From Saccharopolyspora shandongensis (lineage in GTDB: Bacteria > Actinomycetota > Actinomycetes > Mycobacteriales > Pseudonocardiaceae), in contig NZ_FNOK01000006.1 of assembly GCF_900106995.1 (NCBI RefSeq), positions 62,001-126,000 on the forward strand: a stretch of 64,000 nt of DNA, given 5' to 3'. Position numbers and translations under genes: made by a program. Shown in pieces: positions 1-64,000 of the stretch (the stretch's first letter is position 1; each line of letters opens with the position of its first letter). Below the pieces are notes generated by a model. That model did not search any database and had not been told where the DNA came from. It was given only the letters and a program-made list of their open reading frames with translations.

Positions 1-302
1 GTGCTGGCCGCGAACGCGCGCCCGGTGCGCGGATTGGTCGCCGCGGCGAGCTCGGCGGCATACATCTGCACCTCCGGGAGCCGCACGCCGAGCGGATCGA
101 GTTCCCGGCGCGTGCACCACTCCACGTACTCGCGGAGATCCCGCGCATAGGCGGCGCGGGTGGCTCCGGAGTCCGCGAACGAGCCCAGCCACGCCGCGAT
201 CAACGCGGCCACGGTGTGTCCCGTGCGCGTGGGCGTGGCCAGGAGTTCCGTTTGCGCCTCTCGGCCGACTACCGACGCCCGCGCTTCCCCGATGATGCTC
301 AC
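1..302 (-). CDS. Tyrosine recombinase, N-terminal part (cut by window edge)
   Basis: The minus strand reads open from a GTG at 302 to the window edge. The product matches the SAM-like, core-binding N-terminal domain of actinobacterial tyrosine integrases: a helix rich in Leu/Ala, then the typical stretch TRAAYARDLREYVEWC at about residues 46-61, where the enzyme would clamp its att DNA. The catalytic Arg-His-Arg-Tyr domain lies outside the window, so activity cannot be judged. The gene looks like the same family as the integrase pseudogene split at 15553-20226. Upstream, two GGTATGCT copies sit next to each other. The family call is firm; intactness is unknown. Confidence 0.75.
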   Translation of the reverse strand, partial: MSIIGEARASVVGREAQTELLATPTRTGHTVAALIAAWLGSFADSGATRAAYARDLREYVEWCTRRELDPLGVRLPEVQMYAAELAAATNPRTGRAFAAS

Positions 303-397
303 CGAACTAGCATACCGAGCATACCGCACATAAGCGCGATTATGCGCGGTGCCTCCGGCGGTGTTTCTCGAATCAAAATTCTGTTTCGTTTGGCTAG

Positions 398-425
398 TAA
401 CGTTATTTCAATTGGTGTTACGTAA
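398..425. promoter_or_regulatory. Two 8-bp palindromes in an AT-rich intergenic stretch
   Basis: TAACGTTA (398-405) and TTACGTAA (418-425) are each perfect palindromes, 12 bases apart, in an AT-rich patch between the divergent recombinase and mug genes. The positions fit an operator or promoter for either gene. No regulator is identified, so this is only a candidate. Confidence 0.25.
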
Positions 426-535
426 TTCTGGATGGAGGTGCCGCCGGAAACCGGTGGCCGGAGACCGGACCCGCTTCGGGACGCCGTGGCCGCCGGTTAA
501 GGTCCGGTGTTGGTTGCGGGAACCGGAGGTGCGAG

Positions 536-1126
536 TTGGCGGGGAACCGGCCGAGCGCGGAGGAGTTGGCCGCGGCGGAGGGGGCGAGGATTGCGGACGT
601 GCTCTCCCCCGGTTTGCGGGTGCTGTTCTGCGGGATCAATCCGGGCCTGTGGTCGGGAGCCACCGGCCACCACTTCGCGCGGCCGGGCAACCGGTTCTGG
701 CCCGCGTTGCACGCATCGGGATTCACGCCGCGCCTGCTGCAGCCGCACGAGCAGAGCGAGCTGCCCGCGTTGGGGCTGGGGATCACGAACTTCGTCGCGC
801 GGGCCAGCGCGCGAGCGGCCGAGCTCACCGACGAGGAGTTGCAGGCCGGCGGGCAGGTGCTGGTGGACAAGGTGCGCCGGTTCCAGCCCGCTTGGGTGGC
901 GGTGGTGGGGATCACTGCGTACCGGACGGCGTTCGGCGAGCGGCGGGCGACGGTGGGGCCGCAGGACCGGCGGATCGAGGGCGCGCGGGTGTGGGTGCTG
1001 CCGAATCCCAGCGGCCTCAACGCGCACTGGACCGCGGGCACGCTCGCTGCGGAGTTCCGCCAGTTGCAGCAGGTCGCGATGCTCGGCGAGTCGCCGCAAT
1101 CGGATTCGGGCGCCCCGCAGGGCTGA
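536..1126 (+). CDS. mug: G/U mismatch-specific uracil-DNA glycosylase
   Basis: This 196-residue protein belongs to the Mug branch of the uracil-DNA glycosylase superfamily, which removes uracil (and ethenocytosine in studied members) from mismatches in duplex DNA. Visible family motifs are GINPG near residues 33-37, which holds the catalytic-pocket Asn, and NPSGLNAHW near 157-165, the DNA-intercalating loop. The length is a little above the usual 170-190. TTG at 536 is chosen because a GGAGG ribosome-binding site at 525-529 lies at good spacing and the upstream frame has no better start. It is a single gene between a recombinase and a hypothetical gene and is probably a normal repair gene. 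Family assignment is firm. Confidence 0.88.
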   Translation: MAGNRPSAEELAAAEGARIADVLSPGLRVLFCGINPGLWSGATGHHFARPGNRFWPALHASGFTPRLLQPHEQSELPALGLGITNFVARASARAAELTDEELQAGGQVLVDKVRRFQPAWVAVVGITAYRTAFGERRATVGPQDRRIEGARVWVLPNPSGLNAHWTAGTLAAEFRQLQQVAMLGESPQSDSGAPQG

Positions 1127-1369
1127 GCTCGTGCCCGGGCCGCCCCGGAGGGGCCGCTAACGACGGCGGGACCGATGGGTTTCGCCGTCGCTCGGCGGAT
1201 CTTGATTACGCCGGATGGCCGCTTCGGGACTCCCCGTGATCACGCGGCGAGACATAGGGAACACGGGGGTGTGCTTTATCTGTCCGTTACCGGTAGGGTC
1301 TGACCCGCCGGTGAGGGAAGCCCCTGATCCGGTGACATTGGCCCCTTGCCCCCCGCAGAGTCGATACGG

Positions 1370-1822
1370 ATGACTATTCAAGACGACCTTGCTCGACCGT
1401 GGTTCCAGCCCGTGCTCCAGTCGGAAGCGCAGCAGCCGCGACTGGACTCGGGACCGCCGACTACCCGCATCGTGGGCCAGCTGCCCTTGGACGAGGTGGT
1501 CGTCCCGGCCCGCCCGGTGGCTTCGCCGCCGCCGATGGCCGACGCCCCATCCCGGGTGGAGGTCACCCAGCCCTACATTCCCGCGATCCGCGACGAGCAG
1601 CCGGAGTTCGCCAAACTGCTCAATCCCGACCCGCTGGCGCCGGCCGCGGGGATGATGGGTCCGCAGTCGCAGGCGTCGGTGGCGGCGCCGACCGAGCGGG
1701 TCAAGCCGGTGGCACCGGCTCCGCCCGCCCCGGTGAAGAAGCGCAGCCTGGTTCGCCGGGTGGTGCGCCGGATCATCGGCCCTGATCTGCTGCGCAAGGA
1801 TCCGCCGAAGAAGAAGCGGTAA
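1370..1822 (+). CDS. Hypothetical proline-rich protein with basic C-terminus
   Basis: A 150-residue reading frame of unknown function. The N-terminal two thirds is rich in Pro, Ala and Val with no predicted membrane segment. The last 35 residues are strongly basic (KKRSLVRRVVRRIIG, then a Lys-rich tail), suggesting contact with nucleic acid or an acidic membrane surface. ATG at 1370 is preferred over TTG at 1346; neither has a strong ribosome-binding site. The gene is followed at once by a very strong intrinsic terminator that reads in the same direction, which supports it as a real transcription unit over the longer open frame on the opposite strand. No family was recognised. Confidence 0.55.
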   Translation: MTIQDDLARPWFQPVLQSEAQQPRLDSGPPTTRIVGQLPLDEVVVPARPVASPPPMADAPSRVEVTQPYIPAIRDEQPEFAKLLNPDPLAPAAGMMGPQSQASVAAPTERVKPVAPAPPAPVKKRSLVRRVVRRIIGPDLLRKDPPKKKR

Positions 1823-1837
1823 GAGCAGCGCGAGGCG

Positions 1838-1897
1838 GTGGCCTTGGCGCTGGCGCAGACCTGCATCCTGCGCCGGCGCCAAGGCCACTATTGTTTT
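1838..1897 (+). terminator. Strong intrinsic terminator
   Basis: Arms 1838-1858 and 1868-1888 form a 21-bp stem with a single G-T wobble and a 9-base loop, followed by TATTGTTTTT. It ends the gene at 1370-1822, just before the convergent hydrolase gene. Confidence 0.9.
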
Positions 1898-1907
1898 TCG
1901 GGCCGCC

Positions 1908-2705
1908 CTAGCTCGCTTTCGCGAGGTGGCGGCGAAACCACGCAGTCAGGCCGGCGTCGACTTCGCTAGCGGGCGGCAGTTGCGGCGCGGGCTCGATGCC
2001 GGGCTCGTCGGCGAGCGGATGCGCCAACCCGGGGATCGGCAGCAGTTCGGACCGCTTCCCCAACGCGTTGACGAGATCCGAAGCGTCGGCACGCAGCGCC
2101 GGGTGGTCCAGCTCTCCGCTGACGACCAGCAGTGGCGCGCGACCGGCGATGGTGTCCGCTTTGGCGACGAAGTCCAGGCTGTCGGCGACTTTCTCGGATT
2201 CGGCGTCGTACGGGTAGTCGCCCGGGAACAGGTCCACGACGGACCGGATCCGGATGGCCGCGTTCACGACGGCGCCGGCGAAGACCGGTACGTCGGTGTC
2301 GGCGAGGATCCGCAGCGCGACGGCCCCGCCCAGCGAGCCGCCGAGCACGCCGATCGGGCCGTCGTCGACCGGCAGTTGCGCGCGGATCGATTCCAGTGCG
2401 GCCGGGAACTCTTCGGCCGCCTGCCGGACGAACGGGTGCAGAGCGGACATCAGGACGTCCTCGCGGATCAGTTCCAAGCCGGCGTCCATGCTGCCGTCGA
2501 CCATGCGCGCCCCGCACATCGGCATGCCGAGGTGCACCCGCCACGCGGGCAGGTCGTTCATCGGCAGCGCGGCGGCGAACGCGGCGTCCGACCTCGGCGC
2601 GTCGAGCATGTGCCAGGTGACGATCAGCGGCGCGGGCCCGTCCTCGGCCGGTGGCAGGGCGGTGAACGGCACGCCGGCGGCCGTGCCCGTGATAGGTGAG
2701 TTCAT
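1908..2705 (-). CDS. Alpha/beta-hydrolase (dienelactone-hydrolase-like)
   Basis: A 265-residue alpha/beta-hydrolase. The nucleophile elbow GGSLGG (serine nucleophile) lies near residue 124. An acidic residue follows in GELDHPA near 197, and the catalytic His is likely in GLAHPLAD near 226. The N-terminal sheet starts with PLIVTWHMLDAPRSD, in the style of prolyl-oligopeptidase or dienelactone-hydrolase relatives. The substrate cannot be read from sequence. ATG at 2705 gives the complete fold. It stands alone and converges on the strong terminator at 1838-1897. Fold is confident, function open. Confidence 0.75.
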   Translation of the reverse strand: MNSPITGTAAGVPFTALPPAEDGPAPLIVTWHMLDAPRSDAAFAAALPMNDLPAWRVHLGMPMCGARMVDGSMDAGLELIREDVLMSALHPFVRQAAEEFPAALESIRAQLPVDDGPIGVLGGSLGGAVALRILADTDVPVFAGAVVNAAIRIRSVVDLFPGDYPYDAESEKVADSLDFVAKADTIAGRAPLLVVSGELDHPALRADASDLVNALGKRSELLPIPGLAHPLADEPGIEPAPQLPPASEVDAGLTAWFRRHLAKAS

Positions 2706-2972
2706 GCGGCCACGGTAGATCGGCGGCCGCGTGCCGGGATTCGGTTACGCCACCGGCAGAAACCAGCGCGGCGGGCGAGCGCTCCGCATTTTGCGCAACG
2801 GACGTTGTGTGAAATCTTGGGGCTCGGTACGGTGCTTCCACCGGACAGCGCGCGCACCGGTATTCCTGACCAGCACGAATGTCGTTGCGGTGCTTGGCGG
2901 GCGGATCCCGGGTTGTCCACATTGGACCACGATTCGAACCGCACCGGCCGGGACACGCGAGAGGAACTCGAG

Positions 2973-3863
2973 TTGGTCGCCACGGGATACACGGAAATGG
3001 AGTACGGGGAGGTCACCGTGCTCATCGGTGCCGAACGGGGCTCCTACCCGTTCGGCAACTCGCTGCTCGTGCGCGGCACCGACGCCACGCTGGTCGTCGA
3101 TCCGTCGCTGTCGCTGGTCGAAGCGGCGCCGCCCGCGGACGTGGTCCTGGTGAGCCACGCGCACGAAGACCACGTCGCCGGCCTCGGCAGCTACGACGTG
3201 CCGGTCCACATCCACGAAGCGGACATCGCGGCGCTGCGATCTCGCGAGGTCATGGTCGCCGGGTTCGGCCTTCCGCCCGAGGCCGTCGCCGATGTCGACC
3301 GGAAGCTGCGGGATCAGTTCCACGTGCAGGATCGTCCGGATGCGCTGGAGTTCACCGACGGCGCCGTGTTCGACCTCGGTGGGCGCACGGTGACCGTGGT
3401 GCACCTTCCCGGCCACACGGCAGGTCATTGCGGTTTCCTGATCGAGCCGGACGGGTTCCTGTTCGTGGCGGATGTCGACCTGACGTCGTTCGGGCCTTAC
3501 TACGGCGATGTCGGCAGCAGCCTCGTGGACTTCGAGGAGACCGTGCGCCGGTGCCGGGAGATCGACGCCCGCTGGTACGGCACGTCGCACCAGAAGGGCG
3601 TGATCGAGGGTGCCGATGAGTTCCGCGGGCGGCTCGACGCCTTCGCCGGTGTGGTGGAGAAGCGGGACGCGGTGCTCCTAAGGCTGCTCGACGAACCGCG
3701 GACCGTCGCGGAGATCGTCGAGCACCGGCTGGTCTACCGGCCGCATGTGGAAGGCGCGCACGTGAGGCCGGTAGAGCGGAGGACCGCGCTGCGGCACCTG
3801 GACCGCTTGATCGGCAAGGGTCTGGTCGCGGAGGTCGAGCAGGGCCGGTTCCTCGCGACGTAG
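2973..3863 (+). CDS. Metallo-beta-lactamase-fold hydrolase
   Basis: This protein of about 296 residues has the two-zinc MBL signature HAHEDH, then HLPGHTAGH, then an Asp in VADVDL. These are the ligands of glyoxalase-II/lactonase-type hydrolases. The last 90 residues form a small helical, winged-helix-like tail (RRTALRHLDRLIGKGLV), common in MBL hydrolases of the LACTB2/RNase-like group. TTG at 2973 is chosen because GAGGAACT lies 6-12 bases upstream; ATG at 2997 is an alternative, and the open frame further upstream (from 2805) lacks homology-like sequence. Substrate is unknown. Divergent from the hydrolase at 1908-2705. Confidence 0.8.
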   Translation: MVATGYTEMEYGEVTVLIGAERGSYPFGNSLLVRGTDATLVVDPSLSLVEAAPPADVVLVSHAHEDHVAGLGSYDVPVHIHEADIAALRSREVMVAGFGLPPEAVADVDRKLRDQFHVQDRPDALEFTDGAVFDLGGRTVTVVHLPGHTAGHCGFLIEPDGFLFVADVDLTSFGPYYGDVGSSLVDFEETVRRCREIDARWYGTSHQKGVIEGADEFRGRLDAFAGVVEKRDAVLLRLLDEPRTVAEIVEHRLVYRPHVEGAHVRPVERRTALRHLDRLIGKGLVAEVEQGRFLAT

Positions 3864-3941
3864 CGCTCGACTCCACCCGTCCCCGTGGACGTGGCCCCGG
3901 AGTCCTAGCCCAGGCACCAGCCGCAAAGTACAGAGGAGCTG

Positions 3942-4334
3942 TTGGCGAGTTGGACGCTGGTAGACGGCGACTGGGGCTCGGTGGCGAACAAGAGCGGGGC
4001 AACCCGGCTCAGTTTGAGCCTATTGCTGAAGTTCTTCGAGCTGAGAGCCCGGTTCCCTGACGTGCTGGAAGAGGTCCCGCCGGTTGCGGTGGAGTACGTC
4101 GCCAGTCCGGTGAAGGTCCCGGCCGCCGACTTCGCGAAGTACACGTTGGTCGGCCGGACTACCGAGTACCACCGCAAGCAGATCCGTGAGGCCCTGGGGT
4201 TTCGGCCGTCGACGGTCACGGACGAGAAGGCACCGGCCGAGTGGCTGGCCGCGGAGGTCTGCCCAGTCGAACTGGTGGAGGACCGACGGTGCGAGGCCCT
4301 GCCGGTGGAGTGCCGGGTGCGAGCACGACGTTGA
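3942..4334 (+). pseudogene. tnpA: Tn3-family transposase, N-terminal fragment
   Basis: The 130 residues match the start of actinobacterial Tn3-family transposases (DUF4158 domain), including LLLKFFELRARFP, AVEYVASPVKVP and the stretch REALGFRPSTVTDEKAPAEW near residues 83-102. A full transposase has about 1000 residues; this one stops at 4334. The central and C-terminal parts of what appears to be the same gene restart at 11680 in the same orientation. About 250 residues of the middle are missing, replaced by 7.3 kb of other genes. The TTG start follows a GAGG-like site. It cannot make an active enzyme. Confidence 0.85.
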
Positions 4335-4522
4335 TGTCGACGGTGATCGGCGTCAGATCACCTCGTTCAGCTCGGCCTGTATCTGCGCCGCCTCGGCGTC
4401 GTGAGCATCGTTGGGCGACACTCCTGCCGTCCTGTGACCCATGCCACATGCAGTTCCTGTCAGCAATCGGGGCGCTATTCCGCTCAAGTCACCGGGAGCA
4501 AGCGAACCGACAGGAGCATCAC
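4335..4522. other. Junction between transposase fragment and cargo genes
   Basis: No complete gene. On the minus strand 4345-4440 reads a short tail containing MGHRTAGVSP and ending AELNEVI, which resembles the end of a tyrosine recombinase (Gly-His-x-Thr motif). This may be another relic but the match is weak. Confidence 0.3.
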
Positions 4523-5722
4523 ATGAAACACCGCATCGTCGTCCTCGGCGCCGGCTATGCCGGCACCTACGTGGCCGGGACCCTGGCCCGCCGGCTGTCC
4601 CCGACGGACGCCGAGATCACCGTGGTCAACGCCGAGCCGGACTTCGTCCAGCGGCTGCGGCTGCACCAGCTCGCGGCCGGCCAGGAGATCGAGGCTCCAC
4701 AGCTCGCCGACGTCTTCGCGGGCACCGGGATCCGGCTGCGCCTGGCCCGTATTACCGCCGTCGACCCCGAGCGCCAGGTCATCGCCGTGGCCGACGCCGA
4801 CGGCGGCGGCGAGCTCGGCTACGACACGCTTCTCTACGCGCTCGGCAGCCACATCGCCGACCACGGCGTCCCCGGCGTGGCCGAGCACGCTTTCAACGTC
4901 ACCGGCCGGCCCTCCGCGCTGTGCCTGCGCGAGCGCCTGGACAGCCTGAGCAGGCGGGACGAAACCGGGAGTGTGCTGGTCGTCGGCGACGGGTTGACCG
5001 GCATCGAGACCGCCACCGAGATCGCCGAATCCCGGCCCGGCCTGTCGGTGACGCTGGTCGCCCGCGGCGAGCTGGGCGCCCCGCTCTCCGCCGGAGCCCG
5101 CAGCCACCTGCGCCAGGCCTGCGACCGGCTGGGCATCAACGTCCTGCAGCACACCAGCGTCGAAGCCGTCGAAGCCACGCGGGTGCTGTGCGCCGACGGC
5201 ACTGCCCTGGCGTCCGACGCGACCGTGTGGACGGCCGGGTTCGCGGTCAACCCCATCGCCGCCGCCGGCGGGCTGGAGGTCACCGAGAACGGTCAGATCG
5301 TCGTCGATCGCACCATGCGGTCGGTCTCGCACCCAAACGTCTACGCCGCCGGCGACAGCGCCTACGCCATCGGCGACAACGGCCGGCCACTGCCGATGTC
5401 CTGCGCTTCGGCCGGCTACACCGGTCGGCAGGCCACGGACGCGATCGTGAGACGCCTGACCGGCCGTGAGATCGCGAACACCAAGCTGGAGTACCCGGGC
5501 AACCACATCAGCCTCGGGCGGCGGGACGGGATCCTGCAGATGGTCGACGACGAAGGGCAGGCAAAGCCGAAGTATGTGGGCGGCCGGAAGGCCGCGCGCA
5601 TCAAGGCGGGCATCCTCAAGATGTCGCTGTGGGCCACCTCGCACCCGACTTTCGGTTTGCCCAAGCGCAAGCACCGCCTGGCCGCCGCGCCGGATGCGTC
5701 CGCTGAGAAGGCGGTCGCGTAG
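4523..5722 (+). CDS. NAD(P)/FAD-dependent oxidoreductase (NDH-2-like)
   Basis: A 399-residue flavoprotein of the pyridine nucleotide-disulfide oxidoreductase superfamily, closest in layout to type II NADH dehydrogenases. It has an FAD-binding Rossmann motif at the very start (VVLGAGYAGTYVA), a second nucleotide motif near residues 152-160 (VLVVGDGLTGIETA), and the FAD-site NVYAAGDSAY near 272. ATG at 4523 is preceded by CAGGAGC; the longer open frame from 4241 is non-coding in style. The substrate may be a quinone or a small electron carrier. It lies 160 bases before the P450 gene and three genes before an ECF41-type sigma factor. That sigma group is typically linked to oxidoreductase genes, so it may be the sigma target. 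Confidence 0.82.
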   Translation: MKHRIVVLGAGYAGTYVAGTLARRLSPTDAEITVVNAEPDFVQRLRLHQLAAGQEIEAPQLADVFAGTGIRLRLARITAVDPERQVIAVADADGGGELGYDTLLYALGSHIADHGVPGVAEHAFNVTGRPSALCLRERLDSLSRRDETGSVLVVGDGLTGIETATEIAESRPGLSVTLVARGELGAPLSAGARSHLRQACDRLGINVLQHTSVEAVEATRVLCADGTALASDATVWTAGFAVNPIAAAGGLEVTENGQIVVDRTMRSVSHPNVYAAGDSAYAIGDNGRPLPMSCASAGYTGRQATDAIVRRLTGREIANTKLEYPGNHISLGRRDGILQMVDDEGQAKPKYVGGRKAARIKAGILKMSLWATSHPTFGLPKRKHRLAAAPDASAEKAVA

Positions 5723-5882
5723 GACGATCCAGCCCGCAACCTCGAAGCGGCCTGGATCTGACGGCGACCCAGCCTGCGCAGGACGACCCGTCAGGCCAGG
5801 AAGCCGGAACAGTGTCGATCACGCCACCCGAGGCCGCCACAAGCACAACAAACTCCACCGCATCTATTACTGGAGGTCCTTC

Positions 5883-7106
5883 ATGACGAAGAGCGTTGCC
5901 GGCGAACTCACCGGCCTGAAGCTGCCGGTAGAGCGTGGCTGCCCGTTCTCCCCGCCCACCGCCTACGAGCGGCTGCGCGAGCAGGCGCCGATCAACAAGG
6001 TCCGCCTGACCAGCGGCGGCGAGGCGTGGTGGGTGTCCGGGCATGAGGAAGGCCGTGCCGTCCTCGCCGACGGCCGCTTCTCCTCCGACAAGCGCAAGGA
6101 CGGCTTCCCGCTCTTCACCCTCGATGCGGCGACCCTGCAGCAGCTCCGCAGCCAGCCGCCGTTGATGCTCGGCATGGACGGCGCGGAACACTCCTCAGCC
6201 CGTCGTGCGGTGATCGGCGAGTTCACCGTCAAGCGGCTGGCCGCGCTGCGCCCGCGGATCCAGGACATCGTCGACCACTTCATCGACGACATGCTCGCCA
6301 CCGACCACCGTCCGGTCGACCTGGTGCAGGCACTGTCCCTGCCGGTGCCCTCCCTGGTGATCTGCGAACTGCTCGGCGTTCCCTACACCGACCACGACTT
6401 CTTCCAAAGCCGCACCACCATGATGGTGCGCCGGACGTCGCTGGAAGACCGCCAGCGAGCCTTCGCCGAACTGCGCGCCTACATCGACGACCTGGTCACC
6501 CGCAAAGAGTCCGAACCCGGCGACGACCTGTTCAGCCGGCAGATCGCCCGGCAACGCCAGAAGGGCACCATCGACCACGCAGGCCTGGTGAGCCTGGCCT
6601 TCCTGCTGCTGACCGCCGGACACGAAACTACAGCCAACATGATCTCGCTCGGCGTGGTCGCGCTGCTCACCCACCCGCAGCAACTGGCCCTGATCACCGC
6701 CGATCCGGACAAGACGCCCATGGCCGTGGAGGAACTGCTGCGCTACTTCACCATCGCCGACGGGGTCACCTCCCGGGTGACCACCGAAGACGTGGAGATC
6801 GGCGGGGTGAGCATCAAGGCCGGCGAGGGCGTCATCGTCTCGACACTGTCGGCCAACTGGGACCCGGCGGCGTTCAAGGATCCGGCCGAACTGGATGTCG
6901 AGCGCGGGGCCCGCCACCACCTCGCCTTCGGATTCGGCCCGCACCAGTGCCTCGGCCAGAACCTGGCCCGGATGGAGCTGCAGATCGTCTTCGACACGCT
7001 GTTCCGCCGCATCCCCACCCTGCGGCTCGCCGCGCCGGCCGAGGACCTGCCGTTCAAGACCGACGCCGTCATCTACGGCGTTCACGAACTCCCGGTCACC
7101 TGGTGA
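5883..7106 (+). CDS. Cytochrome P450 (class I, bacterial)
   Basis: A 407-residue P450 with all hallmarks: the I-helix oxygen-binding motif AGHETT (about 245-250), the K-helix ELLR, and the heme loop FGFGPHQCLGQ with the thiolate cysteine near residue 356. The size and the gene order with a 65-residue ferredoxin are typical of actinomycete monooxygenases of the CYP105/CYP107 type. A GGAGG site lies six bases upstream of the ATG. The substrate cannot be inferred; no biosynthetic genes are adjacent. It is followed after 7 bases by the ferredoxin, so the two are surely co-transcribed and work as one electron-transfer pair, with reductant perhaps from the flavoprotein upstream. Confidence 0.93.
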   Translation: MTKSVAGELTGLKLPVERGCPFSPPTAYERLREQAPINKVRLTSGGEAWWVSGHEEGRAVLADGRFSSDKRKDGFPLFTLDAATLQQLRSQPPLMLGMDGAEHSSARRAVIGEFTVKRLAALRPRIQDIVDHFIDDMLATDHRPVDLVQALSLPVPSLVICELLGVPYTDHDFFQSRTTMMVRRTSLEDRQRAFAELRAYIDDLVTRKESEPGDDLFSRQIARQRQKGTIDHAGLVSLAFLLLTAGHETTANMISLGVVALLTHPQQLALITADPDKTPMAVEELLRYFTIADGVTSRVTTEDVEIGGVSIKAGEGVIVSTLSANWDPAAFKDPAELDVERGARHHLAFGFGPHQCLGQNLARMELQIVFDTLFRRIPTLRLAAPAEDLPFKTDAVIYGVHELPVTW

Positions 7107-7113
7107 GCAGGAC

Positions 7114-7311
7114 ATGATGCGGATCAAGGCCGACACCAACCTCTGCGTCGGCTCCGGCCAGTGCGTCCTGACCGAGCCGGCCGTCTTCGACCAAGACGAC
7201 GACGGCATTGTGGCCCTGCTGACCGATCACCCCGACGACCAGCGCGCCGCACCGGCGCGCCACGCCGTCACCCTGTGCCCATCCCGAGCCCTCTCCATCC
7301 TGCAGGAATAA
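7114..7311 (+). CDS. 3Fe-4S ferredoxin, partner of the P450
   Basis: The 65-residue protein has the cysteine pattern of single-cluster P450 ferredoxins: CVGSGQC near residues 11-17 and the closing Cys-Pro in TLCPSRAL near 55. The second cysteine of a 4Fe site is replaced, which indicates a 3Fe-4S cluster. It delivers electrons to the P450 encoded 7 bases upstream. Two adjacent ATG codons (7114, 7117) follow GAGCAGGA; the first is reported. Function is inferred from motif and operon position, and both agree. Confidence 0.92.
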   Translation: MMRIKADTNLCVGSGQCVLTEPAVFDQDDDGIVALLTDHPDDQRAAPARHAVTLCPSRALSILQE

Positions 7312-7479
7312 GCACATCCCCGGTGACGACGCGTCCGCGCCAGTGGAGGGCGACAAGTTCGGTGGGGCCAGCCTTGCCGACAGGCCGCATCGCCAAGAGA
7401 CGTCTTCTGCTGTCGATCTACGACACCCGGCACCTCAGCACAACCGACCCATCGATTCACTTCTGAAACACACTCTAGG

Positions 7480-8442
7480 GTGGTCCGCGTGGACAGCACC
7501 GCCACTGATCGCTTCGACATCAGTCGGTTCGAGGCCAGTCGGAACCGGCTGGCCTCGCTGGCGTACCGGCTGCTGGGCTCCGCCGCCGACGCCGAAGACG
7601 CCGTGCAGGATGCGTTCTTGCACTGGCAGACCGCCGACCGGCAGCGGATCAAAGTGCCGGAAGCATGGCTGACCAAGGTCGTCACCAACCTGTGCCTCGA
7701 CCGGCTCCGCTCGGCACAAGCCCGCCGCGAACGCACCGTCGGCGCCTGGCTGCCCGAACCGCTCCTCGACGGCGACCCGATGCTCGGCCCGGCCGGCACT
7801 TTCGAGCAGCGCGAATCGGTCTCCCTGGCCGTGCTGACTCTCATGGAGCGCCTGTCACCCCTCGAGCGGGCCGTCTACGTCCTGCGCGAAGCGTTCTCCC
7901 ACAGCCACGCCGAGATCGCCGAGATCCTCGACATCACCGAGTCCGCGAGCCACCAGCACCTCCACCGGGCCCGGCGCCGCATCACCGCCGCCCGCCGCGG
8001 CGGCGGCGACGTCGACCCGGCATCCGCCCGCAGGATCGTCGAAGAATTCCTCGCCGCTGCCTCCTCAGGCCGCACCGAACGGCTGGTGGCGCTGCTCACC
8101 GACGACGCAACCGCGATCTCCGACGGCGCCGGCCTGACCGAGAAGCTGCTGCAGTTCGACACTCCGCAGCGCATCGCCGCCGTCGCACGGGCCGGCTTCA
8201 AACCCACACCCGCGAAACGGCGACTCGCCGGCGGCACGCCCGCCGTCCACTACGCGCTCGTCAACGGCGCCCCCGCCATCCTCTTCGTGCTCGGCGACCA
8301 GGTCATCGGCGCCGTGACGTTCGACATCTCCAGCGGCAAGATCGCAACCGTGCGCGGCATCGCCGCCCCCACCCGCCTCGTCCGCCTCACCGAAGCCTGG
8401 CGGCAGCACGCACCGGACACGCCGCTCATCACCCAGTGGTGA
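7480..8442 (+). CDS. sigJ: ECF sigma factor of the ECF41/SigJ group with SnoaL-like C-terminus
   Basis: A 320-residue RNA polymerase sigma factor. Sigma region 2 (AYRLLGSAADAEDAVQDAFLHW, about 28-49) and region 4 (LSPLERAVYVLREAFSHSHAEIA, about 125-147) are followed by a SnoaL/NTF2-like C-terminal domain of about 130 residues. In the ECF41 family this domain replaces an anti-sigma factor and tunes activity. GTG at 7480 or 7489 is the start. Characterised ECF41 factors drive genes for carboxymuconolactone decarboxylases, oxidoreductases or epimerases next to them. Here the flavoprotein at 4523 fits, with the P450 and ferredoxin in between. No clear target promoter could be assigned by eye. Confidence 0.88.
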   Translation: MVRVDSTATDRFDISRFEASRNRLASLAYRLLGSAADAEDAVQDAFLHWQTADRQRIKVPEAWLTKVVTNLCLDRLRSAQARRERTVGAWLPEPLLDGDPMLGPAGTFEQRESVSLAVLTLMERLSPLERAVYVLREAFSHSHAEIAEILDITESASHQHLHRARRRITAARRGGGDVDPASARRIVEEFLAAASSGRTERLVALLTDDATAISDGAGLTEKLLQFDTPQRIAAVARAGFKPTPAKRRLAGGTPAVHYALVNGAPAILFVLGDQVIGAVTFDISSGKIATVRGIAAPTRLVRLTEAWRQHAPDTPLITQW

Positions 8443-8860
8443 CCCGACGCCGACCGCAGTCAGGCGCAGCGCCCGCGTTTCACAGGTGGTCGCGCGTGAA
8501 ACGCCGAAGCTGTTCGCGCGCGACCGGGACATAGCTCACGACTGATCATGCGGGCGTCCGCCACCGCGATTCGTGGATTGCGAACCGGGCGCGCTCGGGG
8601 CTGGGGCGATCAACGCGAGGGCGGCGTCGACGAGGGCTTGGGGCCGGCTGGGCGTGAACCGCTCGGGTTCGAAGGGGAACATCACGGGCCAGAACTCGAC
8701 CGTGACCGGGGCCAGCCGGGGTCCGCCACGCCGGATTCGCCCTGCAGCCGCACGGGCCCGTTCGGAGTCGTGATCACGTGGCTGGGAAAGGATTGGACGG
8801 GGTGATGCTCGGGCTTGTAGCTTGCAGTGGACCGTGACACCGCCCGAGGAGGTGAGACCC
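8443..8860. other. Stretch without a supported gene
   Basis: A minus-strand frame ending at 8536 encodes a protein-like tail (FWPVMFPFEPERFTPSRPQ) with no recognised family and no clear start. It may be a relic. Nothing else is supported here. Confidence 0.3.
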
Positions 8861-10514
<1,654 letters not shown>

Positions 10515-10698
10515 TTTCGCCTGAGCAACCGAAAAGGCCCGTGAGGAGGATCGAACGCCAGTAGCGACTGACCATCGGAAGGCTGGACGCGGAGTGGATC
10601 GGCGCAGGCGGCCGTGCGTTCGTCTAACTGCCGTCTGTCGAACATGAACGTCGGGCCCCGGCGCCCCGACTGCCCGTTTCGGCCGTTCATTTTCCCGT
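10515..10698. other. Intergenic stretch after rox
   Basis: No gene is seen. The sequence around 10640-10698 is pyrimidine-rich and lies just beyond the end of a Tn3 transposase relic, where an element end would be expected. No terminal repeat could be confirmed. Confidence 0.3.
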
Positions 10699-10827
10699 TC
10701 ACCTTCTGCCGGCGTTCAGGCTGGACTGGAGCAGGTGGAGAGCGAGCATGGCGGTCTCGGCGTGCTCCTTGTCCGGGCCAGTCAGGGCGCCGTCCTTGCC
10801 GTAGTGGAGCACGGTGTTCGCAGCCTG
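10699..10827 (-). pseudogene. Tn3-family transposase, C-terminal scrap
   Basis: The minus strand encodes AANTVLHYGKDGALTGPDKE followed by MLALHLLQSSL, the highly conserved near-C-terminal block of Tn3-family transposases (residues about 900-950 of 1000). The frame is then lost after 10717 and stops at 10699. Upstream homology ends at about 10827. This is a different copy and orientation from the transposase pieces at 3942 and 11680, so at least two Tn3-type elements have decayed here. Confidence 0.8.
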
Positions 10828-10936
10828 CGCGGCGCGGACTGTCAGGGACTGTGCCGGGGAAAGCCGCCTCCACATGGGTACTGCTGCCCTCCGGCGTTCT
10901 GAATCCCACCTAGGACCGCGACGCGCCCAGGCCAGG

Positions 10937-11679
10937 TCAGCCGACGAGTGCGGTGTCGAGCCAGTCGAAGGTGCGCTGGTGGAACAGGGAGAGCGCACCC
11001 TCGTGGCAGTGCTCGCCCGCGCCTTCGTCTTCGCGGAAGGAGATCAGCTCTTTCTGGCAGGTCAGCTCGTCGAGCAGACGCTGCGGCTGCCCCTTGAAGA
11101 ACTGGTCGTTCTCGGCTTCGAGCACGAGCGTCGCGCAGGTGATGCGGTCGGCGATGCCCGCCATCGTGTACGCCTCGGTCGCCTTGACCAGCTCGTTGAG
11201 GTCGGACACGCCGAAGGCCCCGTCGTGCACAACCCACCGCACCATGGTGTTCTGCGCCATCAACGCCTCCGGACCGCCGGGCGTCGAAGCGGCGCGGTCG
11301 GCGGTCGCGGCGATGACTGCGTGGAAGTCGTAGACGCCGTCGTACAGCACGCATGCGGCGATGCGGTGCTCGAAGGCTGCAGCCCTCGTGGTGAGGTAAC
11401 CGCCGAGACTCATGCCGATCAGTACGAGTCGCTCTGCGTCCGCCTCGGGCAGGGTGAGCGCGAAGTCGACGACCGGGGTGACCACGGCCTCCCAGTCCGG
11501 CCGGAAGTGCAGGCCCTGCTCGCGGACGGTGCTGCCCTGGCCGGGGCCGTCGAACGCGATGACGTTGTAGCCGCGCCGCAGCGCGCCTGCGGCCAGCGCG
11601 AGGTAGTCCTCCTCCAGCGTGGAGTCATACCCGCCGTGGAAGAGCACGGTCGGGCGCGGGGTGCCCGAATCGTCGACTG
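10937..11679 (-). pseudogene. Alpha/beta-hydrolase, 5'-truncated
   Basis: The catalytic domain is complete: TPRPTVLFHGGYDSTLEE opens the core, GMSLGGYL is the nucleophile elbow, ENDQFF carries the acid, and GEHCHEG the His. Family members with this core (esterase/2,6-dihydropseudooxynicotine-hydrolase-like) carry an extra N-terminal helical domain of about 120-150 residues, which is missing. The reading frame runs back without a start to about 11679. There it abuts, head to head, the restart of the Tn3 transposase. An internal ATG at 11647 could give a 237-residue stub, but it lacks part of the first strand. Probably non-functional. Confidence 0.7.
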
Positions 11680-13543
11680 CACAAGAAGGGCCGCGAGCGG
11701 CTGGAGGAGATCCAAGCCGCCAACCGCGCCGAGACCGAACGGCTCATCAACGTGCTCGGTGATGTTGTGGCTGCAGCTCGCGAAGCCACCGTGGCTGCAG
11801 ATCCCGACCCCGGCGCCGACGAGCCGGACCAAAACACCGAGGGAGTGGAGGAACGCACCGGTCGCCTGGTGCTGAAGACCCTGGCCGATGCTTGCGGGAT
11901 CGACGAGCTGGCCAGCGCGACGGAGGCGGTGTCGGCCTACCACGGCAACAACTACTTGCCGCTGCTGGAGCGGTTCTACCGCTCGCACCGGCCGGTGTTG
12001 TTCACCCTGGTCGATGCGATCGAATTGGAGGCGACCAGCGCGGACCGCAGCGTGCTGGACGCGGTGGAGTTCGTCCGTGCCAATCGCGATCGGCGCAGCG
12101 ACTGGATATCGGAGACGACCCCGGTCGAGGTGGATGGCCAGAACACCACTGTCAGCGTCGATGTGGACGCCTTCGCCAGCGACGCCTGGCGCAAGGTGCT
12201 GCGCGACCGGCAGCGGCCGGGGATGCTGGCCCGTCGGCACCTGGAGGTCTGCGTGTTCTCCTACTTGGCCGCCGAGCTGCGTTCCGGCGATATCGCGGTC
12301 GCCGGGTCGGATTCCTACGCCAACCTGCACGCGCAGCTCATGACCTGGGACGAGTGGCAGCCGCTGGCCGGGATTTCTGCGCCCAGGCCGGTATCCCGAT
12401 CGACGCGGCCGAGCTGGTGGCGCACTACCGGCACGAGCTGACCCGCACCGCCGCGACCGTGGACGCCGGGTATCCGGCGAACACCGACCTGGTGCTGGAC
12501 GGCGAGCGGCCGGTGCTCAACCGCCGCAAGGGAGCCGACCGGCGACCCTCGGCGATCACGCTGGAGGCGGCGGTCCACCAGCGGCTGACGGCTAGGTCGT
12601 GGCGGTGGATGGCTCGCAGGTGGACACCTGGGAGAACAACCCGCTCGCCGAGTCGCACATCCGCTACGGCGGGATCGCCATGCGCCACGTCGCCGATTCC
12701 TACATCGCCCTGTTCAGCCATTTCATCCCGTGCGGGGTGTGGGAGGCGGTCTACATCATCGAAGGACTGCTCAAGAACGACTCCGAGATCCAGCCCGACA
12801 CGATCCACACCGACACCCAAGGCCAGTCGCTGCCGGTGTTCGGGCTCGCGGCGTTGCTGGGCTTCGAGCTGCTCCCCAGGATCAGGAACTGGCACGACCT
12901 GATCTTCTACCGGCCCGATCCGCGCAACCGCTACCAGCACATCGATGTGCTGTTCGGCGACCACGCCATCGACTGGGACCTGATCGAGAAGCACTGGACC
13001 GACCTGCTGCGCACCGCGATCTCCATCCGCGAGGGCCGCGTGTCGTCGGTGACGCTACTGCGTCGGCTGGGCAACCACTCGCGCAAAAACCGGCTCTACC
13101 GGGCGTTTCGCGAGCTGGGCCGGGTGATCCGCACGGTGACGCTGCTGCGGTACCTGTCCGAGCCGGAGCTGCGCGAGCAGATCACCGCGATCACGAACAA
13201 GGCCGAGGCGTTCCACGGCTACTCGGAATGGCTGATGGTCGGTGGTCGGCTGATTGGCCACAACGACCCGGATCACCACGAGCTGGTGGTCAAGTTCAAC
13301 GAGCTGATGGCCAACTGCGCGATCTACTCGACCGCGCTGGACATCACCGACGCGGCGAACGCACTGGCCGCCGAGGGCCACGCGGTCGACAACGACGATC
13401 TGGCCACGATCACCCCGTACATCACGCACACCATCCGCCGGCTCGGTGACCTGGTGCTCGACCTTGACCCTCCCGACGCGGTACCGACCACACGGCTGGA
13501 TCTGGAGCCCCGCGCTCTGTTCCCCGGCGGCCCGGCCGCGTAA
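11680..13543 (+). pseudogene. tnpA: Tn3-family transposase, central and C-terminal part, degenerate
   Basis: Three reading frames carry continuous Tn3 transposase homology. The first, to about 12365, includes SAYHGNNYLPLLERFYRSHR. The second, about 12375-12590, includes DAGYPANTDLVL. The third, 12599-13543, includes ESHIRYGGIAMRH, LFSHFIPCGVWEAVYI and DTQGQS of the DDE catalytic domain. A frameshift near 12365 and an in-gene deletion of roughly 100 residues near 12595 break it; the deletion removes sequence around the first catalytic region. With the fragment at 3942-4334 it probably made one gene. The C-terminal block ANTVLHYGKDG is absent because the frame ends early. Confidence 0.85.
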
Positions 13544-13544
13544 C

Positions 13545-13584
13545 CCGGTGATCCGGCCCGAGCGTGCCTGGCCAGGATCACCGG
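13545..13584. terminator. Hairpin between convergent relics
   Basis: CCGGTGATCC (13545-13554) pairs with GGATCACCGG (13575-13584), with an inner GGCC pair. There is no T-tract, so it may be a terminator or a leftover inverted repeat. Confidence 0.45.
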
Positions 13585-13597
13585 ATGTCGCGCGTGG

Positions 13598-13822
13598 TCA
13601 GGGTGCGGTCATGTGCAGGAGGTGTTGGCGGGTCTGCTGGACGTCGCCGAGGGCTCGGTGCCTGCCGTCGTTGGGCAGCCAGCGGCGGGAGTGGGCGTGG
13701 TCGGAGCGAGGCAGCATGACGTCGGCCCAGTGTCCGAGGTCGGCCAGGCGGGTGCGGCGGATGCCGTGCCGGTGGCAGTCGGCGGTGATGACGCCGCGGT
13801 CGTAGTCGGCGTTGTTGGGGGT
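13598..13822 (-). pseudogene. DEDDh exonuclease-like C-terminal fragment
   Basis: About 75 residues resemble the second half of DnaQ-type 3'-5' exonucleases: NNADYDRGVITADCHRHG, then the closing motif HRALGDVQQT with the expected His and Asp. The N-terminal DxE motif is missing; the frame continues upstream without homology. It is probably a truncated gene left by the same rearrangements that broke the neighbouring transposase. The assignment rests on short motifs. Confidence 0.5.
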
Positions 13823-14002
13823 CGGCCAAGATACGACGGAAACCGGCAACCAGTGATCTTGAGTTGAACTTGCCGCAGGTGAGGTGCTGGGGCGGATCGG
13901 CGTCGGCTGCCCGACCAGGGACAGCGATGCGCAATCGCAGCCGGAGGCCCGATCTTGTGTCACCGTTCGCAGTGGACTTCTTCGCGTACCCGCTCAGATC
14001 GG

Positions 14003-14584
14003 TCAACGGCGCACCCGATAGCGCAGGTGAAGCACCCGGTTGCCCTGAATCACCACGTCAGGATCCTCCAACAGGTGCTGCGCGTGGACCGACCCGAAGT
14101 AGCGCTTGCCGGACCCGAACACCACGGGTACGACGTCCATGCGCACCTCGTCGATCAGGCCCGCGGCAAGCACCTGGCCACCGACGTCGCCAGCGGCGAC
14201 CTCGACCATGCGGTCACCCGCAAGCTCCTGCGCCTTGGCCACGGCTGCCTCGACGCCGTCGACGAAGTGAAACGGCGCCTCGGGGTCCCAGCCCTCGGGC
14301 TCCGGCCGGTGCGTCACGACGACCACGTGGTCGACCCCGCCCGGAGGCTTCCCGTCCCAGCCGTCCGTCATGTCGAAGACGTGGCGGCCGACGAGTGTCG
14401 CCCCGATCTGGTCCCAGTATGGCCGGGTGTAGTCGTAGGACGTCTGCGACACCTTCAGCTCTCCGCTTTCGTCCAACGGGACGTCTCCGCTGGACAACCA
14501 GGCGAACAGCGGTCCGGGCTGGTCATTCTCGTCCGCGACGAAGCCGTCCACCGACACCGAGCTGTACATGACCACCTTGCCCAC
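14003..14584 (-). CDS. Dihydrofolate-reductase-family protein (RibD C-terminal type)
   Basis: A 193-residue RibD/DHFR-fold reductase-like protein. The start MGKVVMYSSVSVDGFVAD and the conserved GATLVGRHVFDMTDGW and AAGDVGGQVLAAGLIDEV blocks (NADPH-binding loop and family core) are present. Such stand-alone proteins are widespread in actinobacteria, and most have no known substrate. A GTG at 14584 follows GAGGAGA at good spacing. It lies downstream of, and in the same direction as, the AraC-type regulator at 14651-15496 and may be co-transcribed with it. Confidence 0.85.
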   Translation of the reverse strand: MGKVVMYSSVSVDGFVADENDQPGPLFAWLSSGDVPLDESGELKVSQTSYDYTRPYWDQIGATLVGRHVFDMTDGWDGKPPGGVDHVVVVTHRPEPEGWDPEAPFHFVDGVEAAVAKAQELAGDRMVEVAAGDVGGQVLAAGLIDEVRMDVVPVVFGSGKRYFGSVHAQHLLEDPDVVIQGNRVLHLRYRVRR

Positions 14585-14650
14585 GGGGCTCTCCTCTGCT
14601 TTGGGGTGCCCCGAAATTAGCGTGTCGTGAGCTGTCGCTCTTGTAAGAAA

Positions 14651-15496
14651 TCAATCGGCCGGCAGCGGCCAGCCGTCCAGCGCGTGGCCGGGATGTTCGC
14701 GCAGGAACCGCCGCCGGACTTCGACGTACCGGGTCGGCGTGAGCCCGGTGAACGCCCGGAACTCGTGGCCGAAGTGGGCCTGGTCGAAGTAGCCTGCGCC
14801 ACCGGCGAGGTCGCCCCAGTCGATCGGCCCGGCGGGGTTGATCGCGAACACGGTGGCGGCGAAGCGGTAGGTGCGGGCCAGCCGCTTCGGCGTGACGCCG
14901 ATGAGCTCCTTGAACCGCTGCGCCAGATGAGTGCTGCTGACACCGGCTGCCACGCTCAGGTCGCCGATCGCCACCGCCCCGCTGGTCGCCGCGATGACGC
15001 TGCTCGTATGGCGGACCAGCCCTAGGCCGGCGGCCTCGCACAGCCGTCGCATCAGCTCCTCCTCGAGCAGCGTCAGCATCTCGTGCGGTCCGGGCGCCGT
15101 GGCCAGCCGGTCTCGCAGCTCAGCAATGGCGGGCCGGCCCCAAACCTGCTCTACGGTCACCGGCCGGTCACGCAGCTCGGCCGCGGGCATCGACAGGAAC
15201 GGCGCCAGCCCCCACGGCTTGAAGTGCACGCCGACGGACCGGGTCCGGAGTGGGTAGCCGAACTCCAACGCGCGGGTGGGCATGGTGACCACGCAGCCGT
15301 CGGCGTACTCGGCCGTCTCGATGTCGGTGCCGGCGCGGATGCGGAATGGCGCCCCGAGGTTGACGATGAGCAACGCCGCGGGCATCGGCGGCAGCGTCAG
15401 CCGGGCGTACGGCGGCGCACCCTCCAGGTAGTAAAGGTCGTCGATCAGCCCGTCCAGCGGCGGTCGCGGCACTCTGGACACGTACTCCACGCCCAC
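14651..15496 (-). CDS. AraC-family transcriptional regulator
   Basis: A 281-residue regulator. The N-terminal 150 residues form a sensing domain with the DUF6597-like start VPRPPLDGLIDDLYYLEGAPPY. The C-terminal 110 residues hold two helix-turn-helix units: SVAAGVSSTHLAQRFKELIG and the hallmark GYFDQAHFGHEFRAFTGLTPTRY. The GTG start at 15496 gives the full domain. It is 66 bases upstream of the DHFR-like gene and may control it. The 5' flank is directly next to the interrupted integrase gene. Confidence 0.88.
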   Translation of the reverse strand: MGVEYVSRVPRPPLDGLIDDLYYLEGAPPYARLTLPPMPAALLIVNLGAPFRIRAGTDIETAEYADGCVVTMPTRALEFGYPLRTRSVGVHFKPWGLAPFLSMPAAELRDRPVTVEQVWGRPAIAELRDRLATAPGPHEMLTLLEEELMRRLCEAAGLGLVRHTSSVIAATSGAVAIGDLSVAAGVSSTHLAQRFKELIGVTPKRLARTYRFAATVFAINPAGPIDWGDLAGGAGYFDQAHFGHEFRAFTGLTPTRYVEVRRRFLREHPGHALDGWPLPAD

Positions 15497-15552
15497 AGCA
15501 TCGCCGACGCCTCGCCAGCATCGCGTGCCGGGATGGTCCCAGCCGCGCTGCC

Positions 15553-15679
15553 GCCAGCATCGAGCCGACGCCGATCCTGGACGAGCGGGAGAAAAACGAC
15601 GACACCAAGGCCGTGTCCCGATCCCGGATCGACCGGCTGTGCCGGCGCCGGGACGTGCCGCTGCGGGAGAAGACGCTCT
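15553..15679 (+). pseudogene. Tyrosine integrase, left half, cut by Tn554-like element
   Basis: This short stretch reads REKNDDTKAVSRSRIDRLC and DVPLREKTL, the linker and first helix of the catalytic domain of actinobacterial integrases. It breaks off inside the codon pair Thr-Leu at the core CGCTCT. Removing the insertion joins it exactly in frame to 19715. The N-terminal core-binding domain is absent, so the target was already incomplete or has since been lost. Confidence 0.8.
15674..15679 (+). repeat. Left copy of the 6-bp core CGCTCT
   Basis: The same six bases recur at 19715-19720 (with one further shared A to the left). They lie immediately outside the terminal inverted repeats, as with the 6-bp core of Tn554. 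Confidence 0.75.
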
Positions 15680-15690
15680 TTATCTGTACC
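15680..15690 (+). repeat. Left terminal inverted repeat
   Basis: TTATCTGTACC is the inverted partner of 19704-19714 with one mismatch. Confidence 0.8.
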
Positions 15691-15706
15691 CGATCTTGAA
15701 GTGTCA

Positions 15707-15757
15707 GGTACGTCAGCCAAGGAAAGATCGTGTACCTCAATGGGTGCGTGGCTGACG
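15707..15757. repeat. Nested subterminal inverted repeats
   Basis: AGGTAC (15707-15712) pairs with GTACCT (15732-15737), and CGTCAGCCA (15711-15719) with TGGCTGACG (15749-15757). They lie between the left end and tnpA, where recombinase-binding or promoter-control sites would be expected. Confidence 0.55.
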
Positions 15758-15781
15758 CTCGGTCTTGACTCGTGTCCGTGA

Positions 15782-16909
15782 GTGGTCGATCTACTGTCCG
15801 TGCATTTCGAGGAGTCCGGGACGCGGGTCCGTCGGGTTCAGGGCAGCGGCGTTCGGCGAGAGACCTTCACCGTGATATCGAGCGATGGTCGGGTCGTAGA
15901 ACCCATCGACGACTACTTGGCCGCGTGTACTGACCGGGAACACTCGCCCAACACGATCCGTGCCCGAGCCTTCGATCTGCGGGCTTGGCTGGTGTTTCTG
16001 GATCTGCTGGGCGTCGGGCTGCTCGACGCCTCCCCGGAGCATGTGGACCAGTTCGCTGGATGGTTGCGCCGCCCTGTTCAGCCGGGGCGGTTGCGGACCG
16101 TGGAGGAGGCTGACCCTCCCGCTCGGGAGCCGTCCACTGTAAACAGAGCGCTGGACAGCGTGTGCATGTTCTACGAATTCCTGGCGCGTCGGGGTGTCGG
16201 TCTCTCAGCACACCTGGTTCGTTACCGACCAGCACGTTCCGGGGACTATGGCGGTTTTCTTGCCGGAATTGCCAGCGCCCCAGTCAAGGAACGGAAGACA
16301 CGGCTCAAGGAAGTCACGCGCCGACCAGCGACGCTGACGGATGACGAGGTCCAGGCCATCCTCGACGCGTGTGACCGACTGCGCGACCGATTGCTGATAG
16401 CCCTGATGTTCGAGACGGGCTGCCGGATCGGGCAAGCGCTGGGACTGCGTCACGAGGACATCAACACTGACCGATCTGCGATCACGTTGCGGCCACGGGA
16501 AAACAACGTCAACCGAGCCCGAGGGAAGAGCCGGGAGGCCAAACAGATCCCAGTCCGCCGGACGTTGCTCGATCTCTACACGGACTACCTGTTCGCGGAG
16601 TATGGCGAGCTCGGCAGCGACTACGTATTCGTGTCTTTGTGGAACGGCCCATACGGATCTCCCATGACGTACTGGGGCGTAATGAGCCTCGTCAAACGGC
16701 TGCGCAAGCGCACCGGGATTGACTTTCACCCCCATGTTTTCCGGCACACGCATGCGACTGCTTTGCTGCGAGCCGGCGTCCGCCTCGAGGTCGCCGCGGA
16801 ACTGCTCACGCACTCCTCGACGCGCACTACCGCCGACATCTACGCCCATCTGGACACGGACGACTTGGTCCAGGAATTGGAACGAGTCGGCTTCTGGGAG
16901 GCCCGGTGA
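15782..16909 (+). CDS. tnpA: Transposase A, tyrosine recombinase
   Basis: A 375-residue tyrosine recombinase. The core-binding domain (TDREHSPNTIRARAFDLRAW) covers about residues 45-130. The catalytic domain shows the first Arg in ETGCRIGQALGLRHEDI near 213, HxxR in FRHTHATALLRAG near 320, the second His in LLTHSSTRTT and the nucleophile Tyr in IYAH near 356. The length matches Tn554 TnpA (361 residues). A GTG start is used, with a weak ribosome site. The stop overlaps the tnpB start in a GTGA tetramer, so the two are translationally coupled. Confidence 0.88.
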   Translation: MVDLLSVHFEESGTRVRRVQGSGVRRETFTVISSDGRVVEPIDDYLAACTDREHSPNTIRARAFDLRAWLVFLDLLGVGLLDASPEHVDQFAGWLRRPVQPGRLRTVEEADPPAREPSTVNRALDSVCMFYEFLARRGVGLSAHLVRYRPARSGDYGGFLAGIASAPVKERKTRLKEVTRRPATLTDDEVQAILDACDRLRDRLLIALMFETGCRIGQALGLRHEDINTDRSAITLRPRENNVNRARGKSREAKQIPVRRTLLDLYTDYLFAEYGELGSDYVFVSLWNGPYGSPMTYWGVMSLVKRLRKRTGIDFHPHVFRHTHATALLRAGVRLEVAAELLTHSSTRTTADIYAHLDTDDLVQELERVGFWEAR

Positions 16910-19239
16910 GTACGAACCGAGCGGCGGCGATGCCGCTGCCGGCTGATCCGCGAGCTGCTGTGTTGTTGAGGGTACTGCGCCCTGAGTTCCGCGTGGAGCG
17001 GTTCGTACCGCCACCGGGACACTTCCTTGCCCCGATCTTGTGTCAGATCCCGACATGTCCCCGTGAGGACACCGCTAAAGGCATGTGTCTTCAGCACCGA
17101 CGGCGATGGCGAGCGGCTGGAGCACCGGACCCGGAGGTTTGGATGGCCGATTCCCGGAACTGGGTGATGGGCTGGAGCGCAGAGGTTGGCCCGTGCCGAG
17201 TTCCTCAGTGCCGTTACGCGGCAGGATTTGCCTTGTTGTGCGACGTGCATCGCACAGAGTGGATGTCGCCGATTCATCGTCGGAGGAAGACGGCCATCGA
17301 GGAGTTCATGTTTCTCGCGCGTCCGGCGGACCGTCCGGCCGTCGGCTGCTGTCGCTATCCGGATGGCTGCGTCTACCCGATCAGCAGCAATGACTTGTGC
17401 GAAGGACATCTCTATCGGTGGCAGCGGGTTGGCAAGCCAGCACTGGCCGACCTGCCCAGCGCGGTGCGCGACCGTGTCACTCCTGGATTCTCGGTCGATG
17501 GTTTGCCTCCGCTGCTGACCCTGGAGTTCCAGTACTTGTTGCAGGTTCGGACCGACGAGCGTGCCTCGCGGATCCTGCAGGCCACGTGGGGATGTGTGAC
17601 CCGACTCGCGCTGACCGAAGGCGTCAGCTCGCTGCGGGATCGCACACTGGACCAGTGGCGGGGACGCGCGAGCCAAGACCCCACAGTCCGCGGCCTGCTC
17701 GGCACCGCCCTACGCGCTCTCGCCGATCTTGACCGTCCAGAAGACGAGTACGAGGGTGATGTTTGGCGACCGGAACATCTCGGTTTCAGCATCGAAGAAC
17801 GCCGTGGTGTCAGCGCCCTGAACTTCACTGCGATCACGCAGGAATGGTTGCGGGACAAGGCCAAGCGCTGGACCAAGGTCAAGCTCGGGCACGGCGAGCT
17901 GCGAACTGTCCAAAGCCAGGTCGCTGTTTTCAAGTGCTTCTCGCGGTTCCTCGCCCATGCCTACTCGGATCGGCAGGACGACCCGACCGTGTTGGACCGG
18001 GCGGTGCTCGAAACCTATGTGGGCTGGCTCCACCGGCATGTGAATGACAACAAAGCGGGGCGGGGTCGCGGCAAGCCGTTCAGCGCGGAAACTCGCATCC
18101 GTCACCTGTCCACAATGGCGGACTTCTTCGCGTATTGGCACCGCTACGGCTGGGAACCCGCTCTTTCGCCGACGACTCGGATCTTCACCGACGACTACCC
18201 CAGACGTTCCGGCCTGAAAGCGAACTTCATCGACGAGTACTTGATGGAACAGATCGAGTCGGAGGAGAACCTGGCGCTACTCGAACCGGAGACGCGCACG
18301 ATGGTGCTGATCTGTCGTGACGAGGGATTGCGGATCGGCGAGGCGCTGACCTTGAAGACCGACTGCCTCAAGCAGACTCCGTCCGGCAGGTGGGCGCTGG
18401 TGCACTACAAGAGCAAGGACAAGAGCTTCCGGGCCATCCCGGCATCCCGGGTGGTTGTCGAAGCGATTCGCGAGCAGCACCAGCGGGTCTTGCGGCGATT
18501 CGACGATGGGTGCCCATGGCTGTTTCCCCGTGCTCAGATGAACCCGGATGGTCGGCATCACATGACCTACACGACCATCACACGCCGTTTCGACGCCTGG
18601 CTCAGCCGGATTCGGCTGGTCGACATCCATGGCCGTCCGGCAAGGGTGACCTGGCACCAATTCCGGCACACGCTTGGAACCCGCATGGCCAACGCGGGCG
18701 TGTCCGGGCGCACCATCCGAGAAGTGCTCGGCCATACCTCCTGGGAAATGCAGGAGCACTACTCCCGCATCAGCGACGAAACCCTGCGCCGCGAGTACGA
18801 GGAGAAATACGAGGTTCGGTTCAATCTCAAGGGTGAGGCCGTTCGGGTCCGCCGGGACAGCGATCTGTCCGCAGTCGAGTGGCTGGCTGAGAAGATCGGC
18901 CGACGCCTGCACGCGGTCGCCGGTGGCTGGTGCGGCCGACATATCGCCCGCCCCTGTCCCAAGACCGCCGCCGACGGCTGCTACGTCTGCGAGGACTTTC
19001 AGACCGATCAGAAGTTCCTCCCTATCCACGAAGACACCTTGCTCCGCGCGCGCGAACTCCAAGCCACCACCGAGGCGGCCGGTCGCACCCGCGCTGCTGA
19101 AACCAACGCCCGACTTGCCGACTCAGTCGAGCACCTGATCATCCGCATCACGGACGAGGAGAGCGACCTGCGCGCTCGCACCCCAGACGCCGACAAGCCC
19201 GATCACACCCGGACAGAAGGTGCCGCTGATGCCAGCTGA
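16906..19239 (+). CDS. tnpB: Transposase B, large tyrosine recombinase with zinc clusters
   Basis: A 777-residue recombinase, longer than Tn554 TnpB (630). The N-terminal 170 residues carry several Cys/His groups (CPREDTAKGMCLQHRRRW, CRVPQCRYAAGFALLCDVH, CCRYPDGCVYPISSNDLCEG), probably zinc fingers. The core-binding domain follows. The catalytic Arg is in DEGLRIGEALTLK, HxxR in WHQFRHTLGTRM, then LGHTSWEMQEHYSRI with the nucleophile Tyr. A C-terminal cysteine cluster (ARPCPKTAADGCYVCEDF) and a coiled-coil tail close it. It overlaps tnpA by four bases and runs into tnpC. Confidence 0.88.
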   Translation: MSTNRAAAMPLPADPRAAVLLRVLRPEFRVERFVPPPGHFLAPILCQIPTCPREDTAKGMCLQHRRRWRAAGAPDPEVWMADSRNWVMGWSAEVGPCRVPQCRYAAGFALLCDVHRTEWMSPIHRRRKTAIEEFMFLARPADRPAVGCCRYPDGCVYPISSNDLCEGHLYRWQRVGKPALADLPSAVRDRVTPGFSVDGLPPLLTLEFQYLLQVRTDERASRILQATWGCVTRLALTEGVSSLRDRTLDQWRGRASQDPTVRGLLGTALRALADLDRPEDEYEGDVWRPEHLGFSIEERRGVSALNFTAITQEWLRDKAKRWTKVKLGHGELRTVQSQVAVFKCFSRFLAHAYSDRQDDPTVLDRAVLETYVGWLHRHVNDNKAGRGRGKPFSAETRIRHLSTMADFFAYWHRYGWEPALSPTTRIFTDDYPRRSGLKANFIDEYLMEQIESEENLALLEPETRTMVLICRDEGLRIGEALTLKTDCLKQTPSGRWALVHYKSKDKSFRAIPASRVVVEAIREQHQRVLRRFDDGCPWLFPRAQMNPDGRHHMTYTTITRRFDAWLSRIRLVDIHGRPARVTWHQFRHTLGTRMANAGVSGRTIREVLGHTSWEMQEHYSRISDETLRREYEEKYEVRFNLKGEAVRVRRDSDLSAVEWLAEKIGRRLHAVAGGWCGRHIARPCPKTAADGCYVCEDFQTDQKFLPIHEDTLLRARELQATTEAAGRTRAAETNARLADSVEHLIIRITDEESDLRARTPDADKPDHTRTEGAADAS

Positions 19240-19714
19240 CAACTCGGCCCACCTCATCGAGTCAGCCCGGCAGCGTCGCCTTGACTGCATCGCGCGCGTC
19301 CATGCGGTCCTTGACGACCTGGAACATCACGGCGGCCGGGTCTCCGTCACTGCGGTCGCCACCCGAGCCGGGGTGTCCCGCACCTTCCTCTACGACGAGG
19401 GCCAGGCCGCCCTGCTGGAACGGCTGAAGAAGTTGGCCGCCAAACAACCGAGTTCGGGGCGCCCAGCGCTCCCAGGCGAGCAGCGTGTCAGCACCAAGTC
19501 CCACGAGGCCATCGTTCGAGCCCTGCGAACGGCCAACCAGAAGCTGTCCGAGGACAACAAGCGCCTACGCGACGAACTTGCCGTGGCTCTCGGACAACTC
19601 CGCGATCTCCGCCGAGTAACCCGGTCAACCGCCGACGCAGCCTCCTTGCCTGACAGTGTCAGCCACACGAATCACCAGCTCACAAACCATGATCGCGAAC
19701 AAAGGTCCAGATAA
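19229..19714 (+). CDS. tnpC: Transposition protein C (DUF6262-like)
   Basis: A 161-residue protein with an N-terminal helix-turn-helix (VSVTAVATRAGVSRTFLYDE, about 33-52) and a central coiled coil (RTANQKLSEDNKRLRDELAV). Tn554 TnpC (125 residues) has this build and influences transposition frequency and orientation. ATG at 19229 is preferred because CAGAAGG lies 8 bases upstream; GTG at 19220 is also possible. The stop codon TAA is also the last three bases of the element, overlapping the right inverted repeat. Confidence 0.82.
   Translation: MPADNSAHLIESARQRRLDCIARVHAVLDDLEHHGGRVSVTAVATRAGVSRTFLYDEGQAALLERLKKLAAKQPSSGRPALPGEQRVSTKSHEAIVRALRTANQKLSEDNKRLRDELAVALGQLRDLRRVTRSTADAASLPDSVSHTNHQLTNHDREQRSR
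19704..19714 (-). repeat. Right terminal inverted repeat
   Basis: GGTCCAGATAA is the inverse of the left end with one mismatch, and it contains the tnpC stop codon. Confidence 0.8.
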
Positions 19715-20226
19715 CGCTCTACCGGATGCTCTACGAATCCGCCTCCCGTGCGAGCGCGGTGCTCGCGTTGAACATCGAGGACCTGGACCTGCCCAACAGG
19801 CAGGCCCGGATCGTCGCCAAGGGCGGCGACATCATGTGGATCACGTGGGGCACCGACACCGCGCACCTGCTGCCCCGGCTGATCGCCGGCCGAGAACGTG
19901 GTCCGCTGTTCTTGTCGGAGTACCGGCCCGGCCCGCACCGACTGGCCACCACCAACCCGAACGACATCTGCCCGGAGACCGGCCGGGCTCGGCTGGGCTA
20001 CGACCGCGCCCGCATCCTGCTTGCCCAGTACGGCGACGGGCTTCGACTACACGAACTCCGGCACTCCTCGGCCACGCACCTCGGCGAAGCCAACGTCTCC
20101 GCCAACGTCATCATGACGAAGACCGGCCACAAGTCCCTGCGATCGGTCCAGCGCTACGTCAAACCCGGCCTCGCCGTCGTCCACGAGGCCACCGAAACGC
20201 TGTCCGGCCCACGCCGACGCGGTTGA
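19715..20226 (+). pseudogene. Tyrosine integrase, right half
   Basis: This is the catalytic domain of the interrupted integrase. From the core CGCTCT it reads LYRMLYESASRASAVLALNI with the first catalytic Arg, then ARIVAKGGDIMWI, LHELRHSSATHLGEA (His-x-x-Arg), KTGHKSLRSVQRYVKPG with the second His and nucleophile Tyr, and a natural stop at 20226. All catalytic residues are present, but the gene lacks its N-terminal domain. It would rejoin the 15553 fragment in frame if the element left. The family is the same as the gene at 1-302. Confidence 0.85.
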
Positions 20227-20862
20227 CCAGCAGCTACCGGGGGCCGCGGCAGGTTTCCGGCGTATTCCGGTCCCACCCCTACCAGACGGCGCATCCTTGA
20301 CCAGGTGGCCGGCGAAGGCGCCTCGCTGATTGCCTGCCACTTCGGCTCTTCGAAGTTATCCGGGGTCCTTCCGGGGTCGCCGTAGTGTCCGGAAATTTCG
20401 AACGGATATGCCTGCCCAGCGGTGATGACAGTCGATCCGGTCAGCTGGAGCACAGCGTTGACGCCTCACCGGCCCCGACGGGTCGTCCTCGTCGGTCATC
20501 GCGGCACGCCCAGCGATCACACGTCGTGCGCGGGCACGTCGCATTGCGGGCAGGGGTGGCGTTCGACCGCGGCCGCGGCGTCGTCGTGCCCGAGCTGCAT
20601 GCCGACAGACTCGCAGAACTCTCTCAAAACGGGGGGTCTGCGGGGTGTTGTGCGAATCGCGACCTGCGGATCTTCGGCTCGGATCGGGCTGTTCGCAGAA
20701 CTGTCACAACCGGTCATTTGCGCGAACCACTGTACGGCGCAGATTCGCCGACTGGCGAGGGCTCCCGTGTTCCGGACATCGCCTGTTCACGCCAATGAGC
20801 GGAAATCGAGTTGCTGCACCTGCTCCAGCTACTGGCAGATCTGCGAACGACCACTCGGTGGG
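20227..20862. other. Decayed stretch without a supported gene
   Basis: Several short frames exist on both strands. The most protein-like is a minus-strand tail ending at 20517 with the zinc-ribbon-like ERHPCPQCDVPAHDV. Its N-terminal part has no homology and no start. It is probably debris of small mobile-element genes. Nothing firmer is supported. Confidence 0.35.
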
Positions 20863-21330
20863 TCAGGGCAGTTCGGATTCGAGTCGGCGCTGTAGTTCGC
20901 TGAGGGTCTCGCGTGCGAGGTCGAGCCTGTCCGAGTCGAGGCCTTCGGTGGTGCGCAGGGCCAGCTGGGTGTAGGCCGCCTGCATCCTGTGCAGTGCGGC
21001 GCGGCCGGTCGGGGTGACTTCGAGCAGCTTGGCCCGCTGATGCGCGGGATTGGGCCGATAGCAGGCGAGTTCATCCTCGACGAGTAGGTCGGCGACGCCG
21101 ATCATCAGCCATTCCGCGTAGCCGTGGAACGCTTCAGCCTTGTTGGTGATCGCGGTGATCTGTCCGCGCAGCTCGGGTTCGGACAGGAACCGCAACGGCG
21201 TCACGGTGCGGATGACGCGGCCCAGCTCGCGGAACGCCCGGTACAGGCGGTTCTCGTGCGAGTGTTTGCCCAGCCGGCGCAGCAATGTCACAGGTGCTGA
21301 GCGCGCCATTGCGGCGCGAGCACCGACCAT
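20863..21330 (-). pseudogene. Chimera of Tn3 transposase and MarR-type regulator
   Basis: One open frame joins two unrelated genes. Residues about 12-73 (21112-21297) are Tn3 transposase: LYRAFRELGRVIRTVTPLRF and ITNKAEAFHGYAEWLMIG, nearly the same block as at 13060-13240. From residue 74 (21111 down) the protein is the C-terminal half of a MarR regulator: VADLLVEDELACYRPNPAHQ (wing), then VTPTGRAALHRMQAAYTQLA (dimerisation helix). The MarR recognition helices are missing, so it should not bind DNA like a MarR protein. It is the footprint of a Tn3 insertion followed by deletion. Confidence 0.8.
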
Positions 21331-21842
21331 ACCTCGAGGTCAAAGCGCTTTCCCCGGTGCAGCATGGCCTCACGGAGCACGCCGTCGCGGGTCATGCCCA
21401 GTCGGCGGGCCACCGCGATGCTCGCCAGGTTGCCCGCCTTGACCTGCCACTCCACGCGGTGCGCGCCCCGGGTCTCCACCGCCCAGTCGATGATCGCGCG
21501 GGCGGCCTGGGTGGCCAGGCCCTTCCCGGTGCCCGCCGGCTCGAGCCAGCAGCCCACCTCGACGACTCCGTGCTTGAGGTCCATCCTGCGGAACAACACG
21601 CCGCCCACGAGGGTGTCACCGGTCCAGATGCCGTAGATCCGGCCGGTGTCGGTGGCCGCCTTGTCCGCGTACGCGCGCAGCAGTGCCCGGCTGGAGTCCA
21701 GATCCGTCGCGCGGTCGGCGAAGCCGATGTACTGCCCGATGAACTCCCTGCCACGATCGAGGTGGGCCAGGAACTCCTCGGCGTGCCACGGTTCGAGCGG
21801 GCACAAGCGTGCGCCATCAGAGCCAAGCGGGACCGAGAACAT
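21288..21842 (-). CDS. GNAT acetyltransferase (RimJ/RimL type)
   Basis: A 184-residue GCN5-related N-acetyltransferase of the RimL/ribosomal-protein-serine type. Visible are the N-terminal substrate lobe LEPWHAEEFLAHLDRGREFI and the acetyl-CoA region VVEVGCWLEPAGTGKGLATQ (about 94-113), followed by RVEWQVKAGNLASIAVARRLG, the typical Asn-x-x-Ser end block. ATG at 21842 has GGAGG six bases upstream. The 3' end overlaps the start of the chimeric frame at 21330 by 43 bases. The C-terminus is complete, so this gene survived the rearrangement. Confidence 0.87.
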   Translation of the reverse strand: MFSVPLGSDGARLCPLEPWHAEEFLAHLDRGREFIGQYIGFADRATDLDSSRALLRAYADKAATDTGRIYGIWTGDTLVGGVLFRRMDLKHGVVEVGCWLEPAGTGKGLATQAARAIIDWAVETRGAHRVEWQVKAGNLASIAVARRLGMTRDGVLREAMLHRGKRFDLEVWSVLAPQWRAQHL

Positions 21843-21894
21843 CACGGGCCTCCATGATCGACAGCATCCCGCCGGTACGCTAGCCCTCGGGGAT

Positions 21895-22065
21895 CATGCG
21901 GGACAACCGGGTTTCGACCGGCGGCGCTACCGCCGACCTGTCAGTCGGGACCTTCTCGCGGGCGCCCCGGGTCGGCGACACGATCTGGGTGTCCGGCCAG
22001 GTCGGGATCGACCCCATCACCACGACGCCAGGCGACGGCATGGAAGCGCGTTCTTCATCGGGATG
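21895..22065 (+). pseudogene. RidA/YjgF-family stub
   Basis: The frame opens normally and its residues 18-40 (GTFSRAPRVGDTIWVSGQVG) match the first strands of Rid-family enamine/imine deaminases. It loses homology after residue 47 and stops at 56; intact members have about 125-130 residues and a conserved Arg near 105. It is a broken gene between two acetyltransferases. Confidence 0.75.
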
Positions 22066-22066
22066 A

Positions 22067-24142
<2,076 letters not shown>

Positions 24143-24152
24143 TCCGGGTGTC

Positions 24153-24188
24153 TTGTGGGCCGGGTGGGGTGTCCCGCCCGGCCCACAA
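24153..24188. terminator. Hairpin between argG and convergent gene
   Basis: TTGTGGGCCGGG (24153-24164) pairs perfectly with CCCGGCCCACAA (24177-24188). No long T-tract is present. It probably ends argG transcripts. Confidence 0.7.
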
Positions 24189-24192
24189 CGCT

Positions 24193-25593
24193 TTACCGCG
24201 TCGGGACGGACAGGTCGGCGTCGGGCACCAGGATCGACTGCCGGTAGCCGCTTGCTTCGCTGACGACCGCGCAGAACGCGGTGTGGTGGCCGCCGTCCCA
24301 CGCGGTTTGGTCCGGTGTGATGAGGCCCAGCGAGTCGTCCGGTGAGACGGCGCTCGCATCCACGTTCCGCTGGGCGATCGGGCCGCACCACGCGTCGATC
24401 TGGTTCTGGAACGCATCCCATCCCGGCCACGGCCCGTCGTCTGCGGTGTAGGCGCCGATGGCCTGCGCGTCGTGCGGCTGGGTGCACGACGCGAGCGCGA
24501 CGGTGAGGAACCGGTCGGCCTCGCCCGGCCATGTGAAGCAGTCGCCGGGTTTCATCGTGCACATGGTGGCGCTGCCCGCGGGCGGGTTCTCGCAGTCGGC
24601 GAGGGTCGTCGAAGGTTCGGGGCCGCGCGTCGCGTCCACGACGGCGTAGGCCCAGATTCCGCTCCACGTCACGGAGAACAGCAGGCCGGACAGGGCCATC
24701 ACCACGGCGGTGGTTCTGCTTCCTGCCGTGCCGCCGACGGCCGTTGTCTCGGGTGGGCCGGTCGTCTCCGGCTCAGGAGTGGCCGGGCCGCGGTTGGCGC
24801 GCAGCAGCACCAGGACCGCGGTGACGATGCCCGGCACGATCAGCAGCGGCACCAGGCTGAACACGCCCAGCAGCAGCGTGATCAGCGCCATGCGTGCGGT
24901 GCTGTGGTCGACCGCGCCAGGAGTGGCGTGCGTCTCCGTGGGCTGTTGCGGCGTTGCGGTCTGCCACGTGGTGATCTGCGTGATGATGATGACGATCAGC
25001 ACGCCTGAGGCCAGGTTGAGCATCGTGGACAGGGTGGCCAGGTTCGCGGCCTCCTGCAGTCCCTGCTCGGTGATCTCCTCCAGGGAGGATCGCAGGAGGA
25101 TCTGGCCGATGATCGTGACGGCGACGAACAGCACCCACCAGGCGATGATCAGGCCACCGGGGGCCTGCCGCCGGGGCGCGCTGGCCCGCCAGATGTCCGA
25201 CACGACCTGGTACGGGAACCACAGGTTGACCACCGGGCCGAACCAGCCGCCGATCGCCCAGCCCCGGGATCGGCGGTGCGCGGAGCGGCCGCCCAGCAGT
25301 TCGGCGTTGATCCGCGCCCGCCACAGCCAGATCAGGAACACCACGCCCGCCGCGATGGACACCAGCAGCGCAGGTATCGCCACCAGCGTCGTGACGAGAT
25401 CGGCCGCTTCGAGATCCGCGGTCGTCGCGTTCCCGGCCAGGTAGTCGCGGACGACGAAGTGGGCGTGCCAGGTGAATGCGGTGTCCAGCACGTCGCACAC
25501 GAGCACCGAGGCGATCAGCGCTTTCGCGGCGGTGGCCACGCCGGTCACCGTCCGGTACCGCTCCGTCGGTGTGCCCTGCACTGCAGCGTCCAT
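24193..25593 (-). CDS. Membrane protein, DUF4328 domain plus extracytoplasmic tail
   Basis: A 466-residue membrane protein of unknown role. The N-terminal 210 residues match DUF4328: four hydrophobic helices around the signature RARINAELLGG and GWAIGGWFGPVVNLWFPYQVV. Two further helices (ALITLLLGVFSLVPLLIVPG and a later one near residue 300) follow. The last 140 residues, outside the membrane, have paired cysteines (CENPP, MCTMKPGDCF, ASCTQPH, AWCGP, AFCAVV) and resemble the septum-formation-like secreted domain. ATG at 25593 follows GGAGGAAT. It is downstream of the membrane protein at 25667 on the same strand, 73 bases apart. Confidence 0.78.
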   Translation of the reverse strand: MDAAVQGTPTERYRTVTGVATAAKALIASVLVCDVLDTAFTWHAHFVVRDYLAGNATTADLEAADLVTTLVAIPALLVSIAAGVVFLIWLWRARINAELLGGRSAHRRSRGWAIGGWFGPVVNLWFPYQVVSDIWRASAPRRQAPGGLIIAWWVLFVAVTIIGQILLRSSLEEITEQGLQEAANLATLSTMLNLASGVLIVIIITQITTWQTATPQQPTETHATPGAVDHSTARMALITLLLGVFSLVPLLIVPGIVTAVLVLLRANRGPATPEPETTGPPETTAVGGTAGSRTTAVVMALSGLLFSVTWSGIWAYAVVDATRGPEPSTTLADCENPPAGSATMCTMKPGDCFTWPGEADRFLTVALASCTQPHDAQAIGAYTADDGPWPGWDAFQNQIDAWCGPIAQRNVDASAVSPDDSLGLITPDQTAWDGGHHTAFCAVVSEASGYRQSILVPDADLSVPTR

Positions 25594-25666
25594 GATTCCT
25601 CCAGGGTTCGTGAAACCGCCGGATTCCTTGGCGTCCCGTCGTTTCCGGGTCTTCGGGAGGCTCGAG

Positions 25667-27196
25667 CTAACCGACGCCGGCGAGCTCCAGGGCACGGATG
25701 AGCAGCGCTAGGGCAGCGATCAGCAGCAGGCCTTTGCCCAGCGTCACGAGCATGCCGATGTTCACCCGCAGCACCATCGCCGGTGTGCGGTCGCCCACCG
25801 ATACCCGGGCGGCCTTCATCGCGCGGGCCGCACTCCGCGCGGGGACGCTCAGAACCAGGAATCCCAGTGCCCGCTTGACCGCGCGGATCGTGCGATGCGC
25901 GAGCGTGTTCCGGGTGTCGGGTGTGGGTTTGACCGGGAACAAGCGGGGATTCCAGTCGGGGTCGAATGCGACGACGGCTGAGGTCCAGTGGTCGCCGGTG
26001 GCCCCTTCGTCGAGCCGGGTCGGCGTCGGCAGGTGCTCGTCCAGCCGTTCGGCCACGTCTGCCGGGTCGCTCGGCATCAGCAGCAGCAGTTTGCGCGCGG
26101 GTTGGGTGGCGCGGGCCTGCTCGACCTCCCACCACAGCCCCTCCCCCGTGCCCAAGCGCAGCACGATCAGTTGCGACAGGTCCATGAGCCGGCGGACCTC
26201 GGTTTGCCAGTCGTCGCGCGGCAGGTAGCACCGCGCCGCTCCCAGGCGCGGCAGCGGTTCCCCGGGCTTGCCCACAGCGATCACGGGGCCGAAGGCGGTC
26301 AGCGCGCTCACGAGCTGCTCCTCCCAGGAATGGATGTTGAGGGGGACGGCGTCGTCGACCTGTGCGGCGATGTCGTCGTCGGCGAAGCTGCGCAGGTAGA
26401 GCACGGGCCGGCGGCCGTCGGCGAGCAGGGCTTGGGTCGCGCCGCGCGCCGCGCGGGGCCGGGAATAGCGCAGGGTCAGGAATCCGGCCCACAGGACGAG
26501 CAGGCCGCCGAGCAGGAGGAGTCCTTGGATTCCGAGGGCGAGAAGGCTGCCGAGCATGGAGTACGCGGGCACGCCCAGCGTCAGCCGGTGGCCTCGTTCC
26601 AGGGTGGAGATTCCGATGGATCCTGCCGCGAACAGCCCGTACCCGGCCGCGCTGACGGTGAGGAACACCGGTCGCCGCCACCACGGCTGGTGCGGGACGA
26701 ACGGGCGGACCGCTTCGACGATCTCCGCAGCGGCGGCCCGGCGCCGGTGCCTGAGCCACAGCGACGGCATGACGAGCGCTCCCGCGGCCACCGCCCACCA
26801 CAGCGCCGCCGTGCTCGACGTGCCGAGGTCTTGGTCGAGTTTTTGCTGATCCTGCCGGATTTCCGCCGCCAGCCTGCCGGCTCGTTCGCGGGCGGCGGGG
26901 AATCTGCCGTGCTCGGCGTGGTCGGTGGCGGCGGCGATCGTCGAGCGGCTGGCGGTCAGCGGGGCGTTGCGCTCGAACCAGGCGTTGCGTTCGAGGATTT
27001 CCGCGTGTGCAGGCTGATCCCCGCCGGCGTAGCGGTCGAGCGCGGCGGCGAAGGCCGCAGCTTGGGCCGGGGCGTCGTGGAAGCGGTCGCGGGTTTGCCG
27101 GTCGAGGCCCGCGGTGATCGCCACGTGCAGGGCGATGTAGGTCGTGACGATCGCGATCGCCATGACCGGCCGGGCCGCGCGGACACCGAAGGACAC
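25667..27196 (-). CDS. Membrane protein with cytosolic TIR/SLOG-like domain of unknown function
   Basis: 509 residues. One helix at the N-terminus, then a 100-residue helical extracytoplasmic segment, a second helix near 130, two to three helices between 185 and 250, then a soluble domain (about 270-400) and a final hydrophobic helix (480-500). The soluble domain reads RPVLYLRSFADDD, EEQLVSALTAFGPVIAVGKP, LGAARCYLPRDDWQTEVRRL and LIVLRLGTGEGLWWEVEQA. This alternating strand/helix pattern with a conserved Glu is seen in many actinobacterial membrane proteins and looks like a Rossmann-type sensor or NAD-handling domain. No function was recognised. Confidence 0.65.
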   Translation of the reverse strand: MSFGVRAARPVMAIAIVTTYIALHVAITAGLDRQTRDRFHDAPAQAAAFAAALDRYAGGDQPAHAEILERNAWFERNAPLTASRSTIAAATDHAEHGRFPAARERAGRLAAEIRQDQQKLDQDLGTSSTAALWWAVAAGALVMPSLWLRHRRRAAAAEIVEAVRPFVPHQPWWRRPVFLTVSAAGYGLFAAGSIGISTLERGHRLTLGVPAYSMLGSLLALGIQGLLLLGGLLVLWAGFLTLRYSRPRAARGATQALLADGRRPVLYLRSFADDDIAAQVDDAVPLNIHSWEEQLVSALTAFGPVIAVGKPGEPLPRLGAARCYLPRDDWQTEVRRLMDLSQLIVLRLGTGEGLWWEVEQARATQPARKLLLLMPSDPADVAERLDEHLPTPTRLDEGATGDHWTSAVVAFDPDWNPRLFPVKPTPDTRNTLAHRTIRAVKRALGFLVLSVPARSAARAMKAARVSVGDRTPAMVLRVNIGMLVTLGKGLLLIAALALLIRALELAGVG

Positions 27197-27345
27197 CTCA
27201 GCTCACCTGCCCGTCTGGCCGGGAGTACCGCTGGCAGCGCAGATCGCTTCCACTGGTACCACGCCGGTTCGCAGGCGCTGGGTGTGTTTCCGGTTGCTGC
27301 CACGGATCGGAGCAACCGGTTCTCCGGTCTACGTGGCGGGTTCTG

Positions 27346-28137
27346 TCATCGGTCGGCGCGGGCGTGCCAGCGGCCGCCGGTGCGGGTGATGCGGACCGGG
27401 TGGTCGAAGCACTTGCTGACCTCGTCGGTGGTCAGGACGTCCGCCACTTCCCCGGCGGCCAGGCAGCGGCCTTCGCGCAGCAGCATGGCGTGGGTGGTGC
27501 TGGCGGGGAGCTCTTCGAGGTGGTGGGTCACCAGCACGGTGGCCAGGTCGGGGTGTTCGGCGCGCAGCGCGTCGAGGCTGGTGAGCAGTTGTTCGCGGGC
27601 GGCGAGGTCCAGGCCGGTGGCGGGTTCGTCGAGCAGAAGCAGCCGCGGGAGGGGCATGAGGGCGCGGCCGCGTTCGCCCTGGGAGAGGGTGTTCCAGCGG
27701 GCGTCGGTCTTGCCGGCCATGCCGAGCATGCCGATCAGGCGGTCGGCCTGCCGGGATTGTTCGTCGGTGGGCTGCCAGCGCGGGACCGGTTCGGTGGTGT
27801 TGGTGGCGCCGGTGAGCACGACGTCGCGGACCCGCAGCGGGCTCTGCAGGGGGTGGCGGGGGTTGATGTGGCCGACGTAGGAACGCAGTTGCCGCATGTC
27901 GACCCGGCCGAGCCGGTGCCCGAGGACCTCAACCGCGCCGCGGGTGGGGTGGTTGACGGCGCCGAGGAGGTTCAGCAGGGTGCTCTTGCCGGCGCCGTTG
28001 GCGCCCAGCAGCGCCCAGTGCTGGCCGCGGTGGACCTCCAGCGAGATCGACTGCAGCAGGTAGTTCCCGTCGCGGACGACGTCGATGTCGGTGACCCGCA
28101 GGACGGGGCCGGTCTCGGTGGGCCGGGAGTCGATCAC
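27346..28137 (-). CDS. ABC transporter ATP-binding protein (YlmA/ModF-like)
   Basis: A 263-residue ABC ATPase with Walker A GANGAGKST (about 44-52), Q-loop GHINPRHPLQSP, signature LSQGERGRA, Walker B LLLLDEPATGLD and the H-loop VTHH. It belongs to the stand-alone ATPases near the iron/molybdenum group; no permease is encoded beside it. GTG at 28137 begins the conserved sequence. The 200-base leader carries a candidate ykkC-class riboswitch, so expression may depend on guanidine or a nucleotide ligand. Divergent from the methionine-salvage operon. Confidence 0.88.
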   Translation of the reverse strand: MIDSRPTETGPVLRVTDIDVVRDGNYLLQSISLEVHRGQHWALLGANGAGKSTLLNLLGAVNHPTRGAVEVLGHRLGRVDMRQLRSYVGHINPRHPLQSPLRVRDVVLTGATNTTEPVPRWQPTDEQSRQADRLIGMLGMAGKTDARWNTLSQGERGRALMPLPRLLLLDEPATGLDLAAREQLLTSLDALRAEHPDLATVLVTHHLEELPASTTHAMLLREGRCLAAGEVADVLTTDEVSKCFDHPVRITRTGGRWHARADR

Positions 28138-28199
28138 CGGTTGGCCTCCAGGATCTCGCGCCCGGGCGCGGCCGGGTGCTCGTGTGACGTGGCACGGGG

Positions 28200-28345
28200 T
28201 TGGACGCGGGGCTCGACTCGGCCTCGGCGCGGCCCTCGGGAGACGTCCCGGAGTGGGCGGTGGCGCGGGCCCGGTGTCGCGTGCGGTCCCGGTGTCGCCG
28301 GGCCGCTGACCGTCCGATCTTGGTCGGTACCGGAACCCTAGCAAA
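28200..28345 (-). promoter_or_regulatory. Candidate ykkC-class riboswitch
   Basis: On the minus strand the leader of the ABC gene contains GCTAGGGTTCCG (complement of 28331-28342), the invariant start of ykkC-type aptamers. GGACGGTCAGCGG follows, then CGACACCGGG twice and a CGGGACGTCTCCCG hairpin. The order resembles ykkC (guanidine-I and the nucleotide-binding subtype-2 variants). The match is to the conserved core only; the ligand cannot be told by eye. Confidence 0.5.
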
Positions 28346-28446
28346 CCGCCGGTTCCGCGATGTGGATCGTGTTGCCGGTGCTCTGGCCGGGATCGATACC
28401 CTGGTGAAGACCTGTTCACCTGCTGTTGCGCCTAGTTGAGGATTCG

Positions 28447-29487
28447 ATGCCGCCACCTGCCGCACACCCGGGGTTGCCGACGCTGGCCGACAGCGTGCGG
28501 CTGGCCGAGGACGGGGTGCACATCCTGGATCGCCGGGTGTTCCCGTTCGAGCACCGGTGGGTGCACGCCCGCACCGTCGAGGAGGTCGCCGCGGCGATCG
28601 AGGACATGGTGACGCAGTCGTCCGGGCCGTACTTCGCGGTGCTGTGGGGCATGGTGCTGGCCGCGCGGGAGACCGCCGGGCAGGATCCGGCGACCGCGCG
28701 CGAGCGGCTGCGGGCCGCCGGTGACCGGTTGATCGCCACCCGCCCGACCAACGACCAGCCGCGCAAGGCCGTGGAGTGGGTCATGGCGTCGGTGCACGCC
28801 GGTGGCGATGACGTGGCCGCCGCGGCGCTGGCCGGCGCGCGGGCCGGGGACGCGGACTACCGGCGGCGCAGCCGCGAGATGGGGCGCGCCGGCGCGGCGC
28901 TGCTGCCGGAGGGCGGCCGGATCCTGACGCACTGCTGGGGCGACCTGTACCTGGTGGGGCTGGTCGAGGCGGCGCTGGAGATGGGCAAGCGGCCGTCGTT
29001 CGTGTGCACCGAGACCCGCCCGTACCTGCAGGGCGCGCGGTTGACCGCGGAGACGCTGGCGGAGATGGGCGTGGACACCACGCTGATCACCGATGGCATG
29101 CCGGCATCCCTGATGCGGGCCGGCGAGGTCGACGCGTTGGTGACCGCGAGCGACCGGGTCACCATGGACGGGCACGTGATCAACAAGGTGGGGACGTTGC
29201 AGCTGGCGGTGGCCGCGAACGCCTTCGGGGTGCCCTTCCACGCGTTGTGCCACGCCCCGGATCCGGCGTCGGCCACCGGCGCGGACGTGCCGATCGAGTT
29301 CCGCGACGGCGACGAGGTGCTGCACACCCTGGGGCGGCGCAGCGCCAGCGAGCGGGTCCGGGGGCTGTACCCGGCCTTCGACGTCACCGATCCGCGGTTC
29401 GTGACCACAGTGGTGACCGACCGGGGTGCGTTCGCGCCGGACCGGGTGCACGAGTACTGGAACGAGGAACGGGGGACGGCACGGTGA
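28447..29487 (+). CDS. mtnA: Methylthioribose-1-phosphate isomerase
   Basis: The 346-residue enzyme converts methylthioribose-1-phosphate to methylthioribulose-1-phosphate, an early step of methionine salvage. Conserved blocks are GGRILTHCWGDLYL, CTETRPYLQGARLTAETLAE (active-site region with Cys and the ETRP motif), ALVTASDRVTMDGHVINKVG with the catalytic Asp, and FGVPFHALCHAPD. ATG at 28447 follows TGAGGA. It opens a four-gene operon with 4-base overlaps throughout. The order mtnA-mtnC-mtnB-mtnD covers four consecutive chemical steps. The alternative ribose-1,5-bisphosphate isomerase role is made unlikely by the neighbours. Confidence 0.92.
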   Translation: MPPPAAHPGLPTLADSVRLAEDGVHILDRRVFPFEHRWVHARTVEEVAAAIEDMVTQSSGPYFAVLWGMVLAARETAGQDPATARERLRAAGDRLIATRPTNDQPRKAVEWVMASVHAGGDDVAAAALAGARAGDADYRRRSREMGRAGAALLPEGGRILTHCWGDLYLVGLVEAALEMGKRPSFVCTETRPYLQGARLTAETLAEMGVDTTLITDGMPASLMRAGEVDALVTASDRVTMDGHVINKVGTLQLAVAANAFGVPFHALCHAPDPASATGADVPIEFRDGDEVLHTLGRRSASERVRGLYPAFDVTDPRFVTTVVTDRGAFAPDRVHEYWNEERGTAR

Positions 29488-30203
29488 GCGTGCAGGTCGC
29501 GGCCAAGTGGGTCGTGCTGGACATCGAGGGAACGCTGACCGCCACCAGCCAGGTGCACGTGGTGCTCTACGACTATGCGCGGCCTCGGCTGGGTCCCTGG
29601 ATCGACGCGCACGGCGACGATCCGGTGGTCGCCGAGGCGGTCGCGCAGGTCAAGGCCGACGCCGGGCTGGCCGAGCAGGCCGGCACCGCCGAGGTGGTGG
29701 CGGTGCTGCACGGCTGGATGGACGCCGACCGCAAAGCCAGCCCGTTGAAGACGTTGCAGGGGCTGATCTGGGCCGACGGGTACGCCCGCGGGGAGCTGAC
29801 CACCGACTACTTCGCGGACGTGGTGCCGGCGTTGCGGTCCTGGCTGGACCGGGGCCTGCGGCTGGCGGTGTTCTCCTCGGGTTCGGTGGCCGGGCAGGTC
29901 GCGTCGTTCTCCAACACGACCTCCGGTGACCTGCGGGGGCTGTTCTCGCACCACTTCGACACGGTCAACGCCGGGCCGAAGCGGGAGCGCGCCTCCTACG
30001 ACGCGATCGCCGCGGGGCTGGGTTCGGCGCCGGGCGAGATCGTGTTCTTCTCGGATGTTCCCGCGGAGGTGGATGCCGCCGCGGCGGCGGGCTGGCGGAC
30101 CGTGGGCGTGGCCCGGGCCGGGGAGCCGTTCGCGGACGCCGATTTCGGGTCGCATCCGGTGGTGTCCACTTTCGACGATGTTGAGCTTGGGGTGATCGTG
30201 TGA
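29484..30203 (+). CDS. mtnC: Enolase-phosphatase
   Basis: A 239-residue HAD-superfamily enzyme. The nucleophile motif is VVLDIEGTLTATS, with Glu in place of the usual second Asp, as is characteristic of MtnC. Motif II is VFSSGSVAGQ, motif III has Lys in NAGPKRERASY, and motif IV is IVFFSDVPAEVDAA. MtnC enolises and dephosphorylates diketo-methylthiopentyl-1-phosphate to acireductone. It overlaps mtnA by four bases (GTGA) and mtnB by four. Confidence 0.93.
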   Translation: MSVQVAAKWVVLDIEGTLTATSQVHVVLYDYARPRLGPWIDAHGDDPVVAEAVAQVKADAGLAEQAGTAEVVAVLHGWMDADRKASPLKTLQGLIWADGYARGELTTDYFADVVPALRSWLDRGLRLAVFSSGSVAGQVASFSNTTSGDLRGLFSHHFDTVNAGPKRERASYDAIAAGLGSAPGEIVFFSDVPAEVDAAAAAGWRTVGVARAGEPFADADFGSHPVVSTFDDVELGVIV

Positions 30204-30826
30204 GCGTCGGTCTGGAGCAGGCCGGGGCGGCGTTGGCCGCGGAGTCGGCGCGGATGGCGGGGCTGGGCTGGATGCGCGGCACGTCCGGCAACCTGTCGGT
30301 GACGTTGCAGCGGGAGCCGCTGCGGCTGGCGGTGACGGCCAGCGGCTTGGACAAGGGCGAGCTGACCGGCGAGGACGTGGTGGTCGTGGACTCCGCCGGG
30401 GCGGCGGTGCCCGATCAGCCCGATCCCGGGCAGCGACCGTCGGCGGAGGCGGGGTTGCACGCGCGGATCGCGGCGGTGGCCGGTGCGGGTGCGGTGGTGC
30501 ACGTGCACATGCTTTCCGCGGTGGTGGCCGGGCAGCGCTGGCCCGGCGGTGTGGTGCTGCGGGATCTGGAGATGCTCAAGGGTCTCGGGCGCCGCGACGA
30601 CGATGTGATGACGGTGCCGGTGGTGCCCAACAGCCAGGACATGGGCGTGCTGGGCGATGCGTTCGAGGCGGGTTTCGACGCTGCGACGCCGGCGGTGATC
30701 GTGGCCCGGCACGGCTTGTACGTGTGGGGCCGGGATCTGGTGCAGGCCCGGCACCGCACGGAATGCTTGGACTGGTTGTTCCAGTTCACCTTGGCCACGA
30801 ACGGATTCCAGGAGGGTGTGGCATGA
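30200..30826 (+). CDS. mtnB: Methylthioribulose-1-phosphate dehydratase
   Basis: A 208-residue class II aldolase-fold protein. GLGWMRGTSGNLSVTL and AVTASGLDKGELTGEDVV are the family blocks. HVHMLSA carries zinc-binding histidines, and VIVARHGLYVWG the third. It dehydrates methylthioribulose-1-phosphate. The gene order in the operon does not follow the reaction order, but all partners are present. It overlaps mtnC and mtnD by four bases each. Confidence 0.93.
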   Translation: MSVGLEQAGAALAAESARMAGLGWMRGTSGNLSVTLQREPLRLAVTASGLDKGELTGEDVVVVDSAGAAVPDQPDPGQRPSAEAGLHARIAAVAGAGAVVHVHMLSAVVAGQRWPGGVVLRDLEMLKGLGRRDDDVMTVPVVPNSQDMGVLGDAFEAGFDAATPAVIVARHGLYVWGRDLVQARHRTECLDWLFQFTLATNGFQEGVA

Positions 30827-31398
30827 CGTTGCTGACTGTGTGGCCGGACACCGATCCCGGCACGGTGGAGCTGCGCACCGAGGACGGCGCGCGGATCGCG
30901 GACGTCCTCAAGCAGTTCGGGGTGCGCTTCGAGCGCTGGGAGCTCAAGGAGCTGGCGGCGGACGCGTCCGCCGACGACGTGCTGGCCGCGTATCGCGCCG
31001 AGGTCGACCGGGTCATCGACGCCGAGGGCTACATCAAGGTGGACGCGGCGGTGATGACGCCGCGCGACGGTGATCCGGAGTGGGCGCAGCAGGCGAAGGC
31101 GGCGCGGGAGAAGTTCCTGTCAGAGCACACCCACGACGATGACGAGGACCGGTTCTTCGCCCGCGGTGCCGGGGTCTTCTACCTGCACATCGGCGAGAAG
31201 GTGTACGCGGTGCTGTGCGAGGCGGGTGACCTGCTGAGCGTGCCGGCGAACACCACGCACTGGTTCGACATGGGGACGAGCCCGGATTTCGTGGCGATCC
31301 GGTTCTTCCACGACGAGGACGGCTGGGTGGGCGATTTCTGCGCCACGGACACCGCGCAGCGGTTCCCGTCGTTCGACGAGTTGATGGCCTCGCGGTGA
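30823..31398 (+). CDS. mtnD: Acireductone dioxygenase
   Basis: A 191-residue cupin. The metal ligands are HTHDDDEDRFF (His-x-His...Glu pattern) near residue 101 and the distal His in TTHWFDMG near 145. With iron it yields the methionine precursor ketomethylthiobutyrate; with nickel an off-pathway product. The sequence does not decide the metal. The ATG overlaps the mtnB stop (ATGA). The operon ends right after with a good terminator. Confidence 0.94.
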   Translation: MTLLTVWPDTDPGTVELRTEDGARIADVLKQFGVRFERWELKELAADASADDVLAAYRAEVDRVIDAEGYIKVDAAVMTPRDGDPEWAQQAKAAREKFLSEHTHDDDEDRFFARGAGVFYLHIGEKVYAVLCEAGDLLSVPANTTHWFDMGTSPDFVAIRFFHDEDGWVGDFCATDTAQRFPSFDELMASR

Positions 31399-31406
31399 GG
31401 CCGGCG

Positions 31407-31441
31407 CCGGGTGCGGATTCTCCTTCCGCACCCGGTTTTCC
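31407..31441 (+). terminator. Intrinsic terminator of the mtn operon
   Basis: CCGGGTGCGG (31407-31416) pairs perfectly with CCGCACCCGG (31426-31435), followed by TTTTCC. The next gene starts 32 bases later. Confidence 0.9.
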
Positions 31442-31472
31442 TTCTGCGGGGGTGAGTGGTATCCGGTTCGGC

Positions 31473-31967
31473 ATGACCGCGACTGCGCATCGTTGTGATG
31501 AGCGCACGGCGTTGCTGAGCTTCCTGCAGCGGCAGCGCGATCTGGTGGTGTGGAAGGTTTCCGGGGCCCCGGATGCGGTGTTGCGGTCGGTGGCGACGCC
31601 GACGGGTTTGACCCTGCCGGGCCTGGTGCGTCATCTGACCAATGTGGAGCGTTCCTGGTTCCGGCGGGTTTTCGCCGGGGAGACGGGGCTGGTCTTCGAC
31701 TGGTCGGACGACGATCCGGACGGTGACTTGAAGGTGCCCGACGGGGTGTCGGTGGCGGAGCTGCTCGCCGAGTACGTCGCGGAGTCCCGGCGCTGTGACG
31801 AGGTGGTGCGGGCGGCGGCATCGCTGGACGACGTTTCGGCGCTGCGCGATCTGTCGTTGCGGTGGGTGCTGTTGCACCTCGTCGAGGAGACGGCGCGTCA
31901 CCTGGGGCACATCGATGTGCTGCGGGAGCAGGCCGATGGTTTCGTCGGCGAGGAGCCGGGCGAATAG
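31473..31967 (+). CDS. DinB/DUF664 family protein
   Basis: A 164-residue four-helix protein of the DinB superfamily (mycothiol-dependent S-transferase-like). The N-terminal His-Asp region LPGLVRHLTNVERSWFRRVF and the second metal His pair in LLHLVEETARHLGHIDVLRE (about 135-154) form the expected three-His site. Such proteins in actinobacteria use mycothiol; the substrate is unknown. ATG at 31473; GTG at 31452 is an alternative start. It follows the mtn operon terminator and has no evident link to it. Confidence 0.82.
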   Translation: MTATAHRCDERTALLSFLQRQRDLVVWKVSGAPDAVLRSVATPTGLTLPGLVRHLTNVERSWFRRVFAGETGLVFDWSDDDPDGDLKVPDGVSVAELLAEYVAESRRCDEVVRAAASLDDVSALRDLSLRWVLLHLVEETARHLGHIDVLREQADGFVGEEPGE

Positions 31968-31973
31968 GTTCTG

Positions 31974-32603
31974 TCAGTTCTGGTCTTCGGTGAGGAACCG
32001 CAGGACTCGGGGCAGTGCGTCGGCGGCCCGGTCCCAGCCGGTTTGGTGGTCGGCGCCGGGCAGGGAGAAGAACTCGGTGCCGGTCTGCTGCGCGAAGGTC
32101 CGCATCGGGTCGTGCCAGAAGTCCTCGGTGCCGGCGTACATGAGCATCGGGATATCGGTGGCGGCGAGCGCGTGGTGCTGGCCGGGTTCGTGGGCGAACG
32201 CCTGGAAGTTCGCGCGCAGCGCGGCGGGGTCGGCGGCGTCGATCACGGCGGCCAGTGCGGGGTCGGCGGTGGCCGCTTGGTGCATGAACGGGTAGGGGTC
32301 GGTGTCGGCCGGCAGGCCGAGGTGGCGCAGGACCGGGGCGATCGCGGAGCGGAATCCGTCGATGGGGTCGAAGGCGCCGGCGACGAGCCGGGTGAGCCGT
32401 TCGGGGGCGTGCACTGCGACGGCGTAGCCGGTGAGGGCGCCCATCGAGTAGCCCCAGAACGCGGCTGTGGTGGCGCCGGCGGCGTCGAGCACGGCGGTGA
32501 CGTAGTCGGCGCGCCGGGCCAGGGTGTAGGCGGCGGGGTCGTGCGGGATGGCGGGTTGGTCGTGGGTGATCTCTGCGAGTGGAACGTCGTGCAGGGCGGC
32601 CGT
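31974..32603 (-). pseudogene. Alpha/beta-hydrolase, 5'-truncated
   Basis: This frame keeps DPAAYTLARRADYVTAVLDA, the nucleophile elbow GYSMGALTG, an acid in GTEDFWHD and the His in GADHQTGW. It lacks the first 60-70 residues including the oxyanion-hole HG motif. It runs without its own start into the 3' end of another hydrolase gene (32614). The oxyanion region and first strands are essential for the fold, so it is probably dead. It lies tail to tail with the DinB-like gene. Confidence 0.65.
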
Positions 32604-32613
32604 GAACCGTTGA

Positions 32614-33516
32614 TCAGTGCGACAGCGTGTCGCGGATTGCCTGGACCACGGCGTCCGGCCGGAGCCAGGCGATGCCCGAGTGCCCGGCATCGTCCAGGCG
32701 GCGAACGCGGGCTCGGGGTAGCGCCGTGGCCAGGTCGGTGTACAGCCGGTGCTTGGTCTGGTTGGACTCGGCCAGCGATGCGTGCGCTTCGGGCGGCACC
32801 AGCTCCTCGGCGAACGTGTCGGTACCCATGGCGGACACGAAGATCAGCGGCACGTCGGGTTCGGGTCCGGCGTCGCGGACTTCGCCGAACAGCCGCGGCA
32901 GGTTCATCGGCTCGCGCAGGGACTGCCGGTAGCCTTCGCTGCTGAACCCCTGATCCAGCAGCGGTTCACGGATCTCGGCGGGCCAGGCGGCGAGCGCCCG
33001 GCCGAACGTGGTCCGGTACGCGGCCCGCATCGGGTCCAGCTGCTCGGGCGGGAGCGGGTCGTCGGTGTTCGAGTCCCGCAGCCGCTGCGCCTTCTCCTCC
33101 GTCAGGTAGTCGACGATGTCCTCGTGGGTCGGGTCGAGCAGGACCGCGCCGGCGACGTCGCCGGGGAATCGCTTCGCGTAGAGCCGCGCGTACAGGCCAC
33201 CGAGCGAATGCCCGACCAGCACGTACGGGCCGGGTACGGACGCGGCGCGCAGCAGTTCGTGCAGGTCGTCGGTCACCTGCTTGCCACTGCGCGGAAGGTC
33301 CACCACGTCGCTCCAGCCCGTGCCGAGCCGGTCGTAGATCACGCTCGTGGTGAACTCGGCGACGAGGTTGTGCACGTTCCAGTAGTACAGGCCGGACATC
33401 CCACCGCCGGCCAGGAACACCACGGGCGGCCCACCGGTGCCGGACCGGTGCAGCAGCATCGCTCCGTCCGAGACCTCGTAGCGACTTCCCAGCGGGGCCC
33501 CGGTGTTCTCCGCCAT
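32614..33516 (-). CDS. Alpha/beta-hydrolase
   Basis: A 300-residue, complete alpha/beta-hydrolase. VVFLAGGGMSGLYYW forms the oxyanion region, VGHSLGGLYARL the nucleophile elbow with Ser near residue 115, and DDAGHSGIAWL the catalytic His near 280. It resembles haloperoxidase/proline-iminopeptidase-like hydrolases of unknown substrate. ATG at 33516 is preceded by CAGGAG. It is read away from the GntR-TetR gene but on the same strand, 90 bases downstream, and could be co-expressed with it. Confidence 0.85.
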   Translation of the reverse strand: MAENTGAPLGSRYEVSDGAMLLHRSGTGGPPVVFLAGGGMSGLYYWNVHNLVAEFTTSVIYDRLGTGWSDVVDLPRSGKQVTDDLHELLRAASVPGPYVLVGHSLGGLYARLYAKRFPGDVAGAVLLDPTHEDIVDYLTEEKAQRLRDSNTDDPLPPEQLDPMRAAYRTTFGRALAAWPAEIREPLLDQGFSSEGYRQSLREPMNLPRLFGEVRDAGPEPDVPLIFVSAMGTDTFAEELVPPEAHASLAESNQTKHRLYTDLATALPRARVRRLDDAGHSGIAWLRPDAVVQAIRDTLSH

Positions 33517-33606
33517 GCCCTGTACTCCTGTCGTCGGGAACCTGGTCAGCACATCAGAGCCGGCGGACCTGCCGGGCCGCACCCCCTGCTCGCCAGTGTT
33601 TGCGGG

Positions 33607-34566
33607 TCACCGCGGTGGGTTTCTGCGGTGTCCTGCGCGGTGGGCCAGGTGGTGTTCGATGCCGTTGAGCTGGTTTTGCAGGCCGAACTCGAACAGGTCG
33701 TCCAGGTCGAGTTCGACGCCGCTGGTCGCGGCGGCGGCCAGGTGCGGGTAGCGGCCGGTTTCCAGCAGTTTCCACATCTCGGGTTCGTCGGTGTCGTGGC
33801 GTTGCCTGCTGGTGATGCCGGTTTCCTGGGTGAATTCCGCGTCCAGGGAGTGGCTCATGGCGATGCCGCCGACGTAGCCGTTGAGGCCGACGGCGATGCG
33901 CAGTCTGTCGCGGTGTTGGAGGCCGAGTCCGTCGAGGGTGGCGAGTTGCCATTCGACGTGGGCCATGCCGGCCGGTAGCAGCGGTGGCTGGGCCAGCGAG
34001 GTGAGGGCGATGGGTGCGAGCCAGGGGTGTCGCCGGTAGGTGGCCCATTGCCGGCGGGCGAGTTCTTCGAGGCGGGCGCGCCAGCCGCGGTGGCCGGCGC
34101 CGGGCAGCGGCGTTTCGGCGAAGGCGGCGTCGGCCATGAGCCGGAGGAGTTCGTCCTTGTCGGGGACGTGCCGGTACAGGGACATGGTGCCGACGCCGAG
34201 TTCGGCGGCCACGCGGCGCATGGACACCGCGGCGCGGCCTTCGCGGTCGGCGATGCCGATGGCGGTGTGCACGATGCGTTCGCGGCCGGCGGGTTCGGTG
34301 GTCCGGGGTGGTCGTGGCCGGGTGCGGTGGTGCGCCGTGGGGTCGCTGACGACGGTGCCGGTGCCGGGGACGGCGTGCACGAGGCCGTGCTGGCGCAGGG
34401 CGGCGAGGGCTTTGGTGGCGGTCGCCATGGCCACGCCCCATTCGTCGATGATCTGGCGGGTCGAGGGCACCTTGTCGCCGGGGCGGAGCCGGCCGGAGTC
34501 GATGCGGGCGCGGATGTCCTCGGCGATGCGCAGGTACGGCGGTCGGGGCCGGGGTCCGGTCGTCAT
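33607..34566 (-). CDS. Regulator with both GntR and TetR DNA-binding domains
   Basis: A 319-residue hybrid. Residues 8-75 are a GntR winged helix (LRIAEDIRARIDSGRLRPGD, KVPSTRQIIDEWGVAMATATKAL). Residues 92-140 are a TetR helix-turn-helix (VSMRRVAAELGVGTMSLYRHVPDKDEL), followed by a TetR-C-like ligand domain to the end. Such fused regulators exist in actinobacteria and typically control efflux genes next to them. Upstream are two identical palindromes, GCACTAGTGC, at 34585 and 34641, placed to repress both this gene and the divergent membrane-protein gene. ATG at 34566 has AGGGGAG upstream. Confidence 0.88.
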   Translation of the reverse strand: MTTGPRPRPPYLRIAEDIRARIDSGRLRPGDKVPSTRQIIDEWGVAMATATKALAALRQHGLVHAVPGTGTVVSDPTAHHRTRPRPPRTTEPAGRERIVHTAIGIADREGRAAVSMRRVAAELGVGTMSLYRHVPDKDELLRLMADAAFAETPLPGAGHRGWRARLEELARRQWATYRRHPWLAPIALTSLAQPPLLPAGMAHVEWQLATLDGLGLQHRDRLRIAVGLNGYVGGIAMSHSLDAEFTQETGITSRQRHDTDEPEMWKLLETGRYPHLAAAATSGVELDLDDLFEFGLQNQLNGIEHHLAHRAGHRRNPPR

Positions 34567-34584
34567 CGCTCCCCTTTCGGTTTC

Positions 34585-34594
34585 GCACTAGTGC
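34585..34594. promoter_or_regulatory. Palindromic operator copy 1
   Basis: GCACTAGTGC lies 19 bases upstream of the GntR-TetR start. It is identical to copy 2; the centres are 56 bp apart. Confidence 0.75.
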
Positions 34595-34640
34595 ACTGCC
34601 CCGGGGAATTATAGGAAAACCCCGTGGATTCCCTTAGGGC

Positions 34641-34650
34641 GCACTAGTGC
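34641..34650. promoter_or_regulatory. Palindromic operator copy 2
   Basis: GCACTAGTGC on the side of the divergent DUF2306 gene. Two identical perfect 10-bp palindromes in one intergenic region next to a regulator are strong evidence for an autoregulated divergent promoter. Confidence 0.75.
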
Positions 34651-34762
34651 TATTCCTGTATTTTCCGGGATTCTTCGTTGATCTGCGGCATGTTCGGCGA
34701 CTTTTCAATACGGTGTACGCATCAGGTGCGGGGTACATGTTCTCCTTCTTCGAGGTGGGTCG

Positions 34763-35494
34763 ATGAGCGTGGTGGCGGAGCGTCCGGTGGTTCCGGCGGA
34801 GTCGCGGTCGGTGCGGTGGTGGCGGCGGCCGTGGGTGGGCCCGTTGGCGTTGGTCGCGGTGGCGTTCGTGGTGGTGTCGGTGCCGCGGTACCTCACGTTG
34901 GATCCGGCGCTGTCGCTGGTGCCGCCCGCGGCGGGGTTCGCGCCGCACTTCCCGATGCTCGTGGCGCACGTGCTGTTCGGGTCGGTGGCGATCCTGAGCT
35001 GCTGCTTCCAGGTGTGGCCGGCGTTCCGGCGGCGGTATCCGGTGGCGCACCGCTGGATCGGCCGCGCTTATGTCTTCGCCGGGGTGCTGCCCGCCGCGGT
35101 GATGGCGATGGTGATCGGCGCGGTGTCACCGTTCGGGCCGGTGGCTCGGGTGAGCAACGTGCTGCTGGGGCTGGTGTGGTTCGGCTGCACGGTCGCGGGT
35201 TGGCGTGCGGGCCGGGCGCGGCGGTTCGGTGATCACCGCAAGTGGATGGTGCGGTCGTTCGTGCTGACCGTCTCGACGGTGACCAACCGGGTGTGGGCGG
35301 TGGTGGCGAGTGTGGTGCTGGGCCCGCAGCTGGAGACGACGTTCGGCGGCAACGAGCAGTACTTGATGTCGACGATCGGCGGGCTGACTACGTGGCTGGG
35401 CTGGGTGGTTCCGCTGATCCTGGCCCAGTTGTGGTTGGAGCGGCGGCCGGCGAAACGCGTCCGGGCTGGGGTCCGTTCCGGGGTTTCGGCTTGA
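34763..35494 (+). CDS. DUF2306 membrane protein
   Basis: A 243-residue integral membrane protein with about seven hydrophobic helices. The DUF2306 core is recognisable: HFPMLVAHVLFGSVAILSCC, then RRYPVAHRWIGRAYVFAGVL (His-Arg-x-x-Gly block), and FGDHRKWMVRSFVLTVSTVT. Function is unknown; the conserved His residues suggest a heme- or cofactor-linked role. It is divergent from the GntR-TetR regulator, with the paired palindromes between them, and is followed by an MFS exporter. The three genes probably form one drug- or stress-responsive locus. Confidence 0.85.
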   Translation: MSVVAERPVVPAESRSVRWWRRPWVGPLALVAVAFVVVSVPRYLTLDPALSLVPPAAGFAPHFPMLVAHVLFGSVAILSCCFQVWPAFRRRYPVAHRWIGRAYVFAGVLPAAVMAMVIGAVSPFGPVARVSNVLLGLVWFGCTVAGWRAGRARRFGDHRKWMVRSFVLTVSTVTNRVWAVVASVVLGPQLETTFGGNEQYLMSTIGGLTTWLGWVVPLILAQLWLERRPAKRVRAGVRSGVSA

Positions 35495-35552
35495 CCTGGA
35501 GTGCGGTGGAGGTTGAACGCTGGGGCGGTCTGGTTCGCCGAGCCGCCCGGGG

Positions 35553-36905
35553 GTGGTCGTGTCCGCGATCGATGTCGATTCCGCCGCAGCCGGGGGTTTG
35601 TTCTCCCGCCGCTACCGGTCGTTGACCTTCGGCACGCTCACGTTGATCTCGCTGGTGGCCTTCGAGTACGTGGCGGTGGCCACGGCGATGCCGACGGCCG
35701 CGCGTTCCCTGGACGGGTTGGCGCTGTACGCGGTGGCTTTCGGCGGGACGACGGCCGCTGGTGTGGTGAGCATGGTCGTGTCCGGCGGGTGGAGCGATGC
35801 GCGCGGGCCTGCGGTGCCGCTGCGGGTGGGCGTCGCGGTGTTCGCCGCGGGGCTGCTGCTGGCCGGGGTGGCGCCGGTGATGTGGGTGCTCGTGGCGGGC
35901 CGGATCGTGCAGGGCCTGGGCGGCGGGTTGATCTCGGTGGCCCTGTACGTGGTGGTGGGGCACGTGCTGCCGGAGGGGTTGCGGGCGCGGTTCTTCGGGA
36001 TGCTGGCCGGGGCGTGGCTGCTGCCGTCGATCGTGGGCCCGCTGGTGGCGGGGCTGCTGGTGGAGCAGCTGAGCTGGCGGTGGGTGTTCCTGGCGACGAT
36101 GGTGCTGGCGGTGCCCGCGCTGGCGTTGGTGAGCCCGAGCTTGCGCGGGTTGTCCTGGCGTTCGCAGCCGCAGCAGCGCGGATTCGACCGTCCGCTGTGG
36201 GCGGTGGGTGCGGCGGCGGGCGGGTTGCTGCTGCACTACGGCGGGCAGCAGACCGGCTGGCTGTCGGGGGTGCTGGTCGTCGCGGGTTTGGCGGCGTTGG
36301 TGGTGTTCGCGCCGAGGTTGTTGCCGGTGGGGACGTTCCGGGGCCGGGCGGGGCTGCCGAGCGTGGTGGCGTTGCGCGGCATCGCGGGGGCGGCTTTCTC
36401 TGCTGCCGAGGTGTTCGTGCCGCTGATGGTGTCGCGGGAGCGTGGCCTGTCCCCCACCGCCGCGGGTTTGGTGCTGACCACGACCGCGGTCGGCTGGCTG
36501 GCGGGTTCGTGGCTGCAGGGGCGTCTGCCTGGGTGGGAGCGGGTTCCGGTGGTGGGCGCGGTGCTGCTGGCCGTCGGGGCGGCGGGGGTGGCGACGACGG
36601 TGTCCGCGGCGGTGCCGCTGGTGGTGTGCATCGGCGGGCTCGCGGTGATGTCGCTGGGGATGGGCCTGGTGTACCCGGTGTTGTCGGCGTTGACGCTGCG
36701 GTTGTCGGCTCCGCGCGAGCAGGGCGTGAACAGTTCGGCGTTGCAGCTCAGCGAGTCGTTGTTCACCACGACGGTGCTGGCGGTGGCGGGCACGTTGTTC
36801 GCGGCGTGGCTGGTGTGGTCGCCTGCCACCGCGTATCTCGCGGGTTTCGGGCTCTCCGCGGTGCTGGCGCTGCTGGCCGTCGCGGTGGCCTTCCGCGCCC
36901 GGTGA
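35553..36905 (+). CDS. MFS exporter
   Basis: A 450-residue major facilitator with 12-14 hydrophobic helices. The N-half shows FEYVAVATAMPTAARSLDGL and the motif-A-like GGWSDARGPAVPLRVG after helix 2; GRIVQGLGGGLISVALYVVV is the antiporter motif C region. This layout is typical of drug:H+ antiporters. GTG at 35553 or 35559 starts it. It lies 58 bases after the DUF2306 gene and is likely controlled by the GntR-TetR protein. The substrate is unknown. Confidence 0.87.
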   Translation: MVVSAIDVDSAAAGGLFSRRYRSLTFGTLTLISLVAFEYVAVATAMPTAARSLDGLALYAVAFGGTTAAGVVSMVVSGGWSDARGPAVPLRVGVAVFAAGLLLAGVAPVMWVLVAGRIVQGLGGGLISVALYVVVGHVLPEGLRARFFGMLAGAWLLPSIVGPLVAGLLVEQLSWRWVFLATMVLAVPALALVSPSLRGLSWRSQPQQRGFDRPLWAVGAAAGGLLLHYGGQQTGWLSGVLVVAGLAALVVFAPRLLPVGTFRGRAGLPSVVALRGIAGAAFSAAEVFVPLMVSRERGLSPTAAGLVLTTTAVGWLAGSWLQGRLPGWERVPVVGAVLLAVGAAGVATTVSAAVPLVVCIGGLAVMSLGMGLVYPVLSALTLRLSAPREQGVNSSALQLSESLFTTTVLAVAGTLFAAWLVWSPATAYLAGFGLSAVLALLAVAVAFRAR

Positions 36906-37070
36906 AAACGGCCCTGGCGCCGATCGCCAGGTCGCGGCCCTGGTCGTAGGCTGCCCGGGAGTCCCCTTCGGAAAAAGTTCGGCGGGCGTGTCGATCCACG
37001 GCGTTTCCCGTTCGACCTAGGGGTGAGCGGGTCCGATCGGGACCCCCGGATGACCCAGGGAGACACGACC

Positions 37071-37490
37071 GTGAAGTACATGCTGATCATGCGCGCGACC
37101 GACGAGTCGTTCGAGGCTTTCAAGAACATCGACTTCAACGAGATCATGGAGGCGATGGGCCGGTTCAACGACGAGATGATCCAGGCCGGTGTGCTCGTCG
37201 CCGCCGAAGGCCTCGACGACGCCGCCGACGGCGTGGTCGTCGACTACTCCGCCCAGCCGCCGGTGGTCACCGACGGCCCCTACGGTGAGACCAAGGAACT
37301 GTTCGGCGGCTACTGGATCCTCGACGTCGCCTCCAAGGAGGAGGCCGTGGCGTGGGCGAAGCGGGCGCCGATGGCCGGCCCGGGCAGCAAGTGCGAGATC
37401 CGCCGGGTCACCAGCATCGACGAGTTCCCGCAGGACAACGAGTGGATCAAGAAGGAGCGGGCGTGGCGCGAGGCGACCGGCCAGCTCTGA
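37071..37490 (+). CDS. YCII-related (DGPF) protein
   Basis: A 139-residue YCII-fold protein with VKYMLIMRATDES at the start and the signature VTDGPYGETKELFGGYWILD. The DGPF-type proteins are partners of ECF42 sigma factors, and here the gene overlaps such a sigma gene by 28 bases. GTG at 37071 has AGGGAGA upstream; the frame upstream of it is not coding in style. Chemical function is unknown. It may be the main output of the sigma factor. Confidence 0.9.
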   Translation: MKYMLIMRATDESFEAFKNIDFNEIMEAMGRFNDEMIQAGVLVAAEGLDDAADGVVVDYSAQPPVVTDGPYGETKELFGGYWILDVASKEEAVAWAKRAPMAGPGSKCEIRRVTSIDEFPQDNEWIKKERAWREATGQL

Positions 37491-38788
37491 GCCCGGACGC
37501 GACGGCGAACCCCACCGGCCGCGAGGCGGTCGCGGCGGTCTGGCGGATCGAGTCCGCGCGGATCGTCGGCGCCCTGGCCCGCTACACCAGCGACTTCGCG
37601 CTCGCCGAGGACCTCGCCCAGGAGGCGTTGGCGGAGGCGCTGGTGACCTGGCCGCGCGAGGGTGTGCCGCGCAACCCCGCGGGGTGGTTGCTCACCGTCG
37701 GTCGGCGTCGCGCGATCGACGCCTTCCGGCGGCGCTCCGCCCTCGACCAGCGGTACGCCGCCCTCGCCCACGACCTCGGCGAGGGCGGCGTGGCCTCGGG
37801 GAACGCGCCTGGCGATCCGGCTCGGGACGCCGCGGACGTGCTGTGGGATCCCGACCAGATCGACGACGACGTGCTCGCGTTGATGTTCATCGCCTGCCAC
37901 CCGTTGCTGTCACGGGAGGCGCAGGTGGCGCTGACCCTGCGGGTCGTCGGCGGTCTCACCAGCGACGAGATCGCCAAGGCGTTCCTCATCCCGACCGCCA
38001 CCGTGCAGGCCCGGATCACGCGCGCCAAGAAGACCCTCGGGGCGGCGCGGGTGCCGTTCGCGGTGCCCGCAGCCGCGGAGCGGGCCGAGCGGCTGGGCTC
38101 GGTGCTCAGCGTGGTCTACCTGATCTTCACCGAGGGGTCCTCGGCCAGCTCCGGTAGCGATCTGATCCGGTTCGACCTCGCGCGCGAGGCGCAGCGCCTC
38201 GCGCGGGTGCTGACCCGCTTGGTGCCCGACGAGCCCGAGGCCTTCGGCCTGCTGGCGCTGCTGGAACTGACCGCGGCGCGGTTCCCGGCGCGCACCGGGC
38301 CGGACGGTGAACCGGTGTTGTTGGAGCACCAGGATCGCCGCCGCTGGGACCGCGCCGCGATCCGCCGGGGACGGGCGGCGCTGGCCCGCGCGGAGCGGCT
38401 CGGCCGGGGCCTGGGCGCCTACGGCCTGCAGGCGGCGATCGCCGAATGCCATGCCGTGGCGGCGTCGGTCGACGAGACGAACTGGGAGCGCATCGTGCTC
38501 CGCTACGAAGCACTCGGGCGGCTCGCGCCGTCACCGGTGGTCGACCTCAACCGGGCCGTCGCGGTCTGCATGGCCCGGGGACCGGCTGCCGCGTTGCCGA
38601 TCGTGGACGAGCTGGCGGCCGCGCAGGCGCTACCGAACTCGCACCTGCTGCCCAGCGTCCGCGGGGAGCTGCTCACCCGCTTGGGGCGCATCGACCAGGC
38701 GCGCGCCGAGCTTCGGCTCGCCCTGGAGTTGTGCGGGAACGAACGCGAGCGGGCCGTGCTCCAACGGAAACTCGCCGACCTCGGCTGA
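37463..38788 (+). CDS. ECF42-type sigma factor with TPR-like C-terminus
   Basis: A 441-residue sigma factor. Region 2 is ARYTSDFALAEDLAQEALAEALVTWP, region 4 LSREAQVALTLRVVGGLTSDEIAKAF, joined by a short linker. The last 230 residues (from VPAAAERAERLGSVLSVVYL) form the DUF6596/TPR-like extension typical of ECF42, which is needed for activity in characterised members. GTG at 37463 follows GAAGGAG and overlaps the YCII gene, so translation is coupled. No anti-sigma gene is present, as usual for this group. Confidence 0.9.
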   Translation: MARGDRPALSPDATANPTGREAVAAVWRIESARIVGALARYTSDFALAEDLAQEALAEALVTWPREGVPRNPAGWLLTVGRRRAIDAFRRRSALDQRYAALAHDLGEGGVASGNAPGDPARDAADVLWDPDQIDDDVLALMFIACHPLLSREAQVALTLRVVGGLTSDEIAKAFLIPTATVQARITRAKKTLGAARVPFAVPAAAERAERLGSVLSVVYLIFTEGSSASSGSDLIRFDLAREAQRLARVLTRLVPDEPEAFGLLALLELTAARFPARTGPDGEPVLLEHQDRRRWDRAAIRRGRAALARAERLGRGLGAYGLQAAIAECHAVAASVDETNWERIVLRYEALGRLAPSPVVDLNRAVAVCMARGPAAALPIVDELAAAQALPNSHLLPSVRGELLTRLGRIDQARAELRLALELCGNERERAVLQRKLADLG

Positions 38789-38795
38789 CCGGCAC

Positions 38796-41700
38796 CTACG
38801 CGTCTGCCGCCAGAGCGGCGGTGATGAGCCGGAATTGCGTTGGGCCACCGGGGTTGAGGAGGATGTCGACCCCCCTGGGGATGATGTCGGGCAAGTCGTT
38901 GCCCAGCACCGGCCACCAGTGCTGCATCAGGAGCCGCTGCTTGTGGCGGGGCGCGGTGGCGACGAGCGCGCACGCGACTCCGTCGGGCGCAGTGCCCACC
39001 AGCGGCCGGTGCTGGGCGTCGCAGGCGATTTCCACGACGGAATGCCGGAAGGCCGGGACGAGCCGGTCGCCGACCTGCCCGCCGGCGGCGGCCAGGTGCA
39101 GCACGAAGTCGATGGGGTCGGTCGCGGCGCCATGGTGGGCTGGCCGGTAGCCCGGGTTGGGCTGGAACGGTCCGGGGCGTCCGGCGGCGTCCAGGGGCCA
39201 TCCGCCGATCATCGCGTCGTCGGACGGCTCCTCCCCCGGTTCCCGGGCCTGGTCGAGGAGGACGAGCCACTCGTTGTCCTCAGCTCCGGCGGTGCGGCGC
39301 AGGATCGTTCCCGGCATGGGGCAGGCCACCGGCCCGGTGTGGGGGTCGTGGCGGGCCAGGTCGGTGAGGATGTCGTGCATCGTGGTTCTGGCGCCGTCGA
39401 GATCGCTTTCGAACGCCTGCGGTTCCTCAGCGGCGAGCCGCGTGTAGACACCGACGGCTTCCTCGACGGCGGTCCAGGCGGCGGCGAGTGTTCCGTCGGT
39501 GGCGTGCTGGTGCGCCAGGTGCCACGACGCCAGTGCGAGCCGGGGCAAGTGGGCGGCCGGGTCGAGTTCGGCCAGTCGCCGGTGGAGTCCGATGACGCGG
39601 CTCAGCGTGTCGCGGAATTCGTCCTGCCGCCCCAGGTCGCGCAGCAGCCAGGCGTGGTGGTCCAGCACGATGGCGAGGCGGGGCTCGTGCTCGGTGGGGT
39701 CGTCGCGGGCGAGCCGGTCGAGGATGCTGATGGCTTCCGCGGCGGGAGCGGCTGCTTTCTTCGGCCGCAGCAGGTTCACTGAGGTGACGTGCAGTGCGGC
39801 GGCCAGGACCGGTTCGTTTTCCGCGGGGTCATCGTGTGCGAGTCGGCGCCAGATCCTGGCGGCTTCCCCGGCGGCGGCCGCTGCTTTCTCATGTTGTTGC
39901 AACCGTTGTGCAGTCTCGGCGAAGCGTTTCAGCGCGAGCGCGAGGTGCGCCTGGTGTTCGGGGGTGCCGTCGCGGGTCAGCCGGCGGCGGAAGCGGATGG
40001 CTTCCTGACCGGCTGCCAGCGCATCTTCGTGTCGTTCCAGGATCCACAACGCTTCGGCGAGCATTTTCAGCGTGACGGCCAGGCCGGGCTCATACTCGGC
40101 CGGGTCGTCGCGGGCCAGCCGCCGGTAGGCTGCGGCGATGTCGCCGAGCACGGCGATGGCCTCCTCGCACGCCATCCACTGGTAGGGATCCGAGGGGTCG
40201 CCAAGTGGCAGGTCCGCCAGCTTCGCCGTCACCGATTGCAGCGCGCTGCCGGTGCAGGCCTCGGCCCCGCGCGCGGGGCTTTCGGACAGGAGCACGCCGG
40301 AGATCTCACCGATGGAGTTCAGCAACTCCTCCCACCATCCCAGCTTCGCCAGGATGCTGCTGCGCTCGACCAGGGCGCCGAGCAGGAAGTCGTTGCGGTC
40401 CGGGATGTCCTCCGATGTCCTGACGAGGTCGAGGATCGCGTCCTGCGCGACGAGGACCTGCTCCCACCGTCCCAGCCGTTCCAGCATCCAGATCAGGCTG
40501 AAGTAGGCCTGGAGCGCCGCGGGAGCGGTCGCGGCCGGGTTCTCCCGCGCCTCGCGGCGCACCATCTCCACGCCTATTTCCAGGCCGGCGGCATCGTCGG
40601 GTGATGCGTGCACCCAAGCGGTGCTCAGCACCCCGGTCATGGTGTCCTGCCAGGCGTCACCAGCCTGGCTGTCCGGCGCCCGGCGGCGGATTTCCACGAC
40701 CTCGCCGAGTGCCGCGCGGGCGTCGTCGACCTTTCCCAGCCGCAGCAACATCGACGCCTGCGTCGTCAGCGCGAAGGAGAGGTCTTCTTCGCGGTCGGTG
40801 GGGTTTTCGCGAGCCATCCGGCGTGCGAGTTCGACCGCCTCGCGGCTGAACTCGCACGCCCGTTCGGGCTGCGATCCGGCCAGGGCCGCGGCGAGGGTCA
40901 CCAGCATGTACGGGATGGTGTGCTCGTATTCGGCCGGGTCCTCGCGCGCCAGTTGGCGGGTGAGCTCGACGGCCTCACCGGCGAGGGCCACGGCTTGGTG
41001 GAGCTGTCCGAGGTGCGGCACGAGGAACGCCGCCACACCGAGCGCCGCGACCAGGTTTACCTTGTACTCGGCGGGGTTTTCGGCCGCCAGCCGGCGGTAG
41101 GTCTCGATGGATTCGCGGAACGCCGCCAGGGCCTGGTCCGGGGTCTCGTCGTCGGCGGCCCGTTCAGGAGTCATCCGCCCGAACACCCGGGACAGGGCGA
41201 GGCGCAGCGCGGATCCGGCGAGTTCGGGTTCGAACGGTCCGGGCGCGGTCGCGGCGAGCCGGCGGTAGAGCCGCACGGCTTCGGAGTGTGCGGCGGTGGC
41301 CTTCTCGGTGCGGCTGGCCCTGTCCAGCCACTGCCCGAGGTTGTCGTGCAGGCGGGCGAGCGCGGCTGGGTCGGTGGTGGTCGGCAGCCGGTGCCGGGCG
41401 AGGCGGTCGGCGAGATCGGCGGCTGCGGCGGCGAGGTCGCCGCGGGTGTGGTCGGGATCGTCCGGGAGGAGCGCTTCGAGCGTCTCCAGCGTGCTGATCA
41501 GGTGCGGCCAGCGTTCGCTTGCGGCGGTGAGGAACGTGATGGCGCGCGCGGCGTACGGCGGTAGCGGGCCGTCCTCGGTGGCGGGGGCCAGTAGGAGCCC
41601 GGGGGTGCCGTCTGCCCACGGGTCTGGGATGTGGCCGGGCACGTGGTGGCCGGGCAGGCACAGAGCGAGGAAGTCCTCGGCGAGGCGGTCGGGGTAGAGC

Positions 41701-42872
41701 GGCTCGAGGACCGTGCGGGGGTCGGCGGGCGGATAGCAGGTGGTGTGGTCGGCGAGCATCCGGTCGGTGTCGGCGGCGGCGCCGGCGGTGTCCAGGGCTG
41801 CTTTGGCGTCGCGGTAGCCGAGTGGGCCGGTGAGTGCGGCGGTGAACACGGCCCGGCACATCTCGGCCGGGGTGGTGTCGAACGCCGCGCGGCCTTCGGC
41901 GGGGTCGGTGCCGGCGCGGCCGGTGGTGTGGCGAGTGTGCCAGTGGTGGCGTTCCCGTTCCAGCAGGTAGGCGGTCAAGGCGGTCATGCCTTCGGGCGCC
42001 GGCCGGGTCGGGGTGCGGGCGTGGCGGTCGACGGCGACCAGCGCGGCCATGTGCACGGCGAGGGTGAGCCCGAACTCGTCGCGTTCGAGCCAGTCGGGCA
42101 CGTCGATCGCCGCGGCGTCGGGCAGCCGGTAGTGGCGGGCGAAGCAGTCCCGGGCGGTGGTGAACATGCTGGTGCGGGCGTGGTGTTCGCCGGGCAGCGG
42201 GTTCAGCGGCCTGGTGGTGCAGGCGTCGGGTGGCCAGCCGGCTTGGGTGAGGGCGTGGTGCAGGGCCGGCCACAGGTGCGCGGTTCGGGCGAGCAGCAAG
42301 ACCCGCACGGGCACGTCCTGGATGAGGATCTTGTTGCTGAACAGCCACGTCAGGTGGGTCAGCGGCCATCGGTCGGCGTAGTCGACGACGATCAGCAGCC
42401 CGGTGGCGGTGCCGGGGCGCAGGTCGTGGCCGGCCGGTTCGTCGGCGTCGATCCGGGTGGGCATGTGCTCGGCGGTGATCACCTTCCACCCGTCGCGGGC
42501 GGCTTGGGCGGCGATGTGCCGGGCGAGGCGGGTTTTGCCTTGCCCGCCGGGGGCGTGCAGCCAGCGGACCGCGCGGCCGGTGGCGCTGTCGCGCCAGTCG
42601 GTGAGGTCGCGGACTTCGGTGTCGCGGCCGGTGAAGTCCACGACGGCGGAGCGGGCGTCGAGCAGGTGGCTCGGCTGGGCGGGCAGGCCGTGGCCGTCCA
42701 GCGCCGGCGCGGTGCCGGGCGTGGCGGTGGTGGCGTTGGTGAGCCGGTACACGGGCCGGCCGTCGCCGAGGACGTGGAGGTCCGCGCCGATCACACCGTA
42801 GGCGTAGCCGGATTCGGCCTGCACGACCTGTTCGACCGAACCTGGCAGGTTGCTACCATCGGCGGTGATCAT
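38796..42872 (-). CDS. STAND NTPase with TPR-like repeats and SseB-like tail (NLR-like)
   Basis: 1358 residues. Residues 18-34 hold a short Gly/hydrophobic motif, QAESGYAYGVIGADLHV. A P-loop NTPase follows: Walker A LHAPGGQGKTRLARH near 105-119, Walker B GLLIVVDYADRW near 158-169, sensor VRVLLLART near 188, all in STAND style. Residues 500-1150 are helical repeats with regular R(R/Q)LA...(D/E)PAE...L units, like TPRs of NLR proteins. The last 150 residues (VPAFRHSVVEIACDAQH, RGVDILLNPGGPTQF) resemble the SseB-type domain. Such proteins are switch ATPases that sense and then trigger an effector. The convergent neighbour on one side is the ECF42 gene. The divergent small gene at 43055 is the probable effector. 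No signal peptide. Confidence 0.8.
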   Translation of the reverse strand: MITADGSNLPGSVEQVVQAESGYAYGVIGADLHVLGDGRPVYRLTNATTATPGTAPALDGHGLPAQPSHLLDARSAVVDFTGRDTEVRDLTDWRDSATGRAVRWLHAPGGQGKTRLARHIAAQAARDGWKVITAEHMPTRIDADEPAGHDLRPGTATGLLIVVDYADRWPLTHLTWLFSNKILIQDVPVRVLLLARTAHLWPALHHALTQAGWPPDACTTRPLNPLPGEHHARTSMFTTARDCFARHYRLPDAAAIDVPDWLERDEFGLTLAVHMAALVAVDRHARTPTRPAPEGMTALTAYLLERERHHWHTRHTTGRAGTDPAEGRAAFDTTPAEMCRAVFTAALTGPLGYRDAKAALDTAGAAADTDRMLADHTTCYPPADPRTVLEPLYPDRLAEDFLALCLPGHHVPGHIPDPWADGTPGLLLAPATEDGPLPPYAARAITFLTAASERWPHLISTLETLEALLPDDPDHTRGDLAAAAADLADRLARHRLPTTTDPAALARLHDNLGQWLDRASRTEKATAAHSEAVRLYRRLAATAPGPFEPELAGSALRLALSRVFGRMTPERAADDETPDQALAAFRESIETYRRLAAENPAEYKVNLVAALGVAAFLVPHLGQLHQAVALAGEAVELTRQLAREDPAEYEHTIPYMLVTLAAALAGSQPERACEFSREAVELARRMARENPTDREEDLSFALTTQASMLLRLGKVDDARAALGEVVEIRRRAPDSQAGDAWQDTMTGVLSTAWVHASPDDAAGLEIGVEMVRREARENPAATAPAALQAYFSLIWMLERLGRWEQVLVAQDAILDLVRTSEDIPDRNDFLLGALVERSSILAKLGWWEELLNSIGEISGVLLSESPARGAEACTGSALQSVTAKLADLPLGDPSDPYQWMACEEAIAVLGDIAAAYRRLARDDPAEYEPGLAVTLKMLAEALWILERHEDALAAGQEAIRFRRRLTRDGTPEHQAHLALALKRFAETAQRLQQHEKAAAAAGEAARIWRRLAHDDPAENEPVLAAALHVTSVNLLRPKKAAAPAAEAISILDRLARDDPTEHEPRLAIVLDHHAWLLRDLGRQDEFRDTLSRVIGLHRRLAELDPAAHLPRLALASWHLAHQHATDGTLAAAWTAVEEAVGVYTRLAAEEPQAFESDLDGARTTMHDILTDLARHDPHTGPVACPMPGTILRRTAGAEDNEWLVLLDQAREPGEEPSDDAMIGGWPLDAAGRPGPFQPNPGYRPAHHGAATDPIDFVLHLAAAGGQVGDRLVPAFRHSVVEIACDAQHRPLVGTAPDGVACALVATAPRHKQRLLMQHWWPVLGNDLPDIIPRGVDILLNPGGPTQFRLITAALAADA

Positions 42873-42986
42873 CCGCAGCCGCCTTTCCGGGCGGTTCGGG
42901 GAAATCCAGTGGTGACGGGCACGAACGCGCGCTGTTCGTCGATCTCCGCCGGTGATCGGGCCATCCCGCCATGATGACGCCGAACG

Positions 42987-43015
42987 TTCACACGGCGAAG
43001 TCGTTTCGCTACATT
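42987..43015 (+). promoter_or_regulatory. Putative promoter of the small partner gene
   Basis: TTCACA (42987-42992) and TACATT (43010-43015) are separated by 17 bp, upstream of the start at 43055. Inferred from consensus only. Confidence 0.4.
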
Positions 43016-43054
43016 GGCGATCACTTCGTGAGTGCGGTCGCTAGGGGGTTCGTG

Positions 43055-43510
43055 ATGTTGGCGGAGGTTCTCGCCGCGCTGGCGGGCGCGGGTGGCACCG
43101 CGGTGGTCGGCGCGATGGCCACGGATGCCTGGGAAGGCACGCGCGATGGTGTGGCGCGGTTGTTCAGCCGAGGCGGTGAGGATCGGCAGCGGGTCGTCGA
43201 GGCGCAGCTGGACGAGGACGCGGAGGTGCTGAACGCCTCGGCGTCGCCGGAGGAGCAGGATCAGGTGCGGCGGGAGCTGGCTCCGGTGTGGACGCGCCGG
43301 CTGTCCCGGTTGCTGGAGGAGCATCCCGATGCCGAGGGCGAGCTGCGCGAGGTGGTCGACCGCGTTCAGGAGGAACTTCCCGGCGGCGCGCGTTCCTGGA
43401 CGCAGACCAACATCGCCCGCGACGGGGCCACGCAGTTCGCGGTGCAGGGCGGCAACGTGATCTACCACCAGGCGCGACCGGCCGCGGAGGGTGATGCGCC
43501 GGAGTCGTGA
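43055..43510 (+). CDS. Small helical protein with C-terminal amyloid-like motif (putative STAND partner)
   Basis: A 151-residue protein. Residues 1-25 form a Gly/Ala-rich amphipathic helix (LAALAGAGGTAVVGAMATDAW), then three charged helices (to about 118) and a disordered tail with FAVQGGNVIYH at 128-138. The N-terminal bundle looks like the bacterial HeLo-like (Bell) cell-death domains, and the tail motif resembles RHIM/BASS-type amyloid signalling motifs. Both are inferences from pattern, not alignments. ATG at 43055 follows AGGGGG. The gene is divergent from the STAND NTPase, whose N-terminus carries a related motif. No enzymatic residues are evident. Confidence 0.7.
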   Translation: MLAEVLAALAGAGGTAVVGAMATDAWEGTRDGVARLFSRGGEDRQRVVEAQLDEDAEVLNASASPEEQDQVRRELAPVWTRRLSRLLEEHPDAEGELREVVDRVQEELPGGARSWTQTNIARDGATQFAVQGGNVIYHQARPAAEGDAPES

Positions 43511-43544
43511 TCACGGCTGAGCGCGCGCGGTGAAGACTGTGGGC

Positions 43545-44087
43545 ATGGAGTTCTTCTGCTATCACCGCGACCGGCCCGGGTCCCTGCCGCTGCGCGAGGC
43601 GCTGCTGGAAGCGCACTGGTCCTACATGGACCGGTTCGCGGACGTGATGATCGCCCGGGGGCCGACCCTCGACGGCGACACGCCGACCGGCAGCGTGCAC
43701 ATCGTCGACCTGCCCGATCCCGCTGCCGCGCGCGCGTTCGCCTTCGACGAGCCGAGTTACCAGGCCGGGGCGTACCGGGATGTGCTGCTGCGGCGCTGGC
43801 GCAACGCGCTGGGGCGCACGATGTGGGACTTCCCCGGCGGCAGCAGCGGCGGCAACCGGTACCTGGTGCTCGGTTTCGGCGCGGGGCAGCCGGTGGATCT
43901 CGATGTGCCGCGGGACCGGGACGACCTGATCGCGTACGGGCCGCTGCTGTCCGACGACGGCGGTGACTGGCTGGGGACGGCGGCGCTGGTCCGGGCGCAG
44001 GACCCGGTCCAGGCGCGCGGCATCCTCGATGCGAGCCGCTACGCGGACGTCGAGGTGCACACGTGGCAGTTCGGCGGGCGCCGGTAG
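43545..44087 (+). CDS. Tandem YCII-like protein
   Basis: A 180-residue protein made of two YCII-like halves. The first reads FFCYHRDRPGSLPLREALLEAHWSYMDRFADVMIARGPTL with the usual His, then IVDLPDPAAARAFAFDEPSY. The second begins near YLVLGFGAGQPVDLDV and ends in DVEVHTWQFGGRR. ATG at 43545 is reported; GTG at 43530 is also possible. It is 34 bases after the small helical gene and might be transcribed with it by chance or in function. Its activity is unknown. Confidence 0.75.
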   Translation: MEFFCYHRDRPGSLPLREALLEAHWSYMDRFADVMIARGPTLDGDTPTGSVHIVDLPDPAAARAFAFDEPSYQAGAYRDVLLRRWRNALGRTMWDFPGGSSGGNRYLVLGFGAGQPVDLDVPRDRDDLIAYGPLLSDDGGDWLGTAALVRAQDPVQARGILDASRYADVEVHTWQFGGRR

Positions 44088-44120
44088 GCGGAAGTTCCGC
44101 CTGGCGCACATCGTGGCCGG

Positions 44121-44161
44121 GCCGCCGTCGGGCATCTCCGGTGGGGATGCCCGACGGCGGC
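44121..44161. terminator. Bidirectional hairpin between convergent genes
   Basis: GCCGCCGTCGGGCATC (44121-44136) pairs perfectly with GATGCCCGACGGCGGC (44146-44161). No T-tract. It separates the YCII-like gene from the glycosyltransferase gene. Confidence 0.7.
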
Positions 44162-44169
44162 GTACCGGG

Positions 44170-45345
44170 TCAGTTCAGGTGGGCTTCGAGGGCGTCGGCT
44201 CCGGCGGTGGCTCCGCCGCAGTCGTGGATGATCTGGCGCATCCGCTGGAGGTTGGCGCGGACCTGTTCGTCGGTGGCGATGTCGTCGACCGCGGTGCGCA
44301 GTTCGGCGGCGGTGACGGTGTCGGGGTCGAGGCGGCGGCCGAGGCCGAGTTCTTCGGCGCGGGCGGCGTTGGCGGCTTGTTCGGGCATTTGCGGCACGGC
44401 CACCAGCGGCACCCCGGCGTGCAGGGATTCCATGGTGGAGTTCATGCCGGTGTGGGAGAGGAAGGCGGTGGCGTGGCGCAGGACTGCGGGCTGCGGGAAC
44501 GAGGCGCGCACGTCGAAGTTGGCGGGGATTTCACCGAGGCCGGCGGGGTCGACGTGCTGCCCGGTGGACATGGCGACCTGCCAGGGGCTGTCGGCGAACG
44601 CCTCGAAGCACATCCGGTAGAACTCCGGGCGGTTGTTGAACGCGGTGCCCAGGGAGATGAACAGCAGCGGGGCGCCTGCGTCGCGGGGCTGCCAGGGCTG
44701 GTCGTGGCGGTCGCCGAGCAGCGGGCCGATGAAGTGGAACCGCTCGTCGAAGGTGTCGGCGGCGAGCTGGAATTCCCGGGGCAGGAACACCAGGTTGAGC
44801 GCGGCCGGCGGCGCGCCGAAGGGCAGTTGGGCGCGGACGCCGAACTGGGCGCCGATCTGCTGGATCCGCTGGCCGAATTCGGCGAACGCCTCCGGGGAGA
44901 ATGCGGGGTTGTCCTTGGCGACGATGTCGAGCAGCGAGAATTTCTCGTTGGCGGCGAAGCTGGGCACCAGTGCGATCAGCGGGATGCCGAGATCGTCGGC
45001 GAGCATGCGCCCGATGGGGCTCATGATGTCGGCGCAGACGGCGTCCGGCGGGTCGGCGCGGAAGTGTTCGCGCAGCGGCGGGAAGCTGTTCTCGATGTCG
45101 TCGATGAAGAACTGCATCAGCCTCGCCACCGGCGGCGGGACGGATTGCGACTGGGGCGGTAGTTCCGGCACGTCGGTGGGCAGTTCGACGACGTCGGCGC
45201 CGGTGGATTCGACGGCCGCGATCATGTTCGGGCCGGTGGCGTAGCTGACCCGGTGGCCGCGGCGCAGCAGTTCGGTCACCAGGGGCAGGGTGGGGTTGAT
45301 GTGACCGGCGGCGGGCATGCTGATGAACGCGAAGTGCTTTTTCAT
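44170..45345 (-). CDS. GT1 glycosyltransferase (macrolide/MGT type)
   Basis: A 391-residue GT-B enzyme. The N-terminal acceptor domain begins KKHFAFISMPAAGHINPTLP with the catalytic His near 15. The C-terminal sugar-nucleotide site is LLFISLGTAFNNRPEF, then FLSHTGMNSTMESLHAGVPL (the His-Gly-Asn/Ser donor motif). This resembles OleD/OleI and macrolide-inactivating Mgt enzymes, which add glucose to macrolides or other phenolic acceptors. ATG at 45345 has GAGGGAT upstream. A resistance or detoxification role is likely. Donor and acceptor cannot be read from sequence. Confidence 0.88.
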   Translation of the reverse strand: MKKHFAFISMPAAGHINPTLPLVTELLRRGHRVSYATGPNMIAAVESTGADVVELPTDVPELPPQSQSVPPPVARLMQFFIDDIENSFPPLREHFRADPPDAVCADIMSPIGRMLADDLGIPLIALVPSFAANEKFSLLDIVAKDNPAFSPEAFAEFGQRIQQIGAQFGVRAQLPFGAPPAALNLVFLPREFQLAADTFDERFHFIGPLLGDRHDQPWQPRDAGAPLLFISLGTAFNNRPEFYRMCFEAFADSPWQVAMSTGQHVDPAGLGEIPANFDVRASFPQPAVLRHATAFLSHTGMNSTMESLHAGVPLVAVPQMPEQAANAARAEELGLGRRLDPDTVTAAELRTAVDDIATDEQVRANLQRMRQIIHDCGGATAGADALEAHLN

Positions 45346-45594
45346 GATCCCTCGTACTGGGCGTGCGCGTTGTGCGCTGAGCTCACCGTCCAGTATCCGG
45401 ATCCGTTCCGGCGTCGGCATGTGGCGTTGATCATCACCGTTTTCGCCTATTCCGGGCAAAAGGTGTTCGGGTCGGTTGGAATTGCGTCCGGCATCGGGTG
45501 TTCGCCGCAATTCGCGCCGTGCCACCGTATTTGCCGGGGCGCGTTTCTGGGGCGGCTCGGGAAACGCGCCCCGCCCGGGCGGTGTTCCCGGGTG

Positions 45595-46362
45595 TCAGGG
45601 CAGGGTGAGCACGCGTGGGCCGTCGTCGGTGATGGCGATGGTGTGCTCGACGTGGGCGGCGCGGCTGCCGTCGTCGGTGAGCACGGTCCAGCCGTCGTCG
45701 GCGGTGCGGATGTCGTCGCGGCCACCGGCGAGGAACATCGGCTCGATGGCCAGGACCAGGCCGGGGCGCAGCGGGGTACCGCGGCCGGCGGGGCCGTCGT
45801 TGGGCACGAACGGGGCTTCGTGCATGTCGCGGCCGACGCCGTGGCCGCCGAGGGGGTCGGGGATGCCGTAGCCGGCGCTGCGGCCGACGACGCCGATGGC
45901 GCGGGAGATGTCGCCGATGCGGGCGCCGGGCTGGGCGGCGGCGATGCCGTCGGCGAGGGCTTGCGCGGTGGTTTCGGCCAGCAGGGTGTCTTCGGGGCGG
46001 GCGGTGCCGACGCTGAAGGTGATGGCGGCGTCGCCGACCCAGCCCTGCAGGCGGGCGCCGCAGTCGATGCTGACGAGGTCACCGTCGGCGAGCCGCTGCC
46101 CGTTGGGGATGCCGTGCACGATCGCGTCGTTGACCGAGGCGCAGATGGTGCCGGGGAACGGGGTGGGCGCCCAGGTGGGCCGGTAGCCGAGGAACACCGG
46201 TTGTGCGCCGGCGTCGGTGATCGTGGTATGCGCGAGTTCGTCGAGCTCTCGCAGCGTGGTGCCGATGGTGGCGTGCTTGCGGACGGCGTGCAGCGCTCGG
46301 GCGACGATGCGGCCCGCTTCGCGCAGCGCGTCGATCTCGGCGGTCGTCTTCAGCTCGATCAC
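45595..46362 (-). CDS. map: Type I methionyl aminopeptidase
   Basis: The 255-residue enzyme removes initiator Met. The metal ligands are visible: VSIDCGARLQGWVGDAAITF with two Asp, GHGVGRDMHEAPFVPN with His, and LVLAIEPMF and AAHVEHTIAI with two Glu. GTG at 46362 follows GGGGGAG. Open frame continues far upstream but without homology. A second copy is usual in actinobacteria, so this one may not be essential. A 15-bp sequence at 46391-46405 in its promoter is identical to one before the XRE gene at 49517, which suggests that gene regulates it. Confidence 0.93.
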   Translation of the reverse strand: MIELKTTAEIDALREAGRIVARALHAVRKHATIGTTLRELDELAHTTITDAGAQPVFLGYRPTWAPTPFPGTICASVNDAIVHGIPNGQRLADGDLVSIDCGARLQGWVGDAAITFSVGTARPEDTLLAETTAQALADGIAAAQPGARIGDISRAIGVVGRSAGYGIPDPLGGHGVGRDMHEAPFVPNDGPAGRGTPLRPGLVLAIEPMFLAGGRDDIRTADDGWTVLTDDGSRAAHVEHTIAITDDGPRVLTLP

Positions 46363-46390
46363 GTGCGTCTCCCCCACACCACTGGACCCA

Positions 46391-46405
46391 ATAACTATAC
46401 CGATA
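46391..46405 (+). repeat. 15-bp element, copy 1 (map promoter)
   Basis: ATAACTATACCGATA lies 29 bases upstream of map. It is identical and in the same orientation as 49488-49502. It could be an operator or the edge of an inserted segment. Confidence 0.75.
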
Positions 46406-47193
46406 CTGGTCATGGGAATGTAGCAAGGGATGCGAAACCGGGCACGGGCAGGCATATCCGAGCCACCGGGGAGCGAGGGCAGCTGCAACGTCTCAGGGGC
46501 TTGCTCGCTGTCGTTATCGACCGCAGGTGGGCGTCTGGCTACCGGGACGGATTCGTGTCGTCTGGCGAGGTAGGGCTGAGCCCAGCGGGATCTCTGCGCC
46601 ACGCCGGCCACAGCGACATCCTGCGTGAGCAGACCGACGCCACAGTCTGTCGTCCCAAGTCGCCTCGGGGTCGTGCAGTGCGGTGAAGGTGATGTCGGGC
46701 GGCGTGGCGGGCAGCGGTGGCTGGGACCAGCGCGGGGCCGACGTCGGCTGCCACGAGGGCGAGCACGGTTTGCAGGTCGTGGGTTTCGGCACCGAACGCG
46801 ACCCACGGACCGCCCGGTTCGCCACCGAACCGGTCGACACCTGACACCGTTGAGCCGCTGGTAGTCCGCCGTTCGGCGGCGATGAGGGCTCCGGCTGTTG
46901 ATCAGGTGGGGATCCGTCGCGTCGGCATGTTCTCGCTCGACACCGGCAACATGATCACCCCAGCGACGAACCGCTACCCGGAAGGGCTCACTCAGCCAAT
47001 CTCCGCAAGACACATTCCGCAACTGCCGGGTTTATTGCTGCTTTACAGAAGCTGAACAATTGACGACGACCGTCAGCGGGAATGTTAGGACAATCACCCA
47101 TTCTTCCTTTCGCTTGCGCCACGACGATCTTCTCCAGGAGCCTTTTCGGGTGTGGCAGTCGATAGACCGCGGCGCGTATGAGGAGGCAGCACA
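46406..47193. other. Decayed stretch between map and WXG100 genes
   Basis: It holds one LysR relic (46631-46832) and no other supported gene. TTGACG at 47060 could be a -35 box for the next gene. Confidence 0.4.
46631..46832 (-). pseudogene. LysR-type regulator, C-terminal relic
   Basis: The minus strand reads HDLQTVLALVAADVGPALVP, the end of a LysR effector-binding domain, then continues in another frame with ITFTALHDPEATWDDRLWRR. A frameshift near 46700 and the absence of the DNA-binding half make it non-functional. Confidence 0.6.
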
Positions 47194-47508
47194 TTGGACC
47201 GCGTTTCGGTGGACTCCGGACACATTGCGAGAACAGCGAAGGCTCTCCGCGACGTAGCCGAAGGTATGCGCAGTTCGGGCGATCAGTTCGCAGGCGGCTT
47301 CCAGGGAAACGGATACGGGAACCTGCCCGAATCCGACGAGGCCACAGCGCAGACCTGGGCGGTCGTGCAGGCCGTCCTCGATGGGGTGCGCGGGCAGGCG
47401 GACGAGCTGCTGAAGCACGCGGACGCGCTGGATCGGCAGGCCTCGGATTACCGGTCGGCCGAGAACCATGCCGAGCAAGCCGCTACCCGACTGGGCCTCG
47501 GTCAATGA
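47194..47508 (+). CDS. WXG100-like (ESX) small protein
   Basis: A 104-residue helical-hairpin protein of the type VII secretion substrate/chaperone class. Two long helices flank a Gly-rich turn (FQGNGYGNLPESDEA). The exact WXG is not present, though a Trp follows in the second helix (TWAVVQAVLDGV). A TTG start at 47194 has AGGAGG upstream. It stands 40 bases before the large WXG100-domain gene and probably forms a heterodimer with it for secretion. No ESX secretion machinery lies in this window. Confidence 0.7.
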   Translation: MDRVSVDSGHIARTAKALRDVAEGMRSSGDQFAGGFQGNGYGNLPESDEATAQTWAVVQAVLDGVRGQADELLKHADALDRQASDYRSAENHAEQAATRLGLGQ

Positions 47509-47548
47509 GTTCGGAAGGCGAGCAGAACGCGGTCAACGGAGAGGGTTC

Positions 47549-49318
47549 ATGACCTACGACGCGGCGGCGAAGACCGGCGACCCCGCCGCGCTCGGAGCGC
47601 AGGCGCAGGCCTGGAGCACGCTCGCCGCAGCCCTGCGCAGCCACGAGGCGGACCTTCAGTCCCGGCTTGCCCATTCGCAGACCGGCGGCGGCTGGACCGG
47701 CCCCGCAGCGGACGCCTTTCACGACGCGACCGACGGCCTCACCGGGCGCATCGACGCGCTGTCCACCTTCTGCGAAGAAATGGCGCAAGCACTGGGTCAA
47801 CACGCGCAGCAGCAAAAACAGATTTCGGAGATTCTCAAAGAAATCGGAATTCAGATCGCGGCACTGGTCGCCTACATTGCCGCGGCGGCATTCTTTCCGG
47901 CGCTGATTGCGACTGCGGAAGCATACATCGCGACGCTGGTCGCGCAGTCGAACCGCATGCTTGCCCTGCTCGCCCAGATACTCGCCACACTCGCCCGTTG
48001 GCTCGCCTCGGTACGGGCCGCCGTTCAGCGGCTGGCGGCGGCGAGCTGGCGGGGAGAGAGCTTCAGCTTCGGCTATGGTCGCGCGCTGGTCGAGGGTTTC
48101 CGCGACTTCGTCATCGACATCGCCGCCAGCAGCACGGCGACGGGGATCACAGGCAAGGACATCAACCCGGAGCATCTGTTCACCAACGCGGCGATCAGCT
48201 TCGGCGTCGGCGGCGTCTTCGGCGGAGTAAGCGCAAGTGGACTGAAAAGGAAGCTCGACAGCTCGGGCGAGATCTTGCGCGGGCCGGACGGGCGGCCCGC
48301 TTTCGTGCCTTTCAGCGGTCAGATCGACGCCGCTGTGCAATCGCTGCGGTGGAACTCGCCGGGTCGGCGGACAACGCCGCCGGAGCCGAACTCTCTCGTC
48401 CCGCGCCCCGATGCACCCCGAGAACAGGCGATCTGGAGGCTCGATGATGCTCGGGCCAACGCCCGCGAGCTCGGCTTGCGGGGAAACCCGCGCGAACACC
48501 GCCACCTCATCGGCGAGGCGGACGCCGCGCACCAACGTGCCTCCGACGCCCGCGAGAAGCTCTCCGACGCACAATCTGCGCTGCAGGGCGCGGAAACCAG
48601 CGGGGCAGAAGCCCACACGGCGTTGCAGGCAGCGCGGAGCCGCGTCGACCACGCCGAACAGCGACTGTGGCGTGCGGAAAGCCTCCTCGCCGTCTACCAG
48701 CGATCGGGAAACCAGCGCTGGCAGGACGATGCGGAGACTTTCGTCCGGGAGGCCAGAGCGGAGCACCATGCCGCCACCCAACAGGTGACCGCATTGCGTG
48801 AACGGTACGACCGGGCGGTGCAGGCACTCGACACGGCACGTGACTCGGCGGGAGTGGCGCTTCGCGAGGTTGAGCAGGCCGAGGACGTTGTCAACGAGCT
48901 GCGGCGGATGCTGGCCGCGTCGAACGAAGTCAGGGCCGCGGCGATCCAGTTCAACATGCATGGCACCTTCGACGACAAGCTGCGAGAGGTGTGGCGGCAC
49001 AACGACTGGCGGGACTCCTTCGGCACCGCCAAGCCCTGGCAGTCGATCGTCTTTCACGAAAGCGTGCGCGACATCGCCAAGGGCGCGTCCGGCTCCGCCG
49101 CACAGTCGGCAGCTGGAATCGCGAACGGCAGCCGGGAGCCGGGCACCACTGGGCGTGACGTTCTCTTCGGTGCGCTTGCCGGCGGCGTGCGCGGGGTTGG
49201 TGTTGGCTCCGCCAGCAACCGGGCATTTCCCGACATGGGCCTCGAAGAATGGCTCTTTCGAATCGGTTTGAAGTCCACCGAAAGTTTCACCCGTGAACAA
49301 ATCAATGGGCCTCGATGA
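47549..49318 (+). CDS. Large WXG100-domain protein, candidate type VII effector
   Basis: 589 residues. Residues 1-95 form a WXG100-type hairpin with SQTGGGWTGPAADAFHDATD near 40-59. A pair of hydrophobic helices follows (IAALVAYIAAAAFFPALIAT), then a helical-linker region, a glycine-zipper stretch (AAISFGVGGVFGGVSASG), a long coiled coil (about 275-470) and a C-terminal 120 residues with two more Gly-rich segments (FGALAGGVRGVGVGS). The layout is that of polymorphic-toxin-like T7SS proteins, but no nuclease or other toxin motif was recognised at the C-terminus. ATG at 47549. No immunity gene is apparent downstream. Confidence 0.72.
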   Translation: MTYDAAAKTGDPAALGAQAQAWSTLAAALRSHEADLQSRLAHSQTGGGWTGPAADAFHDATDGLTGRIDALSTFCEEMAQALGQHAQQQKQISEILKEIGIQIAALVAYIAAAAFFPALIATAEAYIATLVAQSNRMLALLAQILATLARWLASVRAAVQRLAAASWRGESFSFGYGRALVEGFRDFVIDIAASSTATGITGKDINPEHLFTNAAISFGVGGVFGGVSASGLKRKLDSSGEILRGPDGRPAFVPFSGQIDAAVQSLRWNSPGRRTTPPEPNSLVPRPDAPREQAIWRLDDARANARELGLRGNPREHRHLIGEADAAHQRASDAREKLSDAQSALQGAETSGAEAHTALQAARSRVDHAEQRLWRAESLLAVYQRSGNQRWQDDAETFVREARAEHHAATQQVTALRERYDRAVQALDTARDSAGVALREVEQAEDVVNELRRMLAASNEVRAAAIQFNMHGTFDDKLREVWRHNDWRDSFGTAKPWQSIVFHESVRDIAKGASGSAAQSAAGIANGSREPGTTGRDVLFGALAGGVRGVGVGSASNRAFPDMGLEEWLFRIGLKSTESFTREQINGPR

Positions 49319-49487
49319 GCCCTTTCGCCGAGCCCTGACCGGAGACGCTTGTCGCGGTCTGTGACGCGTCCTGGACGCTGCGCATGGCCAACCCGCCACA
49401 CGTGGTCATTCATCGAACACGGCCACGGCAAAGTCGGGACTTGAGGAACATCCGTGTCGGACCGTGCGCCGAGCGAGTGCTCGACAT

Positions 49488-49502
49488 ATAACTATACCGA
49501 TA
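49488..49502 (+). repeat. 15-bp element, copy 2 (XRE promoter)
   Basis: ATAACTATACCGATA, 14 bases before the XRE start; identical to 46391-46405. Confidence 0.75.
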
Positions 49503-49516
49503 TTAGCATCACGGCC

Positions 49517-49789
49517 ATGGTGCGTGTGCCGCTGAACGAGCAAGAACGGCAACGGGGCGAACTGCTCGGCCAGGCGCTGCGGGAGGCCCGCGGCGCGCGC
49601 AGCATGGTCGAGGTCGCCGCCGCGTCCGGGATTTCCACGGAAACCCTCCGCAAGATCGAGAAGGGCCGGATCCCCACCCCTGCGTTCTTCACCGTCGCGG
49701 CGGTCGCGGACGCGGTGGGGCTGTCCCTGGACGAGCTGCGCAAGGACGTCGCGGCGACGCAGGAAGCGCAACAGCGCATGTCGGCGTGA
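49517..49789 (+). CDS. XRE-family helix-turn-helix regulator
   Basis: A 90-residue single-domain DNA-binding protein. The helix-turn-helix is MVEVAAASGISTETLRKIEK (about 30-49), with the following FFTVAAVADAVGLSLDEL. The family is common beside methionine aminopeptidase genes in actinobacteria. Here the map gene is 3.1 kb away, with the WXG100 locus between. The 15-bp element before both genes is a good operator candidate. ATG at 49517 follows a short AT-rich leader. Confidence 0.85.
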   Translation: MVRVPLNEQERQRGELLGQALREARGARSMVEVAAASGISTETLRKIEKGRIPTPAFFTVAAVADAVGLSLDELRKDVAATQEAQQRMSA

Positions 49790-50059
49790 CCCGACAGGGC
49801 CGGACATAACCCTTCCTTAAGGCCGACTGAAGGCAGCCGGTCGCGCAGACCTCTCCACATCGGGCGCCGGTCCGTTTCGGACAGTCCACATCAGACACCA
49901 CTGGCAGCGACTCTTCGTGTCCGCGCATGCGTTTCCAGTTGACCCCGCCGCATCTCGCGTGCGCTGCGATGGAGATCACAGGCGGGTGCTCGTGTGGTGC
50001 GTACGCTCCGGCAACCGGCCGGGAACCCGCCGGGCGCGTGGAAATTCCGACACGAATCC

Positions 50060-50677
50060 ATGACGAATTCGCTACGATTCGCCGGCCGGGGTCGGGGACA
50101 GGACAACAACCGGCAGAACACGAACGGAGACCAGTTGCCCGCCGAGCACCCCGACCCGTTGCGCCGCTGGTGGTGGCGGACCCCGCTGGCGGCACGCCTG
50201 CTGCCCGCGGTCGCGCTGCTGACCGCGACCGGCGCCGGCGCCCTCAGCGCGCTGCCCGCCGGCGGCCAGGACCTCGCTACCACGCCTCCCCCGCGCACCC
50301 CCGTCGACTACGTCGCGCCGACCACCACCACGGCACCGGTCACCACGACCGCCTCGGCCGCGGAAACCGCCGAGGCAGAACCGGTCTCGTCGCCGACGAC
50401 CAGCAGCAGCCGGAAAGCGACCACCACCACGGCGGCACCGGTCACCACGACCACTCCCCCAGCCCAGCCCACCCGCGGTCCCACCCCGCCGGGCCGGGAC
50501 CGCGGCCGGCCCACCACCTCAACCACCTCCACCGGCGACGAGGACGGCTGGGTCCCGGAGGTCACCGAAGGCGAGCGCTGCTCCCGCGAAGGCGATGTCG
50601 GCCGCACCTCCTCGGGCGCCGCCGCCAGCTGCGAACGCGACGACCACGGCAAGCTGAGGTGGACCACGCAATGGTGA
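50060..50677 (+). CDS. Membrane-anchored Thr/Pro-rich exported protein
   Basis: 205 residues. One transmembrane helix (RLLPAVALLTATGAGALSAL, about 47-66) follows a basic N-terminus. A long, disordered Thr/Pro/Ala linker comes next (TTTTAPVTTTASAAE and repeats, to about 155). It ends in a small folded tail with two cysteines (GERCSREGDVGRTSSGAAASC), probably outside the cell. The sequence is low-complexity, so only the layout can be trusted. The stop overlaps the next gene by 7 bases. ATG at 50060; GTG at 49994 is possible. Confidence 0.65.
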   Translation: MTNSLRFAGRGRGQDNNRQNTNGDQLPAEHPDPLRRWWWRTPLAARLLPAVALLTATGAGALSALPAGGQDLATTPPPRTPVDYVAPTTTTAPVTTTASAAETAEAEPVSSPTTSSSRKATTTTAAPVTTTTPPAQPTRGPTPPGRDRGRPTTSTTSTGDEDGWVPEVTEGERCSREGDVGRTSSGAAASCERDDHGKLRWTTQW

Positions 50678-51606
50678 ACGAGAACAGCCGCGAAACCGAC
50701 CGCCACCACGCCAGCGCCCTGCGCATCCTGGAAAACGGCCCCTACGCCCCGCAATGCCCCCACGGGCACGGCCCGCTGACCACCATCGCCGACCACACCG
50801 CGCCCACCGGTGTGGCGATGGCCTGCCAGCAATGCGGACAACGCCGCGGCATGGAGATCACGATGCTGCGCACCCTGCTCAACCCCGAGAACGCCGACTT
50901 CGACCAGCCGCTGGCGACCTCGCCCACCGACAACCCGGCGGCGCGAGCCGTCGCCAACACCGACGACCCGACTTTGGTCGCCGTCACCAACACCGACGCC
51001 CCGGAGCCGGCCGACACGGACAACCAGGCGCAGGCCAACACCGACGACCCGGAGCTGGTGGCCGTCACCACCGAAATCCCCCGGGTGCAGCTCGAAGACA
51101 CCGCCCGCGAGCCGCTGGGCAAGATCACCTCGCACCACACCCGCGACGACGCCGACGGCGACGAGGCGGACCTCGACCACGTCCCGCCGCCGCCCCGCGG
51201 CCACCAGCCCGACGGCACGATCCGCACCACCGGCTGGCTTCAGCTGGGCACCCGCCCGATCAGTTCCGGGCTGTGGGCCGCGCTCGCCGGCGCCGCACTC
51301 GGCCTCGCCCTCATCGACCTCAACACCTGGCTGCCGCTGGTCCTGCCCGCAGCCGCCTACGTGCTCTGGTTCGCCACCACCCGCTGGATCCGGCCCGCCT
51401 CGGCCGCCACCAACCTCGAACAGGTCTACGCCGACGAACTGCTCCCCGGCGACGCGATCCGCATCTACGGCCCGATCGGGCCCGTCGGCATCGTCGACCA
51501 GGTCACCCCGGCCGCCAACGAGCAGGTCCTCGTCCGCTTCACCGGCGGCACCCAGCGCTTCCTGCCCGCCGACGCCCGCTGCCACCTCGTGGCACTGCGC
51601 AACTAG
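50671..51606 (+). CDS. Hypothetical protein with zinc-ribbon-like N-terminus and membrane segment
   Basis: 311 residues, unknown function. Near residues 28-60 it has CPHGHG and CQQCGQ, a possible zinc ribbon. An acidic, repetitive middle follows (NTDDPTLVAVTNTDAPEPAD and similar). Two hydrophobic stretches (LWAALAGAALGLALIDL and LPLVLPAAAYVLWFA) near 205-245 form a membrane hairpin, then a soluble KOW/OB-like tail (LLPGDAIRIYGPIGPVGIVD). The overlap with the upstream gene suggests co-transcription. It converges on the histidine phosphatase gene with only 6 bases between. Confidence 0.65.
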   Translation: MVNENSRETDRHHASALRILENGPYAPQCPHGHGPLTTIADHTAPTGVAMACQQCGQRRGMEITMLRTLLNPENADFDQPLATSPTDNPAARAVANTDDPTLVAVTNTDAPEPADTDNQAQANTDDPELVAVTTEIPRVQLEDTAREPLGKITSHHTRDDADGDEADLDHVPPPPRGHQPDGTIRTTGWLQLGTRPISSGLWAALAGAALGLALIDLNTWLPLVLPAAAYVLWFATTRWIRPASAATNLEQVYADELLPGDAIRIYGPIGPVGIVDQVTPAANEQVLVRFTGGTQRFLPADARCHLVALRN

Positions 51607-51612
51607 CGCGGC

Positions 51613-52293
51613 TCAGCGATCCGGCGAGCCCGTCGTCCCGCCCACGACCGCATCCGACTTCGCCGCGTCCACCGGCGGCACCAATCCCGACACGTCGCCG
51701 CCGGTGTCGTTGACCTTCAGCACGAACGGCCTCGTCTCGGTGTAGCGCACCACGCTCACCGAGCACGGGTCCACCACGATCCGCTGGAACCCGTCCAGGT
51801 GCAGCCCCAGCGCATCCGCCAGCACCGACTTGATCACATCGCCGTGGGTGCACGCCAACCACACCGCATCCGGGCCGAACCGGCGATCGTGCGCCCGCAC
51901 CGCGGCCACCGACCGCGCCTGCACCTGCGCCAATCCCTCGCCGCCCGGGAACACCGCCGCCGACGGATGCTGCTGCACGACCTTCCACAGCGGCTCCGCG
52001 GTCAACTCGGTGATCTTCCGCCCGGTCCAGTCGCCGTAGTCGACCTCGGCCAGATCCGGCTCCACCAGCGGCGAAAGCCCGCGCTGCGCGGCCAACCCCG
52101 CCACGGTCTCCCGGCACCGCTGCAACGGCGACACCACGATCCCGGCCAGCGGCACCCCCGCCAACCGGTCCACCAACCCGGCCGCCTGGCCCACCCCCGT
52201 CTCGTCCAACCCGACGCCGGGCGAACGCCCCGCCAACGTACCGGCACCATTGGCCGCCGACCGCGCATGCCGCAACAGGATGAGAGTCGCCAC
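51613..52293 (-). CDS. Histidine phosphatase / phosphoglycerate-mutase-like (MSMEG_4193-like)
   Basis: A 226-residue histidine phosphatase. The phospho-His motif LLRHARSAANG is at the start. RCRETVAGL is the Arg region, GLAEVDYGDWTG-type sequence gives the conserved Glu, and LACTHGDVIKSVLAD the second His. The MSMEG_4193 subgroup lies near mycothiol and undecaprenyl-phosphate genes in actinobacteria, and here uppP is directly upstream. GTG at 52293 begins the conserved sequence. The substrate is unknown. A terminator between uppP and this gene suggests separate transcription. Confidence 0.87.
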   Translation of the reverse strand: MATLILLRHARSAANGAGTLAGRSPGVGLDETGVGQAAGLVDRLAGVPLAGIVVSPLQRCRETVAGLAAQRGLSPLVEPDLAEVDYGDWTGRKITELTAEPLWKVVQQHPSAAVFPGGEGLAQVQARSVAAVRAHDRRFGPDAVWLACTHGDVIKSVLADALGLHLDGFQRIVVDPCSVSVVRYTETRPFVLKVNDTGGDVSGLVPPVDAAKSDAVVGGTTGSPDR

Positions 52294-52350
52294 GCCCGCC
52301 GACTGTAGGCCCCACCCCCGCGCCACCCACCACAACCCCCGGCAAACGAA

Positions 52351-52384
52351 AACGCGGCCGGCACCCGACGGTGCCGACCGCGTT
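52351..52384 (-). terminator. Intrinsic terminator after uppP
   Basis: AACGCGGCCGGCACC and GGTGCCGACCGCGTT form a 15-bp stem with one mismatch. Read on the minus strand it is followed by TTTTCGTTT. It ends uppP. Confidence 0.8.
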
Positions 52385-52398
52385 CCCCTATCACCGGA

Positions 52399-53247
52399 TC
52401 ACGGCTGCATGACGCCGAAACCCAACAACCCGAACACCAGCAAACCCAACGCGATCCGGTACCACACGAACAAGTACACGCTGTGCCGCTCCACGAACCG
52501 CAGCAGCCAGGCGATCACCGCATACCCGATCACCCCGGCCACCACCGTCGCCACGATCATCTGCGCCGTCGTCGGCTGCAGCCCGTACGGGCTCGGCTCG
52601 AACACGTGCGGGATCTCCGACAACCCCGCCGCGAACACCGCCGGAATCGCCAGCAAGAACGAGAACCGCACCGCCGTCGGCCGATCCAGCCCCAACGACA
52701 GACCGGCCGTGATCGTGCCGCCCGACCGCGACACACCCGGGATCAACGCCAACGCCTGCGCGAAACCCATCACCACGCCATCGCTGAGCCGCAACCGGTC
52801 CTGCGACCGCCGCTGCTGACCGAACCGCTCCGCCAACCCCATCAGCACACCGAACACGATCAACGTCGTACCCGTGATCCACAGGCTCCGGAACGTCGAC
52901 CTGATGAAGTCCTGGAACAGGAAACCCAGCACACCGATCGGCAAACTACCGATGATCACGTACCACGCCAGCCGGTAGTCCTGCGTCCGCCGAACCTCGG
53001 CGTTCACCAAACCCCGGAACCACACGCCCACCAGCCGGACGATGTCCTTCAAGAAGAAGATCACCACCGCCAGCTCGGTACCGATCTGCGTCACCGCCGT
53101 GAACGACGCACCAGCATCGTCACCGAAGAACAGCTTCGACACGATCGACAGATGACCGGACGAAGAAATCGGAAGGAACTCCGTGAGCCCCTGGACCACG
53201 GCCAACACCATGGTCTGCAACCACGACAACGAAACCCACTCCAGCAC
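52399..53247 (-). CDS. uppP: Undecaprenyl-diphosphatase
   Basis: A 282-residue integral membrane phosphatase recycling undecaprenyl pyrophosphate for cell-wall synthesis. The family motifs are [17 protein letters not shown] near 17-33 (Glu-rich and Ser-rich) and [17 protein letters not shown] near 160-176 (PGxSRSG). About eight hydrophobic helices match the fold. GTG at 53247 is used; the frame upstream of it lacks homology. Overexpression of the family gives bacitracin tolerance. Confidence 0.95.
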
Positions 53248-53509
53248 GATCGCGGAAACTCTTGTGCGCCCACCGGCCACCGGCCGCCGAGCCCGAAGCC
53301 CAAATCTTGCAGCATTCCCACCAACCGCCCACCCCCACCCCGGGGAACCACATCCCACCAGGTCAGGGAACGACTGATCACAGCGAGCAACGAACAAACC
53401 CGGCACCCACCGGCACCACGCCCCGAACTGTGATCCGGAACACCCAGAACCAGACCCGCCGCAGCAGCCTCACCGCCCACGACCGCCACAGGCAATACCC
53501 TCACCCACC

Positions 53510-54481
53510 GTGGAACACCGACAACTCGGCCGCAGCGGCCTCCGCGTCTCCCGACTCGCCCTCGGCACCATGACCTGGGGACTCGACACCGACGCCGACG
53601 AAGCCGCCGAGCAACTGTCCACCTTCCACGAAGCCGGCGGCACCCTCGTCGACACCGCCGACGTCTACCAGGACGGCCACACCGAAGAAATCCTCGGCGA
53701 CCTCCTCACCACCCAACTCCCCCGCGACGAAATCGTCCTCGCCACCAAAGCCGTCGCCCGCCGCACACCCGGCCCCTTCGGCGGCGGCGCCTCCCGCGGC
53801 GCCCTCCTCACCGCCCTCGACGGCTCACTGCGCCGCCTCCGCACCGACCACGTCGACCTCTGGCAACTCCACGCCTGGGACCCCGCCGTCCCCCTCGACG
53901 AAACCCTCTCCGCCATCGACACCGCCGTCACCAGCGGCCGCGTCCGCTACGCCGGCATCTCCAACTACGCGGGCTGGCAACTCGCCACCGCCGCCACCCA
54001 CCAAAACGCCCACCCCACCCGCACCCCCCTCATCGCCAACCAAGCCGAGTACTCGCTCCTCGAACGCGGCATCGAACGCGAAGTCAGCCCCGCCGCCACC
54101 CACCACGGCCTCGGCCTCCTCGCCTGGGCACCACTCGGCCGCGGCGTCCTCACCGGCAAGTACCGCAACGCCACCCCACCCGACTCCCGCGGCGCCACCA
54201 GCCACCTCGCCAGCTACGTCGAACACCACCGCACCGAACGCGCCGCCCGCATCGTCCACGCCGTCCTCACCGCCGCCGAAGGCCTCGGCACCTCACCCGT
54301 CCACGTCGCCCTCGCCTGGGTCCGCGACCGCCCCGGCGTCACCGCCCCCATCCTCGGCGCCCGCACCAACAACCAGCTCAAAACCGCCCTCGACGCCGAA
54401 GACCTCACCCTCCCCCCAGCCATCCGCGCCGCCCTCGACGACATCAGCGCACCCGAACAGAGCTACCCCGCCCAGCCCTGA
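53510..54481 (+). CDS. Aldo/keto reductase
   Basis: A 323-residue TIM-barrel NADP-dependent reductase. The first strand is HRQLGRSGLRVSRLALGTM. The catalytic Asp/Tyr pair lies in VDTADVYQDG (near 46-55), Lys in LATKAVA, His in LWQLHAWDP, and cofactor binding in SNYAGWQL and VTAPILGARTNNQL. GTG at 53510. It is divergent from uppP; the substrate is unknown. Codon use is extreme, with runs of C-ending codons. Confidence 0.9.
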   Translation: MEHRQLGRSGLRVSRLALGTMTWGLDTDADEAAEQLSTFHEAGGTLVDTADVYQDGHTEEILGDLLTTQLPRDEIVLATKAVARRTPGPFGGGASRGALLTALDGSLRRLRTDHVDLWQLHAWDPAVPLDETLSAIDTAVTSGRVRYAGISNYAGWQLATAATHQNAHPTRTPLIANQAEYSLLERGIEREVSPAATHHGLGLLAWAPLGRGVLTGKYRNATPPDSRGATSHLASYVEHHRTERAARIVHAVLTAAEGLGTSPVHVALAWVRDRPGVTAPILGARTNNQLKTALDAEDLTLPPAIRAALDDISAPEQSYPAQP

Positions 54482-54582
54482 CACCCCGGGCCAACCACCA
54501 CCCGACCGACCGAATCAGGGATGCTGGAGCCAGCAACACGCACCGCAACCCGCGGGGCACGCGGCACCAAGGAGGACCCCCG

Positions 54583-55563
54583 TTGCGTCGGCTGGCCATC
54601 ATCTGCCTCTCCGCAACCCTGCTCACCGGCTGCGGAATGGACACCACCAGCGACCCCCTCCAGGTCACCGACACCCTGACGGCCGCCACACCCGCCACCG
54701 CGCCACCGGCAACCGCCCCACCGGCAGGGACCGTCCACCCCGCACCCCCCGTGCAGCTCGCCGCCTACGACCGCGACACCCACACCCTCGTGCTCGCCAG
54801 CGGCCCCCAGCTCACCCTGGTGGACACGCGCACCAACACCCAGCGCAACCTCACGCTCCCCAGCGCCCCCGCCGCCCTGCGCGCCGAACGCGGCCGACTC
54901 ACCGCCGCACTCCCCGACGCCAACCTCATCAGCCGCGTCGACCTGCGCACCGCCACCGCACAACCCACCCAGGTCCCCGGCGGCCCGATCGACGCCATCG
55001 ACCTCGACGGCAACCGAACCGCCGTCATCCTCCGCGACAGCGGCACCGTCACCGTCCTCCACAACGGCAACCCCACCGCCACCACCGAGAAATTCCAGGG
55101 CCCCGCGCAACTGCTGCCCACCCGCGACGGCATCGCGGTCCTAGACCGCCTCACCACCGCGATCACCCCCATCGACCCCGCAACCGGCACCAAAGGCGCC
55201 GGCCTCCGCGCCGGACAAGGCGCCACCAACGCCGTCACCGACCGCTACGGCCGCATCCTCACCATCGACACCCGAGGCCAAGAACTCCTCGCCTTCAGCA
55301 CCGACCCGCTGATCATGAAACAGCGCTACCCCGTGCCCGGCGCCCCCTACGGCCTCGCCTACGACCCCACCCGCGATCTAGCCTGGGTCACGCTGACCGC
55401 AACCAACGAACTCGTCGGCTACGACATCGCCGGCGGCGAACCCCAGGAACGCCACCGGCTGCCCACCATCAGCCAACCCAACGCAGTCGCAGTCGACCCA
55501 GACACCGGAGACGTCTACATCGCCTCCGCCAACGGCGCCGGCTACCAGGTGGTGAGAGCGTGA
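54583..55563 (+). CDS. Lipoprotein with beta-propeller domain
   Basis: A 326-residue exported lipoprotein. A signal peptide ends in the lipobox LLTGC, with the modified Cys near 17. A Thr/Pro/Ala linker follows. From about residue 55, six or seven repeats of Asp/Gly-rich strands (such as LAAYDRDTHTLVLASG and VAVDPDTGDVYIASANG) match YncE/SMP-30-like propellers. TTG at 54583 has AAGGAGG upstream. The stop overlaps the next gene in a GTGA arrangement. Its role is unknown, perhaps ligand binding at the surface. Confidence 0.8.
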   Translation: MRRLAIICLSATLLTGCGMDTTSDPLQVTDTLTAATPATAPPATAPPAGTVHPAPPVQLAAYDRDTHTLVLASGPQLTLVDTRTNTQRNLTLPSAPAALRAERGRLTAALPDANLISRVDLRTATAQPTQVPGGPIDAIDLDGNRTAVILRDSGTVTVLHNGNPTATTEKFQGPAQLLPTRDGIAVLDRLTTAITPIDPATGTKGAGLRAGQGATNAVTDRYGRILTIDTRGQELLAFSTDPLIMKQRYPVPGAPYGLAYDPTRDLAWVTLTATNELVGYDIAGGEPQERHRLPTISQPNAVAVDPDTGDVYIASANGAGYQVVRA

Positions 55564-55778
55564 ACGCAGAAGGAACCGACACCGAAACAGACTGGGAATA
55601 CCAACCGCTGCGCCTCCCACCAGGCGTCACCCGCTGGAGCGCAGCGACCCAACTCAGCATCCACGCCGAATTCTCCGGCTGGGAACTGTCCCGCGTACTC
55701 CTCTACGCCGACGGAACCCGCAAGATCTGGCTACGCCGCCGCCGAACCACCCCCGGCGTACCCGGCCTGCTCACCTGA
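55560..55778 (+). CDS. DUF5703 family protein
   Basis: A 72-residue conserved actinobacterial protein. The family sequence DWEYQPLRLPPGVTR, then HAEFSGWELSRVLLYADGTR and KIWLRRR is complete. No function is known. It is translationally coupled to the lipoprotein gene upstream. Confidence 0.85.
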   Translation: MNAEGTDTETDWEYQPLRLPPGVTRWSAATQLSIHAEFSGWELSRVLLYADGTRKIWLRRRRTTPGVPGLLT

Positions 55779-55783
55779 CCCGG

Positions 55784-56833
55784 TCACGGCACCCGCAGCA
55801 ACCACTCCCGCGTCGCGAACTTCGACTCCACCAACTCGCGCGCCCGCTGCCGCTCGCCCTCCGACACCGGACCATCGGACAACCCGAACCGCCGGCGGAA
55901 CCCCTCGATCAACCGCTCGATGATCACCTCACGAGCCAACCCCGTCTGCCGCCGCAACGGATCCACCCGCTTCTTCGCGCTCGTGATCCCCTTGTCCGAC
56001 AACTTCTCCTTCCCCACCCGCAACACCTCACCCATCTTGTCCGCATCGATGCTGTAAGACATCGTCACGTGGTGCAGCACCGCACCCGACACCAACCGCT
56101 TCTGCGCCGCACCACCGATCTTCCCGCCATCCGACGCGATGTCGTTCAACGGCTGGTACCACACGTTCAACCCCAACTCCCGCAACACACCCAGCACCCA
56201 GTCGTCCAAGAACGCGTACGACTCCGCGAACGTCATCCCCGCCACCAGCGAACCCGGCGCATAAAGCGAATACGTCACCGTGTTCCCCGGCTCCACGAAC
56301 ATCGCCCCACCACCGGTGATCCGCCGCACCACCTCCACCCCATGCCGCTGCGCACCAGCCACGTCCACCTCGTTGCGCACCGACTGGAAACTCCCGATGA
56401 TCACCGCCGGCGCCGCCCACTCCCAGAACCGCAACGTCGGCGCCCGCCGCCCCGCCGCCACCTCCTCGGCCAGCACCTGGTCCAACGCCATGTGCATCAA
56501 CGGCGTCTGCGGCCCATCGTGGACCAACCGCCACTCGTGATCAGCCCAATCCGACGCACGCGTCAACGCCCGCCGCACCGCGACCCCCACCGCCTCCGCG
56601 TCGAAACCCACCAACCGCGCACCAGCGGGCAACCCGCCCCGGATCCGCGCCGCCAACTCAGCACCATCGGCATCCGCCGGCGCCCCCGTCAACGCACCGT
56701 TGATGTCCTCCAAAGCCTCATCCGGCTCCAGGAAGAAGTCCCCGCTCAACCGCACATCCGCCAGCCGGCCGTCCACAACGTCCAGATCGACCACGACCAG
56801 CTTCCCGCCGGGAACCTTGTACTCACCGTGCAC
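55784..56833 (-). CDS. lplA: Lipoate-protein ligase A family protein
   Basis: A 349-residue lipoyl/biotinyl ligase-fold protein. The N-terminal 85 residues (KVPGGKLVVVDLDVVDGRLAD) match the accessory domain normally at the C-terminus of LplA, here placed first. The catalytic domain carries LRFWEWAAPAVIIGSFQSVR and the signature VVRRITGGGAMFVEPG, with the essential Lys in NDIASDGGKIGGAAQKR near 250. It uses free lipoate or an octanoyl donor. GTG at 56833. The gene is divergent from the deacylase. Confidence 0.85.
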   Translation of the reverse strand: MHGEYKVPGGKLVVVDLDVVDGRLADVRLSGDFFLEPDEALEDINGALTGAPADADGAELAARIRGGLPAGARLVGFDAEAVGVAVRRALTRASDWADHEWRLVHDGPQTPLMHMALDQVLAEEVAAGRRAPTLRFWEWAAPAVIIGSFQSVRNEVDVAGAQRHGVEVVRRITGGGAMFVEPGNTVTYSLYAPGSLVAGMTFAESYAFLDDWVLGVLRELGLNVWYQPLNDIASDGGKIGGAAQKRLVSGAVLHHVTMSYSIDADKMGEVLRVGKEKLSDKGITSAKKRVDPLRRQTGLAREVIIERLIEGFRRRFGLSDGPVSEGERQRARELVESKFATREWLLRVP

Positions 56834-56916
56834 CGCACACCCCTGACCTAGACACCGACGAACCGGACAACATCACACGACCACCGTTATTCCACCGCAC
56901 CCGAAAGGCAGCCCGA

Positions 56917-58467
56917 GTGACCACCGAACTGCTCACCGGCGCGCTCCTCGCCGACGGCACCGGAACACCCCTGCGGCCCGCCGAAATCCTCATCCAGGAC
57001 GACCGCATCACCGCCGTCGAACACCCCGGCACCCTCCCCGCCGACACACCCCGCCGCGACCTCACCGGACTCGTCCTCGCCCCCGGCTTCATCGACGTCC
57101 ACTCCCACGCCGACAACGCCCCGCTGCTCACCACCGACGACACCACCAAGATCCTGCAAGGCGTCACCACCGAAATCGTCGGCAACTGCGGCTTCAGCCT
57201 CGCACCACGCAGCACCCACAACGCCGACACCCTCGCCACCTTCCTGCAACGACTCTTCCCACCGCTGGACTTCACCTGGACCGGCTTCCACGACCTCTTC
57301 GCCGCCACCGACGCAGCCGGCTACGTCACCAACTACTGCCCCCTCATCGGCCACGGCACCCTCCGCATCGCCGCCCTCGGCATGGCAGACACCGCCCCCG
57401 ACGACAACGCCCTCCGCACCATGCGCACCGCCCTCGACGAAGGCATGACCGCCGGCGCCTTCGGCCTCTCCAGCGGCCTCATCTACCCACCCGCGGTCTT
57501 CTCCACCACCCGCGAACTCACCGCCGTCGCCGAAGCACTCGGCGGCACCGGCCTCTACGTCACGCACATGCGCGACGAAGGCGACGCCCTGCTCGAATCC
57601 ATCGACGAAGCGCTCCACATCGGCGCCACCGCGGGACGCACCCACCTGTCCCACCTCAAAGCCACCAAACCGGACAACTGGGGCAAGATGCGCCCCGCCC
57701 TCGACAAGATCGACCAAGCCCGCAACGCCGGCCACGACGTCGTCCAGGACGTCTACCCCTACACCGCGTCCTCCACCATGCTCACCGCCGTACTCCCCAC
57801 CCGGTACCTCGCCGGCACCGCCGAACAGACCCTCGCCCGCCTCCGCAGCAAAACCGGCCGCGACGACCTCGCCGCCACCATCGGCGAACGCACCGCATGG
57901 GACCGCATCCTCATCGCCACCACCGCCAGCCACCGCCACGAAGGCCGCACCATCGCCGAACTCGCCGCCCACCACGGCACCGAACCCGTCGACGCACTGA
58001 TCAAGATCCTGGTCGACGAACAACTCCGCGCCGCGATGATCAACTTCTCCATGCACGAGGACGACCTCGAACTCGCCATGACCGACCCGCACACCATGAT
58101 CGGCTCCGACGGCCTGCCACCCGGCACCGGAGGCAAACCCCACCCCCGGCTGACCGGCACCTTCCCCCGCGTCCTAGGCCGCTACACCCGCGAACGCGGC
58201 GTCCTGGCCCTCCCCGAAGCCATCCGCCGGATGACCTCGCTGCCCGCCCGGTGCTTCCGCATCCCGGACCGCGGCACGATCGCCCCCGGCCACATCGCCG
58301 ACCTGGTCGCCTTCGACGCCGACGCGGTCACCGACATCGGCGACTACCAGGACCCGATGCGCCCACCGGCCGGCATCCCCTGGGTCTGCCAAGCCGGCCG
58401 AACCGTCGTCGAGAACGGCGAATACACCGGCCCCCGCACCGGAATCCGCCTGACGCCGAAAGCCTGA
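56917..58467 (+). CDS. N-acyl-D-amino-acid deacylase family amidohydrolase
   Basis: A 516-residue zinc amidohydrolase. PGFIDVHSHAD near 56-66 gives two His, and NCGFSLAP the conserved Cys. His follow in YVTHMRDEGD and THLSHLKATK, and a late Asp in MIGSDGLPPGTG. These match D-aminoacylase/dihydroorotase-like enzymes. GTG at 56917, with a GCAGCCCGAG leader and no strong site. Substrate chirality cannot be inferred. A long hairpin follows the gene. Confidence 0.88.
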   Translation: MTTELLTGALLADGTGTPLRPAEILIQDDRITAVEHPGTLPADTPRRDLTGLVLAPGFIDVHSHADNAPLLTTDDTTKILQGVTTEIVGNCGFSLAPRSTHNADTLATFLQRLFPPLDFTWTGFHDLFAATDAAGYVTNYCPLIGHGTLRIAALGMADTAPDDNALRTMRTALDEGMTAGAFGLSSGLIYPPAVFSTTRELTAVAEALGGTGLYVTHMRDEGDALLESIDEALHIGATAGRTHLSHLKATKPDNWGKMRPALDKIDQARNAGHDVVQDVYPYTASSTMLTAVLPTRYLAGTAEQTLARLRSKTGRDDLAATIGERTAWDRILIATTASHRHEGRTIAELAAHHGTEPVDALIKILVDEQLRAAMINFSMHEDDLELAMTDPHTMIGSDGLPPGTGGKPHPRLTGTFPRVLGRYTRERGVLALPEAIRRMTSLPARCFRIPDRGTIAPGHIADLVAFDADAVTDIGDYQDPMRPPAGIPWVCQAGRTVVENGEYTGPRTGIRLTPKA

Positions 58468-58475
58468 CCCCACCC

Positions 58476-58522
58476 CCGCCACCGGCGACGGCTGTTCGCG
58501 AAACCGCCGTCGCCCGTGGCGG
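58476..58522 (+). terminator. Hairpin after the deacylase gene
   Basis: CCGCCACCGGCGACGGC (58476-58492) pairs with GCCGTCGCCCGTGGCGG (58506-58522) except one base pair. No T-tract is seen. Confidence 0.65.
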
Positions 58523-58707
58523 CGATCGACGACCTGAACGGCGAGGTGGCGCACTTCGCCCACACCCGCACGGAACCCGTTGTGCCACAAGACAAAGACT
58601 GGCGTGCGAATAATCGAAGCGTTCGCGCCTCAGCGCACGAGCTATTACCTCTCGGGCATGTCGTTCTTGGAACTCGACGGTCTGCTGCGCACTCCAGCTG
58701 GCCGCAG

Positions 58708-59181
58708 TCAACGCATCGGGAAGAGCGCCGCCAGGATGGTGCCGCTGAGGGCGATGCCGATCCCGATGGTCACTTCGCTGGCGGTATCGATGAGCGCGGC
58801 TCCGATGGTGGTGCGGTTCTCCGGCAGGCCGCGCATCACGTTGTTGCCTGCCACGACACCGACCACCCGCATGCCCACCGCGACGAGGACGAGAGCGACT
58901 GCGATCCAGACGTAGCCGAACCTGCCGAGTGCGGTGTAGACGGCGAGTCCGCACACGACCACGCCGGCGCTGAGCCCGGCTGCCGTGGTTAGGCCGACGC
59001 GCGTGATCAGAGGGCTGATGAGAGCACCGCCGGCGATCAGGACGACGACCTGGGGCAGCATCCCGATGGCCGCCTGGGCCGGTGTCCATCCCAGATCGAG
59101 CTGGAGTTGCAGTGTCACGAGGTAGCCGAGCCCGGCGGTCGCCAGTCCTGCCGCGGCTTTGAGCACCAGGCCGCTGGACAC
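58708..59181 (-). pseudogene. MFS transporter (DHA2-type), internal fragment
   Basis: 157 residues covering about the last five transmembrane helices of an EmrB/QacA-type transporter: LQLQLDLGWTPAQAAIGMLP, a motif-A-like ISPLITRVGLTT and GLPENRTTIGAALIDTASEV. The first nine helices are missing and the C-terminus ends abruptly (AALFPMR). Codon use and short length point to a relic. Confidence 0.7.
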
Positions 59182-59590
59182 CCATTGCAGGGTGGTCGTC
59201 GAGGCGGAGAGCTCGTGGCCGATGCCACGATCAGAACGCCGACCGCGTGCGGATCACCTGCCAGTCGTGGATGACGGAACACATGGCGATCACAGCGGCA
59301 AACGACGATTCCCCGGACGCCCCGAGCTCGCCGGCGGCATCGGAGAACCCAAATCTCCGCCCCCACAAGGGGAAACTCTCGCTGGTCTATGTGTTTTTGC
59401 CCGTGCACGGTAAGTCGATGTGCATGATCGTAGATTTAATTTCAATCTACACTGACATTATAGAAGTTAATATTCTACATGTACTCGTCCCGACCGGGCG
59501 ATTTCCGATCAGCGATCGCGGGTCGCCATGCGATCTCCCAACCCGAGAAGCACCATCAGGCAATAACTTCCGCTTCGAGAGGAGCCGGGC
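59182..59590. other. Gap with an AT-rich regulatory patch
   Basis: No gene is seen between 59182 and 59590. From 59428 to 59480 the DNA is markedly AT-rich and holds the first copy of a 33-bp element (59439-59471), then a TATTCT. It is the likely promoter of the peptide and PLP-enzyme genes. Confidence 0.5.
59439..59471 (+). repeat. AT-rich dyad element, copy 1
   Basis: It carries ATTTCA-N8-TGACAT followed by TATAGA. 27 of 33 bases match copy 2. Confidence 0.6.
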
Positions 59591-59752
59591 ATGACGCTCT
59601 CCGACCACTTCGCCGCCCCGCAGCAGCGAACCGCCTCCCCCACCCCGGACTTCGGAGAACTCCGTCTGCCCGCCCAGGACCGAGTGGAAACCACCCCCGC
59701 CGCGGACCACGACGACCACGACGAGAGCCATCTGATCCGCGGCTACGACTGA
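59591..59752 (+). CDS. 53-residue peptide gene, possible RiPP precursor
   Basis: A short gene with a clear GAGAGGAG ribosome site and normal codon use. The peptide starts MTLSDHFAAPQQRTASPTP and has DFGELRLPAQDRVE in the middle. It ends with an acidic His/Asp-rich stretch (AADHDDHDESH) and LIRGYD. It is 44 bases before a PLP enzyme and likely in its operon. Length, leader-like first half and a distinct tail would suit a ribosomal-peptide precursor, but no known class fits and no maturation enzyme of a known RiPP type is adjacent. Confidence 0.6.
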   Translation: MTLSDHFAAPQQRTASPTPDFGELRLPAQDRVETTPAADHDDHDESHLIRGYD

Positions 59753-59796
59753 CCGGCGCTTCTCCCCTCCCCCACCGGCCGTTACGCTCTGACAGC

Positions 59797-61008
59797 GTGG
59801 CAACCGATCTCTCGCTGGCCATCGGCCAGCGCTCGATGGGCAACCCGGACATCGCCTACCCGCTGTGGCCGCCGCTGACCGCCGGCTGCCCCACCACGAG
59901 CACCGACGAGATCGCCTACCCGGTCGAAGTCGACTACGACTACGACCGGGTCCCGCCAGGACTGTTCCAGCACGCGACCGGCACCGGCCTGGACCGCTGG
60001 GCACCGCTGCTGCCACCCCTGACCGCCCCGGGACTGGCCGAAGGCGGCACGCCGCTGGTGGAGATCGCCGACGGCGCATTCGTCAAGGACGAAGCGCGAA
60101 ACCCCACCTGGAGCCACAAGGACCGGCTGAACCGCTGCACGGTCAGCGCCGCCCTGGGCACAGGCGCCGACGGGATCGTCGTCGCATCGTCGGGGAACCA
60201 CGGCGCATCCGCCGCCGCGTACGCCACCCGCGCCGGGCTGAAGTGCGTCGTGCTCACCTCGGCCGAAACCCCGCCGGCTGTCACGTCGTTCCTGCGAGCC
60301 TACGGCGCGGTCGTGCTGACCGTGCCCACCGAAGCGCGCTGGCCGCTGCTGCGCCGGATCGTGGCCGAAACGGGCTTCCACCCGGTCAGCAACGTCACGA
60401 CGACGCACACCGGCCACGCCTTCGGCCCCGAGGGCTACAAAACCATCGCGTACGAGATCTTCATCGAACTCGGGGTTCCCGCAGCGGTGTTCGCGCCCAC
60501 CGGGTACGGCGAGCTGCTCTTCGGCGTGTGGAAGGGATTCGCCGAGCTCGTACGCCTCGGCGTAGCGACGACGACGCCGCGGATGTTCGCCTGCGAGGCC
60601 GCCGCAGGCGGTCCGCTGGCCCACTCCCTCGCCGAAGGACGCCCGGCGGCGGAGGTCGAAGTCGCTCAGACCGCCGCCTACGCGATCAACTCCAAGGTCA
60701 GCGGCTACCGACCGGTGGCGGCGATCCAGGCCAGCGACGGGCGCGCACTGCTGGTGGACGACGCGGAAATGGCGCGGGCGCAACACGATCTGGCCCGCGC
60801 GGGCCTGTGGTACGAGATGTCCGCGGCCGCCGGGCTGGCCGGCTTCCGCCAGGTACGCGACCAGGAGGAGTTCGACGGCCCAGTGGTGTGCATCGCCACC
60901 TCCAGCGGGTTCAAGGACATCGGCGTCGGGGCAAGGGGGCCCGAACCGACCGATCCGCACTGGGACGTGGTGCGCCGGCACCTGCGATCGTCCGGCATCG
61001 CATGCTGA
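59797..61008 (+). CDS. PLP-dependent enzyme (threonine-synthase/cysteine-synthase fold)
   Basis: A 403-residue fold-type II PLP enzyme. The cofactor Lys is in NPTWSHKDRLNRCTVS near 108-123, the phosphate/substrate loop in ASSGNHGASAAAYATRAG, and a Gly-rich loop in APTGYGELLFGVW. It resembles threonine synthase-like proteins without the N-terminal threonine-synthase extension. The substrate is open: beta-replacement or elimination on an O-phospho- or acyl-amino acid are possible. GTG at 59797; ATG at 59836 is an alternative. Confidence 0.85.
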   Translation: MATDLSLAIGQRSMGNPDIAYPLWPPLTAGCPTTSTDEIAYPVEVDYDYDRVPPGLFQHATGTGLDRWAPLLPPLTAPGLAEGGTPLVEIADGAFVKDEARNPTWSHKDRLNRCTVSAALGTGADGIVVASSGNHGASAAAYATRAGLKCVVLTSAETPPAVTSFLRAYGAVVLTVPTEARWPLLRRIVAETGFHPVSNVTTTHTGHAFGPEGYKTIAYEIFIELGVPAAVFAPTGYGELLFGVWKGFAELVRLGVATTTPRMFACEAAAGGPLAHSLAEGRPAAEVEVAQTAAYAINSKVSGYRPVAAIQASDGRALLVDDAEMARAQHDLARAGLWYEMSAAAGLAGFRQVRDQEEFDGPVVCIATSSGFKDIGVGARGPEPTDPHWDVVRRHLRSSGIAC

Positions 61009-61035
61009 ACCGCGCATCCACAGTGGATCGCCCGC

Positions 61036-61563
61036 TCAGCGGCGGAACTCGTAGATCGCGCTGACACCCGCGTCCGACGGATCATCGGACTCCAGATCAC
61101 GCTCCTCGACCAGTTCGAACCCCGCCCGCTCCAGCGCCCGCCGGGACGCCTGGTTGTCCGCCTGCGGCACCGCGACGATCGCCTCGACGTCGTCGTAGAG
61201 GCCGAACACCAGACCCGTGAACGCCCCGATCGCCGACGAGCCGATCCCGAGCCCGCACCGGCCGGGCATCCCGATCAGGTAGTCGACCCCGGCCGCCGCC
61301 GGGATCCCCACGAGCGCGTCCCACTCCGGTTCGTCCGCCATCCGGTAGCACTGGACCATCCCGACCCGCTCGCCCGCCACGTTGATCACGAAGCAGCGTG
61401 CCGGATCCACCCCGTCCACGGACGGCCCGTACTCCTGCTCCACCAGGTCCGCGGTCGGCTCCGCACCGCGCCACCACTCCCGCACGTGCGGGGCCGACAA
61501 CCAGCTCCGCAGCAACCCGAAATCCCGCCGTGACAACGGATCGAAACGCACCGACCCGACCAT
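61036..61563 (-). CDS. GNAT acetyltransferase (AAC(6')-like)
   Basis: A 175-residue acetyltransferase of the type including aminoglycoside 6'-acetyltransferases: LRSWLSAPHVREWWRGAEPT, then ARCFVINVAGERVGMVQCYR and AAGVDYLIGMPGRCGLGIGSSAIG for acetyl-CoA. ATG at 61563 has GAGGAG upstream. Resistance is possible, but many relatives have other substrates. It converges on the PLP gene. Confidence 0.78.
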   Translation of the reverse strand: MVGSVRFDPLSRRDFGLLRSWLSAPHVREWWRGAEPTADLVEQEYGPSVDGVDPARCFVINVAGERVGMVQCYRMADEPEWDALVGIPAAAGVDYLIGMPGRCGLGIGSSAIGAFTGLVFGLYDDVEAIVAVPQADNQASRRALERAGFELVEERDLESDDPSDAGVSAIYEFRR

Positions 61564-61671
61564 TCCCACTCCTCGATTCACGAAAACCATTGCTGAGCAA
61601 GGTTAGAGACGTCTGCGCCGGCTTCCTAGCGGTTTTCTGGCAGGCAGCGCTGGGTGCGGTCGCCGTGCTTT

Positions 61672-61704
61672 ATTTCATTCAACACTGAAATAATAGATTT
61701 TAAT
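61672..61704 (+). repeat. AT-rich dyad element, copy 2
   Basis: ATTTCATTCAACACTGAAAT is a perfect 6-base inverted pair (ATTTCA, TGAAAT) around an 8-base spacer. It lies directly before the LLM gene. Confidence 0.65.
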
Positions 61705-61770
61705 GACATGGAACGTTCGCCCAGTGCTGAACTCCTGGTGATCGCCCAAGGCATGCCGCAGCATGACCCC

Positions 61771-62721
61771 ATGACCGACTTCCGCTTCTCCTACAACATC
61801 TTCGGCCTGGAAGAGCCTCCGGCCTTCGCCGAGACCTGCCGCCGCGCCGAGCGGTACGGCTACGACGCGGTGTTCGCCGCCGACCACCTCGGCCTCGCAT
61901 CCCCCTTCCCCACCCTCGTGGCCGCCGCGCAGGCCACCGAACGGCTCCGGGTCGGCACCCTCGTGCTCAACGCGCCGTTCTGGAACCCGGCGTTGCTGGC
62001 CCGCGAGATCGCCACCACGGACGTCCTCACCGGCGGACGCCTGGAAGTCGGCCTCGGCGCCGGCCACATGAAGTGGGAGTTCGACGAGGCGGGCATCGAG
62101 TGGGAATCGTTCGGCAGTCGCGCCGAAAGGCTGCGGGCGACCATCGACGAGCTCGGCCGCCTGTTCGCCGCGGACGGCTACGAACAGCAGGCGGCCATGC
62201 GCGAGAACTTCGACATCCCGGTCCTGCGCCCCGTGCAGCGCTCCGGCTTCGGCGGCTACGGACCACCGCTGATCGTCGGCGGCACCGGCGACCGGATCCT
62301 GCAGATCGCCGCCGAAACGGCGGACGTCGTCGGCATCGCCGGGGCATTCCAGGTCAAGGGGCAACCGCCGGGAACGCTGCGCATCGGCACGGCGGCCGAG
62401 GCCGACGAACGGGTCCGCTACGCCCGCGAACGCGCCGGAGATCGCGCCGATCGCGTGCAGTGGCACGCCCTGGTGCAGTTGGTCGTGATCACCGATGACC
62501 GGGCGGTCGCCGCCGAGAAGCTGCTGGAGCGGTTCGGGTCGATGATGACCGCCGACGAGCTCCTGGAAACCCCGTTCGCCTTCATCGGCAGCGTCGAGCA
62601 GATCGCCGACCAAGTGCTGCGCAACCGCGAGCGCTACGGCTTCACCTACTACACCGTCCACGGCCCGTACATGGACGCCTTCGCACCGGTTATCGAGCGA
62701 GTCCGCTCGGCGACCAGCTGA
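61771..62721 (+). CDS. LLM-class F420-dependent oxidoreductase
   Basis: A 316-residue luciferase-like TIM-barrel protein. The family core is FVETC-type AFAETCRRAERYGYDAVFAADHLG, then RLRVGTLVLNAPFWNPALLA and DVLTGGRLEVGLGAGHMKWE, and VGGTGDRILQIAAE. This is the TIGR03621-like subgroup of F420-using enzymes. MTDFRFSYN at 61771 is the conserved start; ATG at 61708 directly after the dyad element is in frame and could give a leaderless product with 21 extra residues. The substrate is unknown. Confidence 0.85.
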   Translation: MTDFRFSYNIFGLEEPPAFAETCRRAERYGYDAVFAADHLGLASPFPTLVAAAQATERLRVGTLVLNAPFWNPALLAREIATTDVLTGGRLEVGLGAGHMKWEFDEAGIEWESFGSRAERLRATIDELGRLFAADGYEQQAAMRENFDIPVLRPVQRSGFGGYGPPLIVGGTGDRILQIAAETADVVGIAGAFQVKGQPPGTLRIGTAAEADERVRYARERAGDRADRVQWHALVQLVVITDDRAVAAEKLLERFGSMMTADELLETPFAFIGSVEQIADQVLRNRERYGFTYYTVHGPYMDAFAPVIERVRSATS

Positions 62722-62791
62722 GCGGACTCGTGCGGCGAAGCTCGTAACCGGCCGCTCCTCTTGCCTCTGTGCTGGGTGGGATCGGAGGTCG

Positions 62792-62824
62792 ATTTCATTT
62801 AACACTGAAAAGATAGATCTAATC
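62792..62824 (+). repeat. AT-rich dyad element, copy 3
   Basis: ATTTCATTTAACACTGAAAA, 26 of 33 bases the same as copy 2. It lies between the LLM gene and the end of the convergent tetR gene, so no gene starts just downstream on the plus strand. Confidence 0.6.
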
Positions 62825-62861
62825 TAAAATTTTTAATCGTGGCATCCCCCACATACTCTCT

Positions 62862-62874
62862 GACACTGAGTGCC
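62862..62874. promoter_or_regulatory. Second TetR-operator-like dyad
   Basis: GACACTGAGTGCC resembles the operator at 63661 (11 of 13 bases). It is beyond the 3' end of tetR, so its role is unclear. Confidence 0.4.
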
Positions 62875-62883
62875 GAACTACCG

Positions 62884-63627
62884 CTAGCGGATGTCCCGCA
62901 GCGCCTCTTCGAGATGCTTGAGGACAACGCCCGCAGGCGCCGCGGTGCGCACCACGCCCACCACGACGCTCTCCCCCGCGTCGACGGCGGAATCGTCGCG
63001 ACCCCACTGCCCCGACATCGCGACCGTCACCTGCTGCAGGGCTTCGCGCAGCAGCGCCTTCGCCTCCAGCTCTCCCCCGCTCTTCAGCCACTGGCGGAGC
63101 ACGTGGTTGTGCGCGGCGACCACCGCCGAGGCCACCACCGCGGCGCGCAGGTCGCCGCCCGGCTCGCCCGCGTAGCGGCCGCGCAGGTAGCGCGCGAACA
63201 CCCGCTGGTAGCGATCGATGCTGGCGATCTCCTTGTCCCGCAACGCGGAAACCTCTCGGGTCAGCTCGAAGCGCTTCAGCGACACCTCCGGCTCCGCCAG
63301 GTACATCTCCAGCACCACCTCGGCGGTCCGCCCGAGCACCGCGAGCGGATCGGCCGCCGGGTCGGCGGCCGCCAACAGTTCGACCACCTCCGCCAGCCGC
63401 TCGTCGTGACCGGGGAAGACGACGTCCTCCTTGGACCGGAAGTACCGGAAGAAGGTGCGCCGGCCGACGCCCGCCGCTTCGGCGATCTGGTCCACAGTGG
63501 TCGCTTCGAAGCCCTGCTCGCCGAACAGCCCCATCGCGGCCAGTGCCAGGGAGCTGCGCACCCGCCGGCGGCCGTGCGGGGTGCGGCCGGAACGGGTTCT
63601 GGGCGCCGGAGTCGCTGCCTCGGACAT
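62884..63627 (-). CDS. TetR-family regulator
   Basis: A 247-residue TetR protein with helix-turn-helix TTVDQIAEAAGVGRRTFFRYFRSKEDVVFP near 43-72. The C-terminal ligand domain is of the kind found next to acyl-CoA dehydrogenase genes. ATG at 63627. The 13-bp dyad GGCACTCAGTGCC at 63661 in the divergent promoter is its probable operator, so it should repress the acyl-CoA dehydrogenase and itself. A near-copy of the dyad is downstream of the tetR stop at 62862. Confidence 0.87.
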   Translation of the reverse strand: MSEAATPAPRTRSGRTPHGRRRVRSSLALAAMGLFGEQGFEATTVDQIAEAAGVGRRTFFRYFRSKEDVVFPGHDERLAEVVELLAAADPAADPLAVLGRTAEVVLEMYLAEPEVSLKRFELTREVSALRDKEIASIDRYQRVFARYLRGRYAGEPGGDLRAAVVASAVVAAHNHVLRQWLKSGGELEAKALLREALQQVTVAMSGQWGRDDSAVDAGESVVVGVVRTAAPAGVVLKHLEEALRDIR

Positions 63628-63660
63628 GGCCGGAATATAGCACCGGCCACGATTGCTAGT

Positions 63661-63673
63661 GGCACTCAGTGCC
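63661..63673. promoter_or_regulatory. TetR operator in the divergent promoter
   Basis: GGCACTCAGTGCC is a perfect 6+1+6 dyad located 34 bases upstream of tetR and 88 bases before the acyl-CoA dehydrogenase start. Confidence 0.7.
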
Positions 63674-63760
63674 GTTACGATGGCGGCACGAACAGGGGTC
63701 CGCTGGGGCGGACCGCGAGGACTACCCCGGCCGGGGCGCCGGGGAACTAGGAGGCATCCG

Positions 63761-64000
63761 GTGGACCCGAGCTTCGGCACCTACCAGCTGGCCGAGGAGC
63801 ACGAAGCACTGCGCGAGGCGGTGCGTGCCCTGGCCGAGAAGGAGATCGCGCCGCACGCGGCCGAGGTGGACGAGCAGGAGCGGTACCCGCGCGAGGCGCG
63901 CGACGCTCTGACGAAGGCCGGCTTCGCCGCCGTGCACGTACCGGAGGTCTACGACGGGCAGGGCGCCGACTCGGTCGCCACCTGCATCGTGATCGAGGAG
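63761..64000 (+). CDS. Acyl-CoA dehydrogenase, N-terminal part (cut by window edge)
   Basis: The 80 visible residues match the N-terminal helical domain of acyl-CoA dehydrogenases: LAEEHEALREAVRALAEKEIAPHAAEVDE, then RDALTKAGFAAVHVPEVYDG with the conserved Pro-Glu-x-Tyr-Gly turn. The catalytic Glu and FAD sites lie outside. A GTG start at 63761 follows AGGAGG. It oxidises an acyl-CoA in a fatty-acid or related pathway, controlled by the divergent TetR. Confidence 0.9.
   Translation, partial: MDPSFGTYQLAEEHEALREAVRALAEKEIAPHAAEVDEQERYPREARDALTKAGFAAVHVPEVYDGQGADSVATCIVIEE

What the first reader, a model, noticed from the sequence alone, without database searches (positions are those of the whole stretch)
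38796..43510. Divergent NLR-like STAND NTPase and small helical partner with matching short motifs
Seen: a 1358-residue P-loop NTPase with TPR-like repeats and an SseB-like tail, and a divergent 151-residue protein with a Gly/Ala-rich N-terminal helix. The NTPase N-terminus has YGVIGADLHV and the small protein's C-terminus has FAVQGGNVIY; both fit aromatic-x-V-x-G-x-(N/D)-(V/L). Known: bacterial NLR-like proteins and neighbouring HeLo-like (Bell) effectors can share amyloid signalling motifs (RHIM/BASS classes). Inferred: sensing by the NTPase templates the small protein, which then damages the membrane. The SseB-like tail and the order of domains are not ones I can match to a described system.
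Basis: partly seen in the sequence, partly recalled or inferred. Interest (0 to 1): 0.8.

Follow-up and report, generated by a model that had tools for sequence, protein, structure and literature searches.

The report
Bacterial immune receptor with helical effector
A soil actinomycete carries a bacterial cousin of plant and animal NLR immune receptors next to a small helical protein that appears to share a short signalling motif with it, a known kind of suspected self-destruct switch seen here with an unusual extra domain and gene layout.

Summary

The two motif families match (profile score 18.6 against 7.4+-1.8, 0 of 1000 permutations), but the window's own two motifs do not beat shuffles, and overall co-variation in 58 pairs is absent (partial Mantel r -0.04, P 0.68). 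Several Bell paralogues with other motifs have neighbours with the matching other motif. In nine other systems a membrane-helix protein with a similar tail replaces Bell, which hints at the membrane as target.

Peculiar to this window: the NF033532 tail and the divergent order (1 of 91). The RHIM core is absent. BASS1-10 membership could not be tested. Amyloid templating and killing remain inferred.

The parts
38796..42872 (-). STAND/NLR-like receptor, 1358 aa
42762..42830 (-). receptor-side motif, residues 15-37 (QVVQAESGYAYGVIGADLHVLGD); mean pairwise identity 67% over 58 non-redundant members against 50% for the NTPase
41613..42650 (-). NTPase core, residues about 75-420, with P-loop GGQGKT and DYAD
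39333..41315 (-). TPR-like repeat region, residues about 520-1180 (limits set by eye)
   Evidence: TPR_12 below its cut-off, 4 stretches
38808..39275 (-). C-terminal NF033532 (type VII secretion-associated) domain, residues 1200-1355
   Evidence: a search with the tail over the NLR loci held hit only the window
43055..43510 (+). Bell-like small effector, 151 aa
43058..43375 (+). five-helix bundle, residues 2-107; helix 1 (2-20) is Gly/Ala-rich; the peak 19-residue hydropathy of the protein is 1.67, just under the 1.7 used for membrane helices
43403..43471 (+). effector-side motif, residues 117-139 (QTNIARDGATQFAVQGGNVIYHQ), no regular structure in the model (pLDDT about 63-84)
42873..43054 (.). 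divergent intergenic region with a promoter-like site on + at 42987-43015
   Evidence: 1 found; shuffles mean 0.0, sd 0.2

Best explanation
A two-gene immune or cell-death module of the Bell-BASS-NLR kind. The STAND receptor senses an unknown trigger through its TPR repeats and its C-terminal NF033532 domain and oligomerises through its NTPase. This clusters the N-terminal motifs, which recruit and order the irregular C-terminal motif of the Bell protein, most likely by cross-beta (amyloid) templating. The clustered helical bundles then expose the hydrophobic first helix and permeabilise the cell's own membrane. Shown here: predicted folds, conserved gene pairing, and a shared motif between the receptor and effector families. 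Inferred: trigger, oligomerisation, amyloid templating and membrane killing.
For: Receptor fold: NB-ARC, NLR and STAND-TPR matches. Of 150 sequences examined (window plus 149 loci) 139 hold a receptor relative; 94 have a Bell gene within 800 bp, found with a model of the Bell body that excludes the motif, and 91 of these also show the receptor motif. The two motif families align in register with one single-residue indel, 0 of 1000 permutations; also in the window's own subclass (15.0 against 7.6+-1.7, 0 of 500; 4 of 500 without the window). Six of ten other Bell loci were compared across classes: five cognate scores are 51-86 (L093, L100, L102, L104, L106) against 24.6+-7.5, maximum 47, for different classes. 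Bell bundle confident (mean pLDDT 89). Nine other systems have a gene with 1-2 predicted membrane helices and a similar tail in place of Bell. In this genome one strong Bell match and one strong receptor match (the other matches are weak or partial).
Against: The window's two motifs do not align better than shuffles; over 58 pairs the median z is 1.15 and 21 exceed 2. No overall co-variation. Column co-variation is not concentrated in register (mean z 0.76 in, 0.52 off). The receptor motif is more conserved than its NTPase and has medium model confidence (pLDDT 71-83), so it may be partly folded. No confident structural match of Bell. In one search the partner segments came from frames first picked by best score; L098 scored only 24 there because its segment was misplaced (88). 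In one search, L103 and L112 had no convincing partner, L105 scored 41, and the match of L099 lies far inside another frame. No functional or amyloid data for these proteins.
Confidence: 0.7

Rival explanations
1. Same receptor-effector pair, but the motifs dock as ordinary folded or beta-augmented peptides (heterotypic binding) and not by amyloid templating.
For: Receptor motif nearly fixed (67% identity) while the effector motif varies as much as the Bell body (39% and 41%); about three effector flavours go with one receptor motif; individual pairs are poorly alike.
Against: The motif families are nevertheless similar in register; position and length fit published amyloid signalling motifs (passages of PMC7889193 and PMC8086366); near-homotypic matches in sister Bell systems.
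Confidence: 0.17
2. The STAND protein is a regulator (MalT-like) and the small protein a partner in signalling or transcription, without killing.
For: STAND-TPR proteins include regulators (recalled); 8bob, a maltose-system structure, is among the fold matches; divergent genes share a control region here.
Against: No DNA-binding family appeared in the family scans; alternative partners with a similar tail are membrane-helix proteins; in L170 a CHAT gene lies upstream.
Confidence: 0.08
3. Chance neighbours with a chance pattern.
For: The window pair alone is not above shuffles; its gene order is unlike the other 90 pairs.
Against: 91 pairs, 59 non-redundant; family-level motif match.
Confidence: 0.03

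Closest known systems
Bell-BASS-NLR amyloid signalosomes of multicellular bacteria (Dyrka et al. 2020, not read; known through passages of PMC7889193, PMC8086366, PMC9815663, PMC12261475)
   Same: Adjacent genes; helical effector with C-terminal motif; NLR with N-terminal motif; actinomycetes.
   Different: Divergent order in this window; NF033532 tail on the receptor; receptor and effector motifs asymmetric; BASS1-10 assignment untested.
RHIM / fungal PP / BASS3 motifs (passages of PMC8086366, PMC7889193)
   Same: Short Gly-rich motif at receptor N-terminus and effector C-terminus.
   Different: Tetrad [IV]Q[IVL]G (recalled consensus) absent on both sides in 58 of 58 pairs.
STAND NTPase with TPR sensor (PDB 6mfv) and plant NRC1 NB-ARC (8bv0)
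   Different: A short motif stands in place of an N-terminal effector domain.
SseB domain, proposed peptide-binding chaperone related to Tic22 (passage of PMC9503650)
   Same: Four of five other NF033532 frames scanned also hit ADP-ribosylhydrolase models, below those models' cut-offs; that paper links SseB to such systems.
   Different: Fused to a STAND receptor in the window; identity of NF033532 with SseB not tested.

Membership tests
Bell-BASS-NLR signalosome | Adjacent NLR and small helical effector genes, conserved | tested here: met
   91 pairs
Bell-BASS-NLR signalosome | Similar motif at effector C-terminus and NLR N-terminus | tested here: met
   Family profiles; not significant for the window pair alone
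Bell-BASS-NLR signalosome | Motif belongs to one of BASS1-10 | not testable with these tools
   The paper that holds the profiles is not held
Bell-BASS-NLR signalosome | Motifs co-vary between partners | tested here: inconclusive
   No overall signal within the class; some mostly post hoc column pairs survive a tree control; classes match across several paralogues
Bell-BASS-NLR signalosome | Motif forms amyloid and cross-seeds | not testable with these tools
   Needs peptides
RHIM/PP/BASS3 | Core tetrad [IV]Q[IVL]G | tested here: not met
   0 of 58 on each side
NLR/STAND | NTPase fold with P-loop and repeat region | tested here: met
   TPR below cut-off
HeLo/MLKL-type membrane-active bundles | Structural similarity of the helical bundle | tested here: inconclusive
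PADLOC-listed defence systems | Match to a defence model | tested here: not met
   Receptor: none; small protein: only Cmr5 at E 0.015

The most novel reading that the evidence does not exclude
An unlisted, asymmetric class of signalling motif pair: one almost fixed receptor motif (consensus QxVxAExGFAYGVIGADIHVFGDG) is shared by receptors that fire at least three flavours of Bell tail and an unrelated set of membrane-helix effectors. In this genome the receptor has in addition captured a type VII secretion-associated, possibly peptide-binding domain as a bait, like the integrated domains of plant NLRs, to guard or detect secretion traffic.
Probability: 0.25. Interest if true: 0.65.

Novelty: new variant of a known kind. 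Interest (0 to 1): 0.5.

Why it matters
It gives a well-aligned set (58 non-redundant pairs) in which one receptor motif is combined with different effector tails and unrelated effector bodies. That makes two open questions testable: how specific amyloid-type signalling is between NLR and executioner, and whether Bell acts on membranes as its membrane-helix replacements suggest. The NF033532 domain on this receptor gives a concrete hypothesis for what one such receptor senses.

Tried and rejected
Direct motif-to-motif alignment of the window pair: not significant. Cognate against non-cognate scores and partial Mantel: null. In-register mutual information: no clear excess. Fisher tests of three in-register positions: P 0.042, 0.029, 0.11. 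Tree-controlled test of ten chosen column pairs: E13-N10, E1-N1 and E6-N16 0 of 500, E6-N5 P 0.002, E13-N5 0.004, E15-N13 0.006, E18-N17 0.022, E2-N2 0.034, E4-N4 0.052, E5-N5 0.316. Seven of the ten came from the 15 best of 552 pairs, so they are post hoc; E1-N1 rests on few sequences that differ from Gln.

RHIM membership: rejected. Pfam, NCBIfam, PADLOC and PHROGs for the small protein: nothing convincing; Pfam over the 45 Bell members: five scattered weak families, best 3 of 45. PDB sequence search with the Bell profile: two chance-level rows. Structural search with Bell: no confident match; no HeLo or MLKL chain is in the rows shown, which does not exclude them. NF033532 on other STAND proteins: 11 frames in 10 further loci had no P-loop pattern and no NTPase hit. 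Motif letters in the literature: 164 papers, 20 listed, each of these by a fragment of ordinary words; 2 papers, word noise. Passages asked for in PMC8195603 gave no Bell or BASS text outside its references.

Rows dropped: of 94 loci with a Bell gene within 800 bp, L093, L177 and L179 lacked the receptor motif pattern (L093 has another motif; L177 and L179 look interrupted); 32 redundant pairs above 85% NTPase identity; L166 because its Bell frame looks broken, which leaves 58. L154, L171 and L215 had two Bell rows; one was used. Three Bell rows more than 800 bp away were left out. For the Bell alignment 44 relatives from named loci were used, for the receptor alignment 37 of these 44. The pattern differs slightly from that: it counts 118 motif-bearing loci, 28 of them without a pair. 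One search looked only at same-strand frames ending from 60 bases past to 250 before the motif start.

Full report
What is there. The large ORF at 38796-42872 (-) and the small ORF at 43055-43510 (+) are present as described. The genome is 10.15 Mb in 134 contigs. The contig of genus-mate G008 is as long as that of a Saccharopolyspora ipomoeae record (738504 bases), so the window is probably Saccharopolyspora (inference). The neighbours look by eye like a transporter, a sigma factor, a glycosyltransferase and a methionine aminopeptidase, not a defence island; no search was made for them.

Tail. NF033532 is common among the relatives sampled (58 of 120 over the cut-off; 0 of 14 control genomes). 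Four of five other frames scanned also hit ADP-ribosylhydrolase models, below those models' cut-offs. A search with the window's tail over the frames of the window and loci L078-L226 hit only the window; loci L193-L226 end about 500 bases after the match and some contigs end early, so those C-termini were not tested. A passage of PMC9503650 proposes SseB as a peptide-binding chaperone linked to ADP-ribosylglycohydrolase systems; that NF033532 is SseB was not tested.

Small protein. An alignment of 45 members gives a five-helix bundle, residues 2-107, and a tail without regular structure at pLDDT 63-84. No Pfam family.

Pairing. The window and 149 loci were examined: 36 fetched around earlier hits, 79 named ones and 34 more; some are copies of one another. 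139 hold the receptor relative, and 100 Bell rows were found with a body-only model. 94 loci had Bell within 800 bp, 91 of them with the receptor motif; 59 remain at 85% NTPase identity. 90 of 91 are tandem with Bell first and its stop near the receptor start; only the window is divergent. Named hosts include Streptomyces, Micromonospora, Nonomuraea, Nocardia, Kitasatospora and Amycolatopsis, and one 4-kb contig labelled Myxococcales.

Motifs. Receptor-side consensus QxVxAExGFAYGVIGADIHVFGDG, 67% mean identity against 50% for the NTPase; effector side 39%, Bell body 41%. Effector tails fall into about three flavours (43, 8 and 7 of 58, sorted by my patterns). Profile comparison of the two sides: 18.6 against 7.4+-1.8, best of 1000 column permutations 15.4, reversed 6.6. 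By flavour: 15.0 (0 of 500), 11.9 (0 of 500), 8.4 (P 0.008); window's flavour without the window 15.3 (P 0.008).

Co-variation. Cognate partners are not more alike than non-cognate ones (23.7 against 23.4, P 0.29); Mantel r 0.13 (P 0.04) vanishes when NTPase and Bell distances are controlled (r -0.04, P 0.68). Some column pairs stay associated under a tree-based null, the strongest an Ala/Gly pattern: effector position 13 and receptor position 10 are Gly-Ala in 26 pairs, Ala-Gly in 13, Ala-Ala in 13 and Gly-Gly in 1 of 58. These were mostly chosen after the fact. Between classes: of ten other Bell loci searched for a matching frame, L098 (88), L093 (86), L100 (62), L104 (54), L106 (54) and L102 (51) have a neighbouring frame with the same motif, L105 is weaker (41), L099 (52) matches far inside another frame, and L103 and L112 gave nothing convincing. 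In the cross-class comparison of six of them plus six window-class members, five cognate scores are 51-86 against 24.6+-7.5 (maximum 47) for different classes, while window-class cognates score only 18-48. So partner matching holds between several motif classes but is not detectable among pairs of this class. This fits either promiscuous signalling within the class or asymmetric docking.

Effector exchange. Of 28 motif-bearing receptor loci without a Bell pair, 11 (nine systems; L180 and L188 repeat L084 and L085) have an upstream gene with 1-2 predicted membrane helices by simple hydropathy and a tail that scores on the effector motif. Seven of the nine were aligned to their own receptor motif: L133 z 8.5, L085 6.4, L147 3.7, L084 2.0, L151 1.4, L125 1.3, L080 1.3. 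L170 has a CHAT gene upstream (E 7e-11) without a recognised motif; L165 has another candidate without a membrane helix; the other 15 gave none.

Own genome. Bell: one strong match and two at E 0.007 and 0.07, both with a stop inside. Receptor: one strong match and five partial ones at E 6e-5 to 8e-4.

Known or new. Passages of PMC7889193, PMC8086366, PMC9815663 and PMC12261475 describe this layout as Bell-BASS-NLR, with ten motif families and some unlisted pairs; the original paper is not held. The RHIM tetrad is absent here. Hence the architecture is known, and this locus is a variant by its tail, its gene order and its asymmetric motif pair. Searches of the held library for the motif letters found nothing relevant in the rows shown, nor did the topic searches; most subscription papers are not held.

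Noticed in passing
L093 (frame 8281-9381, -): Effector that by eye joins a nucleotide-cyclase-like part to a Bell domain, with a tail very like its own receptor's different N-terminal motif (score 86).
   Followed up: partly
L080, L081, L082, L084, L085, L125, L133, L147, L151: Small membrane-helix proteins replace Bell upstream of the same receptor motif; five of them had no Pfam family above its cut-off.
   Followed up: partly
L098: RHIM/BASS3-like tail (FQVGDHNRQD) on a Bell paralogue with a matching motif in the neighbouring frame.
   Followed up: partly
L227, L228, L230, L231: NF033532 domains in large frames that also hit ADP-ribosylhydrolase models.
   Followed up: partly
L166, L115, L177, L179: Bell or receptor frames that look interrupted beside an otherwise intact partner.
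   Followed up: no
L173: A pair on a 4-kb contig labelled Myxococcales, either transfer outside Actinomycetota or a binning error.
   Followed up: no
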